A stretch of DNA of 48,077 bases, from NCBI GenBank assembly GCA_017883185.1, contig JADGOB010000014.1, positions 1-48,077 on the forward strand, read 5' to 3'. The stretch's first letter is position 1; the number at the start of each line of letters is the position of its first letter. Source of the DNA: Acidobacteriota bacterium. Lineage in GTDB: Bacteria > Acidobacteriota > Vicinamibacteria > Vicinamibacterales > Fen-181. The notes below the pieces were generated by a model. That model ran no database searches, was not told the origin of the DNA, and saw only the letters and a list, made by a program, of their open reading frames with translations. Position numbers and translations under genes: made by a program. Of this stretch, positions 1 to 48,077 are shown one piece after another.

Positions 1-115
1 AGTCGCTGCCGAACGCGACGTGGCCGCCCGTCTTCAGGATGCTGCCGTAGGCCCAGCCCCTTGATGCGCGCTCGTCCCCGATGTTCGGGATCCACACGCT
101 GAGCAGATCGGGCCG
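1..115 (-). pseudogene. Amidohydrolase (YtcJ-like) fragment, interrupted upstream and cut by the window edge
   Basis: Read on the minus strand, this stretch encodes a peptide with GDERASRGWAYGSIL followed by TGGHVAFGSD. It resembles the late part of amidohydrolase-3 (YtcJ-type) enzymes, where a G-x-E-R-A block precedes an aGa-x-x-aFGSD-x-P block with a metal-site aspartate. An in-frame TGA lies just upstream at 116-118, and the remaining bases up to panE show no amidohydrolase-like coding in any minus frame. The several hundred residues expected before this motif are therefore absent. I infer a 5'-truncated remnant whose 3' end lies beyond the left edge. A sequencing frameshift is less likely, because panE starts only 77 bp away. 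Confidence 0.5.
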
Positions 116-178
116 TCACGCCAGCCCGGTCCACGTCCGCCTCTCTCTGCGCTGGCGTCGCCCCCACCGGACTCGTGC

Positions 179-184
179 TACATT
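179..184 (+). promoter_or_regulatory. Candidate -10 element of panE
   Basis: TACATT ends 7 nt before the panE ATG. At the usual spacing transcription would begin at or next to the A of the ATG, so the message would be leaderless. No clear -35 hexamer and no Shine-Dalgarno sequence is visible. Confidence 0.4.
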
Positions 185-191
185 CGACTTG

Positions 192-1124
192 ATGCGAGTG
201 GCCATCATCGGTGCGGGAGCGGTGGGCGGTTACTACGGCGCGCGCCTGGCGCAGGCCGACCACGACGTGACGCTGATCGCGCGGGGCGCGAACCTCGACG
301 CGATTCGCGATCGGGGCTTCTGCGTCCGAAGTGGTCTTGGCGACTTCGTCGTCCGCGTGCGCGTGGAAGCCGACCCGTCGAACGTCGGACCTGTGGATCT
401 GGTGGTCTTCGCCGTGAAGACCTACTCGAACCCGGAGGCGCTGCCGCTGGTGCCGCGGCTCGTCGGCGAAGGGACCTCGGTACTCACGCTGCAGAACGGC
501 GTGGACAGCGCGGACGAACTTTCGTCCGTTGTCGGCCCGGCCCCGGTGCTCGCCGGGGCAACCTACATCGCCTCCACCCTGGTCGCGCCTGGCGTCGTCG
601 AGCACGTTGGCACCGTCCGGAGGATCGTGTTCGGCGAGGCGTTCGGCGATCGTGTGGTGACCGACCGCGTCGCCCGTATCCAAGAGGCGCTCTCAGGCGC
701 CGGCATCCAGGCGGAAGCGGCGGCTGACAGCCGGATCCCGATCTGGGAGAAGTTCATCTTCCTCGCGCCGATCGCCGGGCTCACGGCGGCCGCGCGCCTT
801 CCCGTCGGCCCGGCTTGGGCGCAGGCCGCATTCCAGGAGGTGTTCGACCAGGCGATGGCCGAGGTCGAAGCGCTCGCGCACCACGCCGGCGTGCCGGTCG
901 CCGCGGACGTCCGCGCCCAGAAGATGCGCTACATGGACAACAGCCCGAAGACGATGCGCTCGTCGATGATGGTGGACATCACGTCGGGGAAGCCGCTGGA
1001 ATTGGAGGCGTTGATGGGCACGGTAGTGCGCCGAGGCCGCGCCGCCGGGATTCCCACGCCGGTGATGGCCACGCTCTACGGCCTCCTCAAGCCGTTCGAG
1101 CACGGGTCGCCCGTTCAGCCCTGA
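192..1124 (+). CDS. panE: 2-dehydropantoate 2-reductase
   Basis: This 310-residue protein is likely the NADPH-dependent ketopantoate reductase that makes pantoate for pantothenate and coenzyme A; it would be cytosolic. It opens with a Rossmann dinucleotide-binding loop (AIIGAGAVGGYYGARLAQ, residues 3-20). VFAVKTY carries the conserved ApbA-family lysine, and LTLQNGVD follows; the C-terminal half is the helical ApbA_C domain. Length is normal for the family. The frame is open further upstream, but ATG 192 was chosen because the nucleotide-binding fold begins there and the upstream residues look non-coding. The next gene starts 2 nt after the stop. Other ketopantoate-reductase-like oxidoreductases share this fold, so the exact substrate is less certain than the family. 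Confidence 0.85.
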   Translation: MRVAIIGAGAVGGYYGARLAQADHDVTLIARGANLDAIRDRGFCVRSGLGDFVVRVRVEADPSNVGPVDLVVFAVKTYSNPEALPLVPRLVGEGTSVLTLQNGVDSADELSSVVGPAPVLAGATYIASTLVAPGVVEHVGTVRRIVFGEAFGDRVVTDRVARIQEALSGAGIQAEAAADSRIPIWEKFIFLAPIAGLTAAARLPVGPAWAQAAFQEVFDQAMAEVEALAHHAGVPVAADVRAQKMRYMDNSPKTMRSSMMVDITSGKPLELEALMGTVVRRGRAAGIPTPVMATLYGLLKPFEHGSPVQP

Positions 1125-1126
1125 CC

Positions 1127-1960
1127 ATGGTTCCCGAACTCTCATTGCTGCTGACCCTGGTTCTCTTCGCTGCGGGGACGGCAGCCGGCATCGTCGGCGC
1201 CCTTCTTGGCCTTGGCGGCGGGGTCTTCCTGGTGCCCTTCCTCGTCCTGGCGCTCCACGTGCCGATGCGCCTCGCCGTCGGCATCAGCCTCACCACCGTC
1301 ATCGCCACGTCGAGCGTGGTCTCCTCGGGCCGCATGGGAGGGTCGCTGGTCAACCTCCGGCTCGGTATGGTGCTGGAGGTCGCCACCACGGCGGGCGGCC
1401 TCACCGGCGGCCTCGTCGCGGCGATGCTCTCCGCCACCACCCTCCAGCGCATGTTCGGCGTCGTCGCCGTCCTGTCGGCGCTTGCGATGCTCGGGCGCCT
1501 CGAGCGCCGGAACGTGCTGCTCGATCCCGAGGCCGATCCCGGGCGCCTCGGCGGGCGCTACTACGAAGAGGAGAGCGGCGCGGTCGTGACCTACGCGGTG
1601 AAGCGAGTGCCGCTGGCAATGGGCGTGTCGTTCGTCGCGGGAAGCGTGTCGTCGCTGCTCGGCGTGGGCGGGGGCATCCTGAAGGTGCCCGCGCTGAACG
1701 CCTGGTGCGGGGTGCCGCTGCGCGCCGCCGCGGCAACCAGCGCGTTCATGATCGGCGTCACCGCCACGGCCGGCGCGGTGATCTACTACGGGAGGGGAGA
1801 GATCGTCGCGTGGATGGCCGCCTCGACCGTGCTGGGCGTGCTGGCGGGATCGCGCGCGGGATTCGCGCTGGCCGCGCGTGCGCGGGCGAAGTGGCTGAAA
1901 CTCCTTCTCGTCGCCATCCTGCTCGCGGTCGGCGCTCTCATGCTGACGAGGTCACGATGA
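1127..1960 (+). CDS. TauE/SafE-family membrane permease
   Basis: The 277-residue protein is an integral membrane protein of the TauE/SafE family, whose members are putative exporters of sulfite, sulfoacetate or related organic anions. Two copies of the glycine-rich motif are visible, GALLGLGGGVFLVPFL near residues 24-39 and SLLGVGGGILKVPAL in the second half. This is the internal duplication typical of the family. Hydrophobic stretches fit about eight membrane helices, with a charged loop (EADPGRLGGRYYEEESG) between the halves. ATG 1127 lies 2 nt after the panE stop, and the stop overlaps the start of the next gene, so the three genes are probably cotranscribed. The transported substrate cannot be read from the sequence. 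Confidence 0.88.
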   Translation: MVPELSLLLTLVLFAAGTAAGIVGALLGLGGGVFLVPFLVLALHVPMRLAVGISLTTVIATSSVVSSGRMGGSLVNLRLGMVLEVATTAGGLTGGLVAAMLSATTLQRMFGVVAVLSALAMLGRLERRNVLLDPEADPGRLGGRYYEEESGAVVTYAVKRVPLAMGVSFVAGSVSSLLGVGGGILKVPALNAWCGVPLRAAAATSAFMIGVTATAGAVIYYGRGEIVAWMAASTVLGVLAGSRAGFALAARARAKWLKLLLVAILLAVGALMLTRSR

Positions 1961-2259
1961 TCCCGGCAACCACCGGCAGGCTGGAACGCTGGCTCGGCAA
2001 GGTGCTGACTTGGGGCACGATCACCAGCACGCTGCTGCTGGCAGCCGGCCTCGTGTTGCAGCTTGCCGGCGTCAACCACGGCCTCGCCGCCAGCCTGACC
2101 CACGTCGGCCTGGTCATCCTGATGGCCACCCCCGTCGCACGCGTCGTCGTCTCGGTAGTCGAGTACGCCCTCGGGCGCGACTGGCTCTTCGTGACACTCA
2201 CGAGCGGAGTTCTCGTCATTCTGATCGGGAGTCTCATGGTCGCCACTCTCAGGATCTGA
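1957..2259 (+). CDS. DUF1634 membrane protein
   Basis: This 100-residue protein has three hydrophobic segments, near residues 18-37, 44-66 and 77-96. It matches the DUF1634 pattern, including a G-x-x-L-x-x-G-x-x-x-x-x-G first helix and a conserved R-V-x-x-S-x-x-x-Y block. DUF1634 genes commonly follow TauE/SafE permease genes, and here the start codon overlaps the permease stop (ATGA, 1957-1960). I infer that it is an accessory subunit of the transporter. No catalytic motif is visible and its own function is unknown. Confidence 0.8.
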   Translation: MIPATTGRLERWLGKVLTWGTITSTLLLAAGLVLQLAGVNHGLAASLTHVGLVILMATPVARVVVSVVEYALGRDWLFVTLTSGVLVILIGSLMVATLRI

Positions 2260-2281
2260 CCACGGTCTGCTCCAACGCCGT

Positions 2282-2301
2282 GCACCGGGCGGCGCCCGTG
2301 C
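2282..2301. terminator. Hairpin in the convergent gap between the DUF1634 gene and the YgiQ-type gene
   Basis: GCAC and GGGC pair with GCCC and GTGC around a 3-nt loop, with one bulged C. It lies between two convergent genes, so it could end transcription from both sides. There is no T-tract, so this is a weak call. Confidence 0.3.
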
Positions 2302-2363
2302 CATGTCCATCGCGGCGTCGATCTTGTGCCAGGCGGCTGGGATCTGCTGGAGAGTGGAAGGCG

Positions 2364-4124
2364 TCAGTCCACCGTATCCAGTTGTCTGTTTCGGGCTCGG
2401 TGCGCCAGGTTGGGGCGCAGGGCGCGTTTCTGACGCTCGCGCTCTCCGGCATTGCGGACGACCGGGATGGGCTGCTCGGAGTCGAAGTCGAGGCCGGTGA
2501 CATACATCGCCGCCGCGGCGGTCATGGGTAACGGGATGAAGTCCTGTACTTGCTGGAGATTCCACTTCTCCTTCCGCAGGAACTCCTCAACCGCCCCCAT
2601 CTCATGGTCGGTGCAACCGGGAAAACTCGAGATGAAGTACGGCACGAGGTACTGCTCCTTGCCAGCCGCCGCGCTCTCCTCGAAGAACTTCTCCATGAAC
2701 GCCGGGAAATCCTCAGCCGTTCGACGCATCCGGCGCAGCACGGCCGGGTGCATGTGCTCGGGCGCGACTTTCATGTGACCGGAGACGTGGTGCTGCACCA
2801 ACTCCCTGAGATACGTCGGGGTGCGCAACGCCACGTCCATGCGGATACCGGATTGCACGAAGACGTGTTTGACACCGGGCTGCGCGCGGGCACCGCGCAG
2901 GAGGTCGATGCCACGTTGCTCGTCAATGGCGAGGTTCGCGCAGATCGCAGGCCAGAGGCAGCTGGGACGGTGACAGGCCTTGCACGCATCCACATGTCCG
3001 TTGCGCGCGCCGTAGAGATTCGCCGTGGGACCGCCGAGATCGGAGACGGTGCCGCGAAACGCCTCCGACGCGGCCAGCGTGCGGATCTCCGCGAGCACCG
3101 AATCCACGCTGCGGCTGGAGAGGAATTTCCCCTGGTGCAAGCCCAACCCGCAGAAGGTGCAGCCGCCCGCACAGCCGCGCGAGACGACGATGGAGTCCTT
3201 GATCGTCGCAAAGCCCGGGACGGCTTCGACATAGGACGGATGCGGCCGACGCTGGAATGGCAACTCGTAGAGCGCGTCGAGGTCGGGACCATCCACGGGC
3301 ATCGCGGGCGGTTCTATCACGACCGCGCGATTGCCGTGCATCTGCACCATGCGCCTGCCGCAATGCGGCGTCTGCTGCGCCTCGACCACTTTCGTCAACC
3401 GCATCAGGTGGATCTTGTCCGCCTGCAGGTCTTCCCACGAAGGCAGCACGAGGCAATCGCTGAAATTCGCCGCCGCCGTCGCCTTCGCGCCCAGCAGCAA
3501 CGCCGTGCCCAGGATGCCGCCGAGGTCGGCGCGGCCGGCGGCCAACCGCTGCGCGATCTCGCGCACCGCCGTTTCGCCCATGCCATACACGAGCAGGTCG
3601 GCCTTGGCATCCGCCAGGATGGACGGGCGCAGCTTGTCCTCCCAATAATCGTAGTGCGCCACGCGGCGCATGCTCGCTTCCATGCCGCCGAGCACCACGG
3701 GCACGCCGGGAAACGCCCGCTTCGCCATCTGCGAGTAGACCACCGCCGCATGGTTTGGGCGACGGCCTGGGACGCCACCCTCGCTGTACACGTCCTCCTT
3801 CCGTTTGTGCCTGGCAGCGGTGTAGTTCGAGAGCATCGAATCCAGGTTGCCCGCCGTGACACCGACGAACAGCCGCGGCGGGCCCATGGCCCGGATCGAC
3901 TCGCCATTCCTCCAATCCGGCTGCGCGATGATGCCCACCAGGTAGCCCTTCGCCTCCAGCACTCGCCCGACGAGCGCCGCGCCAAACGACGGGTGATCCA
4001 CGTAGGCGTCACCCGTGATGATGAGCACATCCAGTTCGTCCCAGCCGCGCGCAATCATCTCGGCGCGAGACATCGGGAGAAACGCTGTGGGGTTTTGCGG
4101 AGCGTGCGTTCGTGCGGCGGCCAT
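2364..4124 (-). CDS. YgiQ-family radical SAM protein
   Basis: The 586-residue protein is a YgiQ-type radical SAM enzyme, a widespread family without an established reaction. The N-terminal region contains [12 protein letters not shown], the characteristic start of the family. The [4Fe-4S] motif is the CxxxCxxC cysteine set in CAGGCTFC, followed by GLGLHQGK and [10 protein letters not shown] second cysteine cluster ([15 protein letters not shown]) and [11 protein letters not shown] also fit. The C-terminal [18 protein letters not shown] block is present, but the tail after it is shorter than in longer homologues. The gene stands alone on the minus strand, convergent with the DUF1634 gene. ATG 4124 gives the usual short leader before [19 protein letters not shown]. 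Confidence 0.85.
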
Positions 4125-4142
4125 GATCCCGAGGATGCTTCA

Positions 4143-4166
4143 TCAGCGCTCGTGAAGCAACTCGCC
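4143..4166. repeat. Left copy of 24-bp direct repeat flanking the nucleotidyltransferase cassette
   Basis: This block matches 5089-5112 at 23 of 24 positions (C at 4161 against G at 5107). Read on the minus strand, both copies encode LLHER and a TGA stop, which is the C-terminus of the methylase gene. The copies therefore look like the product of an integration that duplicated and regenerated the 3' end of that gene. Confidence 0.75.
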
Positions 4167-4170
4167 CTCT

Positions 4171-4195
4171 CTGGGTTCGAACCCCGACTCCTCCG
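4171..4195 (+). other. tRNA-like T-arm and acceptor remnant
   Basis: CTGGG-TTCGAAC-CCCGA reads as a T-stem and loop with four of five pairs. It is followed by CTCCTCC and a discriminator-like G, as in the 3' end of a serine-type tRNA. No matching 5' acceptor strand (GGAGGAG) or anticodon arm occurs at the required distance upstream, so this is not a complete tRNA gene. It lies directly beside the left direct repeat and may be an attachment-site relic. Chance similarity remains possible. Confidence 0.4.
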
Positions 4196-4287
4196 GCGCT
4201 GCGGTCATGACTGCAACAGAGGCCCTTGGCCAGGTCGAGGGATACGGCGGCGTGCAGCCGAGTCCGTGCTGTGTCACAATCTCCTGC

Positions 4288-4818
4288 GTGGACTTTGGGC
4301 GCGCGTACGACGAGGTCGGTGCTTTCCTGTCCACGGCCGGTTTTCACTGTGCCGTCGTCGGCGGCGTCGCGCTCGCCGCCTATGGCTGTCCGCGCATGAC
4401 GCTCGATCTCGACCTTGCGACCGAGGCCGAGGCACAAGGCGAACTGGTGCGGTTCCTGGAGTCGCGGGGCTACTCGACGCTCCATCGGTCGTCAGGCTAT
4501 TCGAACCATCTGCATGCGGACCGGTCCCTGGGGCGGGTTGATGTGGTCTACGTCCAAGGAGACACCGCCGCCCGCCTGTTCGGCGGCGCCAGAATACTCA
4601 CTGGTCCTGGCGGCCGTCCGATCGCTGTTCCGCGCCCTGAGCACCTGATTGCGATGAAGGTACACGCGATGCGGAACGCGCCCGATCGGACGTGGCAGGA
4701 ACTGGCCGATATCGCGTATCTGCTCCGACTGGATGGCGTCAATCGTGACGAGGTGAAACGGTATTTCGAACGTGCGGATCTGCTGGAGCGGTGGCATGCG
4801 CTGGAACGCGGCTTCTGA
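4288..4818 (+). CDS. Nucleotidyltransferase, AbiEii-like
   Basis: The protein has 176 residues from the GTG start. CAVVGGVALAAYGCPR followed by TLDLDL is the minimal nucleotidyltransferase signature (GG, then D-x-D), as in AbiEii/MNT-type enzymes, some of which modify tRNA or partner proteins as toxins. A later RPEHLIAMKVHAMR block corresponds to the conserved lysine helix of the family. GTG 4288 was chosen because it lies 7 nt after a -10-like CACAAT; an in-frame ATG at 4207 would add 27 residues that include tRNA-like DNA. A 63-residue gene follows after 7 bp. The pair sits between the two 24-bp repeats. The target molecule is unknown. Confidence 0.72.
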   Translation: MDFGRAYDEVGAFLSTAGFHCAVVGGVALAAYGCPRMTLDLDLATEAEAQGELVRFLESRGYSTLHRSSGYSNHLHADRSLGRVDVVYVQGDTAARLFGGARILTGPGGRPIAVPRPEHLIAMKVHAMRNAPDRTWQELADIAYLLRLDGVNRDEVKRYFERADLLERWHALERGF

Positions 4819-4825
4819 ACTGCCG

Positions 4826-5017
4826 ATGCTCGATCTCGATCTCGATCGCGATCTGCCGACGACGGCAGACGACGTCCGTGTGCTGGCGGAACTCCGGGCG
4901 CATGTGCCGTCGTGGCTGACGCTCGATCCCGCGAAACTCGAGACGCTGCTTGGTGACGCAGCGCTTGTTCGCCGGCCGGTCGCGCAGGACGATTGGCCTC
5001 CCTTCTCCCTGGAATGA
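4826..5017 (+). CDS. Small acidic protein downstream of the nucleotidyltransferase
   Basis: This 63-residue protein starts with an aspartate-rich stretch (LDLDLDRDLPTTADDV), followed by a leucine-rich helix and a short tail ending DDWPPFSLE. It resembles small partner proteins encoded beside MNT/AbiEii-type nucleotidyltransferases, but I know no named domain for it. It begins 7 bp after the nucleotidyltransferase stop and ends inside the same repeat-bounded cassette. The most reasonable inference is a partner or antitoxin of the enzyme. No Shine-Dalgarno sequence is obvious; translational coupling to the upstream gene would fit. Confidence 0.55.
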   Translation: MLDLDLDRDLPTTADDVRVLAELRAHVPSWLTLDPAKLETLLGDAALVRRPVAQDDWPPFSLE

Positions 5018-5088
5018 TCTCCGCTCCGCGGCCCCGTCTCGCTTGGGCCATACGCCTTGACTTCTGACGATTGAGAATCTCGATCACC

Positions 5089-5112
5089 TCAGCGCTCGTG
5101 AAGCAAGTCGCC
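5089..5112. repeat. Right copy of 24-bp direct repeat, overlapping the methylase stop
   Basis: This copy matches 4143-4166 with one mismatch. Its first three bases are the stop codon of the minus-strand methylase gene, and the rest encodes that protein's last residues. With the left copy it bounds a 970-bp segment. Confidence 0.75.
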
Positions 5113-8100
5113 AGATTCAAATCTCGTCAGTGTCCCAGCCTTCGTCTCGTCGTCGACGAGCGGAAAGGTTCCGAGCACGTGCTGCAGTTCTTCGAGCGTC
5201 AGGCCATAGAGGCGCGCCGCGGCGGCTTGCAGTTCCGGGTAGGCGGCGTCGCGCAGCGGGTCGACCGAGCGCGCGAGCCTCGCAGCGAGGTCCGCGATGT
5301 GTCGGTAGAGCTGCGAGTCGGCCGGCGGATGGGGGACGGGCAGCCGCCCGACGATTCCCGCCGTGACGTGCGTCGTGACGCGCAGGCGCACCAGGTAGTT
5401 GGCGACGAAGCTGTTGAGAATGCCGCACAGAAAGGCCTGATCGCGTGCCGATAGCTGTGTCTTCAGGCAGAACAGCGTGTGCACCGTGACGCACCCGGCC
5501 GGAACGACGGCTGCGATCAGCGTCAACCGGTTCGTGGCGCTGGCCACGTCGCGATAGGCGAGGCGCGGACGCCCCCAGGTTCGCGCGCGGTCGAGCAGCC
5601 TCGAGGCGGCCGCCCTTGGCAGCCGTCGGACGTCCGCGGGCGCGCACACGCGGAACGGTTCGATGTGCTTCCCTTCGAGCACCGGCAGTCCTTCCGCAGA
5701 GCGGTCGAAGTGCCTGCGATCGTCGCTCGCGTTCAGTTCCCGGCCGAACACCGCGCCCCACCCGTCAGGCGACGCCAGATGCTGGACGCTCGACGTGATC
5801 TTCTCGAGCAGCGCCAGGTCCGTCGTCGTCTTCACATGGGGAACCGCGAGGTCGTCGGGAGAGAGTCGCTCGAGCAGCCGCCGGGTCAGCACGACGGATC
5901 CCGATATCACGGCTTCGCCGGGGAGATCGCTCGCTGAATCGAGCACCGAGGGATCCCGTTGACCGAGCTGGCACAGGATTGCCTCGGTCCGGCCCCCGGT
6001 CGACGCGGTGAGCAGCAGGAAGCGAACGCTCCTGTGAATGGGAAAGATCGCGCCGGTGTTCTCGAAGCCGATCCACGAGTCCACCTGGCAGCGGTCGAAG
6101 AGCAGTCTCCGAAGAGGGGCGCAGCCGCGGTCCGCGGCAAGACCCCACGGGACGACGAGGCCGATGCGCCCGCCGGCCCGCGCCAGGCGGAACGCGCGCT
6201 CCACGAACAGCTGGAAGACGTTCCCGTGTCCTTCGCCCTGCGCGCGGTACAGGCCCGACGACCTCGCGAATCGGAGCAGGTGGGCGGCATCCGCCCGCGC
6301 CAGTTCGCGGTCCGCATCACCCTCGTTGTCGCCGCGGATCATGTCCCACGGCGGATTGCCGATCACTGCGTCGAACCCGGCCTCGGGGCTCGGCAACCCG
6401 TCGGGTGAGTAGAAGACTTCTGGAAACTCGAGCGTCCAGTGGAAGAACCGGCGTGCCGCTGCGGCAGCCCGCGCGTCGGCGAGCCAGGTGGCGATGGTCT
6501 GCGCGGGGAGGGATGACCTTCCCGACAGCACCGAGTCCGCCAGCGCGAAGAAGACACCGGCGTCCGCCGCCGGGTTTCCGTTCTTGAACGCAAAGCAGCA
6601 CCACAGGTCCGCCGCGACCTTCCAGGTCGCGATGGGCGACGATGGGCCGGAAAGGCCCGCGAGAAGGCGCTCCTTCTCGCGCACGACGGCCAGGCTCTCG
6701 TCCGGTATTGACGCGACGCGGAGCCTGGTCGGCAGGACGGCCCGCATCGCCGGCCCGATCTCCTCGACGTCGAAGAGCGGCAGTGACGGGGCGTTTCGAT
6801 GTGGAGGCCGACGTCCGGGTGCGCTCCCGGGAGGCGGTCGCCGAAGGTCGTCCAGCGACGCGCCGACGAGACTGTCGCCGACGAGCAGGTGGTGATCGAG
6901 GAACGTCAGCGGGCGGTCGGGCGCAAGGGTGCACAACCACAACGACAGTCGCGCCAGCTGGACCGCCATCGGGTTCCGGTCCACGCCGTACAGGCAACGC
7001 TGCGCGATGAGCCTTCGGAACCCGCGTCGATCGGCGTCGGAGACGTCGCTCGCGTGGCATCCCCCCCGGGCGATCACCGCCGCTTCGTAGGCGCCTGCCA
7101 GGTAACGGCAGGCGGCCACGAGGAAGGCGCCGCTTCCCATTGCGGGGTCGAGAACCCGCATCGAGAGAATCCGCTCGGGTGAGGCTCCGGCCACCAGCGG
7201 CCCGAGCGTGCGCCGCACAAGGTAGGTGGTGATCGACCTCGGCGTGTAGAACGTCCCCGTGGCTTTCCTCACGCCGCTTCCTGGCAGGAGCTGCGCCTTG
7301 ACGAGCGAGGCCCGACCGCCGCTGCCTGGCGACTCGCTCGGGCGGGACCGCCGGCTCGACGTACCTGATGCCGACGCTTGAACGAGGCGCGGTCGGTAAT
7401 CGAGCACGCTCTCATACACCGCGCCAAGCTGCTCGACTCCCAGGTCGCGATACTCGATGCGCGCGCGACCGCCATTCTCGCGTCCCGGTGTCGTTGACAG
7501 CGCGAGCAGCACGCGTCGCGCCGACTCCTCGGTCACTCTCCGGCTCTCCGCGAGCGGAGTTGCTTCGGGAGCGAACAGCCGGCCGTTGAAGGGGGTGACG
7601 AGCAGGTTGCCGGCGCGACAGCCCGTGTGGGCGAGCCGCGAAATAGCCTGCAGCGTTTCCCATAGGCCACGTGCGCGGCCGGGCCGCTCTGCGAGATCGC
7701 GAAGCGCCTCGACCGAGTAGCTCTCGCGATAGACCGGATGCCAGAGCGGAACCAGGCTCCGCGACTCGGCGAACAGCAGGAAGAGGATCCGGTAGACGAT
7801 GGTGAGGGCCTGTTCGTGGACGAGCTCGAGGCTGACCGCCGCGGTGCCGGTCGAACGCGGAACCACGCCGGCAAGTCCCGAGATCAATTCCGTGATGGCC
7901 TCGACCACTCCATCCCGCAGCGATCGGCACACGCCGACCGTATGGCGCGACGACGCATGAACGACCCGGCCGATCAGCGCCGGCGACTCGAAGCTGACGC
8001 GACGAAGAAGCCCCCACAGCACGGCGAACGACGATTCGTCGTCCACCGCGCAGTCGAGGTCGAACTCCATGAAGGAGCGCGCGAACGCGCGGCGGGCATC

Positions 8101-8517
8101 CACCAGCCGGAGCCGGCGGCCGTTCGTGCACAGGCACCACGCCGGGCCGGCGGCGATGACCTGCTTCGCCGTCGAGCGCCAGGCGGGATCGAGCAGTTCG
8201 GCCCACGACGTGACGAGCAGCATCGGCATGGACGCGTCGCGGCCAAGCCGGGAGAGGACAGGCGAGCCCTCCATGCTTCCCGAGAGGATGGTCGGGTCGA
8301 AGCCGAGTGCCCGTACCAGCGGCGCTGCGCAAAGATCGTGCACGCTCCTCGCCGCGCTCACCGGGCCCAGCTCGCGGGCGTGTTGGCGCCGCCATCGCAG
8401 CAACTGCCTGCGCGCCTGCTCGCAGGTGGCCTCGCCCAGCTCGCCCGCGAACATCTCGTGGAGGAGTGTCTCTGCGAAGTACCCGGAGACGAGCGAGCCA
8501 GAGAAACCGGACAGCAT
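5089..8517 (-). CDS. Eco57I-like N6-adenine DNA methylase
   Basis: This 1,142-residue protein is a large DNA adenine methylase of the Eco57I/type IIG and BREX/DISARM methylase class. Residues 415-440 carry GTFYTPRSITTYLV, the helix that precedes the methylase core. DPAMGSGAF near residue 456 is the SAM-binding motif I, and IGNPPWD near residue 720 is the catalytic NPPW motif. The C-terminal third (res. 930-1100) looks like a target-recognition region. The N-terminal region (97-155) has the layout of a restriction-type nuclease domain but lacks its acidic/lysine residues. The gene follows the helicase gene after 20 bp and ends in the 24-bp repeat. It is probably part of a host-defence or DNA-modification system; the recognised site is unknown. 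Confidence 0.85.
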   Translation of the reverse strand: MLSGFSGSLVSGYFAETLLHEMFAGELGEATCEQARRQLLRWRRQHARELGPVSAARSVHDLCAAPLVRALGFDPTILSGSMEGSPVLSRLGRDASMPMLLVTSWAELLDPAWRSTAKQVIAAGPAWCLCTNGRRLRLVDARRAFARSFMEFDLDCAVDDESSFAVLWGLLRRVSFESPALIGRVVHASSRHTVGVCRSLRDGVVEAITELISGLAGVVPRSTGTAAVSLELVHEQALTIVYRILFLLFAESRSLVPLWHPVYRESYSVEALRDLAERPGRARGLWETLQAISRLAHTGCRAGNLLVTPFNGRLFAPEATPLAESRRVTEESARRVLLALSTTPGRENGGRARIEYRDLGVEQLGAVYESVLDYRPRLVQASASGTSSRRSRPSESPGSGGRASLVKAQLLPGSGVRKATGTFYTPRSITTYLVRRTLGPLVAGASPERILSMRVLDPAMGSGAFLVAACRYLAGAYEAAVIARGGCHASDVSDADRRGFRRLIAQRCLYGVDRNPMAVQLARLSLWLCTLAPDRPLTFLDHHLLVGDSLVGASLDDLRRPPPGSAPGRRPPHRNAPSLPLFDVEEIGPAMRAVLPTRLRVASIPDESLAVVREKERLLAGLSGPSSPIATWKVAADLWCCFAFKNGNPAADAGVFFALADSVLSGRSSLPAQTIATWLADARAAAAARRFFHWTLEFPEVFYSPDGLPSPEAGFDAVIGNPPWDMIRGDNEGDADRELARADAAHLLRFARSSGLYRAQGEGHGNVFQLFVERAFRLARAGGRIGLVVPWGLAADRGCAPLRRLLFDRCQVDSWIGFENTGAIFPIHRSVRFLLLTASTGGRTEAILCQLGQRDPSVLDSASDLPGEAVISGSVVLTRRLLERLSPDDLAVPHVKTTTDLALLEKITSSVQHLASPDGWGAVFGRELNASDDRRHFDRSAEGLPVLEGKHIEPFRVCAPADVRRLPRAAASRLLDRARTWGRPRLAYRDVASATNRLTLIAAVVPAGCVTVHTLFCLKTQLSARDQAFLCGILNSFVANYLVRLRVTTHVTAGIVGRLPVPHPPADSQLYRHIADLAARLARSVDPLRDAAYPELQAAAARLYGLTLEELQHVLGTFPLVDDETKAGTLTRFESGDLLHER

Positions 8518-8537
8518 AGAAGGAGTCAGGCCCGCCG

Positions 8538-11081
8538 CTACCGTCCCACCGCCGCCAGGACCAGGCGCGGCGCGCCAGCCAGCGAAAGGTCCGTCGCTCG
8601 CCCGAGAACACTCAGCATGCGCTTCGTCTCTTCGTCCTGGAGGTTGCGTGCGCGGCGGTCTTCTTCATCGGCGCGCAGCGCCCGGCAGTCGAAGAGCCCC
8701 GGCTGAAAGGCGACGGCGGGCACGCGGTCGTCGACGCCGGCCACAGCGACCTCGCGGGCGCGCTGCGCCTCGAGGCGCGGCACCACCAGTTTCCTCAATC
8801 CGGCCAGCCGTTCGGCCGCCTGCCGCCCGGCCTCCGCCTGCAGCGCAGCCATCACGGGGGAGCCCGGTTCGCACAGGCGGCGCATTGCCGCTCCGTCCAC
8901 CGCGTCGCGACCCTGGAGACCGATCGACAGCGCGAGGAGGAACTGATCCAACAGCAGTCCGCGCCCGTCAACCACGTCCGCCCGGAACAGCGCCAGCATG
9001 CGGTTGCGCAAGACGAACTCGCGGCCTGCGTCGGGCGCCCGCCATTCGCGTCGGACACGCAGCGTCGTCCACCACGGGCCGGTTCGATCGAGTCTTGCGA
9101 GAACGCCCTGCAGGACGATCTCGCCGGGGCCGGCGAGCTGGCGCACACTTCGCAGCCTTGCCGCTTCGGCTTCGGCCTCCTCCGCCAGGCTGGACCGGGC
9201 GACCAACTCCGATGGCGACTCCGTGTCGCACCGCGGAGAGGACGTCTCGACGACGCGGCGGCCGGCCGGTTTGCGACGCGAGAGAACAGCGTTCGGCTCG
9301 AACACGCTCTCCGCGACCTCGGCCTCTGTTACACGCCCCAGGAGATCGGCCGTCTCGCCCATCACTTGTCGGATTCGTTCGACACGCATCGTCAGGCGCT
9401 CGAGCACCTTCGCCTCGCTCGTACCCCTGGCCAGCAGGTGCACGGCGTGCACGGCCCGCTGCTGGCCGATGCGATCCACCCGGCCGACCCGCTGCTCGAG
9501 CCTCAGCGGGTTCCACGGCAACTCGAGGTTGATCACGAGGCGGCACCTCGCCTGAAGGTTCAGGCCGTGCGCGGCGGCGTCGGTTGCGAGGAGCAGGCGC
9601 GAGGTTCCCCGGGTGAATGCGCGGACGGCGTCGGATCGCGATGCGCGGTCCATCCCTCCGTGAATCATCGCCACGCCGCCGGCTGGCGCGAATAGGCCGG
9701 CCAGATGCGACAGGGTGTCGCGATACTCGGTGAAGACCACCGCCGGTTCGCCGGCGCGTCGCAGGAACCGGACCAGCGCGCGGCACTTGCTGTCGTGCTC
9801 GACCGCGGCGCCGGCAAGCTCGACCAGCCGCTCGAGGACCTGACGTTCGGCGGCGGCATCTGGGAGACCTGGTGCGGCAAGGACAGCGCCCGGCTCCTCG
9901 TCCGCGGCTTCGTGTTCACCATCTCCGTCGAACGGCAGCAGGAGTTGCGACGTCGCGGCCGTGTCAGGAGCAGCAAGCCACCGCAAGCGGCGCGCGAGCG
10001 ACGCCAGCAAGGGCGCCGCTCCGGACGAGGCCCGCTTACGCAGCACGATCATCGCGAGGCGGGCGTCCGCGCGCGACCCGCCGGCCGACGAGGCCTCCCA
10101 CACTCGGGTCGTGTACCGTTCCAGCAACGCGTGCATTCGACGCTCGCCGGGCGACAGCCTGACAGCGAGCACGCGAGCATGGCGGGAGACCGGCAGGCCC
10201 AGGCTGGCCCGCGTTCGACGGAACATCAGCAGCGGTCCTTCGCCCGGCAGCCGTCCTATCCGGCACAACGCTTCGAAGGCGCCGGCCTCCCCGGGGTGAG
10301 GGGTGGCCGTGAGCAGCGCCACGCGCCTCGACCGACGGGCCAGCCAGTTGACTGCCGCGGCCCGCTCGGGCGCCACGGCGCACAGGTGCGCCTCGTCCAC
10401 CACCAGCAGGTCCCAGCGGATGTGCCCCATTCCCTGGAGGATGTCGGGCTGCTTGACGAAGTCGATCGACGCTACCGCAATGCCAAGCCGGTCCCACGGG
10501 CCGACGTCGGGCGACGAGTGCTGCAGCAGGCGACGGAGGGTCGCGAGGTCCACCAGATCCGGGCGGAGGCCGAACCGATCCTCGAGCTCGTGACACCACT
10601 GGGCACAGAGGCCGGCTGGACACAGGACGAGCGTGCGAACAGACTCGGCTCGCGCCGAGAGGTCGGCGAGGATCAACCCCGCCTGTACCGTCTTGCCAAG
10701 GCCGACTTCGTCCGCAAGGAGGAGGCGCGAGGCGCCCCGCGCGCACGCCAGCGCCGGCTCCAACTGGTACCCGAACAGGTCGAGACGGGCGCACGCGGCG
10801 CCGCGAAGGCCGGCAAGCGTGGAATCGGCGGCGAGCAGCGAGCGCAGCGCGAACATCCATCGGTGTCGGCCGACGCGGCGCGGCCGCGTTCGGAATTCGA
10901 CCGGCCGCGGCCGGTCGAACGGGACCAGCAGCGTCCGGCGGAGGCCGATATTCGATGTGGCGGCACCGACCATCCGGCACGAGGCGCACGTGCCGTGATC
11001 GACCATCTCGACGATTTTCCAGCGGTCGCCTCGGGCTTCCACCAGGGTTCCGGCGCGGAGAGTGAGCCATTCCTGCGACAT
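8538..11081 (-). CDS. SNF2-type helicase/translocase, DrmD-like
   Basis: The 847-residue protein is an SF2 ATPase of the SNF2/RapA type. Residues 1-60 include an LLVPFDRPRPVEF block, as in helicases of class 1 DISARM and related systems. Walker A is ADEVGLGKTVQAG (about 122-134), the DEAH box is near 227, and LLTATPHPGEAGAFE is motif III. The second RecA domain shows VFTEYRDTL, ATDAAAHGLNLQ and RVGRVDRIGQQR, the last near residue 535. The C-terminal 270 residues are not recognised, apart from a QPGLFDCRALR tail. The gene precedes the methylase by 20 bp, so they probably form one operon. No nuclease motif is visible. A GATAAT hexamer 19 nt before the ATG may be its promoter. Confidence 0.85.
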   Translation of the reverse strand: MSQEWLTLRAGTLVEARGDRWKIVEMVDHGTCASCRMVGAATSNIGLRRTLLVPFDRPRPVEFRTRPRRVGRHRWMFALRSLLAADSTLAGLRGAACARLDLFGYQLEPALACARGASRLLLADEVGLGKTVQAGLILADLSARAESVRTLVLCPAGLCAQWCHELEDRFGLRPDLVDLATLRRLLQHSSPDVGPWDRLGIAVASIDFVKQPDILQGMGHIRWDLLVVDEAHLCAVAPERAAAVNWLARRSRRVALLTATPHPGEAGAFEALCRIGRLPGEGPLLMFRRTRASLGLPVSRHARVLAVRLSPGERRMHALLERYTTRVWEASSAGGSRADARLAMIVLRKRASSGAAPLLASLARRLRWLAAPDTAATSQLLLPFDGDGEHEAADEEPGAVLAAPGLPDAAAERQVLERLVELAGAAVEHDSKCRALVRFLRRAGEPAVVFTEYRDTLSHLAGLFAPAGGVAMIHGGMDRASRSDAVRAFTRGTSRLLLATDAAAHGLNLQARCRLVINLELPWNPLRLEQRVGRVDRIGQQRAVHAVHLLARGTSEAKVLERLTMRVERIRQVMGETADLLGRVTEAEVAESVFEPNAVLSRRKPAGRRVVETSSPRCDTESPSELVARSSLAEEAEAEAARLRSVRQLAGPGEIVLQGVLARLDRTGPWWTTLRVRREWRAPDAGREFVLRNRMLALFRADVVDGRGLLLDQFLLALSIGLQGRDAVDGAAMRRLCEPGSPVMAALQAEAGRQAAERLAGLRKLVVPRLEAQRAREVAVAGVDDRVPAVAFQPGLFDCRALRADEEDRRARNLQDEETKRMLSVLGRATDLSLAGAPRLVLAAVGR

Positions 11082-11100
11082 CGGATCGAGTCACGATGGC

Positions 11101-11106
11101 ATTATC
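11101..11106 (-). promoter_or_regulatory. Candidate -10 element for the helicase-methylase operon
   Basis: On the minus strand GATAAT lies 19 nt before the helicase ATG. No convincing -35 hexamer or Shine-Dalgarno sequence accompanies it. Confidence 0.3.
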
Positions 11107-11300
11107 AGCAACATGACGACTGCCGATGGCACCCCGGCCCACCGCGGCTTCGCGTTTCTCGGCCGGAATCAGGAGACCCAATCGGCGATATCGCCCGACA
11201 CGCCCGCCAATCAGCCATTGCCACTGCAAGATCCAGTGCCATCGACCGACCCCTCATCGTCCCGCCTTCGTCACTCCGCGACTTCGGCGTGGCAGGCAGC

Positions 11301-11440
11301 CCCGACCCTTCTGCGTCCGTTCCGACCCTTCATCGTCAGCCCCGACCCTTCTGCGTCCGTTCCGACCCTTCATCGTCAGCCCCGACTCTTCTGCGTCCGT
11401 TCCGACTCTTCATCGTCAGCCCCGACCCTTCATCGTCAGT
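11301..11440. repeat. 40-bp tandem repeat, 3.5 copies, in the divergent gap
   Basis: Units at 11301-11340 and 11341-11380 are identical. The unit at 11381-11420 differs at two positions, both C to T, and 11421-11440 is a half unit. Each unit splits into two related 20-bp halves beginning CCCGACCCTT and TCCGACCCTT, so the basic period is 20 bp. The array lies in the 402-bp gap between the divergent helicase and S9 peptidase genes and ends 12 bp before the -10 of the latter. No spacers separate the units, so it is not a CRISPR array. The rest of the gap (11107-11300) shows no gene, only one degenerate copy near 11240. Confidence 0.92.
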
Positions 11441-11452
11441 TCCCGACTGTCG

Positions 11453-11480
11453 TATACTGCCGATCTGATTCACTGGAGGA
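11453..11480 (+). promoter_or_regulatory. Promoter -10 and ribosome binding site of the S9 peptidase gene
   Basis: TATACT (11453-11458) is a near-consensus -10. GGAGGA at 11475-11480 is a strong Shine-Dalgarno 3 nt before the ATG. The expected -35 position falls in the last half copy of the 40-bp repeat and shows no TTGACA-like sequence. Confidence 0.5.
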
Positions 11481-11483
11481 TTC

Positions 11484-13568
11484 ATGCTGCGAGCGAGTAG
11501 GTACATCGTCCCCGCCGTGATCCTTGGGTTTTCCGCCTCCCTGGTCCTGGCGCAGGCGCCGGCGGCGTCCCGCTTCACCGTCGAGGAAATGCTGAAGCTC
11601 GAGCGGGTGGCCGACCCGCAGTTGTCACCTGACGGCCGGCACGTTGCCTACGTCGTGACCGATGTGAGCCTCGAGAAGAACACTCGCGTGAGCCACGTCT
11701 GGCTGGTGCCCGTGGCCGGGGGCGACCCCGTCTCGCTCGTGCGGTCCGAGAAGTCCGACAGCACGCCGCGCTGGTCGCCCGACGGGAAGACGCTGGCGTT
11801 CGTCTCCACCCGCGACGGGAGTTCGCAGATCTGGATGGTGGACATGGGGCCGAAGGGGGCGGCCGGCGAGCCGCGGAAGTTCACGAGCCTGGCCACTGAA
11901 GCGTCAGGCATCGCCTGGTCGCCCGACGGCAAGTGGATCGCCTTCGCGTCGGACGTCTACCCGGAGTGCGCGACGAACAGGTGCAACGAGCAGAAACTCG
12001 AGGAGTTCGAGAGCCGGAAGAGCAAGGGGCGCGTGTTCGACCGCCTGATGTTCCGCCACTGGGTGTCGTGGAAGGAAGGCCGCTTCAGCCACCTCTTCCT
12101 GGTGCCGTCCGATGGTTCCGCCGCGCCGCGCGACGTCACTCCCGGCGAAGCCGACGCGCCGCCGTTCTCGCTCGGAGGCCCGGACGACTACGCATTCTCG
12201 CCCGACTCGAAGGAACTGGCGTTCGCGAAGAAGACCGACCCGGTCGAGGCGATCAGCACCAACAGCGACTTGTTCCTGATCGACCTGACCGATCCGGCCG
12301 CGAAGGCACGCAAGATCACGACGAACCCCGCGACCGATAGCGGGCCGGCGTACTCGCCCGACGGCCGGTTCATCGTCTACCGCGCGCAGCATCGCCCAGG
12401 CTTCGAGGCCGATCGCTGGCAGTTGATGCTCTTCGACCGCAAGGCAGGCGAGCATCGATCGACCACCGTGGGATGGGACCGGTCACCCGACAGCTACGCG
12501 TGGGCGCCCGATTCGAAGACGATCTACCTGACCGCTGAGAACCAGGGTCGCAGCGACATCTTCCGACTACAGTTGTCCGGCGGCGATCCGCTGCCGATCC
12601 TCGACATGGGGACGAACGGCGAGCTGCAGGTCTCGCGCGATGGTCGAACGCTGGTGTTCAGCCAGACGAGCCTCGCGTCCCCGGCCGAGCTGTTCGTGGG
12701 AACCCTCAACGGTGGCGACGGACAGGTGCTGCGCGGCGTCACCATGCTCACCCACACCAACCCCGGCCTCGGTGCGTTCAAGCTGCGCGAGGGCGAGAAC
12801 GTGACGTTCGACGGAGCCGGCGGAGCGAAGATCCAGGCGTGGGTGGTGAAACCGGCCAACTTCAGGGAAGGCCAGAAATACCCGCTGTTGTATCTGGTGC
12901 ACGGCGGGCCGCAGAGCGCGTGGCACGACGGCTGGACGTTCAGGTGGAACGCCCAGGTGTTCGCTGCCGCCGGCTACGTGGTGTTTATGCCGAACCCGCG
13001 CGGATCGACCGGATTCGGCCAGCAGTTCACCGACGAGATCAGCGGCGACTGGGCCGGCAAGGTCTACGACGACCTGATGAAGGGCGCGGACTTCGCCGAG
13101 GCGCTGCCCTACGTGGAGAAGGGGCGCACCGGCGCCGCGGGCGCGTCGTTCGGCGGCTACATGATGGACTGGTTCCTCGGCCACACGACGCGCTTCCGCG
13201 CGATTGTCACCCACGCCGGCGTCTACAACCTGACGAGCATGTACGGCGTCACCGAGGAGTTGTGGTTCCCGGAATGGGACCTCGAGGGGATGCCGTGGAC
13301 GAATCCCGAGCTCTACGCGAAACTCTCGCCGCACATGTATGCGAAGAACTTCAAGACGCCAACGCTCGTGACGCACGGCGAGCTGGACTTCCGGGTGCCG
13401 ATCGGCGAAGGTCTGCAGCTGTTCACGACGCTCCAGCGACTTGGCGTTCCGTCGCGCATGGTCTATCTGCCGGACGAGGGCCACTGGATCAACAAGCCGG
13501 CCAACGCCGCGCTCTGGTACAATGAGTTCATCGCCTGGATGAACCGGTGGGTGAAGGACGGGAAGTGA
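11484..13568 (+). CDS. Secreted S9-family peptidase (prolyl oligopeptidase / acylaminoacyl-peptidase type)
   Basis: The 694-residue protein has an N-terminal signal peptide (hydrophobic VPAVILGFSASLVLAQA). A beta-propeller follows, marked by repeated PDGK/SPDG motifs (LSPDGRHVAYV, WSPDGKTLAFVS, YSPDGRFIVY) of the WD40/PD40 type. The C-terminal alpha/beta-hydrolase domain begins near residue 455. GASFGGYM carries the nucleophile Ser at about 555; Asp in GELDFRVP (about 635) and His in DEGHWI (about 665) complete the triad. It likely cleaves dipeptides or acyl-amino acids from peptides in the periplasm. Two cysteines in ECATNRCNE could form a disulfide. It is followed 24 bp later by a threonine aldolase gene. 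Confidence 0.9.
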   Translation: MLRASRYIVPAVILGFSASLVLAQAPAASRFTVEEMLKLERVADPQLSPDGRHVAYVVTDVSLEKNTRVSHVWLVPVAGGDPVSLVRSEKSDSTPRWSPDGKTLAFVSTRDGSSQIWMVDMGPKGAAGEPRKFTSLATEASGIAWSPDGKWIAFASDVYPECATNRCNEQKLEEFESRKSKGRVFDRLMFRHWVSWKEGRFSHLFLVPSDGSAAPRDVTPGEADAPPFSLGGPDDYAFSPDSKELAFAKKTDPVEAISTNSDLFLIDLTDPAAKARKITTNPATDSGPAYSPDGRFIVYRAQHRPGFEADRWQLMLFDRKAGEHRSTTVGWDRSPDSYAWAPDSKTIYLTAENQGRSDIFRLQLSGGDPLPILDMGTNGELQVSRDGRTLVFSQTSLASPAELFVGTLNGGDGQVLRGVTMLTHTNPGLGAFKLREGENVTFDGAGGAKIQAWVVKPANFREGQKYPLLYLVHGGPQSAWHDGWTFRWNAQVFAAAGYVVFMPNPRGSTGFGQQFTDEISGDWAGKVYDDLMKGADFAEALPYVEKGRTGAAGASFGGYMMDWFLGHTTRFRAIVTHAGVYNLTSMYGVTEELWFPEWDLEGMPWTNPELYAKLSPHMYAKNFKTPTLVTHGELDFRVPIGEGLQLFTTLQRLGVPSRMVYLPDEGHWINKPANAALWYNEFIAWMNRWVKDGK

Positions 13569-13592
13569 CGGGACAGGGATCAGGGAATCAGA

Positions 13593-14669
13593 ATGGGCAT
13601 AGATCTACGTAGCGACACGGTGACGCTGCCATCGCCCTCGATGCGGCAGGCGATGGCGACGGCCCCTCTTGGCGACGACGTGTTTGGAGAGGACCCGACG
13701 GTCAACGAGCTCGAGGCGCTCGCCGCGCGCGTGACCGGCATGGAAGCCGGCCTGTTCGTCAGCAGCGGAACGATGGGGAACCTGGGGTCGCTGCTGGCGC
13801 ACTGCCAGCGCGGGCAGGAGGTGATCCTCGGCGACGAATCGCACATCTACCACTACGAGAACGGGTCGGCGTCGGCGCTCGGCGGTCTCGTACTGCATCC
13901 CGTCCGGACCAACACCGACGGCACGCTGCCCCTCGACGCGATCGAGGCGGCCATCCACCTGCCGTCGCACAACTACCACTTCTACCACTGGGCGCCGCCA
14001 GGCGTGATCTGCCTGGAGAACACTCATAACCGGTGCGGCGGGGCGATTCTCTCGCCCGAGTACTTTGCGGAAGTGGCGGCCATCGCGCGGCGCCACAACC
14101 TGCCGGTGCACCTCGACGGCGCGCGGCTGTTCAACGCCGCGGTGGCCGCCGGGCGTCCATTGACCGACTGGACCGGGCACGTGTCATCCGTGCAGCTTTG
14201 CCTGTCGAAGGGGCTGGCCGCGCCGGTGGGATCGCTGATTTGCGGGTCGTCCGCATTTGTCGATCGCGCCCGCCGGATGCGGAAACTCCTGGGCGGAGGC
14301 ATGCGCCAGGCCGGCGTTATCGCCGCGCCCGGCATCGTCGCACTGACCGAGATGGTGGACCGGCTTGCCGAGGACCACCGGAATGCGCGGATCCTGGCAG
14401 AAGGCGTGGCCCGCCTGCCCGGTGTCAGCCTGGACCTTGCGACGGTGCAGTCCAACATCGTTGTCTTCCGCATGCCGGGTGTCGTAGAGGCCGAAAAGCT
14501 GCAGGCCGAAGCCTCTGGCGCCGGCCTGCAGCTGTCGGATTTTGGCGCCGGCCGATTGCGGATGGTGACCCACTACGGGATTACCGAGGACGACTGCCGG
14601 AAAGCGGTGGGGATAATCGCGGGAATCGTTGGGGAAAAGAAATCGTGGTCGTCGGCCGAAGGCCGCTAA
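13593..14669 (+). CDS. ltaE: Low-specificity L-threonine aldolase
   Basis: This 358-residue PLP enzyme would split L-threonine or L-allo-threonine to glycine and acetaldehyde in the cytosol. [11 protein letters not shown] at the start, DDVFGEDPT, and [12 protein letters not shown] match the family. [10 protein letters not shown] and [10 protein letters not shown] contribute to the cofactor site, and the PLP lysine is in [27 protein letters not shown] is the conserved block after it. Length is normal, and ATG 13593 places DLRSDT at the usual distance. The last residues (SSAEGR) are encoded by a small inverted repeat that continues into the hairpins after the stop, so the natural C-terminus may have been altered by that element. 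Confidence 0.9.
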
Positions 14670-14732
14670 TAACCCGGCCGAGCCTCTGTGGTTCTGGCTC
14701 GACCGGGTTAGGGGCGACCGGCGGGTCGCCCC
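14652..14732. repeat. Three consecutive hairpins after the threonine aldolase gene
   Basis: Three inverted repeats follow one another. CGGCC-GAA-GGCCG occurs in the last codons of ltaE. Arms at 14670-14684 and 14696-14710 pair over 15 positions with one mismatch and begin TAACCCGG. GGGGCGACC (14711-14719) pairs perfectly with GGTCGCCCC (14724-14732) around GGCG. There is no T-tract. The block could end transcription or be a mobile palindromic element. Confidence 0.7.
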
Positions 14733-14824
14733 GCGGTAAGCGCCCACAAGCCCATCGGCGTATTCAGTCCCAAGAGGCATTAGTGTGCCTCGAAGAAGAC
14801 GACCCTCCTGGAACTGGACTGAAC

Positions 14825-16171
14825 ATGCATATCAACGACCCCGTTCTCGCGTGCGCGCTGGCGCTGTCGCTGGCTGCCGGCGTCTCCCTCGTGGCCCGTC
14901 AGGCGCAGCCAGACGCCGCCCTCCTCGCCAAGGCTAAAGCTATCCATGCCAAGGCGTTGACGATCGACACCCACGTGGATATCAGTGGGGCGAACTACGC
15001 GACGCCTGCCCTCGACCCTGGCGGTCCGACAGACCTCAAGTGCGACCTGCCGAAGATGAAGGCGGGCGGCCTGGATGCCGTGTTCCTTGCGGCTTTCGTC
15101 GCCCAGCGGGCCGACCTGACCGCGCCCGGTTACAAGATGGCCTACGATCAGACGATCGCGAAGTTCGACGCGATCGACAGGCTGACGAAAATGCATCCCG
15201 AGTTGTGCGAGCTGGGGCGGACGCCGACTGACGTCGAGCGGATTGCGAAGACCGGCAAGCGCGTCATCCTCGTCGGCGTTGAGAACGGCTACCCGGCCGG
15301 TGACGACCTGGCCAGCCTGAAGACCTTCTACGACCGCGGCGCGCGCTACATGACGCTCGTGCACACGGCGCACAACCAGCTGGCCGATTCGTCAGGGCCG
15401 AAGGAGCCGAAGCACAACGGCCTCTCGGAGCTGGGGAAGAAAGTCGTGCTGGAGATGAACCGCCTGGGGATGATGGTGGACCTCTCGCACGCGTCGGCGA
15501 AGTCATTCTGGGATGCGATCGCGGTTTCGAAGGCGCCGGTCATCGAATCCCATTCGGCCTGCTCGGCGCTCTCGCCGAGCGATCGCAACCTGGACGACGA
15601 TCAGCTGAAAGCGCTGGCCAAGAACGGCGGCGTCATCCAGATCGTCGCGCTGGCCGAGTACTTGAAGGCGTCACCGCCCGAACGCACGCAAGCCATCCAG
15701 GCGCTCCGCGACGAGCTGGGCATGGGCGGCCGCGGAAGTCGCGGGCCGGGTGCGGGCGCGGGAGCGCAAGGCGGGCAGGGGGCACGCGGTGGCCAGGGCG
15801 CGCAGGCGGCGCAGGGCGCGCGCAGCAGCCAGCCGACGCTGACGCCCGACGAGCAGGCCATGGCCGAGAAGCGCCGCGTCCTCTACCAGGAGCGGATGAA
15901 GGAAATCGACGCGAAGTACCCGGGCGCGACGCTCAAGGACTTCGTCGATCACATCGACTACGCGGTCAAGGTGGCGGGTATCGATCACGTGGGCATCGGT
16001 ACCGACTTCGACGGCGGCGGCGGCATCCCCGGCTTCAACGACCACTCGGAGGCGTTGAACGTCACGATTGAGCTGGTGAGGCGCGGCTACACCGACGAGC
16101 AGATCGCGAAGATCTGGGGCGGCAACCTGCTGCGCGTCTGGCGCGACGTGGAGAAGGCGGCTAGAAAGTAG
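14825..16171 (+). CDS. Secreted membrane dipeptidase (peptidase M19)
   Basis: The 448-residue protein has a signal sequence (ACALALSLAAGVSLVARQ) and then a renal-dipeptidase/M19 zinc hydrolase domain. Metal-site motifs are TIDTHVDI (HxD), VGVENGYP (Glu), VDLSHAS and VIESHSAC (His), and DHVGIGTDFDGGGGI (Asp). Such enzymes hydrolyse dipeptides, often with D-amino-acid tolerance. A glycine/alanine/glutamine-rich insert (residues about 300-340) separates the two halves of the barrel. ATG 14825 was chosen because the signal peptide begins there; the open frame further upstream crosses hairpins and ltaE. It is convergent with the next gene. Confidence 0.88.
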   Translation: MHINDPVLACALALSLAAGVSLVARQAQPDAALLAKAKAIHAKALTIDTHVDISGANYATPALDPGGPTDLKCDLPKMKAGGLDAVFLAAFVAQRADLTAPGYKMAYDQTIAKFDAIDRLTKMHPELCELGRTPTDVERIAKTGKRVILVGVENGYPAGDDLASLKTFYDRGARYMTLVHTAHNQLADSSGPKEPKHNGLSELGKKVVLEMNRLGMMVDLSHASAKSFWDAIAVSKAPVIESHSACSALSPSDRNLDDDQLKALAKNGGVIQIVALAEYLKASPPERTQAIQALRDELGMGGRGSRGPGAGAGAQGGQGARGGQGAQAAQGARSSQPTLTPDEQAMAEKRRVLYQERMKEIDAKYPGATLKDFVDHIDYAVKVAGIDHVGIGTDFDGGGGIPGFNDHSEALNVTIELVRRGYTDEQIAKIWGGNLLRVWRDVEKAARK

Positions 16172-16227
16172 ATCGTCAGTTGCCAGCAGGTTACCGTTCC
16201 TTCCCAACGGGGACGTGCGCGCCAACT

Positions 16228-17898
16228 CTACTTCTTGAGAAGCTCGATCATGTAGTCCACCGCCTCCTTGTCCTTCATCATCGAGAGGCGCTCGACAATG
16301 CGCTTGCGCAGGGCGGGGTCGGACTCCTGCCGCGCCATCTGGACGAGCGTGGCGGCGGTGCCGGTCATCGACAGGCTGTCCACGATCTGCCGCTTGACGG
16401 CCGGGTCCTTCTCGTCGCGGTAGAGGCCGAGCATCAGCTCGGTCGTCTTCGGGGTCCGATCGAACAGGAGCCCCTGCACCGCGGCCTGTCGCAGCTCGGC
16501 ATTGCTCTCGCTCCGGGCGATCTGGATGAGGCGGTCGGCCTGCGTGTGCGTGCTGAACCGCATGTTGCGGAGGATCTCGCGCTTGAGTTCAACCGACGGC
16601 TCGCCCTGATACAGCTGCCACAGCGCGTCGCCGGCTTCCTTTGCCTTGGCCTCACGGGCCTTGTCGCGCTCGGCCGACGCCACCAACCATGTGCTGGATG
16701 CATTGCTCGATGCACTGGCGGATGTCTGCCCGGTGGTTCGGCCGACGACAACCGCGCGATCGCGCTCGGCGTCGGCCCTTGCACGGTCGCGCACCGACTC
16801 GGCCTGGGCGCGAGTCCGCTCGATTTCCGTCCTGGCGCGGTCGAGCTCCGCCCTGGCCTCGTCCATCGCCTGGCTGTAGATTGCCGGGACATAATCGCCG
16901 GCCGAGAAGTTGAACGCGATTCCGCGCCGGCCCGTCATCGCCAGGCTGCGGATGACGCGCTTCTTCACATCGATGTCACCGGTGGTCTTGTAGACGTCCA
17001 CCAGCAGCGGCACATCCGGGCCGCCGCCGTACATGCCGAGGTAGTCGAGCGCCTTGAGCTGGAGATCGGGGTTTGCCTTGCCCCTGGCCACCTCGGCCAG
17101 CAGCGTCTTCGCCCGTGGCGACGCGCTCTGGGCCAGCACGAACAGCCCGCGCCCCTTGAGCCGCGGCGACGCGGACCCGGTGAGCAGCTGTTGCACCATC
17201 GGGATGGCGCGGTCGGGGTCGCGCGTCATGAGCGCGTTCAGGGCGATCAGCTTCAGTTCCTCGTCACCGGCCTTCTCTGGGGACACAGGCTGCCCGGACG
17301 CCTGTCGCACGTCGATCTGCAGCGCCTTGGCGTCGGCCGCCCAGCGGCTCGAGCCGTACTTCTTCAGCAGCTCGTCGATGGCCTGGATCGCTTCGTCACG
17401 CTTGCCGAGGCGGTTGAGCGCGTAGGCTTTCCAGTAGAGCGCGCCATCGGTCTTCTTGCCGGCCTTCGCGATCACCTTGTCGAACGCCTCGATTGCGCGG
17501 TCGTAACGACCCGAGTCCAGGTACGACGTGCCGCGCTCGTAATCGGCGGATTCGGAGGTGAACGTCGTGTAGCCCTGCGGCAGCTTCCCGGTCACCACGT
17601 CCTGCCAGGCGGAGAGGCCCAGTTCGTCGAGACTTCCCAGTGAACCAAGGGCCATCGACGTGGCGTCGAGCGCCATGAGACCGGCCGATGTCGAGAGGTC
17701 TCTCAGGTCAAGGAGGTGCAGCCCCTCGAGTTCCAGCACGTCCAGCCTCAACGCGATGTCAGGGGCGATCACCGGGGCCACCGGCAGCGTCGGCGCCTTC
17801 GGCAGTTTCGAGGGGCGGAGTGGCGCGGGCAACGCCTGCGCACCAGCCATCGCCGCCACGAGAACGAACGTCACAACGAGAGATGTTCTTCGCCACAT
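16228..17898 (-). CDS. Secreted TPR and HEAT-repeat protein, function unknown
   Basis: The 556-residue protein starts with a signal peptide (SLVVTFVLVAAMAGAQA). A TPR-like pair follows near residues 120-200 (ADYERGTSYLDSGRYDRAIEAFDKVI). The rest consists of HEAT-like helical repeats ending in phrases such as ALDYLGMYGG, SLAMTGRRG, VDSLSMTGT and VERLSMMKD. A highly charged coiled-coil segment (EARAELDRARTEIERTRAQ and onward) interrupts the repeats near residues 315-350. No catalytic motif is visible, so a binding or scaffold role in the periplasm is likely. It is the third gene after an ECF sigma factor and its anti-sigma factor on the same strand, and may be a regulated output or a partner. 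Met at 17898 has a GGAGGA-like site upstream. Confidence 0.7.
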   Translation of the reverse strand: MWRRTSLVVTFVLVAAMAGAQALPAPLRPSKLPKAPTLPVAPVIAPDIALRLDVLELEGLHLLDLRDLSTSAGLMALDATSMALGSLGSLDELGLSAWQDVVTGKLPQGYTTFTSESADYERGTSYLDSGRYDRAIEAFDKVIAKAGKKTDGALYWKAYALNRLGKRDEAIQAIDELLKKYGSSRWAADAKALQIDVRQASGQPVSPEKAGDEELKLIALNALMTRDPDRAIPMVQQLLTGSASPRLKGRGLFVLAQSASPRAKTLLAEVARGKANPDLQLKALDYLGMYGGGPDVPLLVDVYKTTGDIDVKKRVIRSLAMTGRRGIAFNFSAGDYVPAIYSQAMDEARAELDRARTEIERTRAQAESVRDRARADAERDRAVVVGRTTGQTSASASSNASSTWLVASAERDKAREAKAKEAGDALWQLYQGEPSVELKREILRNMRFSTHTQADRLIQIARSESNAELRQAAVQGLLFDRTPKTTELMLGLYRDEKDPAVKRQIVDSLSMTGTAATLVQMARQESDPALRKRIVERLSMMKDKEAVDYMIELLKK

Positions 17899-17957
17899 AA
17901 TCTCAGTCCTTGTCCTCCCCGCTGACTCGGCGCTGTCGCCTCGCCCGGGACAGATGG

Positions 17958-18773
17958 TCATCCGCGCACGCGGGCGTCCACGGGCGAAGGGACGCGGCCC
18001 TCGCGCACGTACTCGCCAAACACGCGGACCTTGAAAATGATTCCCTGCTGCTCGATGCGCGTCCGCATCTTCTCGAAGTCGGCCTTCGACATCCTGGCCG
18101 GGCTGTTGGCGATCTCCACCAGCACCCGCTCGAGGTCGTCGAGCACGCTTGCGATGGCCTGCTCGCCCGTTGTCAACGCCGTCTGCCGATAGAGGCGGTT
18201 CTCCGAGACCAGCTCGCGCGCACGCTGCCGCTCGTCGGAAATGTCCACGTGGGAACCTGCCGGGTTGTTGACCAGCTCCACGAGCGCCACCTGTGATCGC
18301 TCGAGATGATCGCCGACCGCGATCAGCAGGATCCGCTCGCGAACCTGCTGCTGTTCAACGGCGGCAAGCTGCGGGTTGGCGGCCGGCGCGCCAGCTGCCT
18401 GCCCGTCTGGAGGCGCGGGCTGCAAGGCCGGGACAAAGCGACCCGCGACGAAGGCTGCGACCATCAACACGAGAACGCCGCCGGCGAACACGAGCCGGCG
18501 AGGCACGAACAGCGCCTGCAGTGGGTGCCACCACGGATCGGAGCGGCGGTCGAGCGACGGCTGGATTCGCGCCCACACCTCGCTCCCATAGCCGTCGCCT
18601 CGGTCGGGCACCGGCAACGCGTCCACCGCGCTCAGCGTTCGCCGCAGGTTCATGAGGTCCGCCTCGCACGCCGCGCACGCGTGCAGGTGCTCCTCGATCG
18701 ACGCGGTGCCGGCGCTCTCGGCGGCGTCACCGTAGTGGTAGAGGACGAGCTGTTCTTCGGTCAGATGGTTCAC
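17958..18773 (-). CDS. Membrane anti-sigma factor with zinc finger
   Basis: This 271-residue protein likely holds the preceding sigma factor inactive at the inner membrane. The cytoplasmic N-terminus starts NHLTEEQLVLYHYGD and contains the ZAS zinc-finger H-x3-C-x2-C in HLHACAAC (residues about 30-40). One membrane helix follows (LVFAGGVLVLMVAAFVAGRF). The periplasmic part includes a glutamine-rich linker and long helices with RARELVSENRLYRQ and VLDDLERVLVEIANSP. The GTG at 18773 was chosen because codons further upstream lie in a 27-bp tandem repeat and add a repetitive CSAGLQP peptide. The order sigma then anti-sigma is the usual one. The sensed signal is unknown. Confidence 0.82.
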   Translation of the reverse strand: MNHLTEEQLVLYHYGDAAESAGTASIEEHLHACAACEADLMNLRRTLSAVDALPVPDRGDGYGSEVWARIQPSLDRRSDPWWHPLQALFVPRRLVFAGGVLVLMVAAFVAGRFVPALQPAPPDGQAAGAPAANPQLAAVEQQQVRERILLIAVGDHLERSQVALVELVNNPAGSHVDISDERQRARELVSENRLYRQTALTTGEQAIASVLDDLERVLVEIANSPARMSKADFEKMRTRIEQQGIIFKVRVFGEYVREGRVPSPVDARVRG

Positions 18774-18796
18774 GGTTGCGGATCCTTGATCGCGGG

Positions 18797-18877
18797 GCTG
18801 AAGCCCCGTGCTACACCTCATGGGCTGAAGCCCCGCGCTACACCCCATGAGCTAGAGCCCCGCGCTACACCCGGGCT
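18797..18877. repeat. 27-bp tandem repeat, three copies, between sigma and anti-sigma genes
   Basis: Three 27-bp units start at 18797, 18824 and 18851. They share the core GAAGCCCCG.GCTACAC (GAGCCCCG in the third) and each contains a short GGGCT/AGCCC palindrome. The third unit supplies the stop codon and the last residues of the sigma factor. The sequence type resembles palindromic intergenic repeats seen in GC-rich environmental bacteria; that comparison is from memory. Confidence 0.85.
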
Positions 18878-19481
18878 CCAGCCCTTCATTCCCGATCCCG
18901 ACTGCCGGCCCCACGAAGGGCGCCAGCGCCCGTCGCATCTTCTGCACCGCTCTGAAGATGCTGTGCTTGGTTGCGCCGGTGTGGAGGCCGAGCGTCTCGC
19001 CGATCTCTTCCAGCGAACGACCCTCGAAGTGCCGGAGCACGAATGCCGTGCGCTCGGTCGGCGTCAGCAGCTCCAGCGCCGTCCTGACACGCCCCTGGAC
19101 CTCGGCGCCAAACGCGAGCCGATCCGGCCGCGACGCGCCGTCGGCCTCCGGCTCGATCCCGCCACCCTGCGCTCCGTCCTTGTCCGCCGCGTCCAGCGAC
19201 TCGGCCTTGTACCGCGGCCGCTGGCGAAGCAGATCGTAGGCGCAGTTGACGGCGACCCGATGGATCCACGTCCTGAAGCTCGACCGGGCTTCGAATCGCC
19301 TCAGCTCCCGGAAAGCCTTCAGGAACGTCTCCTGAACGATGTCCTCGGCGTCCGGCTCGCTTCCGGTCAGGCGAAAGGCGAGCTGGAAGACACCTCGACT
19401 GTGCCGCTCGACAAGCCGGCGGAAGGCCAGCTCGTCACCTGCCTGCGCCTGGGTGACGTCGTGGGCGTCGTTCACGTCCAT
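18852..19481 (-). CDS. ECF RNA polymerase sigma factor
   Basis: The 209-residue protein has the two sigma domains of extracytoplasmic-function sigma factors. Region 2 spans residues 10-85, with GSEPDAEDIVQETFLKAF and RSSFRTWIHRVAVNCAYDLLR. Region 4 spans 130-185 with LLTPTERTAFVLRHFEG and SLEEIGETLG as the helix-turn-helix. It would direct RNA polymerase to a regulon that usually includes its own operon. The anti-sigma gene follows after 78 bp that contain tandem repeats. The last nine or so residues come from that repeat and are probably not functional. TCTAAT lies 7 nt before the ATG, so the message may be leaderless. Confidence 0.88.
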   Translation of the reverse strand: MDVNDAHDVTQAQAGDELAFRRLVERHSRGVFQLAFRLTGSEPDAEDIVQETFLKAFRELRRFEARSSFRTWIHRVAVNCAYDLLRQRPRYKAESLDAADKDGAQGGGIEPEADGASRPDRLAFGAEVQGRVRTALELLTPTERTAFVLRHFEGRSLEEIGETLGLHTGATKHSIFRAVQKMRRALAPFVGPAVGIGNEGLEPGCSAGL

Positions 19482-19594
19482 CTACCGGATTAGACGAAGG
19501 ATATGGTCCGAGGTTAGCAATCCTCGCCGCACGTATTCCTCGACGACCGACTTCACGTCCGCAGGCGCGAACGGGTGAAGATCGAGGACGTCCT

Positions 19595-19945
19595 CTACTT
19601 GTTCTTCTCGTAGTGAACCGTGACCGCCGTCTTGATCCCGCCGCGCGGCGTGAAGTCGCCGACGACCGTCATGCGGCGCGGACGGCACACTTCGACCAGG
19701 TCGTCAAGGATCTGGTTTGTCACCTGCTCGTAGAAAATCCCTCGATTTCTGAAGCCAATCAGGTAGTATTTGAGAGCCTTCAGCTCAATGCAGCGATCGT
19801 CCGGCACGTAGGCGATCCGGATTTCACCAAAATCGGGAAGCCCGGTCTTCGGGCATACCGAGGTGAATTCAGGGTAGACGATTTCGACCTCGTAGTCGCG
19901 GGCCGGGTTCGGGTTGGGGAAGGTTTCGATATCGGGTGCAGCCAT
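19595..19945 (-). CDS. queF: NADPH-dependent 7-cyano-7-deazaguanine reductase
   Basis: This 116-residue enzyme reduces preQ0 to preQ1 in queuosine tRNA modification. The size and a single domain fit the short, unimodular QueF type. [14 protein letters not shown] carries the nucleophilic cysteine and the following aspartate; [16 protein letters not shown] and [11 protein letters not shown] are the family's conserved blocks; [11 protein letters not shown] is near the C-terminus. No other queuosine gene lies in the window. A TAGAAT hexamer ends 6 nt before the ATG with no Shine-Dalgarno sequence, suggesting a leaderless message. The 113 bp between its stop and the sigma gene hold no convincing gene. 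Confidence 0.93.
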
Positions 19946-19951
19946 GCCACG

Positions 19952-19957
19952 ATTCTA
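19952..19957 (-). promoter_or_regulatory. Candidate -10 element of queF
   Basis: TAGAAT on the minus strand ends 6 nt before the queF ATG. Transcription would start at about the first base of the start codon. No -35 hexamer is apparent. Confidence 0.45.
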
Positions 19958-20008
19958 CCGCGACCTCGCGGAGAGACGCGTGGATGCGCGTTTTCCGGGC
20001 AATTGCAA

Positions 20009-20038
20009 TTGACAAGCTCGGAAGGCGCGATCTAGCAT
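20009..20038 (+). promoter_or_regulatory. Promoter of the HU-like gene
   Basis: TTGACA at 20009-20014 is a perfect -35, separated by 18 bp from TAGCAT at 20033-20038. A purine-rich AGGGGGA lies nine bases before the ATG at 20130, leaving an untranslated leader of roughly 85 nt. Confidence 0.6.
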
Positions 20039-20129
20039 ACGACGGAATTCAGGCCTGTTTCCGCACAGCCGCTTGCGCGCGCGGTTGTCCCGGTGAATAT
20101 CAAGCGCGCCCAAGGTCAGGGGGACGCCG

Positions 20130-20429
20130 ATGGTTGACGCCCGCAGGATGGGCAAATCCGAACTCTTCGCGCACTTCGCGGACCGCTTCGAAATGAAGCG
20201 CGCCCAGACGCGTGAGTTCTTCGACGAGCTGACCGCGCTCGCCGAGAAAGAACTCAAGCGGTCGGGCGAGTTCATGTTGCCCGGGATGGTGAAACTGGTC
20301 GTGCAGAAGCGCAAGGCGCGGATGGGACGGAATCCCGCGACCGGCGAGGCAATCAAGATCCCGGCCAAGACCGTCGTGAAGGCCAAGATCGCGAAGCAGC
20401 TCAAGGACGCGGTTCTGCCCCGCAAGTAG
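20130..20429 (+). CDS. HU-family DNA-binding protein
   Basis: The 99-residue basic protein matches the HU/IHF fold, a nucleoid protein that bends DNA as a dimer. MGKSELFAHFADRF corresponds to the first helix and KRAQTREFFDELTALAEKEL to the second. The arm region contains RKARMGRNPATGEAIKIPAK, where the RNPxTGE/IPA pattern marks the DNA-binding beta-arm. ATG 20130 has an AGGGGGA site at a good distance; the second ATG (20148) would give the more usual HU N-terminus. It is divergent from queF and convergent with the response-regulator gene. Confidence 0.9.
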   Translation: MVDARRMGKSELFAHFADRFEMKRAQTREFFDELTALAEKELKRSGEFMLPGMVKLVVQKRKARMGRNPATGEAIKIPAKTVVKAKIAKQLKDAVLPRK

Positions 20430-20436
20430 CTGCATT

Positions 20437-20469
20437 CCTGAGCGCCGCTCGGAGATCGGCGGGCTCAGG
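20437..20469. terminator. Hairpin after the HU-like gene
   Basis: CCTGAGCGCCG (20437-20447) pairs with CGGCGGGCTCAGG (20457-20469) with a small bulge, starting 8 nt after the HU stop. No T-run follows. Confidence 0.45.
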
Positions 20470-20505
20470 AGGTTGGCGTCGATTGTACCGAGCTGGCGGG
20501 TCGGC

Positions 20506-20531
20506 GCAGGATGCCCGGCAACGCATCCTGC
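20506..20531. terminator. Second hairpin in the convergent gap
   Basis: GCAGGATGC (20506-20514) pairs perfectly with GCATCCTGC (20523-20531) around an 8-nt loop. Flanking GGCGGG and CCCGCC blocks can extend the stem. It lies between the convergent HU-like and response-regulator genes and could act in both directions. Confidence 0.45.
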
Positions 20532-20559
20532 GTCCCGGCCCGCCGGTGGCTTTCCTTCC

Positions 20560-21954
<1,395 letters not shown>

Positions 21955-22036
21955 CTCGAGGCGTGATTGTACCGCCTTCGAGGCCGGGCCGGGCCCGTTT
22001 TCGACCGGGGGCCGCCGCGGTCCTCCCCGCCGCCGG

Positions 22037-22065
22037 TTGACGCGCGCCAGGAGGTTCGATAACGA
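22037..22065 (+). promoter_or_regulatory. Promoter of lpdA
   Basis: TTGACG (22037-22042) and TAACGA (22060-22065) are separated by 17 bp. The pair lies in the divergent gap between the response-regulator gene and lpdA, about 70 bp before the lpdA start, which has its own AGGAG site. Confidence 0.5.
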
Positions 22066-22134
22066 TAGACGGACGTGGGTCCAGACGGGCGAATCGATGC
22101 GGCGTTGGCGGCCCCAGGTTGAGTAGGAGTTACC

Positions 22135-23553
22135 GTGGCGAATGAGTACGACGTCGTGGTGGTCGGTGCGGGCACTGGTGGCTACCCGGCGGCCATCCGT
22201 GCCGCGCAGCTCGGGCTGCGCGTGGCAGTGGTCGAGAAGCAGAAGGCCCTCGGCGGAACCTGCCTGATCTGGGGCTGCATCCCGACCAAGGCGCTGCTCG
22301 AGCACGCGCACGCCCTGAAGGTCGCGCGGAGCGCGAAGGAGTGGGGGCTGTCGATCGACGGCCCGTCCGTGCGCATCGACATGAAGCAGGTGCAGGCGCG
22401 GAAGGACAAGGTCGTCACCACCCTCACCAAGGGCGTCGAGTTCCTCTTTCGCAAGAACAAGGTCGACTGGATCAAGGGCACGGCGCGGTTGACCGGCAAC
22501 CTTGACGTCGAGGTGACCGGCGAGCAGGCCCAGACGCTTCACGCCGCGAAGGAGATCATCGTGGCGACCGGGTCGCAGCCGCGCAGCGTGTCCGGCGTCG
22601 AGATCGACCGCAAGCGGATCATCACGAGCGATGAGGCGATTGCGCTCGGCGAGGTGCCGAAGTCGATCGTGGTCCTCGGCGCAGGCGCCGTCGGCGTCGA
22701 GTTCGGATCGATCTTCCGCAGCTTCGGCAGCGACGTCACGGTGATCGAGCTGCTGCCGCGCCTGGTGCCGGTCGAGGACGAAGCGGTATCGGCCGAACTC
22801 CAGAAGGCGTTCAAGAAACGCGGCATCAAGACGCACACCGGATCGAAGGTGACGAGCGCGACGTCCACGGCCGACGGCGTGGACCTCGACGTGCAGCTGG
22901 CAGACGGCAAGGTGGAGAAGCTCCACGCCGACTACCTGCTGGTCGCCACCGGGCGCGGACCGGTCACCGAGGGACTGGGCGCCGCGGAGGTGGGCCTGAA
23001 GATCGACCGCGGCTACATCGTGGTGGACGAGTTCTACCGGACGGGCGTGCCCGGCATCTCGGCCGTCGGCGACGTGATCTCGTTTGGAAAGCCGGGACAT
23101 CCGCAGCTGGCGCACGTCTCCACGGCGGAGGGGATCGCGGTGGCCGAGCGGATCGCCGGCCAGGAGGCGCGCACCGTCAACTACGACCAGGTGCCCGGGT
23201 GCACCTTCTGCGACCCGGAGATCGGCAGCATCGGCCTGACCGAGCAGAAGGCCAGGGAGCGCGGCTACGACGTTGCGGTTGGCACCTTCCCGTTCATGGC
23301 GCTCGGTCGCGCGAAGATCGCCGGCGAGATCGAGGGGTTCGTGAAGATCGTGGCCGACAAGAAGTACGACGAACTGCTCGGCGTCCACATCATCGGGCCG
23401 CGGGCCACCGACCTGATCGCTGAAGCATCCGTCGCCCTGCGCCTCGAGTGCACGGTCGAGGAACTGATCCGGACGATCCACGCGCACCCGACGTTTGCCG
23501 AGGCCGTGGGCGAGGCGGCGCACGCGCTGCACGGCGGGGCGATTCACCTCTAA
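22135..23553 (+). CDS. lpdA: Dihydrolipoyl dehydrogenase (E3)
   Basis: This 472-residue FAD enzyme reoxidises dihydrolipoamide in 2-oxoacid dehydrogenase complexes or the glycine cleavage system. VVVVGAGTGGYPAAI binds FAD. The redox disulfide is Cys43/Cys48 in GGTCLIWGCIPTK, and IVVLGAGAVGVEFGS binds NAD. GISAVGDV is the second FAD contact, and HAHPTFAEAVGEA near the C-terminus carries the active-site His and Glu. The start is GTG at 22135, with AGGAG 5 nt upstream and the Rossmann motif six residues in. An E2 gene and lipB follow on the same strand after a 207-bp gap with inverted repeats. Confidence 0.94.
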   Translation: MANEYDVVVVGAGTGGYPAAIRAAQLGLRVAVVEKQKALGGTCLIWGCIPTKALLEHAHALKVARSAKEWGLSIDGPSVRIDMKQVQARKDKVVTTLTKGVEFLFRKNKVDWIKGTARLTGNLDVEVTGEQAQTLHAAKEIIVATGSQPRSVSGVEIDRKRIITSDEAIALGEVPKSIVVLGAGAVGVEFGSIFRSFGSDVTVIELLPRLVPVEDEAVSAELQKAFKKRGIKTHTGSKVTSATSTADGVDLDVQLADGKVEKLHADYLLVATGRGPVTEGLGAAEVGLKIDRGYIVVDEFYRTGVPGISAVGDVISFGKPGHPQLAHVSTAEGIAVAERIAGQEARTVNYDQVPGCTFCDPEIGSIGLTEQKARERGYDVAVGTFPFMALGRAKIAGEIEGFVKIVADKKYDELLGVHIIGPRATDLIAEASVALRLECTVEELIRTIHAHPTFAEAVGEAAHALHGGAIHL

Positions 23554-23589
23554 CCTAGACGCGACAAGCCGGCTTGCGGCTGGCGACCT

Positions 23590-23712
23590 GCGACTTGCGG
23601 CCTGGCTGACAAGTGCACCGCGACACGGGCAGGTCCCACGCCAACGGGGTAGCGTGAGATTGACGTTCACTTCCAGGGGCTTTCAGCGTCCTGGCCGCGA
23701 GCCGCAAGTCGC
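23590..23712. repeat. Inverted repeat pair in the lpdA-E2 gap
   Basis: GCGACTTGCGGC (23590-23601) is the exact reverse complement of GCCGCAAGTCGC (23701-23712). Further copies of GACTTGCGGC- and CTTGCGGC-like words surround them (for example at 23572-23580). The 207-bp gap has no gene. The arrangement suggests a palindromic repeat element inserted inside the operon. Confidence 0.6.
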
Positions 23713-23760
23713 GGGCCGCACGTCGGATCTCACATCAAGGCGAGCTGGAAGGCTGCGATT

Positions 23761-25071
23761 ATGCCAACAAACGTCTTCATGCCGCAGATGGGCGAGTCGA
23801 TTGTCGAGGGCACGATTGTCCGGTGGGTCAAGAAGATCGGCGACCACGTCGATCGCGACGAGCCGCTGTTCGAGATCTCGACCGACAAGGTGGATGCCGA
23901 GATCCCCTCCCCCGCAGCCGGAGTCCTCACCGAGATCCGCGCGAAGGAAGGCGAGACGGTGGCGGTGAACACCGTAGTGGCGATCATCGACGAGTCGCCG
24001 GGTGCGGTGGCTCCCGCGCCCGCGGCTCCGGCCACCGCGTCCGCACCCGCAGCGACGCCGGCGCCCCAGGCCGCGCAGGCGGCGGCTCCTCCGCCCTCAG
24101 GCAGCGGGCCGGTGCCGCCCGCGCCCGAGTCGCTGTCGAGCGATAACCTGCGGCGCCAGAAATCGTCGCCCGTCGTCCGGCGGATCGCCGCCGAGCACGG
24201 CGTGGACATCACGCAGATCGACGGATCGGGAATCGCCGGCCGCGTGACCAAGCAGGACATCTTGGAGTTCATCGACGAAGGCGGAAAGGCGGAAGGCGGG
24301 AAGGCGGCCGCGTCCGCCCAGGCTCCTTCGGCGCCGCAGGGCTTTGCGGTTCCCGAGCAGGCTGCGCCGGCTCCCCGCGCGGCCGGCGACGACGTGGTGC
24401 CGCTGACGCTGATGCGCCGCCGCATCGCCGAGCACATGATCGCCAGCCGCCGCACCTCGGCGCACGTGCACTCGGTCTTCGAGATCGATTTCTCGCGCGT
24501 GGCGCGGTTGCGCGACGCGAAGAAGGCCGAGTACGAGCGGGCGGGCGCCAGGCTGACCTACCTGCCCTTCATCGTGAAGGCGGTCGTCGCCGGCCTTCGC
24601 GCCGTCCCCGTCGTCAATGCGTCGATCGATGGCGACAACGTCATCTACCACAAGGACATCAACATCGGCATCGCCGTCGCTCTCGACTGGGGCCTGATCG
24701 TGCCCGTCGTGAAACAGGCTGACGAGAAGAGCATCCTCGGTCTGAGCCGCGCGATGCACGACCTCGCCAACCGCGCGCGCAGCAAGCAGCTGAAGCCGGA
24801 TGAGGTGCAGGGCGGCACGTTCACCATCACCAACCCCGGTGTGTTCGGCGCGCTGTTCGGCATGCCGATCATCAGCCAGCCTCAGGTGGCGATCCTCGGC
24901 ATCGGCGCCGTCGAGAAGCGCGTCGTGGTCGTGGACGACGCGATCGCGATCCGGCCGATGGCGTACCTGTCGCTCGGGTACGACCACCGCTTGATCGACG
25001 GGGCGGTCGCGGACCAGTTCATGTCGGTGGTGAAGAAGCAGATCGAGACGTTCGACCCGGCAGCGCTGTGA
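23761..25071 (+). CDS. 2-oxoacid dehydrogenase E2 (dihydrolipoyl acyltransferase)
   Basis: The 436-residue protein is the acyltransferase core of a 2-oxoacid dehydrogenase complex. A single lipoyl domain (1-78) has the modified lysine at position 43 in [10 protein letters not shown]. An Ala/Pro-rich linker leads to a peripheral-subunit-binding domain (about 130-175, with [18 protein letters not shown]). A second linker precedes the catalytic domain (205-436), whose [13 protein letters not shown] carries the active-site His and Asp. The sequence does not settle whether pyruvate, 2-oxoglutarate or branched-chain oxoacids are used; [16 protein letters not shown] suggests the succinyl/branched-chain side. 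No E1 genes are in the window. Its stop overlaps the lipB start. Confidence 0.9.
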
Positions 25072-25712
25072 GAGATCTCGAAGTCAGGCGGCTGGGACGG
25101 GTGCCTTACGGCGACGCGCTCGAGCTGCAGCGGGCGCTCGTCGAGCAACGGCGGGCGGGACGGGTGGGTGACGTCCTGCTGCTGCTGGAACACCCGCACG
25201 TGATGACCCTCGGCAGCCGACGCGACACCGCGCGGTCCCACGTGCTCGCGTCGCTCGAGCATCTCGCGGAACTCGGTGTCGAGCTCTGCGAGACAGGCCG
25301 GGGCGGAGACGTCACCTACCACGGCCCCGGCCAGCTCGTCGCCTACCCGATACTCAACCTGAAGCCCGATCGCGCCGACGTCTACAACTACGTCCGCCAC
25401 CTCGAAGACGTCATGATTCGTGTGTCGGCCGCGTTCGGGGTCGAAGCGGGGCGCCTCGAGGGGTTCACCGGCGCCTGGGTGGGCGACAGCAAGATCGGGG
25501 CGATCGGCGTCCGCATCTCGCGCTGGATCTCGAGCCACGGCTTCGCCTACAACGTCACCACCAACCTCGACTACTTCAACCTGATCGTGCCCTGCGGGAT
25601 CAGGGACCACGGCGTCACGTCTCTGGCGCGCGAGCTGGGGCGGGACGTCGAGATGGCCGGCGTGGAGGAGGCCGTGGTCACCGCGTTTCGCGAAGTCGTC
25701 CAGGCAGGGTGA
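25068..25712 (+). CDS. lipB: Octanoyl-[ACP]:protein N-octanoyltransferase
   Basis: This 214-residue enzyme moves octanoate from acyl carrier protein to lipoyl domains, the first step of lipoate synthesis. Conserved blocks are [28 protein letters not shown], the lysine in [20 protein letters not shown], and [12 protein letters not shown] with the thioester cysteine at about 176. The GTG start at 25068 overlaps the E2 stop (GTGA), so the lipoylated substrate and the lipoylating enzyme are translationally coupled. LipA is not in the window. A short CCCTGAT-type repeat follows the stop. Confidence 0.94.
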
Positions 25713-25721
25713 GCAGCCCCG

Positions 25722-25752
25722 ACCCCTGACCCCTGATCCCTGATCCCTGATA
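25722..25752. repeat. Short CCCTGAT/C tandem repeat after lipB
   Basis: CCCCTGAC is followed by CCCCTGAT and two CCCTGAT copies directly after lipB. A related GATCAGGGA word occurs in the opposite sense between the S9 peptidase and ltaE genes at about 13577. It is a simple repeat with no visible coding role. Confidence 0.7.
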
Positions 25753-25768
25753 TGGGACCTCATTGGTC

Positions 25769-25800
25769 GGGAATAAAGTTCCCTGGCCAGGTGTTCTGAC
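25769..25800 (+). promoter_or_regulatory. Candidate ECF-type promoter of the first sigma gene
   Basis: GGGAATAAA (25769-25777) and TTCTGAC (25794-25800) are separated by 16 bp. This looks like the -35 and -10 of an ECF-dependent promoter rather than a housekeeping one. The GTG start of the sigma gene lies 4 nt further on. Autoregulation is the natural inference. Confidence 0.5.
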
Positions 25801-25804
25801 AGAT

Positions 25805-26440
25805 GTGGCAAGACTCCTTGATGCACCAGTCGCTGACCGGCACCTGGTCGAGCGCCTCCGCGCCCGCGACCACTCTGCCGTTTCTGATTTGGCCTCGCGC
25901 TACTCGTTCCGCATCCGCCAGCTCGCGCTTCGTTGCGTGAAGAACGAGGAGGACGCCGACGAAGTGGTGCAGGACGTCCTGTTCAAGGTCTACCAGAAGA
26001 TCGACGCGTTCCGCGGAGACGCGGCGCTCTCGTCCTGGATCTACCGCATCACGTTCAACATCGCCATGTCCCGACTGCGTGCGGCCAGGGCCAGCAGCAG
26101 GGAGGTGGAGTTGCTCCCGGTCGCGCCAGCGGGCGGCGACGGCTCGCAGGCGCCCGACATCGCCGACTGGTCGGGGCTCGGCGACGACGAGGTGTTGCGT
26201 GGCGAACTCCGTCAGAAACTGGTCAAGGCGCTGGCGGGCCTGCCGCCAATCTACCGTGTTCCGGTGCTCCTGCGCGACGTTCAAGGACTCTCCACCGAAG
26301 AGGCAAGCGCCGCGCTGAACGTCAAGGATCAGACGCTCAAGTCTCGGCTCCACCGCGGACGCATGATGCTGCGCGGCGAACTGGCCGACTTCGCCGACGG
26401 CCTTGCGCTCCACCGGGAGAGCCTCCAGTGGCAGAACTGA
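25805..26440 (+). CDS. ECF RNA polymerase sigma factor (RpoE-like)
   Basis: The protein has 211 residues from GTG 25805. Region 2 (about 10-90) contains RQLALRCVKNEEDADEVVQDVLFKVYQKI and LSSWIYRITFNIAMSRLR. Region 4 (about 140-195) contains LAGLPPIYRVPVLLRDVQG and STEEASAALNVKDQTLKSRLHRGR as helix-turn-helix. GTG 25805 was preferred over an upstream TTG (25763) because an ECF-like promoter lies between them. No anti-sigma gene follows directly; the next gene is a second sigma-like factor 66 bp on. The first gene may share the anti-sigma factor encoded two genes later or be controlled only by its own promoter. Confidence 0.88.
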   Translation: MARLLDAPVADRHLVERLRARDHSAVSDLASRYSFRIRQLALRCVKNEEDADEVVQDVLFKVYQKIDAFRGDAALSSWIYRITFNIAMSRLRAARASSREVELLPVAPAGGDGSQAPDIADWSGLGDDEVLRGELRQKLVKALAGLPPIYRVPVLLRDVQGLSTEEASAALNVKDQTLKSRLHRGRMMLRGELADFADGLALHRESLQWQN

Positions 26441-26457
26441 CGGCCGGTCACTCGCTG

Positions 26458-26463
26458 TACAAT
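26458..26463 (+). promoter_or_regulatory. Candidate -10 element upstream of the second sigma gene
   Basis: TACAAT lies 43 nt before the ATG at 26507, just after the first sigma gene ends. A -35 match is weak. It could allow separate transcription of the second sigma and anti-sigma genes. Confidence 0.35.
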
Positions 26464-26506
26464 GACGGGTGACGCGACGCGAGGACGTTTCGCGTGACCC
26501 TTCGCC

Positions 26507-27424
26507 ATGCCGTCAGCGCAGACACCTCGAGCCCGCCTCGCGGACGAGCGACTGCTCGACCGGGCCTTCACACGCTCGAATGCCCCGCGCTGGAATCTCA
26601 CCCGCGGGTCGTTTGCCAGCGCGCTCGAGAGGAGTATCGCCAGCCGCTTTGCCACCGAGGGGAAGACCCCGGCGGTCATCTCCGACTACGTTAACTCACT
26701 GAACCTCGAAGAACTCGCGCTTGCCTGCGCCTGCGCGGAAGGCCAGGTGTCGGCCTGGGCCTACTTCATTGAATGCCATCGTCCCGGCCTTCGCGCCGCG
26801 GCGCGGGCGATCGCGGGCGACGACGCGGGAGCGGATCTGGCCGATTCGCTGTACGCGGAGTTGTACGGCCTCGAGGAGCGCGACGGGCGCCGCCGTTCGT
26901 TGTTCGACTATTTTCACGGGCGCAGCCGGCTCTCAACGTGGCTGCGATCAATCCTGGCGCAGCGCAACGTCGATCGCGCCCGGGTCGCCCGGCGAACGCG
27001 TCCGCTCGAGGAAGCAGGAGAGAACGAGGAGGAGCCTCGGGCGTCGAGCGTGCAGTCGGACCCCGACCGCGCGCGCTTCGCGGCGCTCGCGCAGGCGGCG
27101 CTGAGCGAGGCCATCCGTCGTCTCCAGCCTGAGGACCGGCTTCGCCTGTCGTCCTATTACCTCCAGCGCCTGACGCTCGCGCAAATAGGCCGCCTGATGG
27201 GCGAGCACGAGGCTACCGTGTCACGGAAGCTCGACCGTCTGAGGCGTGAACTCAGGGCGGGTGTCGAGCGGTCACTCCGCGAGGACCACCAGCTCTCCGA
27301 TGCCCAGGTGCAGGCGTGCCTCGACTGCGCGATGGACGACACGGGGTTCGACCTGGACGAGGTGCTGGGAAATCGAAGGGCAGGCGCGGGAGGACGGCAA
27401 GAAAAGGCGGGAGGATCGTTCTAA
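26507..27424 (+). CDS. Second sigma-70-family (ECF-like) factor
   Basis: The 305-residue protein carries sigma-like regions inside longer flanks. Region 2 is recognisable near residues 80-160 (SAWAYFIECHRPGLRAAARA, FDYFHGRSRLSTWLRSILAQR). Region 4 is near 205-260 (RLQPEDRLRLSSYYLQRLTL and AQIGRLMGEHEATVSRKLDR), a helix-turn-helix. The N-terminal 60 residues and a C-terminal extension with a short Cys-containing helix (QACLDCAMDD) are not typical of small ECF factors. It is followed 15 bp later by a membrane anti-sigma-like gene, which is its likely partner. The target promoters are unknown. Confidence 0.75.
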   Translation: MPSAQTPRARLADERLLDRAFTRSNAPRWNLTRGSFASALERSIASRFATEGKTPAVISDYVNSLNLEELALACACAEGQVSAWAYFIECHRPGLRAAARAIAGDDAGADLADSLYAELYGLEERDGRRRSLFDYFHGRSRLSTWLRSILAQRNVDRARVARRTRPLEEAGENEEEPRASSVQSDPDRARFAALAQAALSEAIRRLQPEDRLRLSSYYLQRLTLAQIGRLMGEHEATVSRKLDRLRRELRAGVERSLREDHQLSDAQVQACLDCAMDDTGFDLDEVLGNRRAGAGGRQEKAGGSF

Positions 27425-27439
27425 GGGAAGGAGCGCCAC

Positions 27440-28501
27440 GTGAAGCCGATAGACGCTGACCGCGACCCCGCATTCGACCGATTCGTCGCGCGCGGCCTCG
27501 AGAGGGAGACCGACGCGTCGGGCAACGCCTGCCCGGACGCCGACCTCCTGGCGGCGTGGTTCGACCGGTCCTTGTCTCCCCTGGAAGCCGAGCGCATCGA
27601 GGCCCACTCGGCGGCCTGCGGATCCTGCCAGCAGATTCTGGCCGACCTGGCCCGTTCGGAACCCGAAGTAACGCGGGCCGCTCCGGTTCCCGTTCCCGCC
27701 AGACCCTGGCACTGGCACTGGAGGTGGCTGGCTCCGCTTGCGACCGCCGTGGTGGTGGTGGTGGTGGGAACGCGAACGCTCAGGGCACCGGCACCCCTGC
27801 TTCTGAGTGCCGTGCCGCGGCAGGCGAAGAGCGCCGAGCCGTCAGCCATCGTGTCAGAACTGCGCGATCGGCCCGGCCTCGAACAATCCAGCAGGTCCGG
27901 CGTCCCCGCCGGATCTGCCGGCGTTCAGGTCGTTCCCGGTGGAGCGGCGTCCACTCCCCGCAAGGAGAGCGAGATGGCCAAAGGCATGCGGCCGATGTCG
28001 GCTCCCGCGACGGTTCCGGGCGAGGAGCGGCCAACCCTTCGGCGCGAGAACGCGGCTGAGAGCGTTGTCACAGCAGTTCCGCGTCCGCCGGCCGCGGCTC
28101 CTTCCGGTAGGCCGACAGCGTTGACCCGCGAGACCACCGAGCCATTGCTGGTCACGTCCGCGGCCGCGCCGCCGGGCAACGGCGTCACCTGGCGTTACGG
28201 CCAGGGTGGCGTGATCGAGCGCTCCACCGACAGGGGACAGACGTGGGAGCGCCAGCGGAGCGGCGTGACTGCGGCCCTCACTGACGGATCGGCGCCCACT
28301 GACCGCATCTGCTGGATTGTCGGCGCGCGCGGCGTCGTGCTCAGGACCACGGACGGCAGCATGTGGGTGCGGGTCGCCTCACCGACGATGGCCGACCTCG
28401 TCTCCGTGCACGCATGGAACGACACGAACTCCACGATCACCGCGGCCGACCATACCGAGTACGTCACCACCGACGGCGGCGCGAGCTGGCGAAAGCGGTG
28501 A
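27440..28501 (+). CDS. Membrane anti-sigma-like protein with Asp-box (Ycf48/BNR-like) distal domain
   Basis: The 353-residue protein joins three parts. The N-terminal cytoplasmic segment has the zinc-finger H-x3-C-x2-C as HSAACGSC (residues about 55-62). A membrane helix (WLAPLATAVVVVVVG) follows near 95-112. The distal part has a long Ser/Pro/Ala-rich linker and then about 110 residues with three Asp-box repeats, STDRGQTW, TTDGSMWV and TTDGGASW, as in BNR/Ycf48-type propeller blades. Anti-sigma factors usually lack such a module. I infer that the distal repeats bind a ligand or envelope protein and control release of the sigma factor encoded just upstream. A secreted DUF4139 protein gene follows 46 bp later. 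Confidence 0.78.
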   Translation: MKPIDADRDPAFDRFVARGLERETDASGNACPDADLLAAWFDRSLSPLEAERIEAHSAACGSCQQILADLARSEPEVTRAAPVPVPARPWHWHWRWLAPLATAVVVVVVGTRTLRAPAPLLLSAVPRQAKSAEPSAIVSELRDRPGLEQSSRSGVPAGSAGVQVVPGGAASTPRKESEMAKGMRPMSAPATVPGEERPTLRRENAAESVVTAVPRPPAAAPSGRPTALTRETTEPLLVTSAAAPPGNGVTWRYGQGGVIERSTDRGQTWERQRSGVTAALTDGSAPTDRICWIVGARGVVLRTTDGSMWVRVASPTMADLVSVHAWNDTNSTITAADHTEYVTTDGGASWRKR

Positions 28502-28547
28502 TCCGCCGCCGCAGGATTATTTGGTCCCGAACGCAGGAGGCTCCGTC

Positions 28548-30065
28548 ATGCCGTTCCGTCTTTCCCGGACCACCGTTCTGGCCGCGTTGCTTTGCGCCAC
28601 ACTGCTGCCGGTCACGATGCTTGCACGCCAGGGCGCGCAGCCGCAGGAGGGGGCGGCCCGCCCGACCGGCGTCAGCGCGACGACGACGCTGAACGACCAG
28701 GTCGATCTCTCGCTGACCGTCTACAACTCGAACCTGGCGCTGATCCGGGACATCCGGCAGCTGACGCTGCCGTCGGGCGGATCGACGTTGAAGTTCGCCG
28801 ACGTGGCCGCTGCGATCAACCCGGCGACGGTGCGCTTCCGGTCGCTGACCGAGCCGGTCGCGCTGACCGTCCTCGAGCAGAACTACGAGTACGACCTGCT
28901 CGAGCCCGAGAAGCTGCTGCGCAAGTACGTCGGCCGGGAGATCACGATCGTGCGCGACCGCCAGGAAGGCGGGGCCACGCGCGCGGAAGAGGTGAAGGCG
29001 CTGCTGCTGGCCTACAACAACGGCCCGGTGTGGAAGATCGGTAACGAGATCGTGACCGGGCTTCGAGTGGATCAATATCGCTTTCCGGAGTTGCCCGAGA
29101 ACCTCTTCAGTCACCCGACCCTGGTGTGGATGCTCGAGAACGGCGGCAGCGCCCGCCACCGAGTTGAGGCCTCCTACCTGTCCGGAGGGTTGTCGTGGAA
29201 CGCCGACTACGTCCTGACGATCGGTCGTGACGACAAGGTCGCCGACCTGGCCGGGTGGGTCACGCTCAAGAACCAGAGCGGCACCAGCTACCGGAACGCC
29301 AGGCTGCAACTGATTGCCGGCGAGGTGAACCGCGTGAGCGGCGACACGATCGAGCGCGAGGCGGGGATAGCGCGGAAGATGGGCATGGTGGCGCAAGCGC
29401 CTGCCATGCAGCAGGAGGCGTTCTCGGAGTACCACCTCTACACCCTGCAGCGCCGCACGTCGGTCAACAACAACGAGACCAAGCAGGTGGCGCTCCTCGC
29501 GTCGGCGTCCGTGCCGGTAGAGCAGCGGTTCGTCGTGGACGGCCAGCAGTTCTACTACCGGAACCAGCAGAGTCCGGGCTCGCCGATCAAGAGCGACGTC
29601 AAGGTCTACTACCGATTCAAGAACGACGAACGGGCCGGCCTTGGCATCCCGATGCCCGCCGGCGTCGTTCGCGTCTACCAGGCCGACTCGAAGGGCGGCG
29701 CGCAGTTCGCGGGCGAGGATCGGATGGCGCACACGCCGAAGGACGAGGCGCTCAACCTGCACACGGGCAACGCATTCGACATCGTGTGCGAGCGGAAGCA
29801 GGTGGACTTCAAGCGGCTGTCGAACTCGCTCTACGAGATGGAGTTCGAGATTACGCTTCGCAACCACAAGGACTCGGCCGTGACGATCGAGGCAAATGAA
29901 CCGATCGGCGGCGACTGGGACATGCTGACCGCGTCGCACAAGTGGACGAAGACGGACGCCTCGGCTGCCCGCTTCGAAGTGCCCGTGGCCAAAGACGGCA
30001 CCGCCGTGTTGAGGTACAGGATCAGGTCCGTCGCCCCTGTTGCCGGGCGCGATTTGGGCCGATAG
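28548..30065 (+). CDS. Secreted DUF4139 protein
   Basis: This 505-residue protein has a signal peptide (TTVLAALLCATLLPVTMLA) and then a DUF4139-type beta-rich region. Recognisable elements are LTVYNSNLALIRDIR at the start, YVGREITIVRD, LSWNADYVLTIGRD, VTLKNQSGTSYRNARLQLIAGEVN, and the final blocks KVYYRFKNDE and GIPMPAGVVRVYQ. DUF4139 proteins have no established activity; they are exported and often surface-associated. CAGGAGG lies eight bases before ATG 28548. It is placed between the anti-sigma-like gene and the kinase-like gene on the same strand, so it is a candidate output or ligand of that system. Confidence 0.85.
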   Translation: MPFRLSRTTVLAALLCATLLPVTMLARQGAQPQEGAARPTGVSATTTLNDQVDLSLTVYNSNLALIRDIRQLTLPSGGSTLKFADVAAAINPATVRFRSLTEPVALTVLEQNYEYDLLEPEKLLRKYVGREITIVRDRQEGGATRAEEVKALLLAYNNGPVWKIGNEIVTGLRVDQYRFPELPENLFSHPTLVWMLENGGSARHRVEASYLSGGLSWNADYVLTIGRDDKVADLAGWVTLKNQSGTSYRNARLQLIAGEVNRVSGDTIEREAGIARKMGMVAQAPAMQQEAFSEYHLYTLQRRTSVNNNETKQVALLASASVPVEQRFVVDGQQFYYRNQQSPGSPIKSDVKVYYRFKNDERAGLGIPMPAGVVRVYQADSKGGAQFAGEDRMAHTPKDEALNLHTGNAFDIVCERKQVDFKRLSNSLYEMEFEITLRNHKDSAVTIEANEPIGGDWDMLTASHKWTKTDASAARFEVPVAKDGTAVLRYRIRSVAPVAGRDLGR

Positions 30066-30113
30066 GCGAAAACGGGAGGCTTGCCCGGCTTCACGCGGGG
30101 CGCACGCGTCTGC

Positions 30114-32714
30114 ATGGAGAGTTTCGGCCACTACACGATCCTCGAGCGATTGCGCGCGGGCGCGCTGGGAGAGTTGTCGCGCGCCCGCGACGCGCGGTTG
30201 GGCCGCACGGTTGCGCTCCGGATCGTGTCGCCCGCCATCGCGTCCGACCATGCCCGCCGCGATGCGCTCCTCGCCGATGCCGCGGCTGCCATGGCCTTGT
30301 CCCATCCGCACATCGCCGCGCTGTTCGACTTCGGAGAAGAAAACGGCCAGGTGTTCCTGGCGCACGAGTACGTTCCCGGGCAGTCGGTCAGGGCGCTGCT
30401 GACCGGGAAGCCGTTCGACGCGACCCTGGCGCTCGAGTTTGCGGTCCAGTTGGCTGATGCCGTTGCCGAGGGCCATCGGCAGGGCGTCATTCACGGCAAC
30501 CTCTGCCCCTCGACCATCTTCATCACGCCGACCGACCAGACGAAGATCGTCGGATTCGGTCTCGGCGCGTGGACGTCGGGCGGCCTCGCCCGAAAGGCGG
30601 TCGCCGAGCAACTGGCGTTAGGCCACGAACCGTCCGGAGACGCGGCGATCGAGACCGTCCCCTACATGTCGCCCGAGCAGGTGCTGGGCGACCGCGTCGA
30701 TGCCCGCACGGACGTGTTCTCGCTCGGTGTCGTGCTCTACGAGATGCTGACGGGGCGTGCGCCCTTCGCGTCGAGCACGCCGGGCGCGACCGCTGTCAAG
30801 GTCCTCCAGAGCACTCCGCCGCCCGCGAGGCGGTGGAACCCTGCCCTGCCCCCCGGCTTCGACCCAATCCTCGCGCGGGCGTTGGCCAAGAGCCTCGAGG
30901 CCCGCTACCCGACCGCGTCGGCGGTGGCCGCCGACCTTCGCGTCCTGGCGGGCACGCTCCACGTTCGCGTGACGTGCGAGACCGCGGACCGGAAGCCCGA
31001 AAGCCCGCACAGGCCTCGGGGTCCGATCATCAAGCGCCTCGTCCTGGCGGTGCTCGCGCTGGCCTTGTTCGGGGCGCTTGCGGCCGGCGCGTGGCATTGG
31101 CGAGACAGGATTCGCGCGCTGTTCACGCGCGGGGCGCCCGGTCCCCGCCCGGTGCTCGTCGTCATGCCGTTCCAGATGGAGGGGAGCGAGGCGGCGCGTG
31201 CCTACTTTGGAGTCGGCTTCGCCGAAGACCTTGCCGCGCGACTGGGAGAAGTCCCTGGCCTCACGGTCGTCGGCCGGTCGTCGATCGCGGAGACCCCGGT
31301 CCCGTCCCTGCCCGAACGCGCCTCGCGCCTTGGTGCCGCCGTGGCGTTGAGGGGCACCACCCAGCCAGGGCCGTACTCGCTGCACGTGAACGTCGAGTTG
31401 GTGGAAGTGGCGTCGGGCCGTGTGATCTGGACAGAGCGCTATGCCCGCGAGCCGCGCCAGGCGTCGGCTGCCGAGGCAGAGATTTCGCGGCAGGTCGCGG
31501 ACACGCTCGGGCTGCAGATGCCGACCGGCAACCGCTGGGCTCGCGCGCAGATCCGGCAGGTCGATCCACGGGCCTACGACATGTACCTGCAAGGTCGTGA
31601 TGCCGCGGCGCACCGCGACCGCGCGCGCGCGATCGCGCTCTATCGCCAGGCCATCGAAGCCGACCCGAAGCTGGTCGAGGCGCGCGTTGGCCTATCCGAG
31701 GCGCTCTACCTCGAGGACTTCTACGCGGGGAGCAACGGCGACACGAGTGCGATCGACCACGCGAGGGAGGAAGCGGAAGCGGCGCTGGCCGTCGATCCCG
31801 AGATGCCGCGCGCGCACGTCGTCGCTGCGCTCTCGGCGTCCACGACGACGGCGGCGGCTTCGTCGCTGGCACGGGCGCTGTCGCTCGACCCGTCCTACGG
31901 CGAGGCATGGCACCACGCCGGCGACCTGGTCATCGAGCTGGATCCCGCCCGCGCGATTGTGTTCTACCAACACTCGATGCGGCTCGACCCTGACATCGAC
32001 GCGAGCCATCGCGACATCGCGAGCGCATACGAGATGCTCGACAGGTTGTCCGATGCCGAGACGGCCCTGCGCGACGGCCAGTCGGCCCGGCCAGACCGGC
32101 CGTGGTGGGCGCAGTTGCTGGCCAGGATCGAGATCGCGCGCCAGAACTACGACATGGCCGTCGAGACGCTGGCCCGCGAGCCGGCCACCGAGTCCATCCC
32201 CTTGGTGTGGCTGGTCGGCAGGGTGATCCCCTTGAAGATGGGCTCCCGAGTGGAGGAGGCGCGGAGAGAAGCCACCAGGCTGACCGAACGCTATCCCTGG
32301 TTCTGCGAAGGCCAGGCCGTCATGGCGGCGCTCGAGTGGGATACCACGGGGAAGCCGCGCGCCCGGACCCTCGTTGACTCGATCTTCGCCCGCGCCGCGG
32401 CGCCGGGCGCGCCGGTGCAGATGCTGCAGTGCGCGGCCACGGCATCGGCGGCGATCGGTGACGGCCCCGATGCCGCAGGGTACATCTCGAAACTCTCTTC
32501 CGACGACCGCGCGCTCCGCGTGTGGATGCGCCAGTCGGTCTTCAGCCTGGCGTTCGCGTTCCGCCGCCACCTGTATCCCTGGAACAAGATCGAGTCATCC
32601 GGCCCGGTCAGGCAGGCGAGCGATTTGTTGGCGCAAAGCCTCGCCCGGCTTCGCGATGAGACGGCGCGACGACTCCCCGCGCCCCCGCAACAGGCCTCGC
32701 GCGGCGGCCAGTGA
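30114..32714 (+). CDS. Membrane pseudokinase with TolB-like and TPR regions
   Basis: The 866-residue protein has a serine/threonine kinase fold (1-285), a membrane helix (LVLAVLALALFGALAAGAWHW), a TolB-like/FlgO-like domain (about 345-470, VLVVMPFQMEG and FAEDLAARLGEVPGLTVVGR) and TPR repeats (about 490-800). Kinase landmarks are kept at YMSPEQVLGDRVDARTDVFS and LGVVLYEMLTGRAPF. The catalytic residues are not: the VAxK lysine is Arg36, HRD is His127-Gly128-Asn129 with Cys131 for the usual lysine, and DFG is Gly147-Phe148-Gly149. It should therefore be unable to transfer phosphate and probably works as a sensor or scaffold. ATG 30114 was chosen where the kinase fold begins; a TTG lies 33 nt upstream. 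Confidence 0.88.
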   Translation: MESFGHYTILERLRAGALGELSRARDARLGRTVALRIVSPAIASDHARRDALLADAAAAMALSHPHIAALFDFGEENGQVFLAHEYVPGQSVRALLTGKPFDATLALEFAVQLADAVAEGHRQGVIHGNLCPSTIFITPTDQTKIVGFGLGAWTSGGLARKAVAEQLALGHEPSGDAAIETVPYMSPEQVLGDRVDARTDVFSLGVVLYEMLTGRAPFASSTPGATAVKVLQSTPPPARRWNPALPPGFDPILARALAKSLEARYPTASAVAADLRVLAGTLHVRVTCETADRKPESPHRPRGPIIKRLVLAVLALALFGALAAGAWHWRDRIRALFTRGAPGPRPVLVVMPFQMEGSEAARAYFGVGFAEDLAARLGEVPGLTVVGRSSIAETPVPSLPERASRLGAAVALRGTTQPGPYSLHVNVELVEVASGRVIWTERYAREPRQASAAEAEISRQVADTLGLQMPTGNRWARAQIRQVDPRAYDMYLQGRDAAAHRDRARAIALYRQAIEADPKLVEARVGLSEALYLEDFYAGSNGDTSAIDHAREEAEAALAVDPEMPRAHVVAALSASTTTAAASSLARALSLDPSYGEAWHHAGDLVIELDPARAIVFYQHSMRLDPDIDASHRDIASAYEMLDRLSDAETALRDGQSARPDRPWWAQLLARIEIARQNYDMAVETLAREPATESIPLVWLVGRVIPLKMGSRVEEARREATRLTERYPWFCEGQAVMAALEWDTTGKPRARTLVDSIFARAAAPGAPVQMLQCAATASAAIGDGPDAAGYISKLSSDDRALRVWMRQSVFSLAFAFRRHLYPWNKIESSGPVRQASDLLAQSLARLRDETARRLPAPPQQASRGGQ

Positions 32715-32726
32715 TCGGCTGGAACA

Positions 32727-33698
32727 TCAACCCGCCAGCACCCGCGCCAGCAACTCTGCGTCGATATTCGCGCCCGACACGATCACCGCGGTCCGGCGAT
32801 CCCTCGCGGGCACGCGACCGGCCGCCAGCGCAGCCACGCCCGCAATACCAGCGCCTTCCGCGATCAGGTGATCGTGACGAACGAGATGGCGAATCCCGTC
32901 CTGAAGCTCCTGTTCGCTGACCATCGCCAGCCGCCGAACAAGCGCCTGCACCACCTGAAACGCGAGGTTGTCGGGATCCATGTTGCCCGCCAGTCCGTCC
33001 GCGATCGTCGGTCCCACCTCGACCTCGACAATTCGCCCTGCCGCCAGCGAGGCGGCAAAGGGATGTGAGGCTTCGGCCTCGACGCCGACAACCTCGACAT
33101 CGGGCCGGACGGCGTTGATGGCCGCGGCGATCCCGGCCAGCAGGCCTCCGCCGCCAACCGGGACCACCAGCAGGTCAACACTCGGCAGGTCCTCGACCAC
33201 TTCCAGCGCGATCGTGCCGGTCGCGGCGAGCAGATCCGGGTGGCTGTAGGCCGAGATGAACGGGTGGCCCGCCTCACGCGCAAATTGCTTCGCCATCCGT
33301 TCGGAGTCTTCGTACGTCTCCGCCTCCGCGCGGAGTTCGGCCCCGTGACGCCGGATGGCGTCGAGCTTGGTGGCAGGCGCCCGTCGTGGCGTGAAGATGA
33401 CGGTGCGAAGGCCGGCCTGCAAGGCGGCCCACGCCATCGCGCACCCGTGATTGCCGGCCGATGCCGTGACGAGGCATGGGGACGGCTCGCCCGGCTCGAG
33501 CCGTTCCTGGATCGCCAGGATCGCGTTCAGCGCGCCTCGCGCCTTGAACGAATGCGTCACCTGGAGCGACTCGAGCTTGAGGTAGACCTCGCCGCCGGCT
33601 GCATCGCTCAGCCAGTCGGAGCGCACCAGCGGTGTCCGTCGCACGGAGGGCGCGATGCGCTCACGCGCACGCTGGATGTCGGTGAGCGAGGGAATCAC
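32727..33698 (-). CDS. Threonine/serine dehydratase (PLP enzyme)
   Basis: The 323-residue protein is a fold-type II PLP enzyme that would deaminate threonine to 2-oxobutanoate or serine to pyruvate. HSFKARGA carries the cofactor lysine, TASAGNHGCAMAWAA binds the substrate carboxylate, and VPVGGGGLLAG binds the PLP phosphate. VIVSGANID near the C-terminus is typical of threonine dehydratases. There is no ACT regulatory domain, so feedback control by isoleucine is not expected; this resembles the catabolic type. Related racemases share these motifs. It is convergent with the pseudokinase gene (12-bp gap) and divergent from the MBL gene. Confidence 0.88.
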   Translation of the reverse strand: MIPSLTDIQRARERIAPSVRRTPLVRSDWLSDAAGGEVYLKLESLQVTHSFKARGALNAILAIQERLEPGEPSPCLVTASAGNHGCAMAWAALQAGLRTVIFTPRRAPATKLDAIRRHGAELRAEAETYEDSERMAKQFAREAGHPFISAYSHPDLLAATGTIALEVVEDLPSVDLLVVPVGGGGLLAGIAAAINAVRPDVEVVGVEAEASHPFAASLAAGRIVEVEVGPTIADGLAGNMDPDNLAFQVVQALVRRLAMVSEQELQDGIRHLVRHDHLIAEGAGIAGVAALAAGRVPARDRRTAVIVSGANIDAELLARVLAG

Positions 33699-33770
33699 GA
33701 GCCGGCCTCGCCTCTTCGGCTCCGGCTCGAAGGTCTGGTGTCGTCAAGGGCTGCGAGGATCATTTGCAGG

Positions 33771-33776
33771 TATCAT
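33771..33776 (+). promoter_or_regulatory. Candidate -10 element of the MBL-fold gene
   Basis: TATCAT ends 6 nt before the ATG at 33783. No Shine-Dalgarno sequence fits in that space, so a leaderless transcript is likely if this promoter is used. Confidence 0.4.
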
Positions 33777-33782
33777 AACGCC

Positions 33783-34433
33783 ATGCTCCTCGAGACCCGC
33801 GATGCTCCCCCGTTTTACAAGAACGGCTACGTCCTGGCCTGCGAGCAGACCCGGGAAGGGGTCATCATCGACCCGGGTGACGAGGTCGATCAGTTGCTGA
33901 ATGTAGTCGCGGAGCAGAAGCTGCAGGTCCGGATGATCCTGCTCACGCACGCTCACGTCGATCACGTGGCGGGCACCGCGAAAGCCAGGGCCGCATGCGG
34001 CGCACCCATCTACCTGCACCGCGACGACCTTCCGCTCTACGAGGCGACGCTGCAGCAGGCGGCGTTCTTCGGGCTCGATATCGAGGCGCCTCCGCCCGTC
34101 GATCACTTCTTCGATCCGTCAGCGTCCCTCGCATTCGGGAACTACGAGGTGCGCGTGCTCCACACGCCCGGTCACACGCCGGGCGGGGTCTGCCTGCTGG
34201 TCGGCCCCGCAGGCCACCCGGGCAAGAAGGTGTTCGTGGGCGACACGCTCTTTGCCGGCTCGATTGGGCGCACCGATCTGCCGGGCGGCGACCACGACAC
34301 ACTGATTGGCTCGATCCGCGGCGTGCTCTTCACGCTGCAGGACGATGTCGAGGTGTACTCGGGGCACGGGCCGAAGACGATGATCGGGCAGGAGCGGCGG
34401 ACGAACCCCTTCCTTGTCGGCCGCGGACGGTAA
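33783..34433 (+). CDS. MBL-fold metallohydrolase (glyoxalase II-like)
   Basis: The 216-residue protein has the metallo-beta-lactamase fold. LLTHAHVDHVAG is the HxHxDH metal motif. LHTPGHTPGGVCLLV supplies the next His, FVGDTLFAGSIGRTDLPGG the bridging Asp, and YSGHGPKTMIGQER the final His. The order and spacing match the small glyoxalase II-like group that often acts on thioesters such as hydroxyacyl-glutathione. The YKNGYVLACEQTREGVIIDPGD opening is also typical. The true substrate is not determined by sequence. ATG 33783 was chosen because the domain begins at once; the open frame upstream is antisense to the dehydratase gene. Confidence 0.88.
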   Translation: MLLETRDAPPFYKNGYVLACEQTREGVIIDPGDEVDQLLNVVAEQKLQVRMILLTHAHVDHVAGTAKARAACGAPIYLHRDDLPLYEATLQQAAFFGLDIEAPPPVDHFFDPSASLAFGNYEVRVLHTPGHTPGGVCLLVGPAGHPGKKVFVGDTLFAGSIGRTDLPGGDHDTLIGSIRGVLFTLQDDVEVYSGHGPKTMIGQERRTNPFLVGRGR

Positions 34434-34449
34434 GACGGGATTTCGGCTG

Positions 34450-34752
34450 TCAGCTGGAACTCCTGTCCACCGTCAGTTCCACCCGCCCCACGCGCACGCG
34501 ATCTCTCGCTGTCAGCGAAGCGCGCTTGATGCGGCGATCGTTCACGAACGTGCCGTTCGTGCTGCGGAGGTCCTCGATCTCCAGCTCCCCGGAAGCATGG
34601 GCCGTGAAGCGGCAGTGCAGTCGCGACACGAGGGGGGCCTCGACGATGAAGTCGGCCCTGACCGCGCGCCCGAGCGTCTTGATCCCTTCCGGCATCACCC
34701 GGAACGTCAACCCCTCGTCGCCGCCCACGGACTTCGTCTGCAGGATCCACAT
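34450..34752 (-). CDS. Small FHA-domain protein
   Basis: This 100-residue protein is almost entirely one forkhead-associated domain, which binds phosphothreonine peptides. GRAVRADFIVEAPLVSRLHCRF contains the conserved G-R and S-x-x-H residues, and STNGTFVNDRRI is the phospho-recognition loop. The start codon lies 1 bp beyond the stop of the alpha/beta-hydrolase gene, so the two are likely cotranslated. An FHA protein needs a threonine kinase partner; the only kinase-like gene in the window lacks catalytic residues. The partner is therefore probably elsewhere. Confidence 0.85.
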   Translation of the reverse strand: MWILQTKSVGGDEGLTFRVMPEGIKTLGRAVRADFIVEAPLVSRLHCRFTAHASGELEIEDLRSTNGTFVNDRRIKRASLTARDRVRVGRVELTVDRSSS

Positions 34753-34753
34753 T

Positions 34754-36421
34754 CTAGCGAGCCCTCATCGTGTCTTTCAGCCAGGTTTCGATCGCCGAGA
34801 GCACAGTGCGGCTGACGGTCTTGTCCGGCAACCGGTCGTACTCGTCAACGTCGCCTGTCTTCGCCGGCACCAGCAGGTGGTTGATTCCGGCTAGTTTCAC
34901 CAGCTTCACTGCCTGGCCGGCGCGACCCTTCCTGGCCTTGGCCATCGTCTCCAGCTTGTCCGCGTTGGTGGGCGCGACCTGGGCGTCCAGTTCGCCCTGG
35001 ACGATGAGGACGGGCTGATCGATCTTCTTCATCACTTTCGCGGGATCGAAGGTGAGATAGCTTCTGAACCACGGCGTATCCGTCTGGCGCCGCACGTCAG
35101 CGGGAATCGCGTCGAGGCCGTTCCCGCTGATGACCGCCTGCTGGATCTTCTCCTGCAGCTCGATCTTGGCCTGCTTCTCCGCGTCCGGGATATTCATCAG
35201 CGCGAGCAGGTGCCGCTGCTGCTCGAGCGCGAGGGCCGCGCCGCTGACGCCTGGCGCCGCGACGAGCACGAGGGCGGAGATATCGCCCTCTCGAGATGCC
35301 GCCAGGGCCGCGACGGCGCCGCCATCTCCGTAACCGAGCAGCGCAATCCGACGCGGATCGACGTCCTTCCTTCGATTCAGGAACTTCACCGCGGCAACCG
35401 CGTCCTCCGCGTAGTCGGCCAGCGTCGTCGCCTCCGATCGGCCGCCGCTCTGGCCAACCCCGCGCTTGTCGTAGCGCACGACGACGTACCCCGAGTCGGC
35501 GAGGGCGGAGGCAACCTGGCCGAAGATCGGGATGCCGGCGACCGACTCGTCGCGGTCGGTCGGATCCGACCCGCCGACCAGGACGAGAGCGGGGAAGCGG
35601 AAGGACGGGCTGGGCCTGGTGGTCGGCTGCGACAGCGTGCCCGCCAGACTGAACCCGTTCGCGGGAATCTGCACCTGCTCGTCGTTCGGGCGCGAGACCG
35701 GCTCCCGGCGCGACGAGACCGACGCGATGTCGGACCGCACGACGTCAAGTGCCTGGGCCGGAACCGACAAGCGCAGCAAGCGCCCCCCCGAGTCCGCCCA
35801 CAGCTCGAAGTCCGCGGGCCGATTGGGGTTCGCGAACTCCAGGGTGAAGCGGCGGATCTGCAGCAGGGCCGCCTGCGTTCGCACGCGGTCGTCGGCGATG
35901 CTCTTGACGCGGATGGCGACCTGAGCCTGCGGGGGAACGTACGCCTTCAGTTCATCCCCCGGCTTGGCGGTCGCGAGTCGGGCGGCCAGCGCCTCGTAGG
36001 CGCCGAAGAAGAGGTTCGGGAGGAGGACCGCGTCGGGGGCAATCTCATCGGCCTTGTGCCCGACAGCCGTGCCCTGCGTGATACCGCTGGTCGCGGTCGT
36101 GCCGGTGACCGTCGTATGCAGCATGATTTGCTGGTCGCGCAGGCTTCCCTCGATGACGCACTCGAGCGGATACCACTCGGGCGAGTACGTGATCTCCGCC
36201 TTGCGCACGGTCATGCTGAGCGGCGGACCGATTCGCTCGGTTCCCCTAATCGTGAAGCCCAGCGGCGTCCGTGCAACCGTCACCTGCTCGACGCCGATCG
36301 CCACGCCCTTGAAGAACACGGTGAAATCGACGGGCTGAGCCGGGGCAGGGGGCTGCGCGTGGCCGACGCCTGTCAGCAGTGCGAAGACGACCAGAGCGAC
36401 AGTACAATGAGCAATACGCAT
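34754..36421 (-). CDS. Secreted alpha/beta-hydrolase-like protein lacking the nucleophile serine
   Basis: The 555-residue protein has a signal peptide (LVVFALLTGVGHAQ). Residues 30-235 form a beta-rich N-terminal region seen in some secreted hydrolases. From about 245 an alpha/beta-hydrolase domain follows (NGFSLAGTLSQP, LVLVGGSDPTDRDES, VVRYDKRGVGQSGG). The nucleophile elbow, expected as GHSEGG in this family, reads GYGDGG: Gly365 replaces the serine. Asp in VQGELDAQV and His in AGINHLLVP remain. The DNA reads clearly, so the change is not a translation error. It may be a pseudoenzyme or use another residue. The FHA gene follows after 1 bp. Confidence 0.82.
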   Translation of the reverse strand: MRIAHCTVALVVFALLTGVGHAQPPAPAQPVDFTVFFKGVAIGVEQVTVARTPLGFTIRGTERIGPPLSMTVRKAEITYSPEWYPLECVIEGSLRDQQIMLHTTVTGTTATSGITQGTAVGHKADEIAPDAVLLPNLFFGAYEALAARLATAKPGDELKAYVPPQAQVAIRVKSIADDRVRTQAALLQIRRFTLEFANPNRPADFELWADSGGRLLRLSVPAQALDVVRSDIASVSSRREPVSRPNDEQVQIPANGFSLAGTLSQPTTRPSPSFRFPALVLVGGSDPTDRDESVAGIPIFGQVASALADSGYVVVRYDKRGVGQSGGRSEATTLADYAEDAVAAVKFLNRRKDVDPRRIALLGYGDGGAVAALAASREGDISALVLVAAPGVSGAALALEQQRHLLALMNIPDAEKQAKIELQEKIQQAVISGNGLDAIPADVRRQTDTPWFRSYLTFDPAKVMKKIDQPVLIVQGELDAQVAPTNADKLETMAKARKGRAGQAVKLVKLAGINHLLVPAKTGDVDEYDRLPDKTVSRTVLSAIETWLKDTMRAR

Positions 36422-36481
36422 GGCCCTAAAAGAATAGCATCGGGCGGTGAACGGATGATAACGAGAGTCCCGGAGGCGACG

Positions 36482-37501
36482 ATGGAGTCAGGCGCGGAGT
36501 ATCGGGCGGCGAGGGAGTCGTCGGCGGTGTTCGACCGGTCGGGCCGCGGGAAAATCGCGGTGGCGGGGAACGACCGCCGCACGTACCTGCACGCCATGCT
36601 GACAAACGACGTCGCGTCGCTGCAGGCGGGAGGCGGGTGCTACGCGGCCTACCTGACGCCGCAGGGTCGGATGATCACCGACATGCGGCTGCTCGAGCTG
36701 GGCGACCTCGTGCTCCTCGATCTCGATCCATCGATGACGGCCACGGTTCTGCAGAAACTCGACCAGTTCGTCTTCAGCGAGGACGTGAAGCTCGGCGACC
36801 TGACCGAGGCGTTCGGCGAACTGTCGGTTGTTGGCCCGGCCGCGGCGCGCGTGGTGGCGGAAGCCATCGGAGCGGACAGTCAGCCTGGCGTGACCGAGAG
36901 CGACCTGCAGGGCTGGGAGGAGTTCCACAACGTCCGCACGACCTTCCGCGGCCAGATGGTCCTGGTGGCGGCGTCGCATGAGACGGGCGCGGCTGGCTTC
37001 GACCTGTACGTCGAGCGGCCGCACCGCGAGGCGCTGGCGGGCGCGCTGGTTGCGGCGGGCGCGACGCTCGCGGGCGGGGCGACCGCGGAGGTGCTGCGGG
37101 TCGAGTCGGGTCGGCCGGCCTTCGGCATCGACATGGATGCCGAGACGCTTCCGCTCGAGGCCGGGATTGAAGGGCGTGCCATCAGTTTCACCAAGGGGTG
37201 CTATCCAGGGCAGGAAGTGGTGATCCGCGTGCTGCATCGGGGCCACGGCCGCGTGGCGCGCAAGATCGCGGGAGTGATGGTGCCTGGCGACACCGTGCCT
37301 GCGACGGGCGACCTGCTGCGGGCGGGCGAACGCGAGGCCGGTCGAATCACCAGCGCGGTGTGGTCGCCGATGACAGGTGGCCCAATCGCCCTGGCGCTCG
37401 TCCACCGCGATTTCCTCGCGCCCGGCACCGAACTGACGATCCTCCACGGCGACCATGCGCTCTCCTCGACGGTCGTCACGCTTCCATTCGAGCCCCGTTA
37501 G
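36482..37501 (+). CDS. ygfZ: Folate-binding YgfZ/GcvT-family protein
   Basis: This 339-residue protein belongs to the YgfZ (IBA57-like) group, folate-binding proteins that support iron-sulfur cluster enzymes. KGCYPGQEVVIRVLHRGH is the signature of the family and contains its conserved cysteine. GRGKIAVAGNDRRTYLHAMLTNDV and YLTPQGRMITDMRLL are the GcvT-like folate-fold blocks. Length is normal. ATG 36482 was chosen for its CGGAGG site eight bases upstream; an in-frame ATG at 36455 would add nine residues. It is divergent from the alpha/beta-hydrolase gene and convergent with the MutT-type gene. Confidence 0.88.
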   Translation: MESGAEYRAARESSAVFDRSGRGKIAVAGNDRRTYLHAMLTNDVASLQAGGGCYAAYLTPQGRMITDMRLLELGDLVLLDLDPSMTATVLQKLDQFVFSEDVKLGDLTEAFGELSVVGPAAARVVAEAIGADSQPGVTESDLQGWEEFHNVRTTFRGQMVLVAASHETGAAGFDLYVERPHREALAGALVAAGATLAGGATAEVLRVESGRPAFGIDMDAETLPLEAGIEGRAISFTKGCYPGQEVVIRVLHRGHGRVARKIAGVMVPGDTVPATGDLLRAGEREAGRITSAVWSPMTGGPIALALVHRDFLAPGTELTILHGDHALSSTVVTLPFEPR

Positions 37502-37556
37502 CGAAGCTCCGCCTCGAGCCGCCGAGCGTTTCCCAACGGCATCCGGCGGATCTTAG

Positions 37557-37958
37557 CTAATAGCGTGATGCAGCCAGGCGCGCCACTAGTTCGCTGTCGG
37601 CGGGCGGAAACGAGAGCGTGTGGAGTTCGTGGCGGGCGACCCAGCGGATCTCCTGTCCCAGCAGCGGTCGCGGCTCGGTGGTGAGATCGCACCGGAAGAA
37701 CCTGAGGTCGAGCACCCGATCGGCGTAGGCGTAGGTCGTGCGGAAGATCTCCTCGTGTACCGTGGCGCTCGCGCCGAGTTCCTCGACAATCTCCCGCGCC
37801 AGGCACGCTTCGGCCGATTCGCCCGGCTCGCACTTTCCGCCGGGGAACTCCCAGAAGCCGCCCATGTGCGAGCCTTCGAGGCGGCGGGCCACGAGAAGAA
37901 AGCCGTCGCGCTCGATGACGGCGGCGGTCACGACGGTCGGTGCCTTGGTCTTGTCCAT
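37557..37958 (-). CDS. MutT-type Nudix hydrolase
   Basis: The 133-residue protein is likely an 8-oxo-dGTP or related nucleotide pyrophosphatase that cleans the precursor pool. The Nudix box is GGKCEPGESAEACLAREIVE followed by ELG, matching G-x5-E-x7-REUxEExGU. The flanking VVTAAVIERDGFLLVARR and GFWEFPGG are typical of MutT-like enzymes and of the MutT-like C-terminal domain of MutY. The gene begins 19 bp after the stop of a short mutY-like gene on the same strand. The two products may work together on oxidised guanine. Other Nudix substrates cannot be excluded. Confidence 0.85.
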   Translation of the reverse strand: MDKTKAPTVVTAAVIERDGFLLVARRLEGSHMGGFWEFPGGKCEPGESAEACLAREIVEELGASATVHEEIFRTTYAYADRVLDLRFFRCDLTTEPRPLLGQEIRWVARHELHTLSFPPADSELVARLAASRY

Positions 37959-37977
37959 CGGGTAAGAACCGGGGGCG

Positions 37978-38688
37978 CTATGTCGCTCTGGCGTGGCGCC
38001 GCTTCTTCGCAGCGCTGGCGAGCTTCGCGATGCTGCCGTCGAGCGGATACGAGACGCACGACCGCGCCATCGGGCACGATGCGCACTGCGGCTTGCGTGC
38101 CGGGCAGACGATGGCGCCGAAATCCATGAGCGCCTGGTTGAAATCGAACACGCGCTTGCGGGGCAGCAGCGCGCGCGACACGTCCCACAGGTGTTTTCGC
38201 GCGGCGTGGGCTTTGGGGTCCCCCTTGCCCACGAACACGCGGAACAGCACGCGGGCGACGTTGGTGTCGAGGATTGCCGCCCGCTGGCCGAACGCGAAGC
38301 TTCGGATCGCGCCAGCCGTGTACTGCCCGATCCCCTTGAAGGAGAGCAGGGTCTCCTCGTCGGCCGGGAGCGCGCCGTTGTAGCGCGCGACCGCCTCCCG
38401 AGCGATCGAGTGCAGACGCCGCGGACGGATGTTGTATCCCAGCGGATACCAGGCTTGCACCGCTTCCTCGACGGGCCTGGCCGCCAGCGCTTCGAGCGAC
38501 GGGAAACGATCCAGCCACTCGTGGTACTTCGGCAGGACGCGGTCCACCTGCGTCTGCTGGAGCATGATCTCCGAGACGAGGACCTGGTAAGGATCTGTCG
38601 CGCGGCGCCACGGCAGGTCGCGGCCGTTCCGGTCGTACCAATCGAGCAGCCGGCGGCGAAACGCCTGCCGCGCGCCCGCTCCGGACAT
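37978..38688 (-). CDS. mutY: Short MutY-like adenine DNA glycosylase
   Basis: The protein has 236 residues from Met 38688. It is a HhH-GPD glycosylase: LVSEIMLQQTQV holds the catalytic Glu40, LLSFKGIGQYTAGAI is the helix-hairpin-helix, and ILDTNVARV holds Asp140. The [4Fe-4S] cysteines are Cys194, 201, 204 and 210. Usual MutY is about 350 residues with a MutT-like C-terminal domain that recognises 8-oxoguanine; here the protein ends 26 residues after the cluster. The neighbouring MutT-type gene may supply related activity. A mismatch glycosylase of the short MIG type is the main alternative. The longer open frame upstream runs into palindromic elements and was not used. Confidence 0.85.
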   Translation of the reverse strand: MSGAGARQAFRRRLLDWYDRNGRDLPWRRATDPYQVLVSEIMLQQTQVDRVLPKYHEWLDRFPSLEALAARPVEEAVQAWYPLGYNIRPRRLHSIAREAVARYNGALPADEETLLSFKGIGQYTAGAIRSFAFGQRAAILDTNVARVLFRVFVGKGDPKAHAARKHLWDVSRALLPRKRVFDFNQALMDFGAIVCPARKPQCASCPMARSCVSYPLDGSIAKLASAAKKRRHARAT

Positions 38689-38711
38689 CGCCGCTGTCTT
38701 CAGATTTCTTT

Positions 38712-38727
38712 TCCTCGACGTCGAGGA
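38712..38727. promoter_or_regulatory. Perfect 16-bp palindrome upstream of mutY
   Basis: TCCTCGACGTCGAGGA reads the same on both strands and lies 24 bp before the chosen mutY start. It could be an operator for a dimeric regulator. If mutY starts at an earlier Met (38733), it is coding instead. Confidence 0.35.
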
Positions 38728-38753
38728 CTTCATCCGCGGGGGACGAAAAGGAG

Positions 38754-38819
38754 GCGGACCCATGTTTCAGACCGTGCCATGATCAGTGAGCGGATGGCAA
38801 GAACTGAAAATGGGTCTGC
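38754..38819. repeat. REP-like palindromic element
   Basis: The outer arms at 38754-38770 and 38804-38819 pair almost fully (GACCCATGTTTCAG against CTGAAAATGGGTC, with one bulge). The inner arms TGCCAT (38775-38780) and ATGGCA (38794-38799) pair perfectly. The two-stem hairpin lies in the divergent gap between mutY and the cobalamin adenosyltransferase gene. A poly-C stretch follows. It resembles REP-type intergenic elements. Confidence 0.65.
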
Positions 38820-38872
38820 CCCCCCGCCCCCCGTTTCACCCCGTCTCACGTGCCGTGACATAATTCTCCCCG

Positions 38873-39412
38873 GTGAAGATCTACACTCGGACCGGCGACA
38901 ACGGTGAAACCGGCCTGTTCGACGGCCGACGGGTCTCGAAATCCGACCTGCGCGTTGACGCGTACGGCGAAATCGACGAACTGAACGCGGCGATCGGCGT
39001 CGTCCTCGCCAGCGGGGTGGACGCGGAGATGTCCGCGATGCTCCAGGCCATTCAGCGCGACCTCTTCGCGGTGGGCGGACGTCTCGCCGACCCGGGACGC
39101 CGCGTGGCGGATCGCGTGCAGAAGATGGTGGTAGGCGGCACCGAGGTTGAACGCCTCGAGCAGTGGATTGACCAGCTGGAAGCCGAGCTGCCGCCGCTTC
39201 GCCGGTTCATCCTGCCCGGCGGCTCGCCGCCCGGCGCAGCGCTCCACCTGGCCCGCACGATCTGCCGGCGGGCTGAACGTCGGGTCGTCGGCCTGGGCCC
39301 GGACGAGGTGGACGCCGAGTTGCTGGCCTACGTGAACCGGCTCTCGGATTTCCTCTTCGTCGCCGCCCGGGCGGTGAATCGGCGCGCCGGCATCCCGGAA
39401 CTCGAATGGTGA
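38873..39412 (+). CDS. Cob(I)alamin adenosyltransferase, PduO type
   Basis: The 179-residue protein transfers the adenosyl group of ATP to cob(I)alamin, giving coenzyme B12. KIYTRTGDNGETGLFDGRRVSKSD is the ATP-binding N-terminus of the PduO type (quoted in part: TRTGDNGETGLFDG). FILPGGSPPGAALHLART and CRRAERRVV are the other conserved blocks; YVNRLSDFLFVAAR is the C-terminal signature. The start is GTG 38873, with CATAAT ending 8 nt upstream and no good Shine-Dalgarno. No B12 riboswitch was seen. Its stop overlaps the hpnC start, so it appears to lead the hopanoid operon. Confidence 0.92.
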   Translation: MKIYTRTGDNGETGLFDGRRVSKSDLRVDAYGEIDELNAAIGVVLASGVDAEMSAMLQAIQRDLFAVGGRLADPGRRVADRVQKMVVGGTEVERLEQWIDQLEAELPPLRRFILPGGSPPGAALHLARTICRRAERRVVGLGPDEVDAELLAYVNRLSDFLFVAARAVNRRAGIPELEW

Positions 39413-40329
39413 CGAACCTGGCCGAGGCGTACGCGACCTGCGCCCGGTTCGCGCGCGATCACTACGAGAACTTCCCGGTCGCCTCGCGCCTGCTGCCGCG
39501 CGGGATGCGGCCACACGTTGCGGCAGTGTATGCGTTCGCCCGCGTGGCCGACGATTTCGCGGACGAAGGCGACCGTCCCGCCGCGGGGCGGCTCGATCTG
39601 CTCGACGCCTGGAGCGAGCAGCTCCACGCGTGCACGGCCCCGGCGGACCCCAGCCTCGGCCCGGCACCACGCGCGACCGCGACGGGTCGTGCGATCGTCG
39701 CCCTCCCCTCAGAGACCTCGCACATCTTCGCCGCCCTCGGCAGTACAATCCGCACCTGCGGGCTCCCCGTGTCGCTGTGCGACGACCTTCTCAGCGCGTT
39801 TCGCCAGGATGTGACGACGGTGCGATACGACACGTGGGAAGCCGTTCTCGACTACTGCCGGCGTTCGGCAAACCCCGTGGGCCGGCTCGTGCTGGCGATC
39901 GCCGGCTATCGCGACGACCGGCTCGACCGCAGCTCCGACGCTGTCTGCACGGCCCTGCAGTTGACGAACTTCTGGCAGGACCTGGAGCGCGACTGGCTCA
40001 AGGGAAGGCTCTACCTCCCCCTCGACGAGTGCCGCCTGGAGGGAGCGCGCCTCGCGGACCTTGACGCGCGTTTGTTGACATCGGCGTGGCGCAAGGTCCT
40101 GCGCGGCGCGGGCGCGAGGACAGCGGCGCTCTTCGACGAGGGCCGCATGGTGTGCGACCGCGTGAGCGGCCGGTTGCGATTCGAATTGCGGTTCACCTGG
40201 CTTGGCGGGCGGCGCATTCTCTCGCGGTTGGAGCGGGACGATTTCGACGTGTTCCTGCGGCGACCTGCTCTGCGTGGAGCCGATCTCCCGGCGCTTCTCT
40301 GGCAGGCGATGATCTGGCGGACGCGATGA
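39406..40329 (+). CDS. hpnC: Hydroxysqualene synthase
   Basis: This 307-residue prenyl-condensing enzyme belongs to the squalene/phytoene synthase family. In the HpnCDE route it converts presqualene diphosphate to hydroxysqualene. The first aspartate motif is RVADDFADEGD, the second is TNFWQDLERDWLKGRLYLP. FARDHYENFPVASRLLP at the start is characteristic of HpnC. It overlaps the adenosyltransferase gene by 7 bp and the next gene by 4 bp, consistent with translational coupling. The assignment to hpnC rather than hpnD rests on the NFWQD motif and gene order. Confidence 0.9.
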   Translation: MVTNLAEAYATCARFARDHYENFPVASRLLPRGMRPHVAAVYAFARVADDFADEGDRPAAGRLDLLDAWSEQLHACTAPADPSLGPAPRATATGRAIVALPSETSHIFAALGSTIRTCGLPVSLCDDLLSAFRQDVTTVRYDTWEAVLDYCRRSANPVGRLVLAIAGYRDDRLDRSSDAVCTALQLTNFWQDLERDWLKGRLYLPLDECRLEGARLADLDARLLTSAWRKVLRGAGARTAALFDEGRMVCDRVSGRLRFELRFTWLGGRRILSRLERDDFDVFLRRPALRGADLPALLWQAMIWRTR

Positions 40330-41159
40330 GCGGGCGAGACACGAACTTTTACTATTCGTTCCTGGTGCTTCCCTCCGAGAAGCGGCGCGCGATCGTGGCC
40401 GTCTGGGACTTCTGTCACGCCGTGGACGATGCGGTGGACGAGGCTCCTTCGTCGGCCGGGCCGGACGACCCGGACGGCGCGAGGGCGCGGCTCGCGCGAT
40501 GGCGCGACGAGTTGGGCGCGTGCTACATCGGCCAGCCTCAAACCCCGCAGGGCGCGAACCTGGTCCCGTTCATCCGTCGGTTCTCGCTTCCACAAGGCAG
40601 CTTCGAGGCCGTGATCGACGGCGTGGCCATGGACCTCGACCGCTCGCGGTACGAGACGTTCGACGACCTGCGGGAGTACTGCCTTCGCGTCGCGTCCGCG
40701 GTCGGCCTCCTCTGCATCGAGATCTTCGGCTACAGCGACCCGCGAACACGCCAGTACGCCGTGGACCTCGGCATCGCGCTCCAGTTGACCAACATCATCC
40801 GCGACGTGGCAACAGACCTGGAGCGCGGGCGAATCTACCTCCCGCTCGAGGACCTTGCCCGACACCGCTGCGGCGAAGACGACCTGCGTGCCGGGATCGT
40901 CTCCGAGCGCGTGCGGGGCCTTCTCGCAGAAGAGTGCCGCCGGGCCGGGGACTACTACGAACGGGCAGAGCGGGAGTTGCCGCACGCCGACCGTCGGACG
41001 ATGGTGGCGGCCCGGATCATGGCCGGGATCTACCACGCAATCCTGGACCGGGTCGAGGCCTCGGGTTACGACGTGTTCTCGCAGAAAATCCGGGTGCCGC
41101 GCCCGCGTCGCGCGGTCATTGCGGCCTTGGTGTGGGCACGAGTGATGAGCGGGCGCTGA
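40326..41159 (+). CDS. hpnD: Presqualene diphosphate synthase
   Basis: The 277-residue enzyme joins two farnesyl diphosphates into presqualene diphosphate. Motifs are FYYSFLVLPSEKRRAI, DFCHAVDDAVDEA (first Asp motif), and LTNIIRDVATDLERGRIYLP (second). These match HpnD and bacterial phytoene synthase relatives. The ATG overlaps the hpnC stop (ATGA), and its own stop overlaps the hpnE start. The upstream open frame was rejected because it lies inside hpnC. Confidence 0.92.
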   Translation: MSGRDTNFYYSFLVLPSEKRRAIVAVWDFCHAVDDAVDEAPSSAGPDDPDGARARLARWRDELGACYIGQPQTPQGANLVPFIRRFSLPQGSFEAVIDGVAMDLDRSRYETFDDLREYCLRVASAVGLLCIEIFGYSDPRTRQYAVDLGIALQLTNIIRDVATDLERGRIYLPLEDLARHRCGEDDLRAGIVSERVRGLLAEECRRAGDYYERAERELPHADRRTMVAARIMAGIYHAILDRVEASGYDVFSQKIRVPRPRRAVIAALVWARVMSGR

Positions 41160-42526
41160 TGCGACCCTTCGATGTCGTGGTGATCGGCGGAGGGTTCGCG
41201 GGGCTGAGCGCCGCCGCGGCGCTGACCTCGTCGGGCGCGTGCGTTCTCCTGCTCGAGGCGCGGCCGGCACTCGGCGGGCGCGCTTCTGCGTTTGTCGATC
41301 CGGCCACCGGCGAGCAGGTGGACAACGGCCAGCACCTGATGCTCGGCTGCTACCACGAGACATTCGAGTTCCTCGCCCGCATCGGTGCAAGCGACCTGGT
41401 GCGCGTCCAGCCCAGCCTCGAAGTGCCGTTCGTGGACCCGGCGGGCTGCCAGACCACGCTGTGGTGCCCGCCGCTGCCGTCGCCGCTGCACCTGCTCGCG
41501 GGACTTGTCGAGTGGGACGCCCTCGGCTTCAGGGACCGGATGTCGGCGTTCAGCTTGGCCGCGCCCATCCGGCGTGCTCAGCGTTTTCTCCGCACGGGCA
41601 AGGGCTGGCTGCCGGCGTCGCCCGGGGAAACGGTGGAGAACTGGCTGATTCGGAACGGGCAGACCCGGCGCCTGCGCGACATGCTGTGGGAGCCGCTGGC
41701 GCTGGCCGCGCTGAACCAGCCGGCGCAGGAGGCCGCCGCCCCGGCCTTCCTGGGGGTGCTCGCGCGCATGCTTGGACCCGGCCCGACCAACTCGGCCTTG
41801 GCCGTTCCGCTGCGGCCGCTGACGGAGGTCTACGCGGACCCGGCCTGCGAGTTCATCCGGGCCGGCGGCGGCGAGGTTCGGGTGTCGAGCCCCGCGCGCG
41901 TTCGCGTGGACGGTGACCGCGTGACGGGCATCGAGGTCCGAAGCGAACGCATCGATGCGCCGTACGTCATCGTGGCGGTCCCGTGGTTCGCCCTCGCCGA
42001 GACGTTCGTCGGCCAGGTGGGCGCCCTCGCCGACCTGCTCTCGGCCGCTGGAGCGGTTGCGGCGTCGCCCATCGTGACGGTCAACCTCTGGTTCGACCGC
42101 GGCGTGCTGCCGGCGCCGTTCATCGGCTTGCCCGGCAGGACGTTCCAGTGGGTATTCGACAAGCGGCAGGTGTTCGGCGACTCCGCCTCCCACTTGTCAT
42201 GTGTCTCGAGCGGCGCCGCTGCGGTCGTCGCACGGTCGAACGAGGCGCTGGCGGCAAGAGCCTACGACGAGCTAGTGACCGCGCTGCCGGCCGCGCGCGC
42301 GGCCCGGCTGCTTCGAAGCCTGGTTGTCCGCGAGCGGCGAGCCACGTTCTCGCTCGCGCCCGGGCAGCCGCCACGCCCCGGCACCCGCACGCCCGTGAGA
42401 GGATTGCTGCTGGCAGGCGACTGGGTCGACACCGGCCTGCCCGCCACCATCGAAGGCGCCGTCGTCAGCGGACACCGCGCCGCCCAGTGCATTCAGTCTG
42501 GGCCTCGGGCCCTGAGCCTCTTATGA
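41159..42526 (+). CDS. hpnE: Hydroxysqualene dehydroxylase
   Basis: The 455-residue FAD-dependent amine-oxidase-like enzyme reduces hydroxysqualene to squalene, completing the HpnCDE route. VVVIGGGFAGLSAAAALTSS is the FAD-binding motif, LEARPALGGRASAF the following Gly-Gly-Arg segment, and LLLAGDWVDTGLPATIEGAV the C-terminal FAD contact typical of HpnE and carotenoid desaturases. DNGQHLMLGCYHETFEFL is characteristic of HpnE. The ATG shares its A with the hpnD stop (41159). The squalene-hopene cyclase gene is not in the window. Confidence 0.92.
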   Translation: MRPFDVVVIGGGFAGLSAAAALTSSGACVLLLEARPALGGRASAFVDPATGEQVDNGQHLMLGCYHETFEFLARIGASDLVRVQPSLEVPFVDPAGCQTTLWCPPLPSPLHLLAGLVEWDALGFRDRMSAFSLAAPIRRAQRFLRTGKGWLPASPGETVENWLIRNGQTRRLRDMLWEPLALAALNQPAQEAAAPAFLGVLARMLGPGPTNSALAVPLRPLTEVYADPACEFIRAGGGEVRVSSPARVRVDGDRVTGIEVRSERIDAPYVIVAVPWFALAETFVGQVGALADLLSAAGAVAASPIVTVNLWFDRGVLPAPFIGLPGRTFQWVFDKRQVFGDSASHLSCVSSGAAAVVARSNEALAARAYDELVTALPAARAARLLRSLVVRERRATFSLAPGQPPRPGTRTPVRGLLLAGDWVDTGLPATIEGAVVSGHRAAQCIQSGPRALSLL

Positions 42527-43716
42527 CTTCCATCGTCGTCCACTACAGCGAGATCGCGCTCAAGGGAAAGAACCGCCCGTGGTTCATCGCGCGGCTCGTC
42601 AACAACGTCCGCCACGCGACCTCCGACCTCGATATCAAGTCGGTCCGTTCGCTCATGGGCCGGCTCGAGATCGTGCTCGGTCCCACGGCAACCTACGAGC
42701 AGGTGCGCGACCGGCTTTCGCGCGTGTTCGGTGTCGCGAACTTCCTGAAAGCGGCACGCGCGCCGCTCGACATCGAGGCGATCGCCGCCGCCATCCTGCG
42801 CGACCTCGGCGACATCGACACGCCGTCCTTCCGGGTGTCAGTCAAGCGCGCCGACAAGCGATTCCCGATGAACTCGATGGAGATCGAGCGCGAGGTTGGC
42901 GGACGGATCAAGCTGGCCAGGGGATGGCACGTCGATCTCGACAACCCGCAGCTGACCATTTCGGTGGAGATGCTCACCACCGAGGCGTTCTACGCCTTCG
43001 GCAAGGACCGCGGCCCGGGCGGGCTGCCGACGGGCGTCAGCGGGAAGGTCGCCTGCCTGCTGTCGGGCGGAATCGACTCGCCGGTTGCCGCGTGGCGGAT
43101 GATGAAGCGCGGCTGCTTGGCGTTGCTCGTGCACTTCCACAGCTACCCGTTCCTGTCGCGTGCCTCCCAGGAGAAGGTGCGAGAACTCGCGCAGCTCTTG
43201 ACCACCTACCAGCATCGCAGCCGGCTGTTTCTCGTGGCGTTTGGCGAGATCCAGCGTCAGGTGGTGCTGGAGGTTCCCGCGCCGCTCCGCGTGGTCGTGT
43301 ACCGGCGCTTCATGATGAGGATCGCGGACAGGATTGCCAGGGCCAACGGCGCCCGCGCCCTGGTGACGGGGGAAGTCATTGGACAGGTGGCGTCCCAGAC
43401 CCTCGAGAACATGTCGGTCATCGCGGCAGCCACCAGCCTGCCGATCCTGCGGCCGCTCGTCGGAATGGACAAGGAGGAGATCGTGGCCCAGGCCGAGCGC
43501 CTTGGCTCGTTCGAGATCTCGGTGGTGCCCGACCAGGATTGCTGCCAGCTGTTCACGCCGAAGCACCCGGCCACCCGGGCGACTCGCTGGGCGGTTGAAG
43601 AGGCGGAGAGTCACCTGCCGATCGACGAGCTGGTGAGCAAGGCCGTGGCGGACGCCGAGCAGGAGCAGTTCTACTTTCCGACGGTCGCGGCCGGCCAGAC
43701 CCTCCCGGCCAGGTAG
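42523..43716 (+). CDS. thiI: tRNA 4-thiouridine synthase ThiI (rhodanese-less)
   Basis: This 397-residue protein adenylates U8 of tRNA for 4-thiouridine and can also serve thiamine synthesis. The N-terminal ferredoxin-like and THUMP part covers about 1-165 (HYSEIALKGKNRPWF at the start). The PP-loop pyrophosphatase motif is LLSGGIDSPVAAW. The C-terminal part includes ALVTGEVIGQVASQTLENM and DQDCCQLFTPKHPAT. The rhodanese domain of the E. coli enzyme is absent, so a separate sulfur carrier must deliver sulfur. The start overlaps the hpnE stop (ATGA). Its 3' end overlaps the oppositely oriented Nudix gene by 46 bp. Confidence 0.93.
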   Translation: MTSIVVHYSEIALKGKNRPWFIARLVNNVRHATSDLDIKSVRSLMGRLEIVLGPTATYEQVRDRLSRVFGVANFLKAARAPLDIEAIAAAILRDLGDIDTPSFRVSVKRADKRFPMNSMEIEREVGGRIKLARGWHVDLDNPQLTISVEMLTTEAFYAFGKDRGPGGLPTGVSGKVACLLSGGIDSPVAAWRMMKRGCLALLVHFHSYPFLSRASQEKVRELAQLLTTYQHRSRLFLVAFGEIQRQVVLEVPAPLRVVVYRRFMMRIADRIARANGARALVTGEVIGQVASQTLENMSVIAAATSLPILRPLVGMDKEEIVAQAERLGSFEISVVPDQDCCQLFTPKHPATRATRWAVEEAESHLPIDELVSKAVADAEQEQFYFPTVAAGQTLPAR

Positions 43717-44201
43717 TCCCTCAGCGCTTCCTCGGTGCTCCTGAACGCCAGGTCGGCCCAGGGGATCTCGGCCGGGGCGAAGGCGCGCGCTTCGAGCGAT
43801 TCCTCGTCGGTCACGGTCTCGCCCATCGGCGCGCTCGCCGCGTAGACGATCACGATGGGCGTGCGGCCCGGGTACGAGTAGATGCCGACCAGGCCGTCGA
43901 GTTGCACGTCGAGGCCGACCTCTTCGCGGGCTTCGCGAATCGCCGCCTGCTCGACCACTTCACCGCGGTCCAGGTAGCCGCCAGGGAACACCCACTTTCC
44001 GTATCCCGGCTCGATGGCCCGCCTGACGAGCACCACCGCCTGGTCGTCGCCAAGGCGGATGATCGTGGCCACGGCCACCTTGGGGTCCACGTAGTAGACG
44101 AACCCGCACGCCTGGCAGACCAGTCGCTCCGGCTCACCCGCCCTGAGCATCGTCGCGCGAAACGCCCCGCCGCACATGGGACAAAAGCTGAAGCCCGCCA
44201 T
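43671..44201 (-). CDS. Zinc-ribbon Nudix hydrolase
   Basis: The 176-residue protein has a zinc ribbon (FCPMCGG and CQACGFVYYVDP, four cysteines) before a Nudix domain. The Nudix box is GGYLDRGEVVEQAAIREA followed by REEVG. This layout resembles NADH pyrophosphatase (NudC-like) and related ADP-ribose hydrolases, but the NudC-specific SQPWPFPxS tail is missing. The substrate is therefore uncertain. The gene is convergent with thiI and the two coding ends overlap by 46 bp. The 246-bp gap before the next gene contains an inverted repeat. Confidence 0.85.
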   Translation of the reverse strand: MAGFSFCPMCGGAFRATMLRAGEPERLVCQACGFVYYVDPKVAVATIIRLGDDQAVVLVRRAIEPGYGKWVFPGGYLDRGEVVEQAAIREAREEVGLDVQLDGLVGIYSYPGRTPIVIVYAASAPMGETVTDEESLEARAFAPAEIPWADLAFRSTEEALRDYLAGRVWPAATVGK

Positions 44202-44266
44202 ATCGTGGATTCCCGACTCCGACCCACACTATCGCCGCGGCTTCGTGGGTGTCAACCGGGTTCTCT

Positions 44267-44296
44267 GGATTCTCGGAGAAGATCCCCTGAGAATCC
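44267..44296. promoter_or_regulatory. Operator-like inverted repeat in the divergent gap
   Basis: GGATTCTC (44267-44274) and GAGAATCC (44289-44296) are perfect inverted copies with centres 22 bp apart, about two DNA turns. With one mismatch each arm extends to 11 bp. The gap separates the Nudix gene and a secreted-protein gene that point away from each other. Confidence 0.45.
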
Positions 44297-44447
44297 GGAC
44301 AGCGCCGCGAACCGCACGCGTGCTGCGTGGCGCGCCGGCCACCGGACGCGACGGCGGTTCCCCCGGGACTGCGGACGGAGTCACTTCCGTTGGGCTGGTG
44401 TTCACAAGGTGAGAGAGGCTTGAAGCACGCGACCTTCCGGCGCCAGA

Positions 44448-45416
44448 ATGGAGGTGGGCGTTACGGAGGTGCTGCTGGTGTGCGGACGAGGATGGTCTGG
44501 ACGAGCTGCCGGTCGCGTTGCTGTCTGCGTGCTCTGCGTCGCGATGCTGGGTCGCGCAGGCGTGGCGCGCGCTCAGGACAAACCACTGCCCGAGAAGGAC
44601 GCGTTCCTGGCCGAGGCCCGGAAGCGCCTCAAGAGCGACGACCGGCTGCTGAGCCAGTATACGTTTCATGAGCGGCAGGTCCGAATTGACCTTGATGGCG
44701 ATGGACGCGCCGAGAAGAAGACCACCAAGGAGTTCGAGGTGTATCCCTCCGTGGAGGGCAGCCCTGCCTACCGCAGGCTGATCGCGACCAACGGGGTGCC
44801 GGAGTCGCCACGCAAGCTGGAGGATGCGGACCGCAAGCACCGCGAGAAACTGCTCGAGTGGATCCACGATCGCCAGGCCGAGAGTCCGAGCGTGCGCGGC
44901 AGGCGCGTGCTGAAAGAGCGGCGCGAGCGCGAGCAGGAAGAGCGGCGCGGGCGCGAGCAGGAAGAGCGCATCATGGACGACATTCTGCGTGTCTACGACA
45001 TCCGCCTCGTGAGACGCGAGGAGGTCCGCGGCCGTCCGGCGATTGTGCTGACGTTGACGCCGCGCCCCGGGGTGAAGCCGTCGGTCGAGGACGCCGCGCC
45101 GATGACGAAGCTGCGCGGGCGCGCCTGGGTTGACGAACGCGACTTCGAGGTGGTTCGGGCGGATCTGGAATCGACCGACACGATCAACCTGGGATGGGGA
45201 CTCCTGGCCCGCATCGGATTGGGGACGACGCTGTCGTTCGAGCGTCAGAAGGTGAACGACGAGGTGTGGCTGCCGGCTCGTGTGACGGCGCACCCGAAAG
45301 CGCGGATCGCGCTCGTCAAGAGATTCGACGCGAAAATCATCAGCGACTACAGTGACTACCGGAAGTTCACCGTCAACACGGCGATTTCATTTGCGCCCGC
45401 CAAGCCCGTCAAGTAG
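44448..45416 (+). CDS. Secreted protein of unknown function
   Basis: The 322-residue protein starts with a signal peptide (VAVCVLCVAMLGRAGVARA). The mature part begins with QDKPLPEKDAFLAEARKRL and continues with a beta-rich region. RVDLIRVYDIRLVRREEV-like strands and RAWVDERDFEVVRADLEST suggest a LolA/outer-membrane lipoprotein-sorting-like fold, but this is only a resemblance. A charged segment (residues about 155-180) contains a 24-bp duplication. ATG 44448 was used; GTG 44478 after a GGAGG site is an equally good start. A strong hairpin follows about 30 bp after the stop. The product cannot be named. Confidence 0.7.
   Translation: MEVGVTEVLLVCGRGWSGRAAGRVAVCVLCVAMLGRAGVARAQDKPLPEKDAFLAEARKRLKSDDRLLSQYTFHERQVRIDLDGDGRAEKKTTKEFEVYPSVEGSPAYRRLIATNGVPESPRKLEDADRKHREKLLEWIHDRQAESPSVRGRRVLKERREREQEERRGREQEERIMDDILRVYDIRLVRREEVRGRPAIVLTLTPRPGVKPSVEDAAPMTKLRGRAWVDERDFEVVRADLESTDTINLGWGLLARIGLGTTLSFERQKVNDEVWLPARVTAHPKARIALVKRFDAKIISDYSDYRKFTVNTAISFAPAKPVK
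44916..44963. repeat. 24-bp in-frame tandem duplication in the secreted-protein gene
   Basis: Two adjacent 24-bp copies (44916-44939 and 44940-44963) differ at one position. They encode the eight-residue unit ERRERE/GREQE twice, in a charged helix. The duplication keeps the reading frame. Confidence 0.85.
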
Positions 45417-45440
45417 GTCCACGACCGCGTCCGTTCGCAG

Positions 45441-45480
45441 GAAAAAGAAGAGGGGCACGGCCCGCGCCGTGCCCCTCTTC
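45441..45480 (-). terminator. Strong hairpin with T-tract on the minus strand
   Basis: Arms at 45447-45461 and 45466-45480 pair perfectly over 15 bp around CCGC. On the minus strand the hairpin is followed by CTTTTTC-like bases, the classic layout of an intrinsic terminator. Plus-strand transcription from the secreted-protein gene meets the same hairpin without a T-run. Confidence 0.65.
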
Positions 45481-45508
45481 CGTGACCCGTCCTAAGTCCT
45501 ATCGCCGG

Positions 45509-45694
45509 ATGAGTGCCACCGAACGGCTGCGGGTCGCGTTCGGGCTCCACACATTCGCCCGGAAGCGGCTCGAGGCGGCCCTGCGCCGGGAGTACCCGGA
45601 CTACTCCGATCGCGAACTCGCCCACGAGGTCATGAGGAGGTTCCTCGGTAACGGCTGGAGCGCCGCCACCCGACTGGCCGAAGCCGACGAGTAG
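45509..45694 (+). CDS. Small protein of unknown function
   Basis: This 61-residue protein is highly charged and probably helical: TERLRVAFGLHTFARKRL is followed by REYPDYSDRELAHEVMRRFL. The pattern, a helix pair around P-x-x-S/D-x-x-E-L, recalls short bacterial proteins without assigned function. ATG 45509 was chosen; a GTG 27 nt upstream would place the start at the edge of the strong hairpin. The 121 bp after it contain the acs promoter region. Confidence 0.5.
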   Translation: MSATERLRVAFGLHTFARKRLEAALRREYPDYSDRELAHEVMRRFLGNGWSAATRLAEADE

Positions 45695-45740
45695 CCGGGG
45701 GGATAGTCAGAATGAGCGGGGTGTTGGCCGAGCCCATGGA

Positions 45741-45785
45741 CCGATACCGTCCTATCCGTTCCGATACGGATCCCTGTGGTACACT
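45741..45785 (+). promoter_or_regulatory. Promoter and operator-like repeats of acs
   Basis: TACACT (45780-45785) is a -10 candidate 30 nt before the acs ATG, and AGGAG lies seven bases before the start. CCGATAC occurs at 45741 and 45761, exactly 20 bp apart, and ATCCG (45754) is inverted as CGGAT (45767). These repeats straddle the -35 position and could bind a regulator. Confidence 0.45.
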
Positions 45786-45815
45786 GACCGCTTCACCCCA
45801 ATTCCAGGAGCTGCC

Positions 45816-47723
45816 ATGGCCGACGATCGGTCCACCGCCGACGGGGAAGTCTATCTGCCCACGCCCGAGATCGTTTCCGCGGCCCACGTGCCCGACTGGG
45901 AGGCGCTCAGCGCCGAGGCCGACGCCAACTACGTGAAGTTCTGGGAGGACCGCGCCCGCGAGCTGGCCTGGCACGCCCCGTGGCAACAGGTGCTCGACCA
46001 GTCCAATAAGCCGTTCTACAAATGGTTCGTCGGCGCCCGGACCAACATCGTCCACAACGCCCTCGATCGTCACCAGAAGACGTGGCGCCGCAACAAGCTC
46101 GCCCTCATCTGGGAAGGCGAGCCGGGCGACCTGCGCACCTTCTCGTATCACGCGCTGCACCGCGAGGTGTGCCAGTTCGCCAACGTGCTCAAGAGCATGG
46201 GTGCGCGGAAGGGCGACCGGATCACCATCTACATGGGCCGCATCCCCGAGATCGTCATCGCCATGCTGGCATGCGCGAAGATCGGAGCGATCCACTCGGT
46301 GATCTACGGCGGCTTCTCGGTCGAGGCGCTCCATGGCCGCATCGAGGATTCCCAGAGCAAACTGCTGCTGACCGCCGACGGCGGCTGGCTCAACGGGAAG
46401 ATCGTCCGGCTCAAGAGCATCGTGGACGAGGCGCTCCAGCGGTGCGGCTGCGTCGAGCACGTCGTGGTCGTGAAGCGCACCGGCCACGAGGTCGTCATGG
46501 AGCAGGGGCGCGACTACTGGTACCACGACCTGCTCGGTCTTCCGATCGCGCGAACCGACGGCGACCGCTGCGAGACGGAGGTCATGGACGCGGAGGATCC
46601 GCTCTTCATCCTCTACACGTCCGGCACCACCGGCAAGCCGAAGGCGATCGTGCACACCCACGGCGGCTACCAGGTCGGGGTGGCCACGACGATGAAGTAC
46701 GTGTTCGACATCAAGGAAGAGGACCGCTGGTGGTGCACCGCCGACCCGGGGTGGATCACCGGCCACTCCTACGTGGTGTACGCGCCGCTCATCCTCGGCA
46801 CCACCAGCTTCATGTACGAGGGCGCGGCGACCTTTCCCTACCCGGACCGCTGGTGGAAGATGGTCGAGCGGTACGGCATCAACATCTTCTACACGGCACC
46901 GACGGCCATCCGCGGCCTGATGCGCTTCGGCGAGGCGTGGGTCAACCGCCGTGACCTCTCCTGCCTGCGCCTGCTCGGCACCGTTGGCGAACCGATCAAC
47001 CCCGAAGCCTGGCGCTGGTACCACCGCACGGTCGGCAAGCAACGGTGCCCGGTGATGGACACCTGGTGGCAGACCGAGACTGGGATGTTCATGATCACGC
47101 CGGTCCCGTCGGCGCCGCTCAAGCCCGGCTCGGCCGGTCGGCCGTTCTTCGGCCAGCAGGCTGAGGTCGTGGACGAATCGGGCAAGCCGGTGCCCGACGG
47201 CGAAGAAGGCTTCCTCGTGCTGAAGCGCCCGTGGCCGGCGATGCTCCGCACCGTGTATGGCGACCCCGACCGCTACGTCCAGCAGTACTGGAGCAAGTAC
47301 CCGGGCCGCTATCTCACCGGCGACTCGGCCAAGCGCGACAAGGACGGCTACTTCTGGGTGATCGGCCGCGTGGACGATGTCATCAAGGTTTCAGGATACC
47401 GGCTGGGGACGGCCGAGATCGAGTCGGCGCTGGTCAGCCACCCGTCGGTCGCCGAGGCGGCGGTCATCGGCCTGCCCGACGAGATCAAGGGCAGCGTCAT
47501 CCACGCCTTCTGCATCCTGAAGGCCGGCGTCGCGCCTTCGCCCGAGTTGGCCGACACGCTCAAACAGCATGTCGGCCACGAAATCGGGCCGATTGCGCGG
47601 CCGGCCGAGGTGCGTTTCGTCGAGAAGCTCCCCAAGACGCGGTCGGGCAAGATCATGCGGCGCGTGCTCAAGGCCCGAGCGCAGGGCATGGACGAGGGCG
47701 ACGTCTCGACACTCGAAGAGTAG
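45816..47723 (+). CDS. acsA: Acetate-CoA ligase (acetyl-CoA synthetase)
   Basis: The 635-residue enzyme activates acetate to acetyl-CoA through acetyl-AMP in the cytosol. FILYTSGTTGKPKAIVHTHGG is the AMP-binding loop (quoted in part: YTSGTTGKPKA). WWCTADPGWITGHSYVVY and DTWWQTETG contact acetate and adenine. YLTGDSAKRDKDGY is the hinge, and GRVDDVIKVSGYRLGTAEIE the CoA-binding face. The C-terminal PKTRSGKIMRR contains the catalytic lysine that is commonly silenced by acetylation. Length is normal for Acs. ATG 45816 with AGGAG gives the expected N-terminus. A propionyl-CoA ligase is a less likely alternative. Confidence 0.95.
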   Translation: MADDRSTADGEVYLPTPEIVSAAHVPDWEALSAEADANYVKFWEDRARELAWHAPWQQVLDQSNKPFYKWFVGARTNIVHNALDRHQKTWRRNKLALIWEGEPGDLRTFSYHALHREVCQFANVLKSMGARKGDRITIYMGRIPEIVIAMLACAKIGAIHSVIYGGFSVEALHGRIEDSQSKLLLTADGGWLNGKIVRLKSIVDEALQRCGCVEHVVVVKRTGHEVVMEQGRDYWYHDLLGLPIARTDGDRCETEVMDAEDPLFILYTSGTTGKPKAIVHTHGGYQVGVATTMKYVFDIKEEDRWWCTADPGWITGHSYVVYAPLILGTTSFMYEGAATFPYPDRWWKMVERYGINIFYTAPTAIRGLMRFGEAWVNRRDLSCLRLLGTVGEPINPEAWRWYHRTVGKQRCPVMDTWWQTETGMFMITPVPSAPLKPGSAGRPFFGQQAEVVDESGKPVPDGEEGFLVLKRPWPAMLRTVYGDPDRYVQQYWSKYPGRYLTGDSAKRDKDGYFWVIGRVDDVIKVSGYRLGTAEIESALVSHPSVAEAAVIGLPDEIKGSVIHAFCILKAGVAPSPELADTLKQHVGHEIGPIARPAEVRFVEKLPKTRSGKIMRRVLKARAQGMDEGDVSTLEE

Positions 47724-47937
47724 GGCCGGGCGAATTCCAGGATGAGATCAACGGTTGTCGTGTGAAGTCGCGCGAGTAGTCCGCGCCAACCAGCGACGCC
47801 GCCTTCTCGCGCGCCTCCGCCAGTTGGTCGCCCGGAAGTCCACGAACATCGACCGCGCACACCGATGTCCTTCGGCCGGGCGTCTCCAGGATGAACCGGT
47901 AATGACGCGGTCCCGCGGGCGAGTCGGACACCGCCAT
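47668..47937 (-). CDS. Possible small protein, doubtful
   Basis: The 89-residue frame begins MAVSDSPAGPRHYRFILETP and continues with VCAVDVRGLPGDQLAEAREK. Its composition looks protein-like for about 65 residues, after which the frame runs antisense into acs and becomes arginine/proline-rich. The frame also stays open upstream of the ATG without a clear start. It may be the end of a gene whose start I cannot place, or a chance frame. No family was recognised. Confidence 0.25.
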   Translation of the reverse strand: MAVSDSPAGPRHYRFILETPGRRTSVCAVDVRGLPGDQLAEAREKAASLVGADYSRDFTRQPLISSWNSPGPTLRVSRRRPRPCPALGP

Positions 47938-48059
47938 GTAGGTGACGGTCGCGCCAGGATCGCGTCGACGGACCAGCCCAGCGGGGCTGTGGCGGCCTCG
48001 ACCGCGACTTCCGCGATCCCAAGGCGCTCCTCGAGGCGCTGAACGCCCCGGTGGCCGTC

Positions 48060-48065
48060 TATAAT
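48060..48065 (+). promoter_or_regulatory. TATAAT hexamer at the right edge
   Basis: A perfect -10 consensus occurs 12 nt before the window end in otherwise GC-rich DNA and is followed by an A-run. It may serve a plus-strand gene beyond the window. No -35 is evident. The stretch 47938-48059 holds no gene I can support. Confidence 0.35.
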
Positions 48066-48077
48066 AAAAAGATATGT

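Follow-up and report, generated by a model that had tools for sequence, protein, structure and literature searches.

At one syntenic locus found across an order of Acidobacteriota, a two-domain protein with an alpha/beta-hydrolase fold has lost its nucleophilic serine many times, with no inferred regain. The triad residues Asp479 and His515 were retained, the active site around them was relaxed, and the protein as a whole stayed under purifying selection. That the serine was lost recurrently while selection on the rest of the protein persisted suggests a main function no longer dependent on acyl-serine chemistry. We consider it probable on balance that the order conserves a second role, probably ligand binding, which was already present in a bifunctional ancestor and from which pseudo-hydrolases arose repeatedly.

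Gene layout and the residue at the elbow

The window is the whole stretch of DNA that was analysed (48,077 nucleotides). The features of the gene and its immediate neighbors are as follows.

34754..36421, minus strand: coding sequence of the two-domain pseudo-hydrolase, 555 aa, ATG start, with an order-wide match in 152 of 162 genomes at E ≤ 1e-60
36356..36421, minus strand: putative Sec signal peptide, residues 1–22, cleavage before Q23, predicted from sequence
35693..36343, minus strand: DUF6134-like N-terminal domain, residues 27–243, by PF19630 matches at the family level
34763..35689, minus strand: alpha/beta-hydrolase domain, residues 245–553, by a PF12146 match of 60.2 bits over residues 300–497
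35564..35572, minus strand: oxyanion-loop residues 284–286, G-S-D here and usually G-S-G in Ser-bearing orthologs
35327..35329, minus strand: codon 365, GGA, Gly replacing the nucleophile Ser, from the codon read and the alignments
34985..34987, minus strand: triad Asp479, Asp in 148 of the 149 orthologs having a residue there
34877..34879, minus strand: triad His515, His in 145 of the 149 orthologs having a residue there
34450..34752, minus strand: stand-alone FHA-domain protein, 100 aa, starting 1 bp past the hydrolase stop, PF00498 at 3.5e-17, not claimed as a partner
36455..37501, plus strand: YgfZ/GcvT-like gene, divergent, marker of the syntenic locus, PF01571 at 1.6e-36, start codon putative

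Residues 363–367 read G-Y-G-D-G in the translation of 34754–36421 (minus strand). The original prediction placed a glycine where the nucleophile should be and kept the Asp and His of the triad, and the sequence, the alignments and a shallow structural model all agree with it. G365 pairs with the nucleophile Ser of solved alpha/beta-hydrolases (GYGDGG against GLSMGG) and, in the MAFFT alignment of orthologs and paralogs, with the Ser of GHSEGG. In an AlphaFold2 model it lies at the turn between a strand (354–364) and a helix (367–377), i.e., at the elbow position. This model was built from four alignment rows and has a mean pLDDT of 47.6, with 75–91 for the 10-residue blocks of 351–380 and below 50 for residues 1–243. 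The acid and the base of a serine hydrolase triad are therefore present (D479 and H515) and the nucleophile is not (G365). The oxyanion loop presumably has that role by homology.

An elbow serine located elsewhere was ruled out by the alignments, by the turn at G365 in the model and by a survey of Ser and Cys that revealed no substitute nucleophile. When the non-Ser copies were searched for a shared relocated nucleophile, no Cys was enriched and the two Ser-enriched positions reached only 0.33 and 0.30.

The remark that GGA lies at least two substitutions from Ser codons is correct, as every Ser codon is two or three changes away, but it is a weak argument because AGC to GGC is one step. Ser at this position is encoded by AGC in 59, AGT in 5, TCG in 5 and TCC in 3 of the 72 Ser orthologs, and Gly by GGC in 27, GGT in 8, GGA in 5 and GGG in 2 of the 42 Gly orthologs. 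Given that AGC and GGC are the commonest codons, a single step plus wobble is enough for the change from Ser to Gly, and the majority of the Gly states differ from AGC or AGT by a single change.

The N-terminus resembles a Sec signal ending in GHA-Q, with no lipobox Cys at the place of Q23, and the pair aligned to A22–Q23 is AQ in 80 of the 145 orthologs having a residue at 22. The description of the protein as secreted thus keeps a putative standing, based on the sequence, and export to the cell envelope is probable.

The N-terminal domain appears to be a distant relative of DUF6134. PF19630 was matched by 33 of the 40 members scanned at E ≤ 5 (best 1.6e-7), and the window copy itself scored 13.2 bits (E = 0.093), under the curated cut-off of 27.9. 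A phylum-wide scan of 247 genomes detected DUF6134 in five at E ≤ 0.001, two of them above the cut-off and none of the five in the order of the window, so the case for a relationship to DUF6134 is carried by individual members of the family. Glycolipid_bind was matched weakly by 6 of the 40 N-terminal domains scanned (best 0.0042) and DUF3108 by 3 of 40 (best 6.7e-5), and a lipid or glycolipid role of this domain may be taken as a lead, not a result. Comparison of the domain with solved structures gave a single match (E 0.2), which we took as chance, and a search of open-licence papers found nothing on DUF6134.

The hydrolase domain is assigned to its fold by PF12146 (Hydrolase_4), with a score well above the cut-off of 27, and 40 of 40 members scanned match at E ≤ 1. 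Its best NCBIfam match is the esterase EstD (NF041096), which we take to be the Thermotoga EstD. The domain aligns to residues 144–419 of EstD (E 1.3e-33), and the EstD-like paralogs and the Ser orthologs have common GSGP..RD oxyanion-loop and GHSEG elbow patterns. However, over the hydrolase domain, to which the comparison applies, the match reaches 116.7 bits against an equivalog cut-off of 600, and the nucleophile is missing in the window protein.

Recurrent loss of the serine across the order

Orthologs are near-universal in the better assemblies of the order (≥90% complete, ≤5% contaminated), 98 of 100 of which match at E ≤ 1e-60. One of the ten genomes without a match at this threshold (G012) holds a fragment ending at a contig end. 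When 119 genomes were sampled across the class, the 86 that match at E ≤ 1e-50 all fell in the same order. The closest named record is an Acidobacteria metagenome-assembled genome (L037), 95% identical. Ten plasmid records match, none over more than 80% of the query, and the five listed among them cover the hydrolase domain only.

One ortholog per genome was counted (n = 152), including nine partial ones that all cover position 365; in three of these, each a Ser copy, a residue is missing at 479/515. Two sequences from Geodermatophilus (L038/L039) were aligned and excluded from the trees, L004–L006 and L040 entered one MAFFT alignment only, and L007, L041, L042 and L211–L215 were left out.

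The divergent YgfZ gene lies upstream of the ortholog in 144 of the 152 genomes, and the eight misses have ≤242 bp upstream in the stretch that was read. This synteny indicates that one and the same gene, at one place, encodes both the Ser and the non-Ser forms. The short intergenic region between YgfZ and the hydrolase may hold shared promoter elements. The FHA gene is adjacent in 41 of the 128 genomes having at least 700 bp downstream, i.e., in 27 of 67 non-Ser and 14 of 61 Ser genomes, counts that are uncorrected for relatedness. The window also contains a NUDIX (MutT-like) gene beside an HhH-GPD (MutY-like) gene (37557–38763, minus strand), and genes of these two kinds are found near the ortholog in many genomes of the order.

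Position 365 is occupied by Ser in 72, Gly in 42, Ala in 16, Asp in 11, Asn in 9, Arg in 1 and His in 1 of the 152 orthologs, which leaves 80 without Ser, and Cys or Thr was found in none. The Asp copies are L012, L047, L049, L050, L051, L131, L150, L151, L152, L160 and L161. Close relatives of the window copy do not all carry Ser: the four found in the same genus have G (95.5% identity), G (63.4%), G (63.4%) and A (60.5%), and the two found in the same family have D (52.2%) and S (50.6%). Elsewhere in the order, the L105/L112 pair joins a Ser type and a Gly type at 79.4% identity.

Phylogenies of the 152 orthologs and 8 paralogs were reconstructed with FastTree and IQ-TREE after removal of columns 361–368. 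The Gly of the window sits in a clade of four genomes within a G/A/D clade of six, and elsewhere in the order one or other of Gly, Ala, Asp and Asn appeared on many further occasions. A single conserved Gly clade, for which the original prediction proposed a check, was ruled out, as the states are intermixed on the tree. Both trees require a minimum of 22 changes between Ser and non-Ser and 36 changes of state, and if Ser was never regained there are 24–25 maximal non-Ser clades. With Ser fixed at the root, a two-state maximum-likelihood model gave a regain rate of 0.0, and its likelihood equals that of the irreversible model.

The ancestral state is supported from outside the orthologs. Relatives beyond the order, fetched at E ≤ 1e-60 from 199 genomes of the phylum, keep Ser in GHSEG in 7 of 7 cases (six GHSEGG and one GHSEGA, the latter in L217), and the EstD-like paralogs have Ser at 18 of 18 places in 17 genomes, the query included. 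Both groups support the polarity in which Ser is ancestral. The N-terminal domain is also found in three of the seven out-of-order relatives, two of which carry it twice. In these two (L216 and L217) the tandem pair precedes a Ser-bearing hydrolase domain.

Decay, retention and selection after the loss

Positions conserved in the Ser copies and degenerate in the non-Ser copies were scanned from residue 26 onward. The top positions (286, 285, 319, 365, 527, 364, 522, 284, 482, 481, 523, 518, 514, 366 and 516) are mostly in the oxyanion loop, the elbow and the Asp/His loops. Loss of H364 accompanies loss of Ser in 8.5 versus 0.0 of 18 independent pairs (median p 0.0039), and loss of S285 does so in 6.2 versus 0.0 (median p 0.031). 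The same lean, not reaching 0.05 in the independent pairs, was observed for K319 and Q481 (median p 0.0625 each), G284 and E366 (0.125 each), G286 (0.22), N514 (0.5) and Q475 (0.625). The nucleophile elbow of hydrolases has a strained backbone, and the frequent Gly, Asn and Asp would fit such an elbow if the turn were kept and the chemistry not.

The acid and the base behave differently from position 365 and the oxyanion loop. D479 is kept in 79 of the 80 non-Ser orthologs and H515 in 76. The seven non-Ser clades with more than one tip together span 16.3 substitutions per site. Within them a single change was counted at D479 and two at H515, compared with a domain median of 11 and with counts of 14, 20 and 17 for positions 365, 285 and 286. 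All 152 orthologs share R316, D318, R320, G326 and G327.

A near-invariant Asp-His pair exceeds the need of a pure binder, and catalysis could have been retained, which counts against a binding role. The nucleophile may never have been essential, with Asp479–His515 acting as a general base (in proton abstraction, elimination or direct water activation) and residue 365 tuning the pocket; we think this rather unlikely. It gains from the fact that both residues are among the slowest sites after Ser loss, and there is precedent in the same fold. In the cofactor-independent dioxygenases HOD and AqdC, the nucleophile is reported to be inessential, a natural Ser-to-Ala replacement occurs and a His-Asp pair serves as the base (PMC10548524). 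The present family has the same alpha/beta-hydrolase fold, and its pattern of a replaced nucleophile and a kept His-Asp pair would fit such chemistry; it differs in its Gly, Asp and Asn replacements and its decaying oxyanion loop. The oxyanion loop and N514, L516, T522 and G523 near His515 degenerate in the non-Ser copies, and this decay argues against an unchanged reaction continuing. Furthermore, the Ser copies retain the canonical elbow, and His was lost in 4 of 80 non-Ser versus 0 of 69 Ser copies with any residue at that position, which fits decay. It is possible, though we doubt it, that the nucleophile has been dispensable since the origin of the protein in the order, with the Asp-His pair performing a nucleophile-free reaction or working as a ligand switch and the Ser an accessory irreversibly discarded in more than 20 lineages.

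Selection was assessed by Nei–Gojobori dN/dS in 62 ortholog pairs at 75–99.9% identity, for which full-length values ranged from 0.093 to 0.397. The 28 Ser–Ser pairs gave 0.093–0.264 (median 0.178) and the 31 non-Ser pairs 0.100–0.397 (median 0.202). The hydrolase domain alone had a median of 0.190 in the non-Ser class and 0.159 in the Ser class (p 0.022 by a rank test on pairs that are not independent); for the N-terminal domain the two values were 0.197 and 0.194 (p 0.88). Terminal branches gave a hydrolase to N-terminal domain length ratio of 0.729 in the 66 Ser rows and 0.826 in the 77 non-Ser rows, with a permutation p of 0.065 that is uncorrected for relatedness. The low dN/dS, with a slight rise in the hydrolase domain, indicates a mild relaxation after Ser loss and clearly persisting purifying selection. 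In the sense of an enzyme-family homolog that lacks a catalytic residue and is under selection, the non-Ser protein is a pseudoenzyme, with its catalytic activity presumably lost.

The relaxed active site and the small excess of hydrolase-domain evolution in non-Ser copies are also what would be seen if the DUF6134-like domain alone mattered and the hydrolase domain were a passive appendage drifting to loss. We disfavour this and give it little probability, since in both classes conservation is higher in the hydrolase than in the N-terminal domain (mean entropy 1.66 against 2.10 in non-Ser copies and 1.43 against 1.94 in Ser copies), its dN/dS stays low in the non-Ser pairs (0.102–0.382) and its five invariant residues persist. 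No clear ortholog that had lost the domain was found, and the fragment in G012 stops at the end of its contig.

The nucleophile of haloalkane dehalogenases is an Asp, and Asp elbows also occur in dehalogenases and epoxide hydrolases more widely. The Asp copies could by this token be Asp-nucleophile enzymes of such a kind, and the other replacements could mark other activities of individual lineages; H364 is kept in 10 of the 11 Asp copies and GHDEGG is present in 5 of 11. However, Asp mixes with Gly, Asn or Ala inside small clades (e.g., D in L151 and G in L061 at 91.6% identity), and we regard such neofunctionalization as very unlikely. Misalignment, assembly error or dying pseudogenes are scarcely credible and were ruled out: many genomes are fragmented drafts and one Ser copy (G080) has an in-frame TGA, but the remaining ortholog matches listed have no internal stop, the motif context recurs in 152 genomes and dN/dS is low.

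A probable conserved second role and its known parallels

The favoured reading, a conserved second role in a bifunctional ancestor, would proceed as follows. The ancestor would have been a serine hydrolase with a second role independent of acyl-serine chemistry, and this role would be what the order conserves. As such a role has no need of the acyl-serine chemistry, Ser would have been lost again and again and never regained. In the non-Ser copies an acyl-enzyme would be impossible and esterase activity presumably gone, with the fold and the Asp-His pair kept. The likeliest role of these copies would be that of a carrier, sensor or scaffold binding a ligand of the ester, acyl or glycolipid type. 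The proposal that the protein binds rather than hydrolyses its ligand fits the purifying selection and the retained Asp-His pair, with nucleophile-free chemistry remaining its rival. The mild relaxation of the hydrolase domain visible in non-Ser copies counts against this reading, as do their higher mean entropy in both domains and the seven co-losses that stay above 0.05 in independent pairs. In addition, Ser and an undamaged elbow persist in nearly half of the orthologs, so that in many lineages the catalytic function is still of importance.

Pseudoenzymes that arise repeatedly are already a known kind. For the fungal Dis3L2/Ssd1 pseudonucleases, four or more losses of the active site with another function conserved are reported, and a bifunctional intermediate was proposed (PMC8097288). 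As here, the losses recur in an orthologous protein, and the conserved other function would be a further parallel. The fungal case differs in concerning a eukaryotic nuclease with fewer losses, some of them after duplication. Its highly conserved part is the N-terminal cold-shock domains, and in the present family the hydrolase domain itself is the better conserved one. NDRG3 and the neuroligins have the alpha/beta-hydrolase fold with catalytic residues replaced and serve in scaffold or protein-interaction roles (PMC7022630). NDRG3 lost the whole triad, whereas the present family keeps Asp-His and its loss recurs among orthologs. Among the papers listed in searches of the open-licence literature, on nucleophile loss in alpha/beta-hydrolases and on pseudoenzymes in this group, none described this family or some 20 losses in syntenic orthologs of one bacterial order with Asp-His kept.

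Loss of a catalytic residue is often described as a single event in a duplicated paralog. Here it recurs within syntenic orthologs, and Ser and non-Ser forms occur in sister species. The order thus offers many natural replicates from which to learn what parts of the active site degenerate once the nucleophile is gone, in what sequence, and what function keeps the remainder in place. If the nucleophile-free reading is true, the family would amount to a replicated natural experiment in how enzymes shed catalysis. For annotation, labelling this gene simply "alpha/beta hydrolase" is unsafe for roughly half of the genomes studied (80 of 152).
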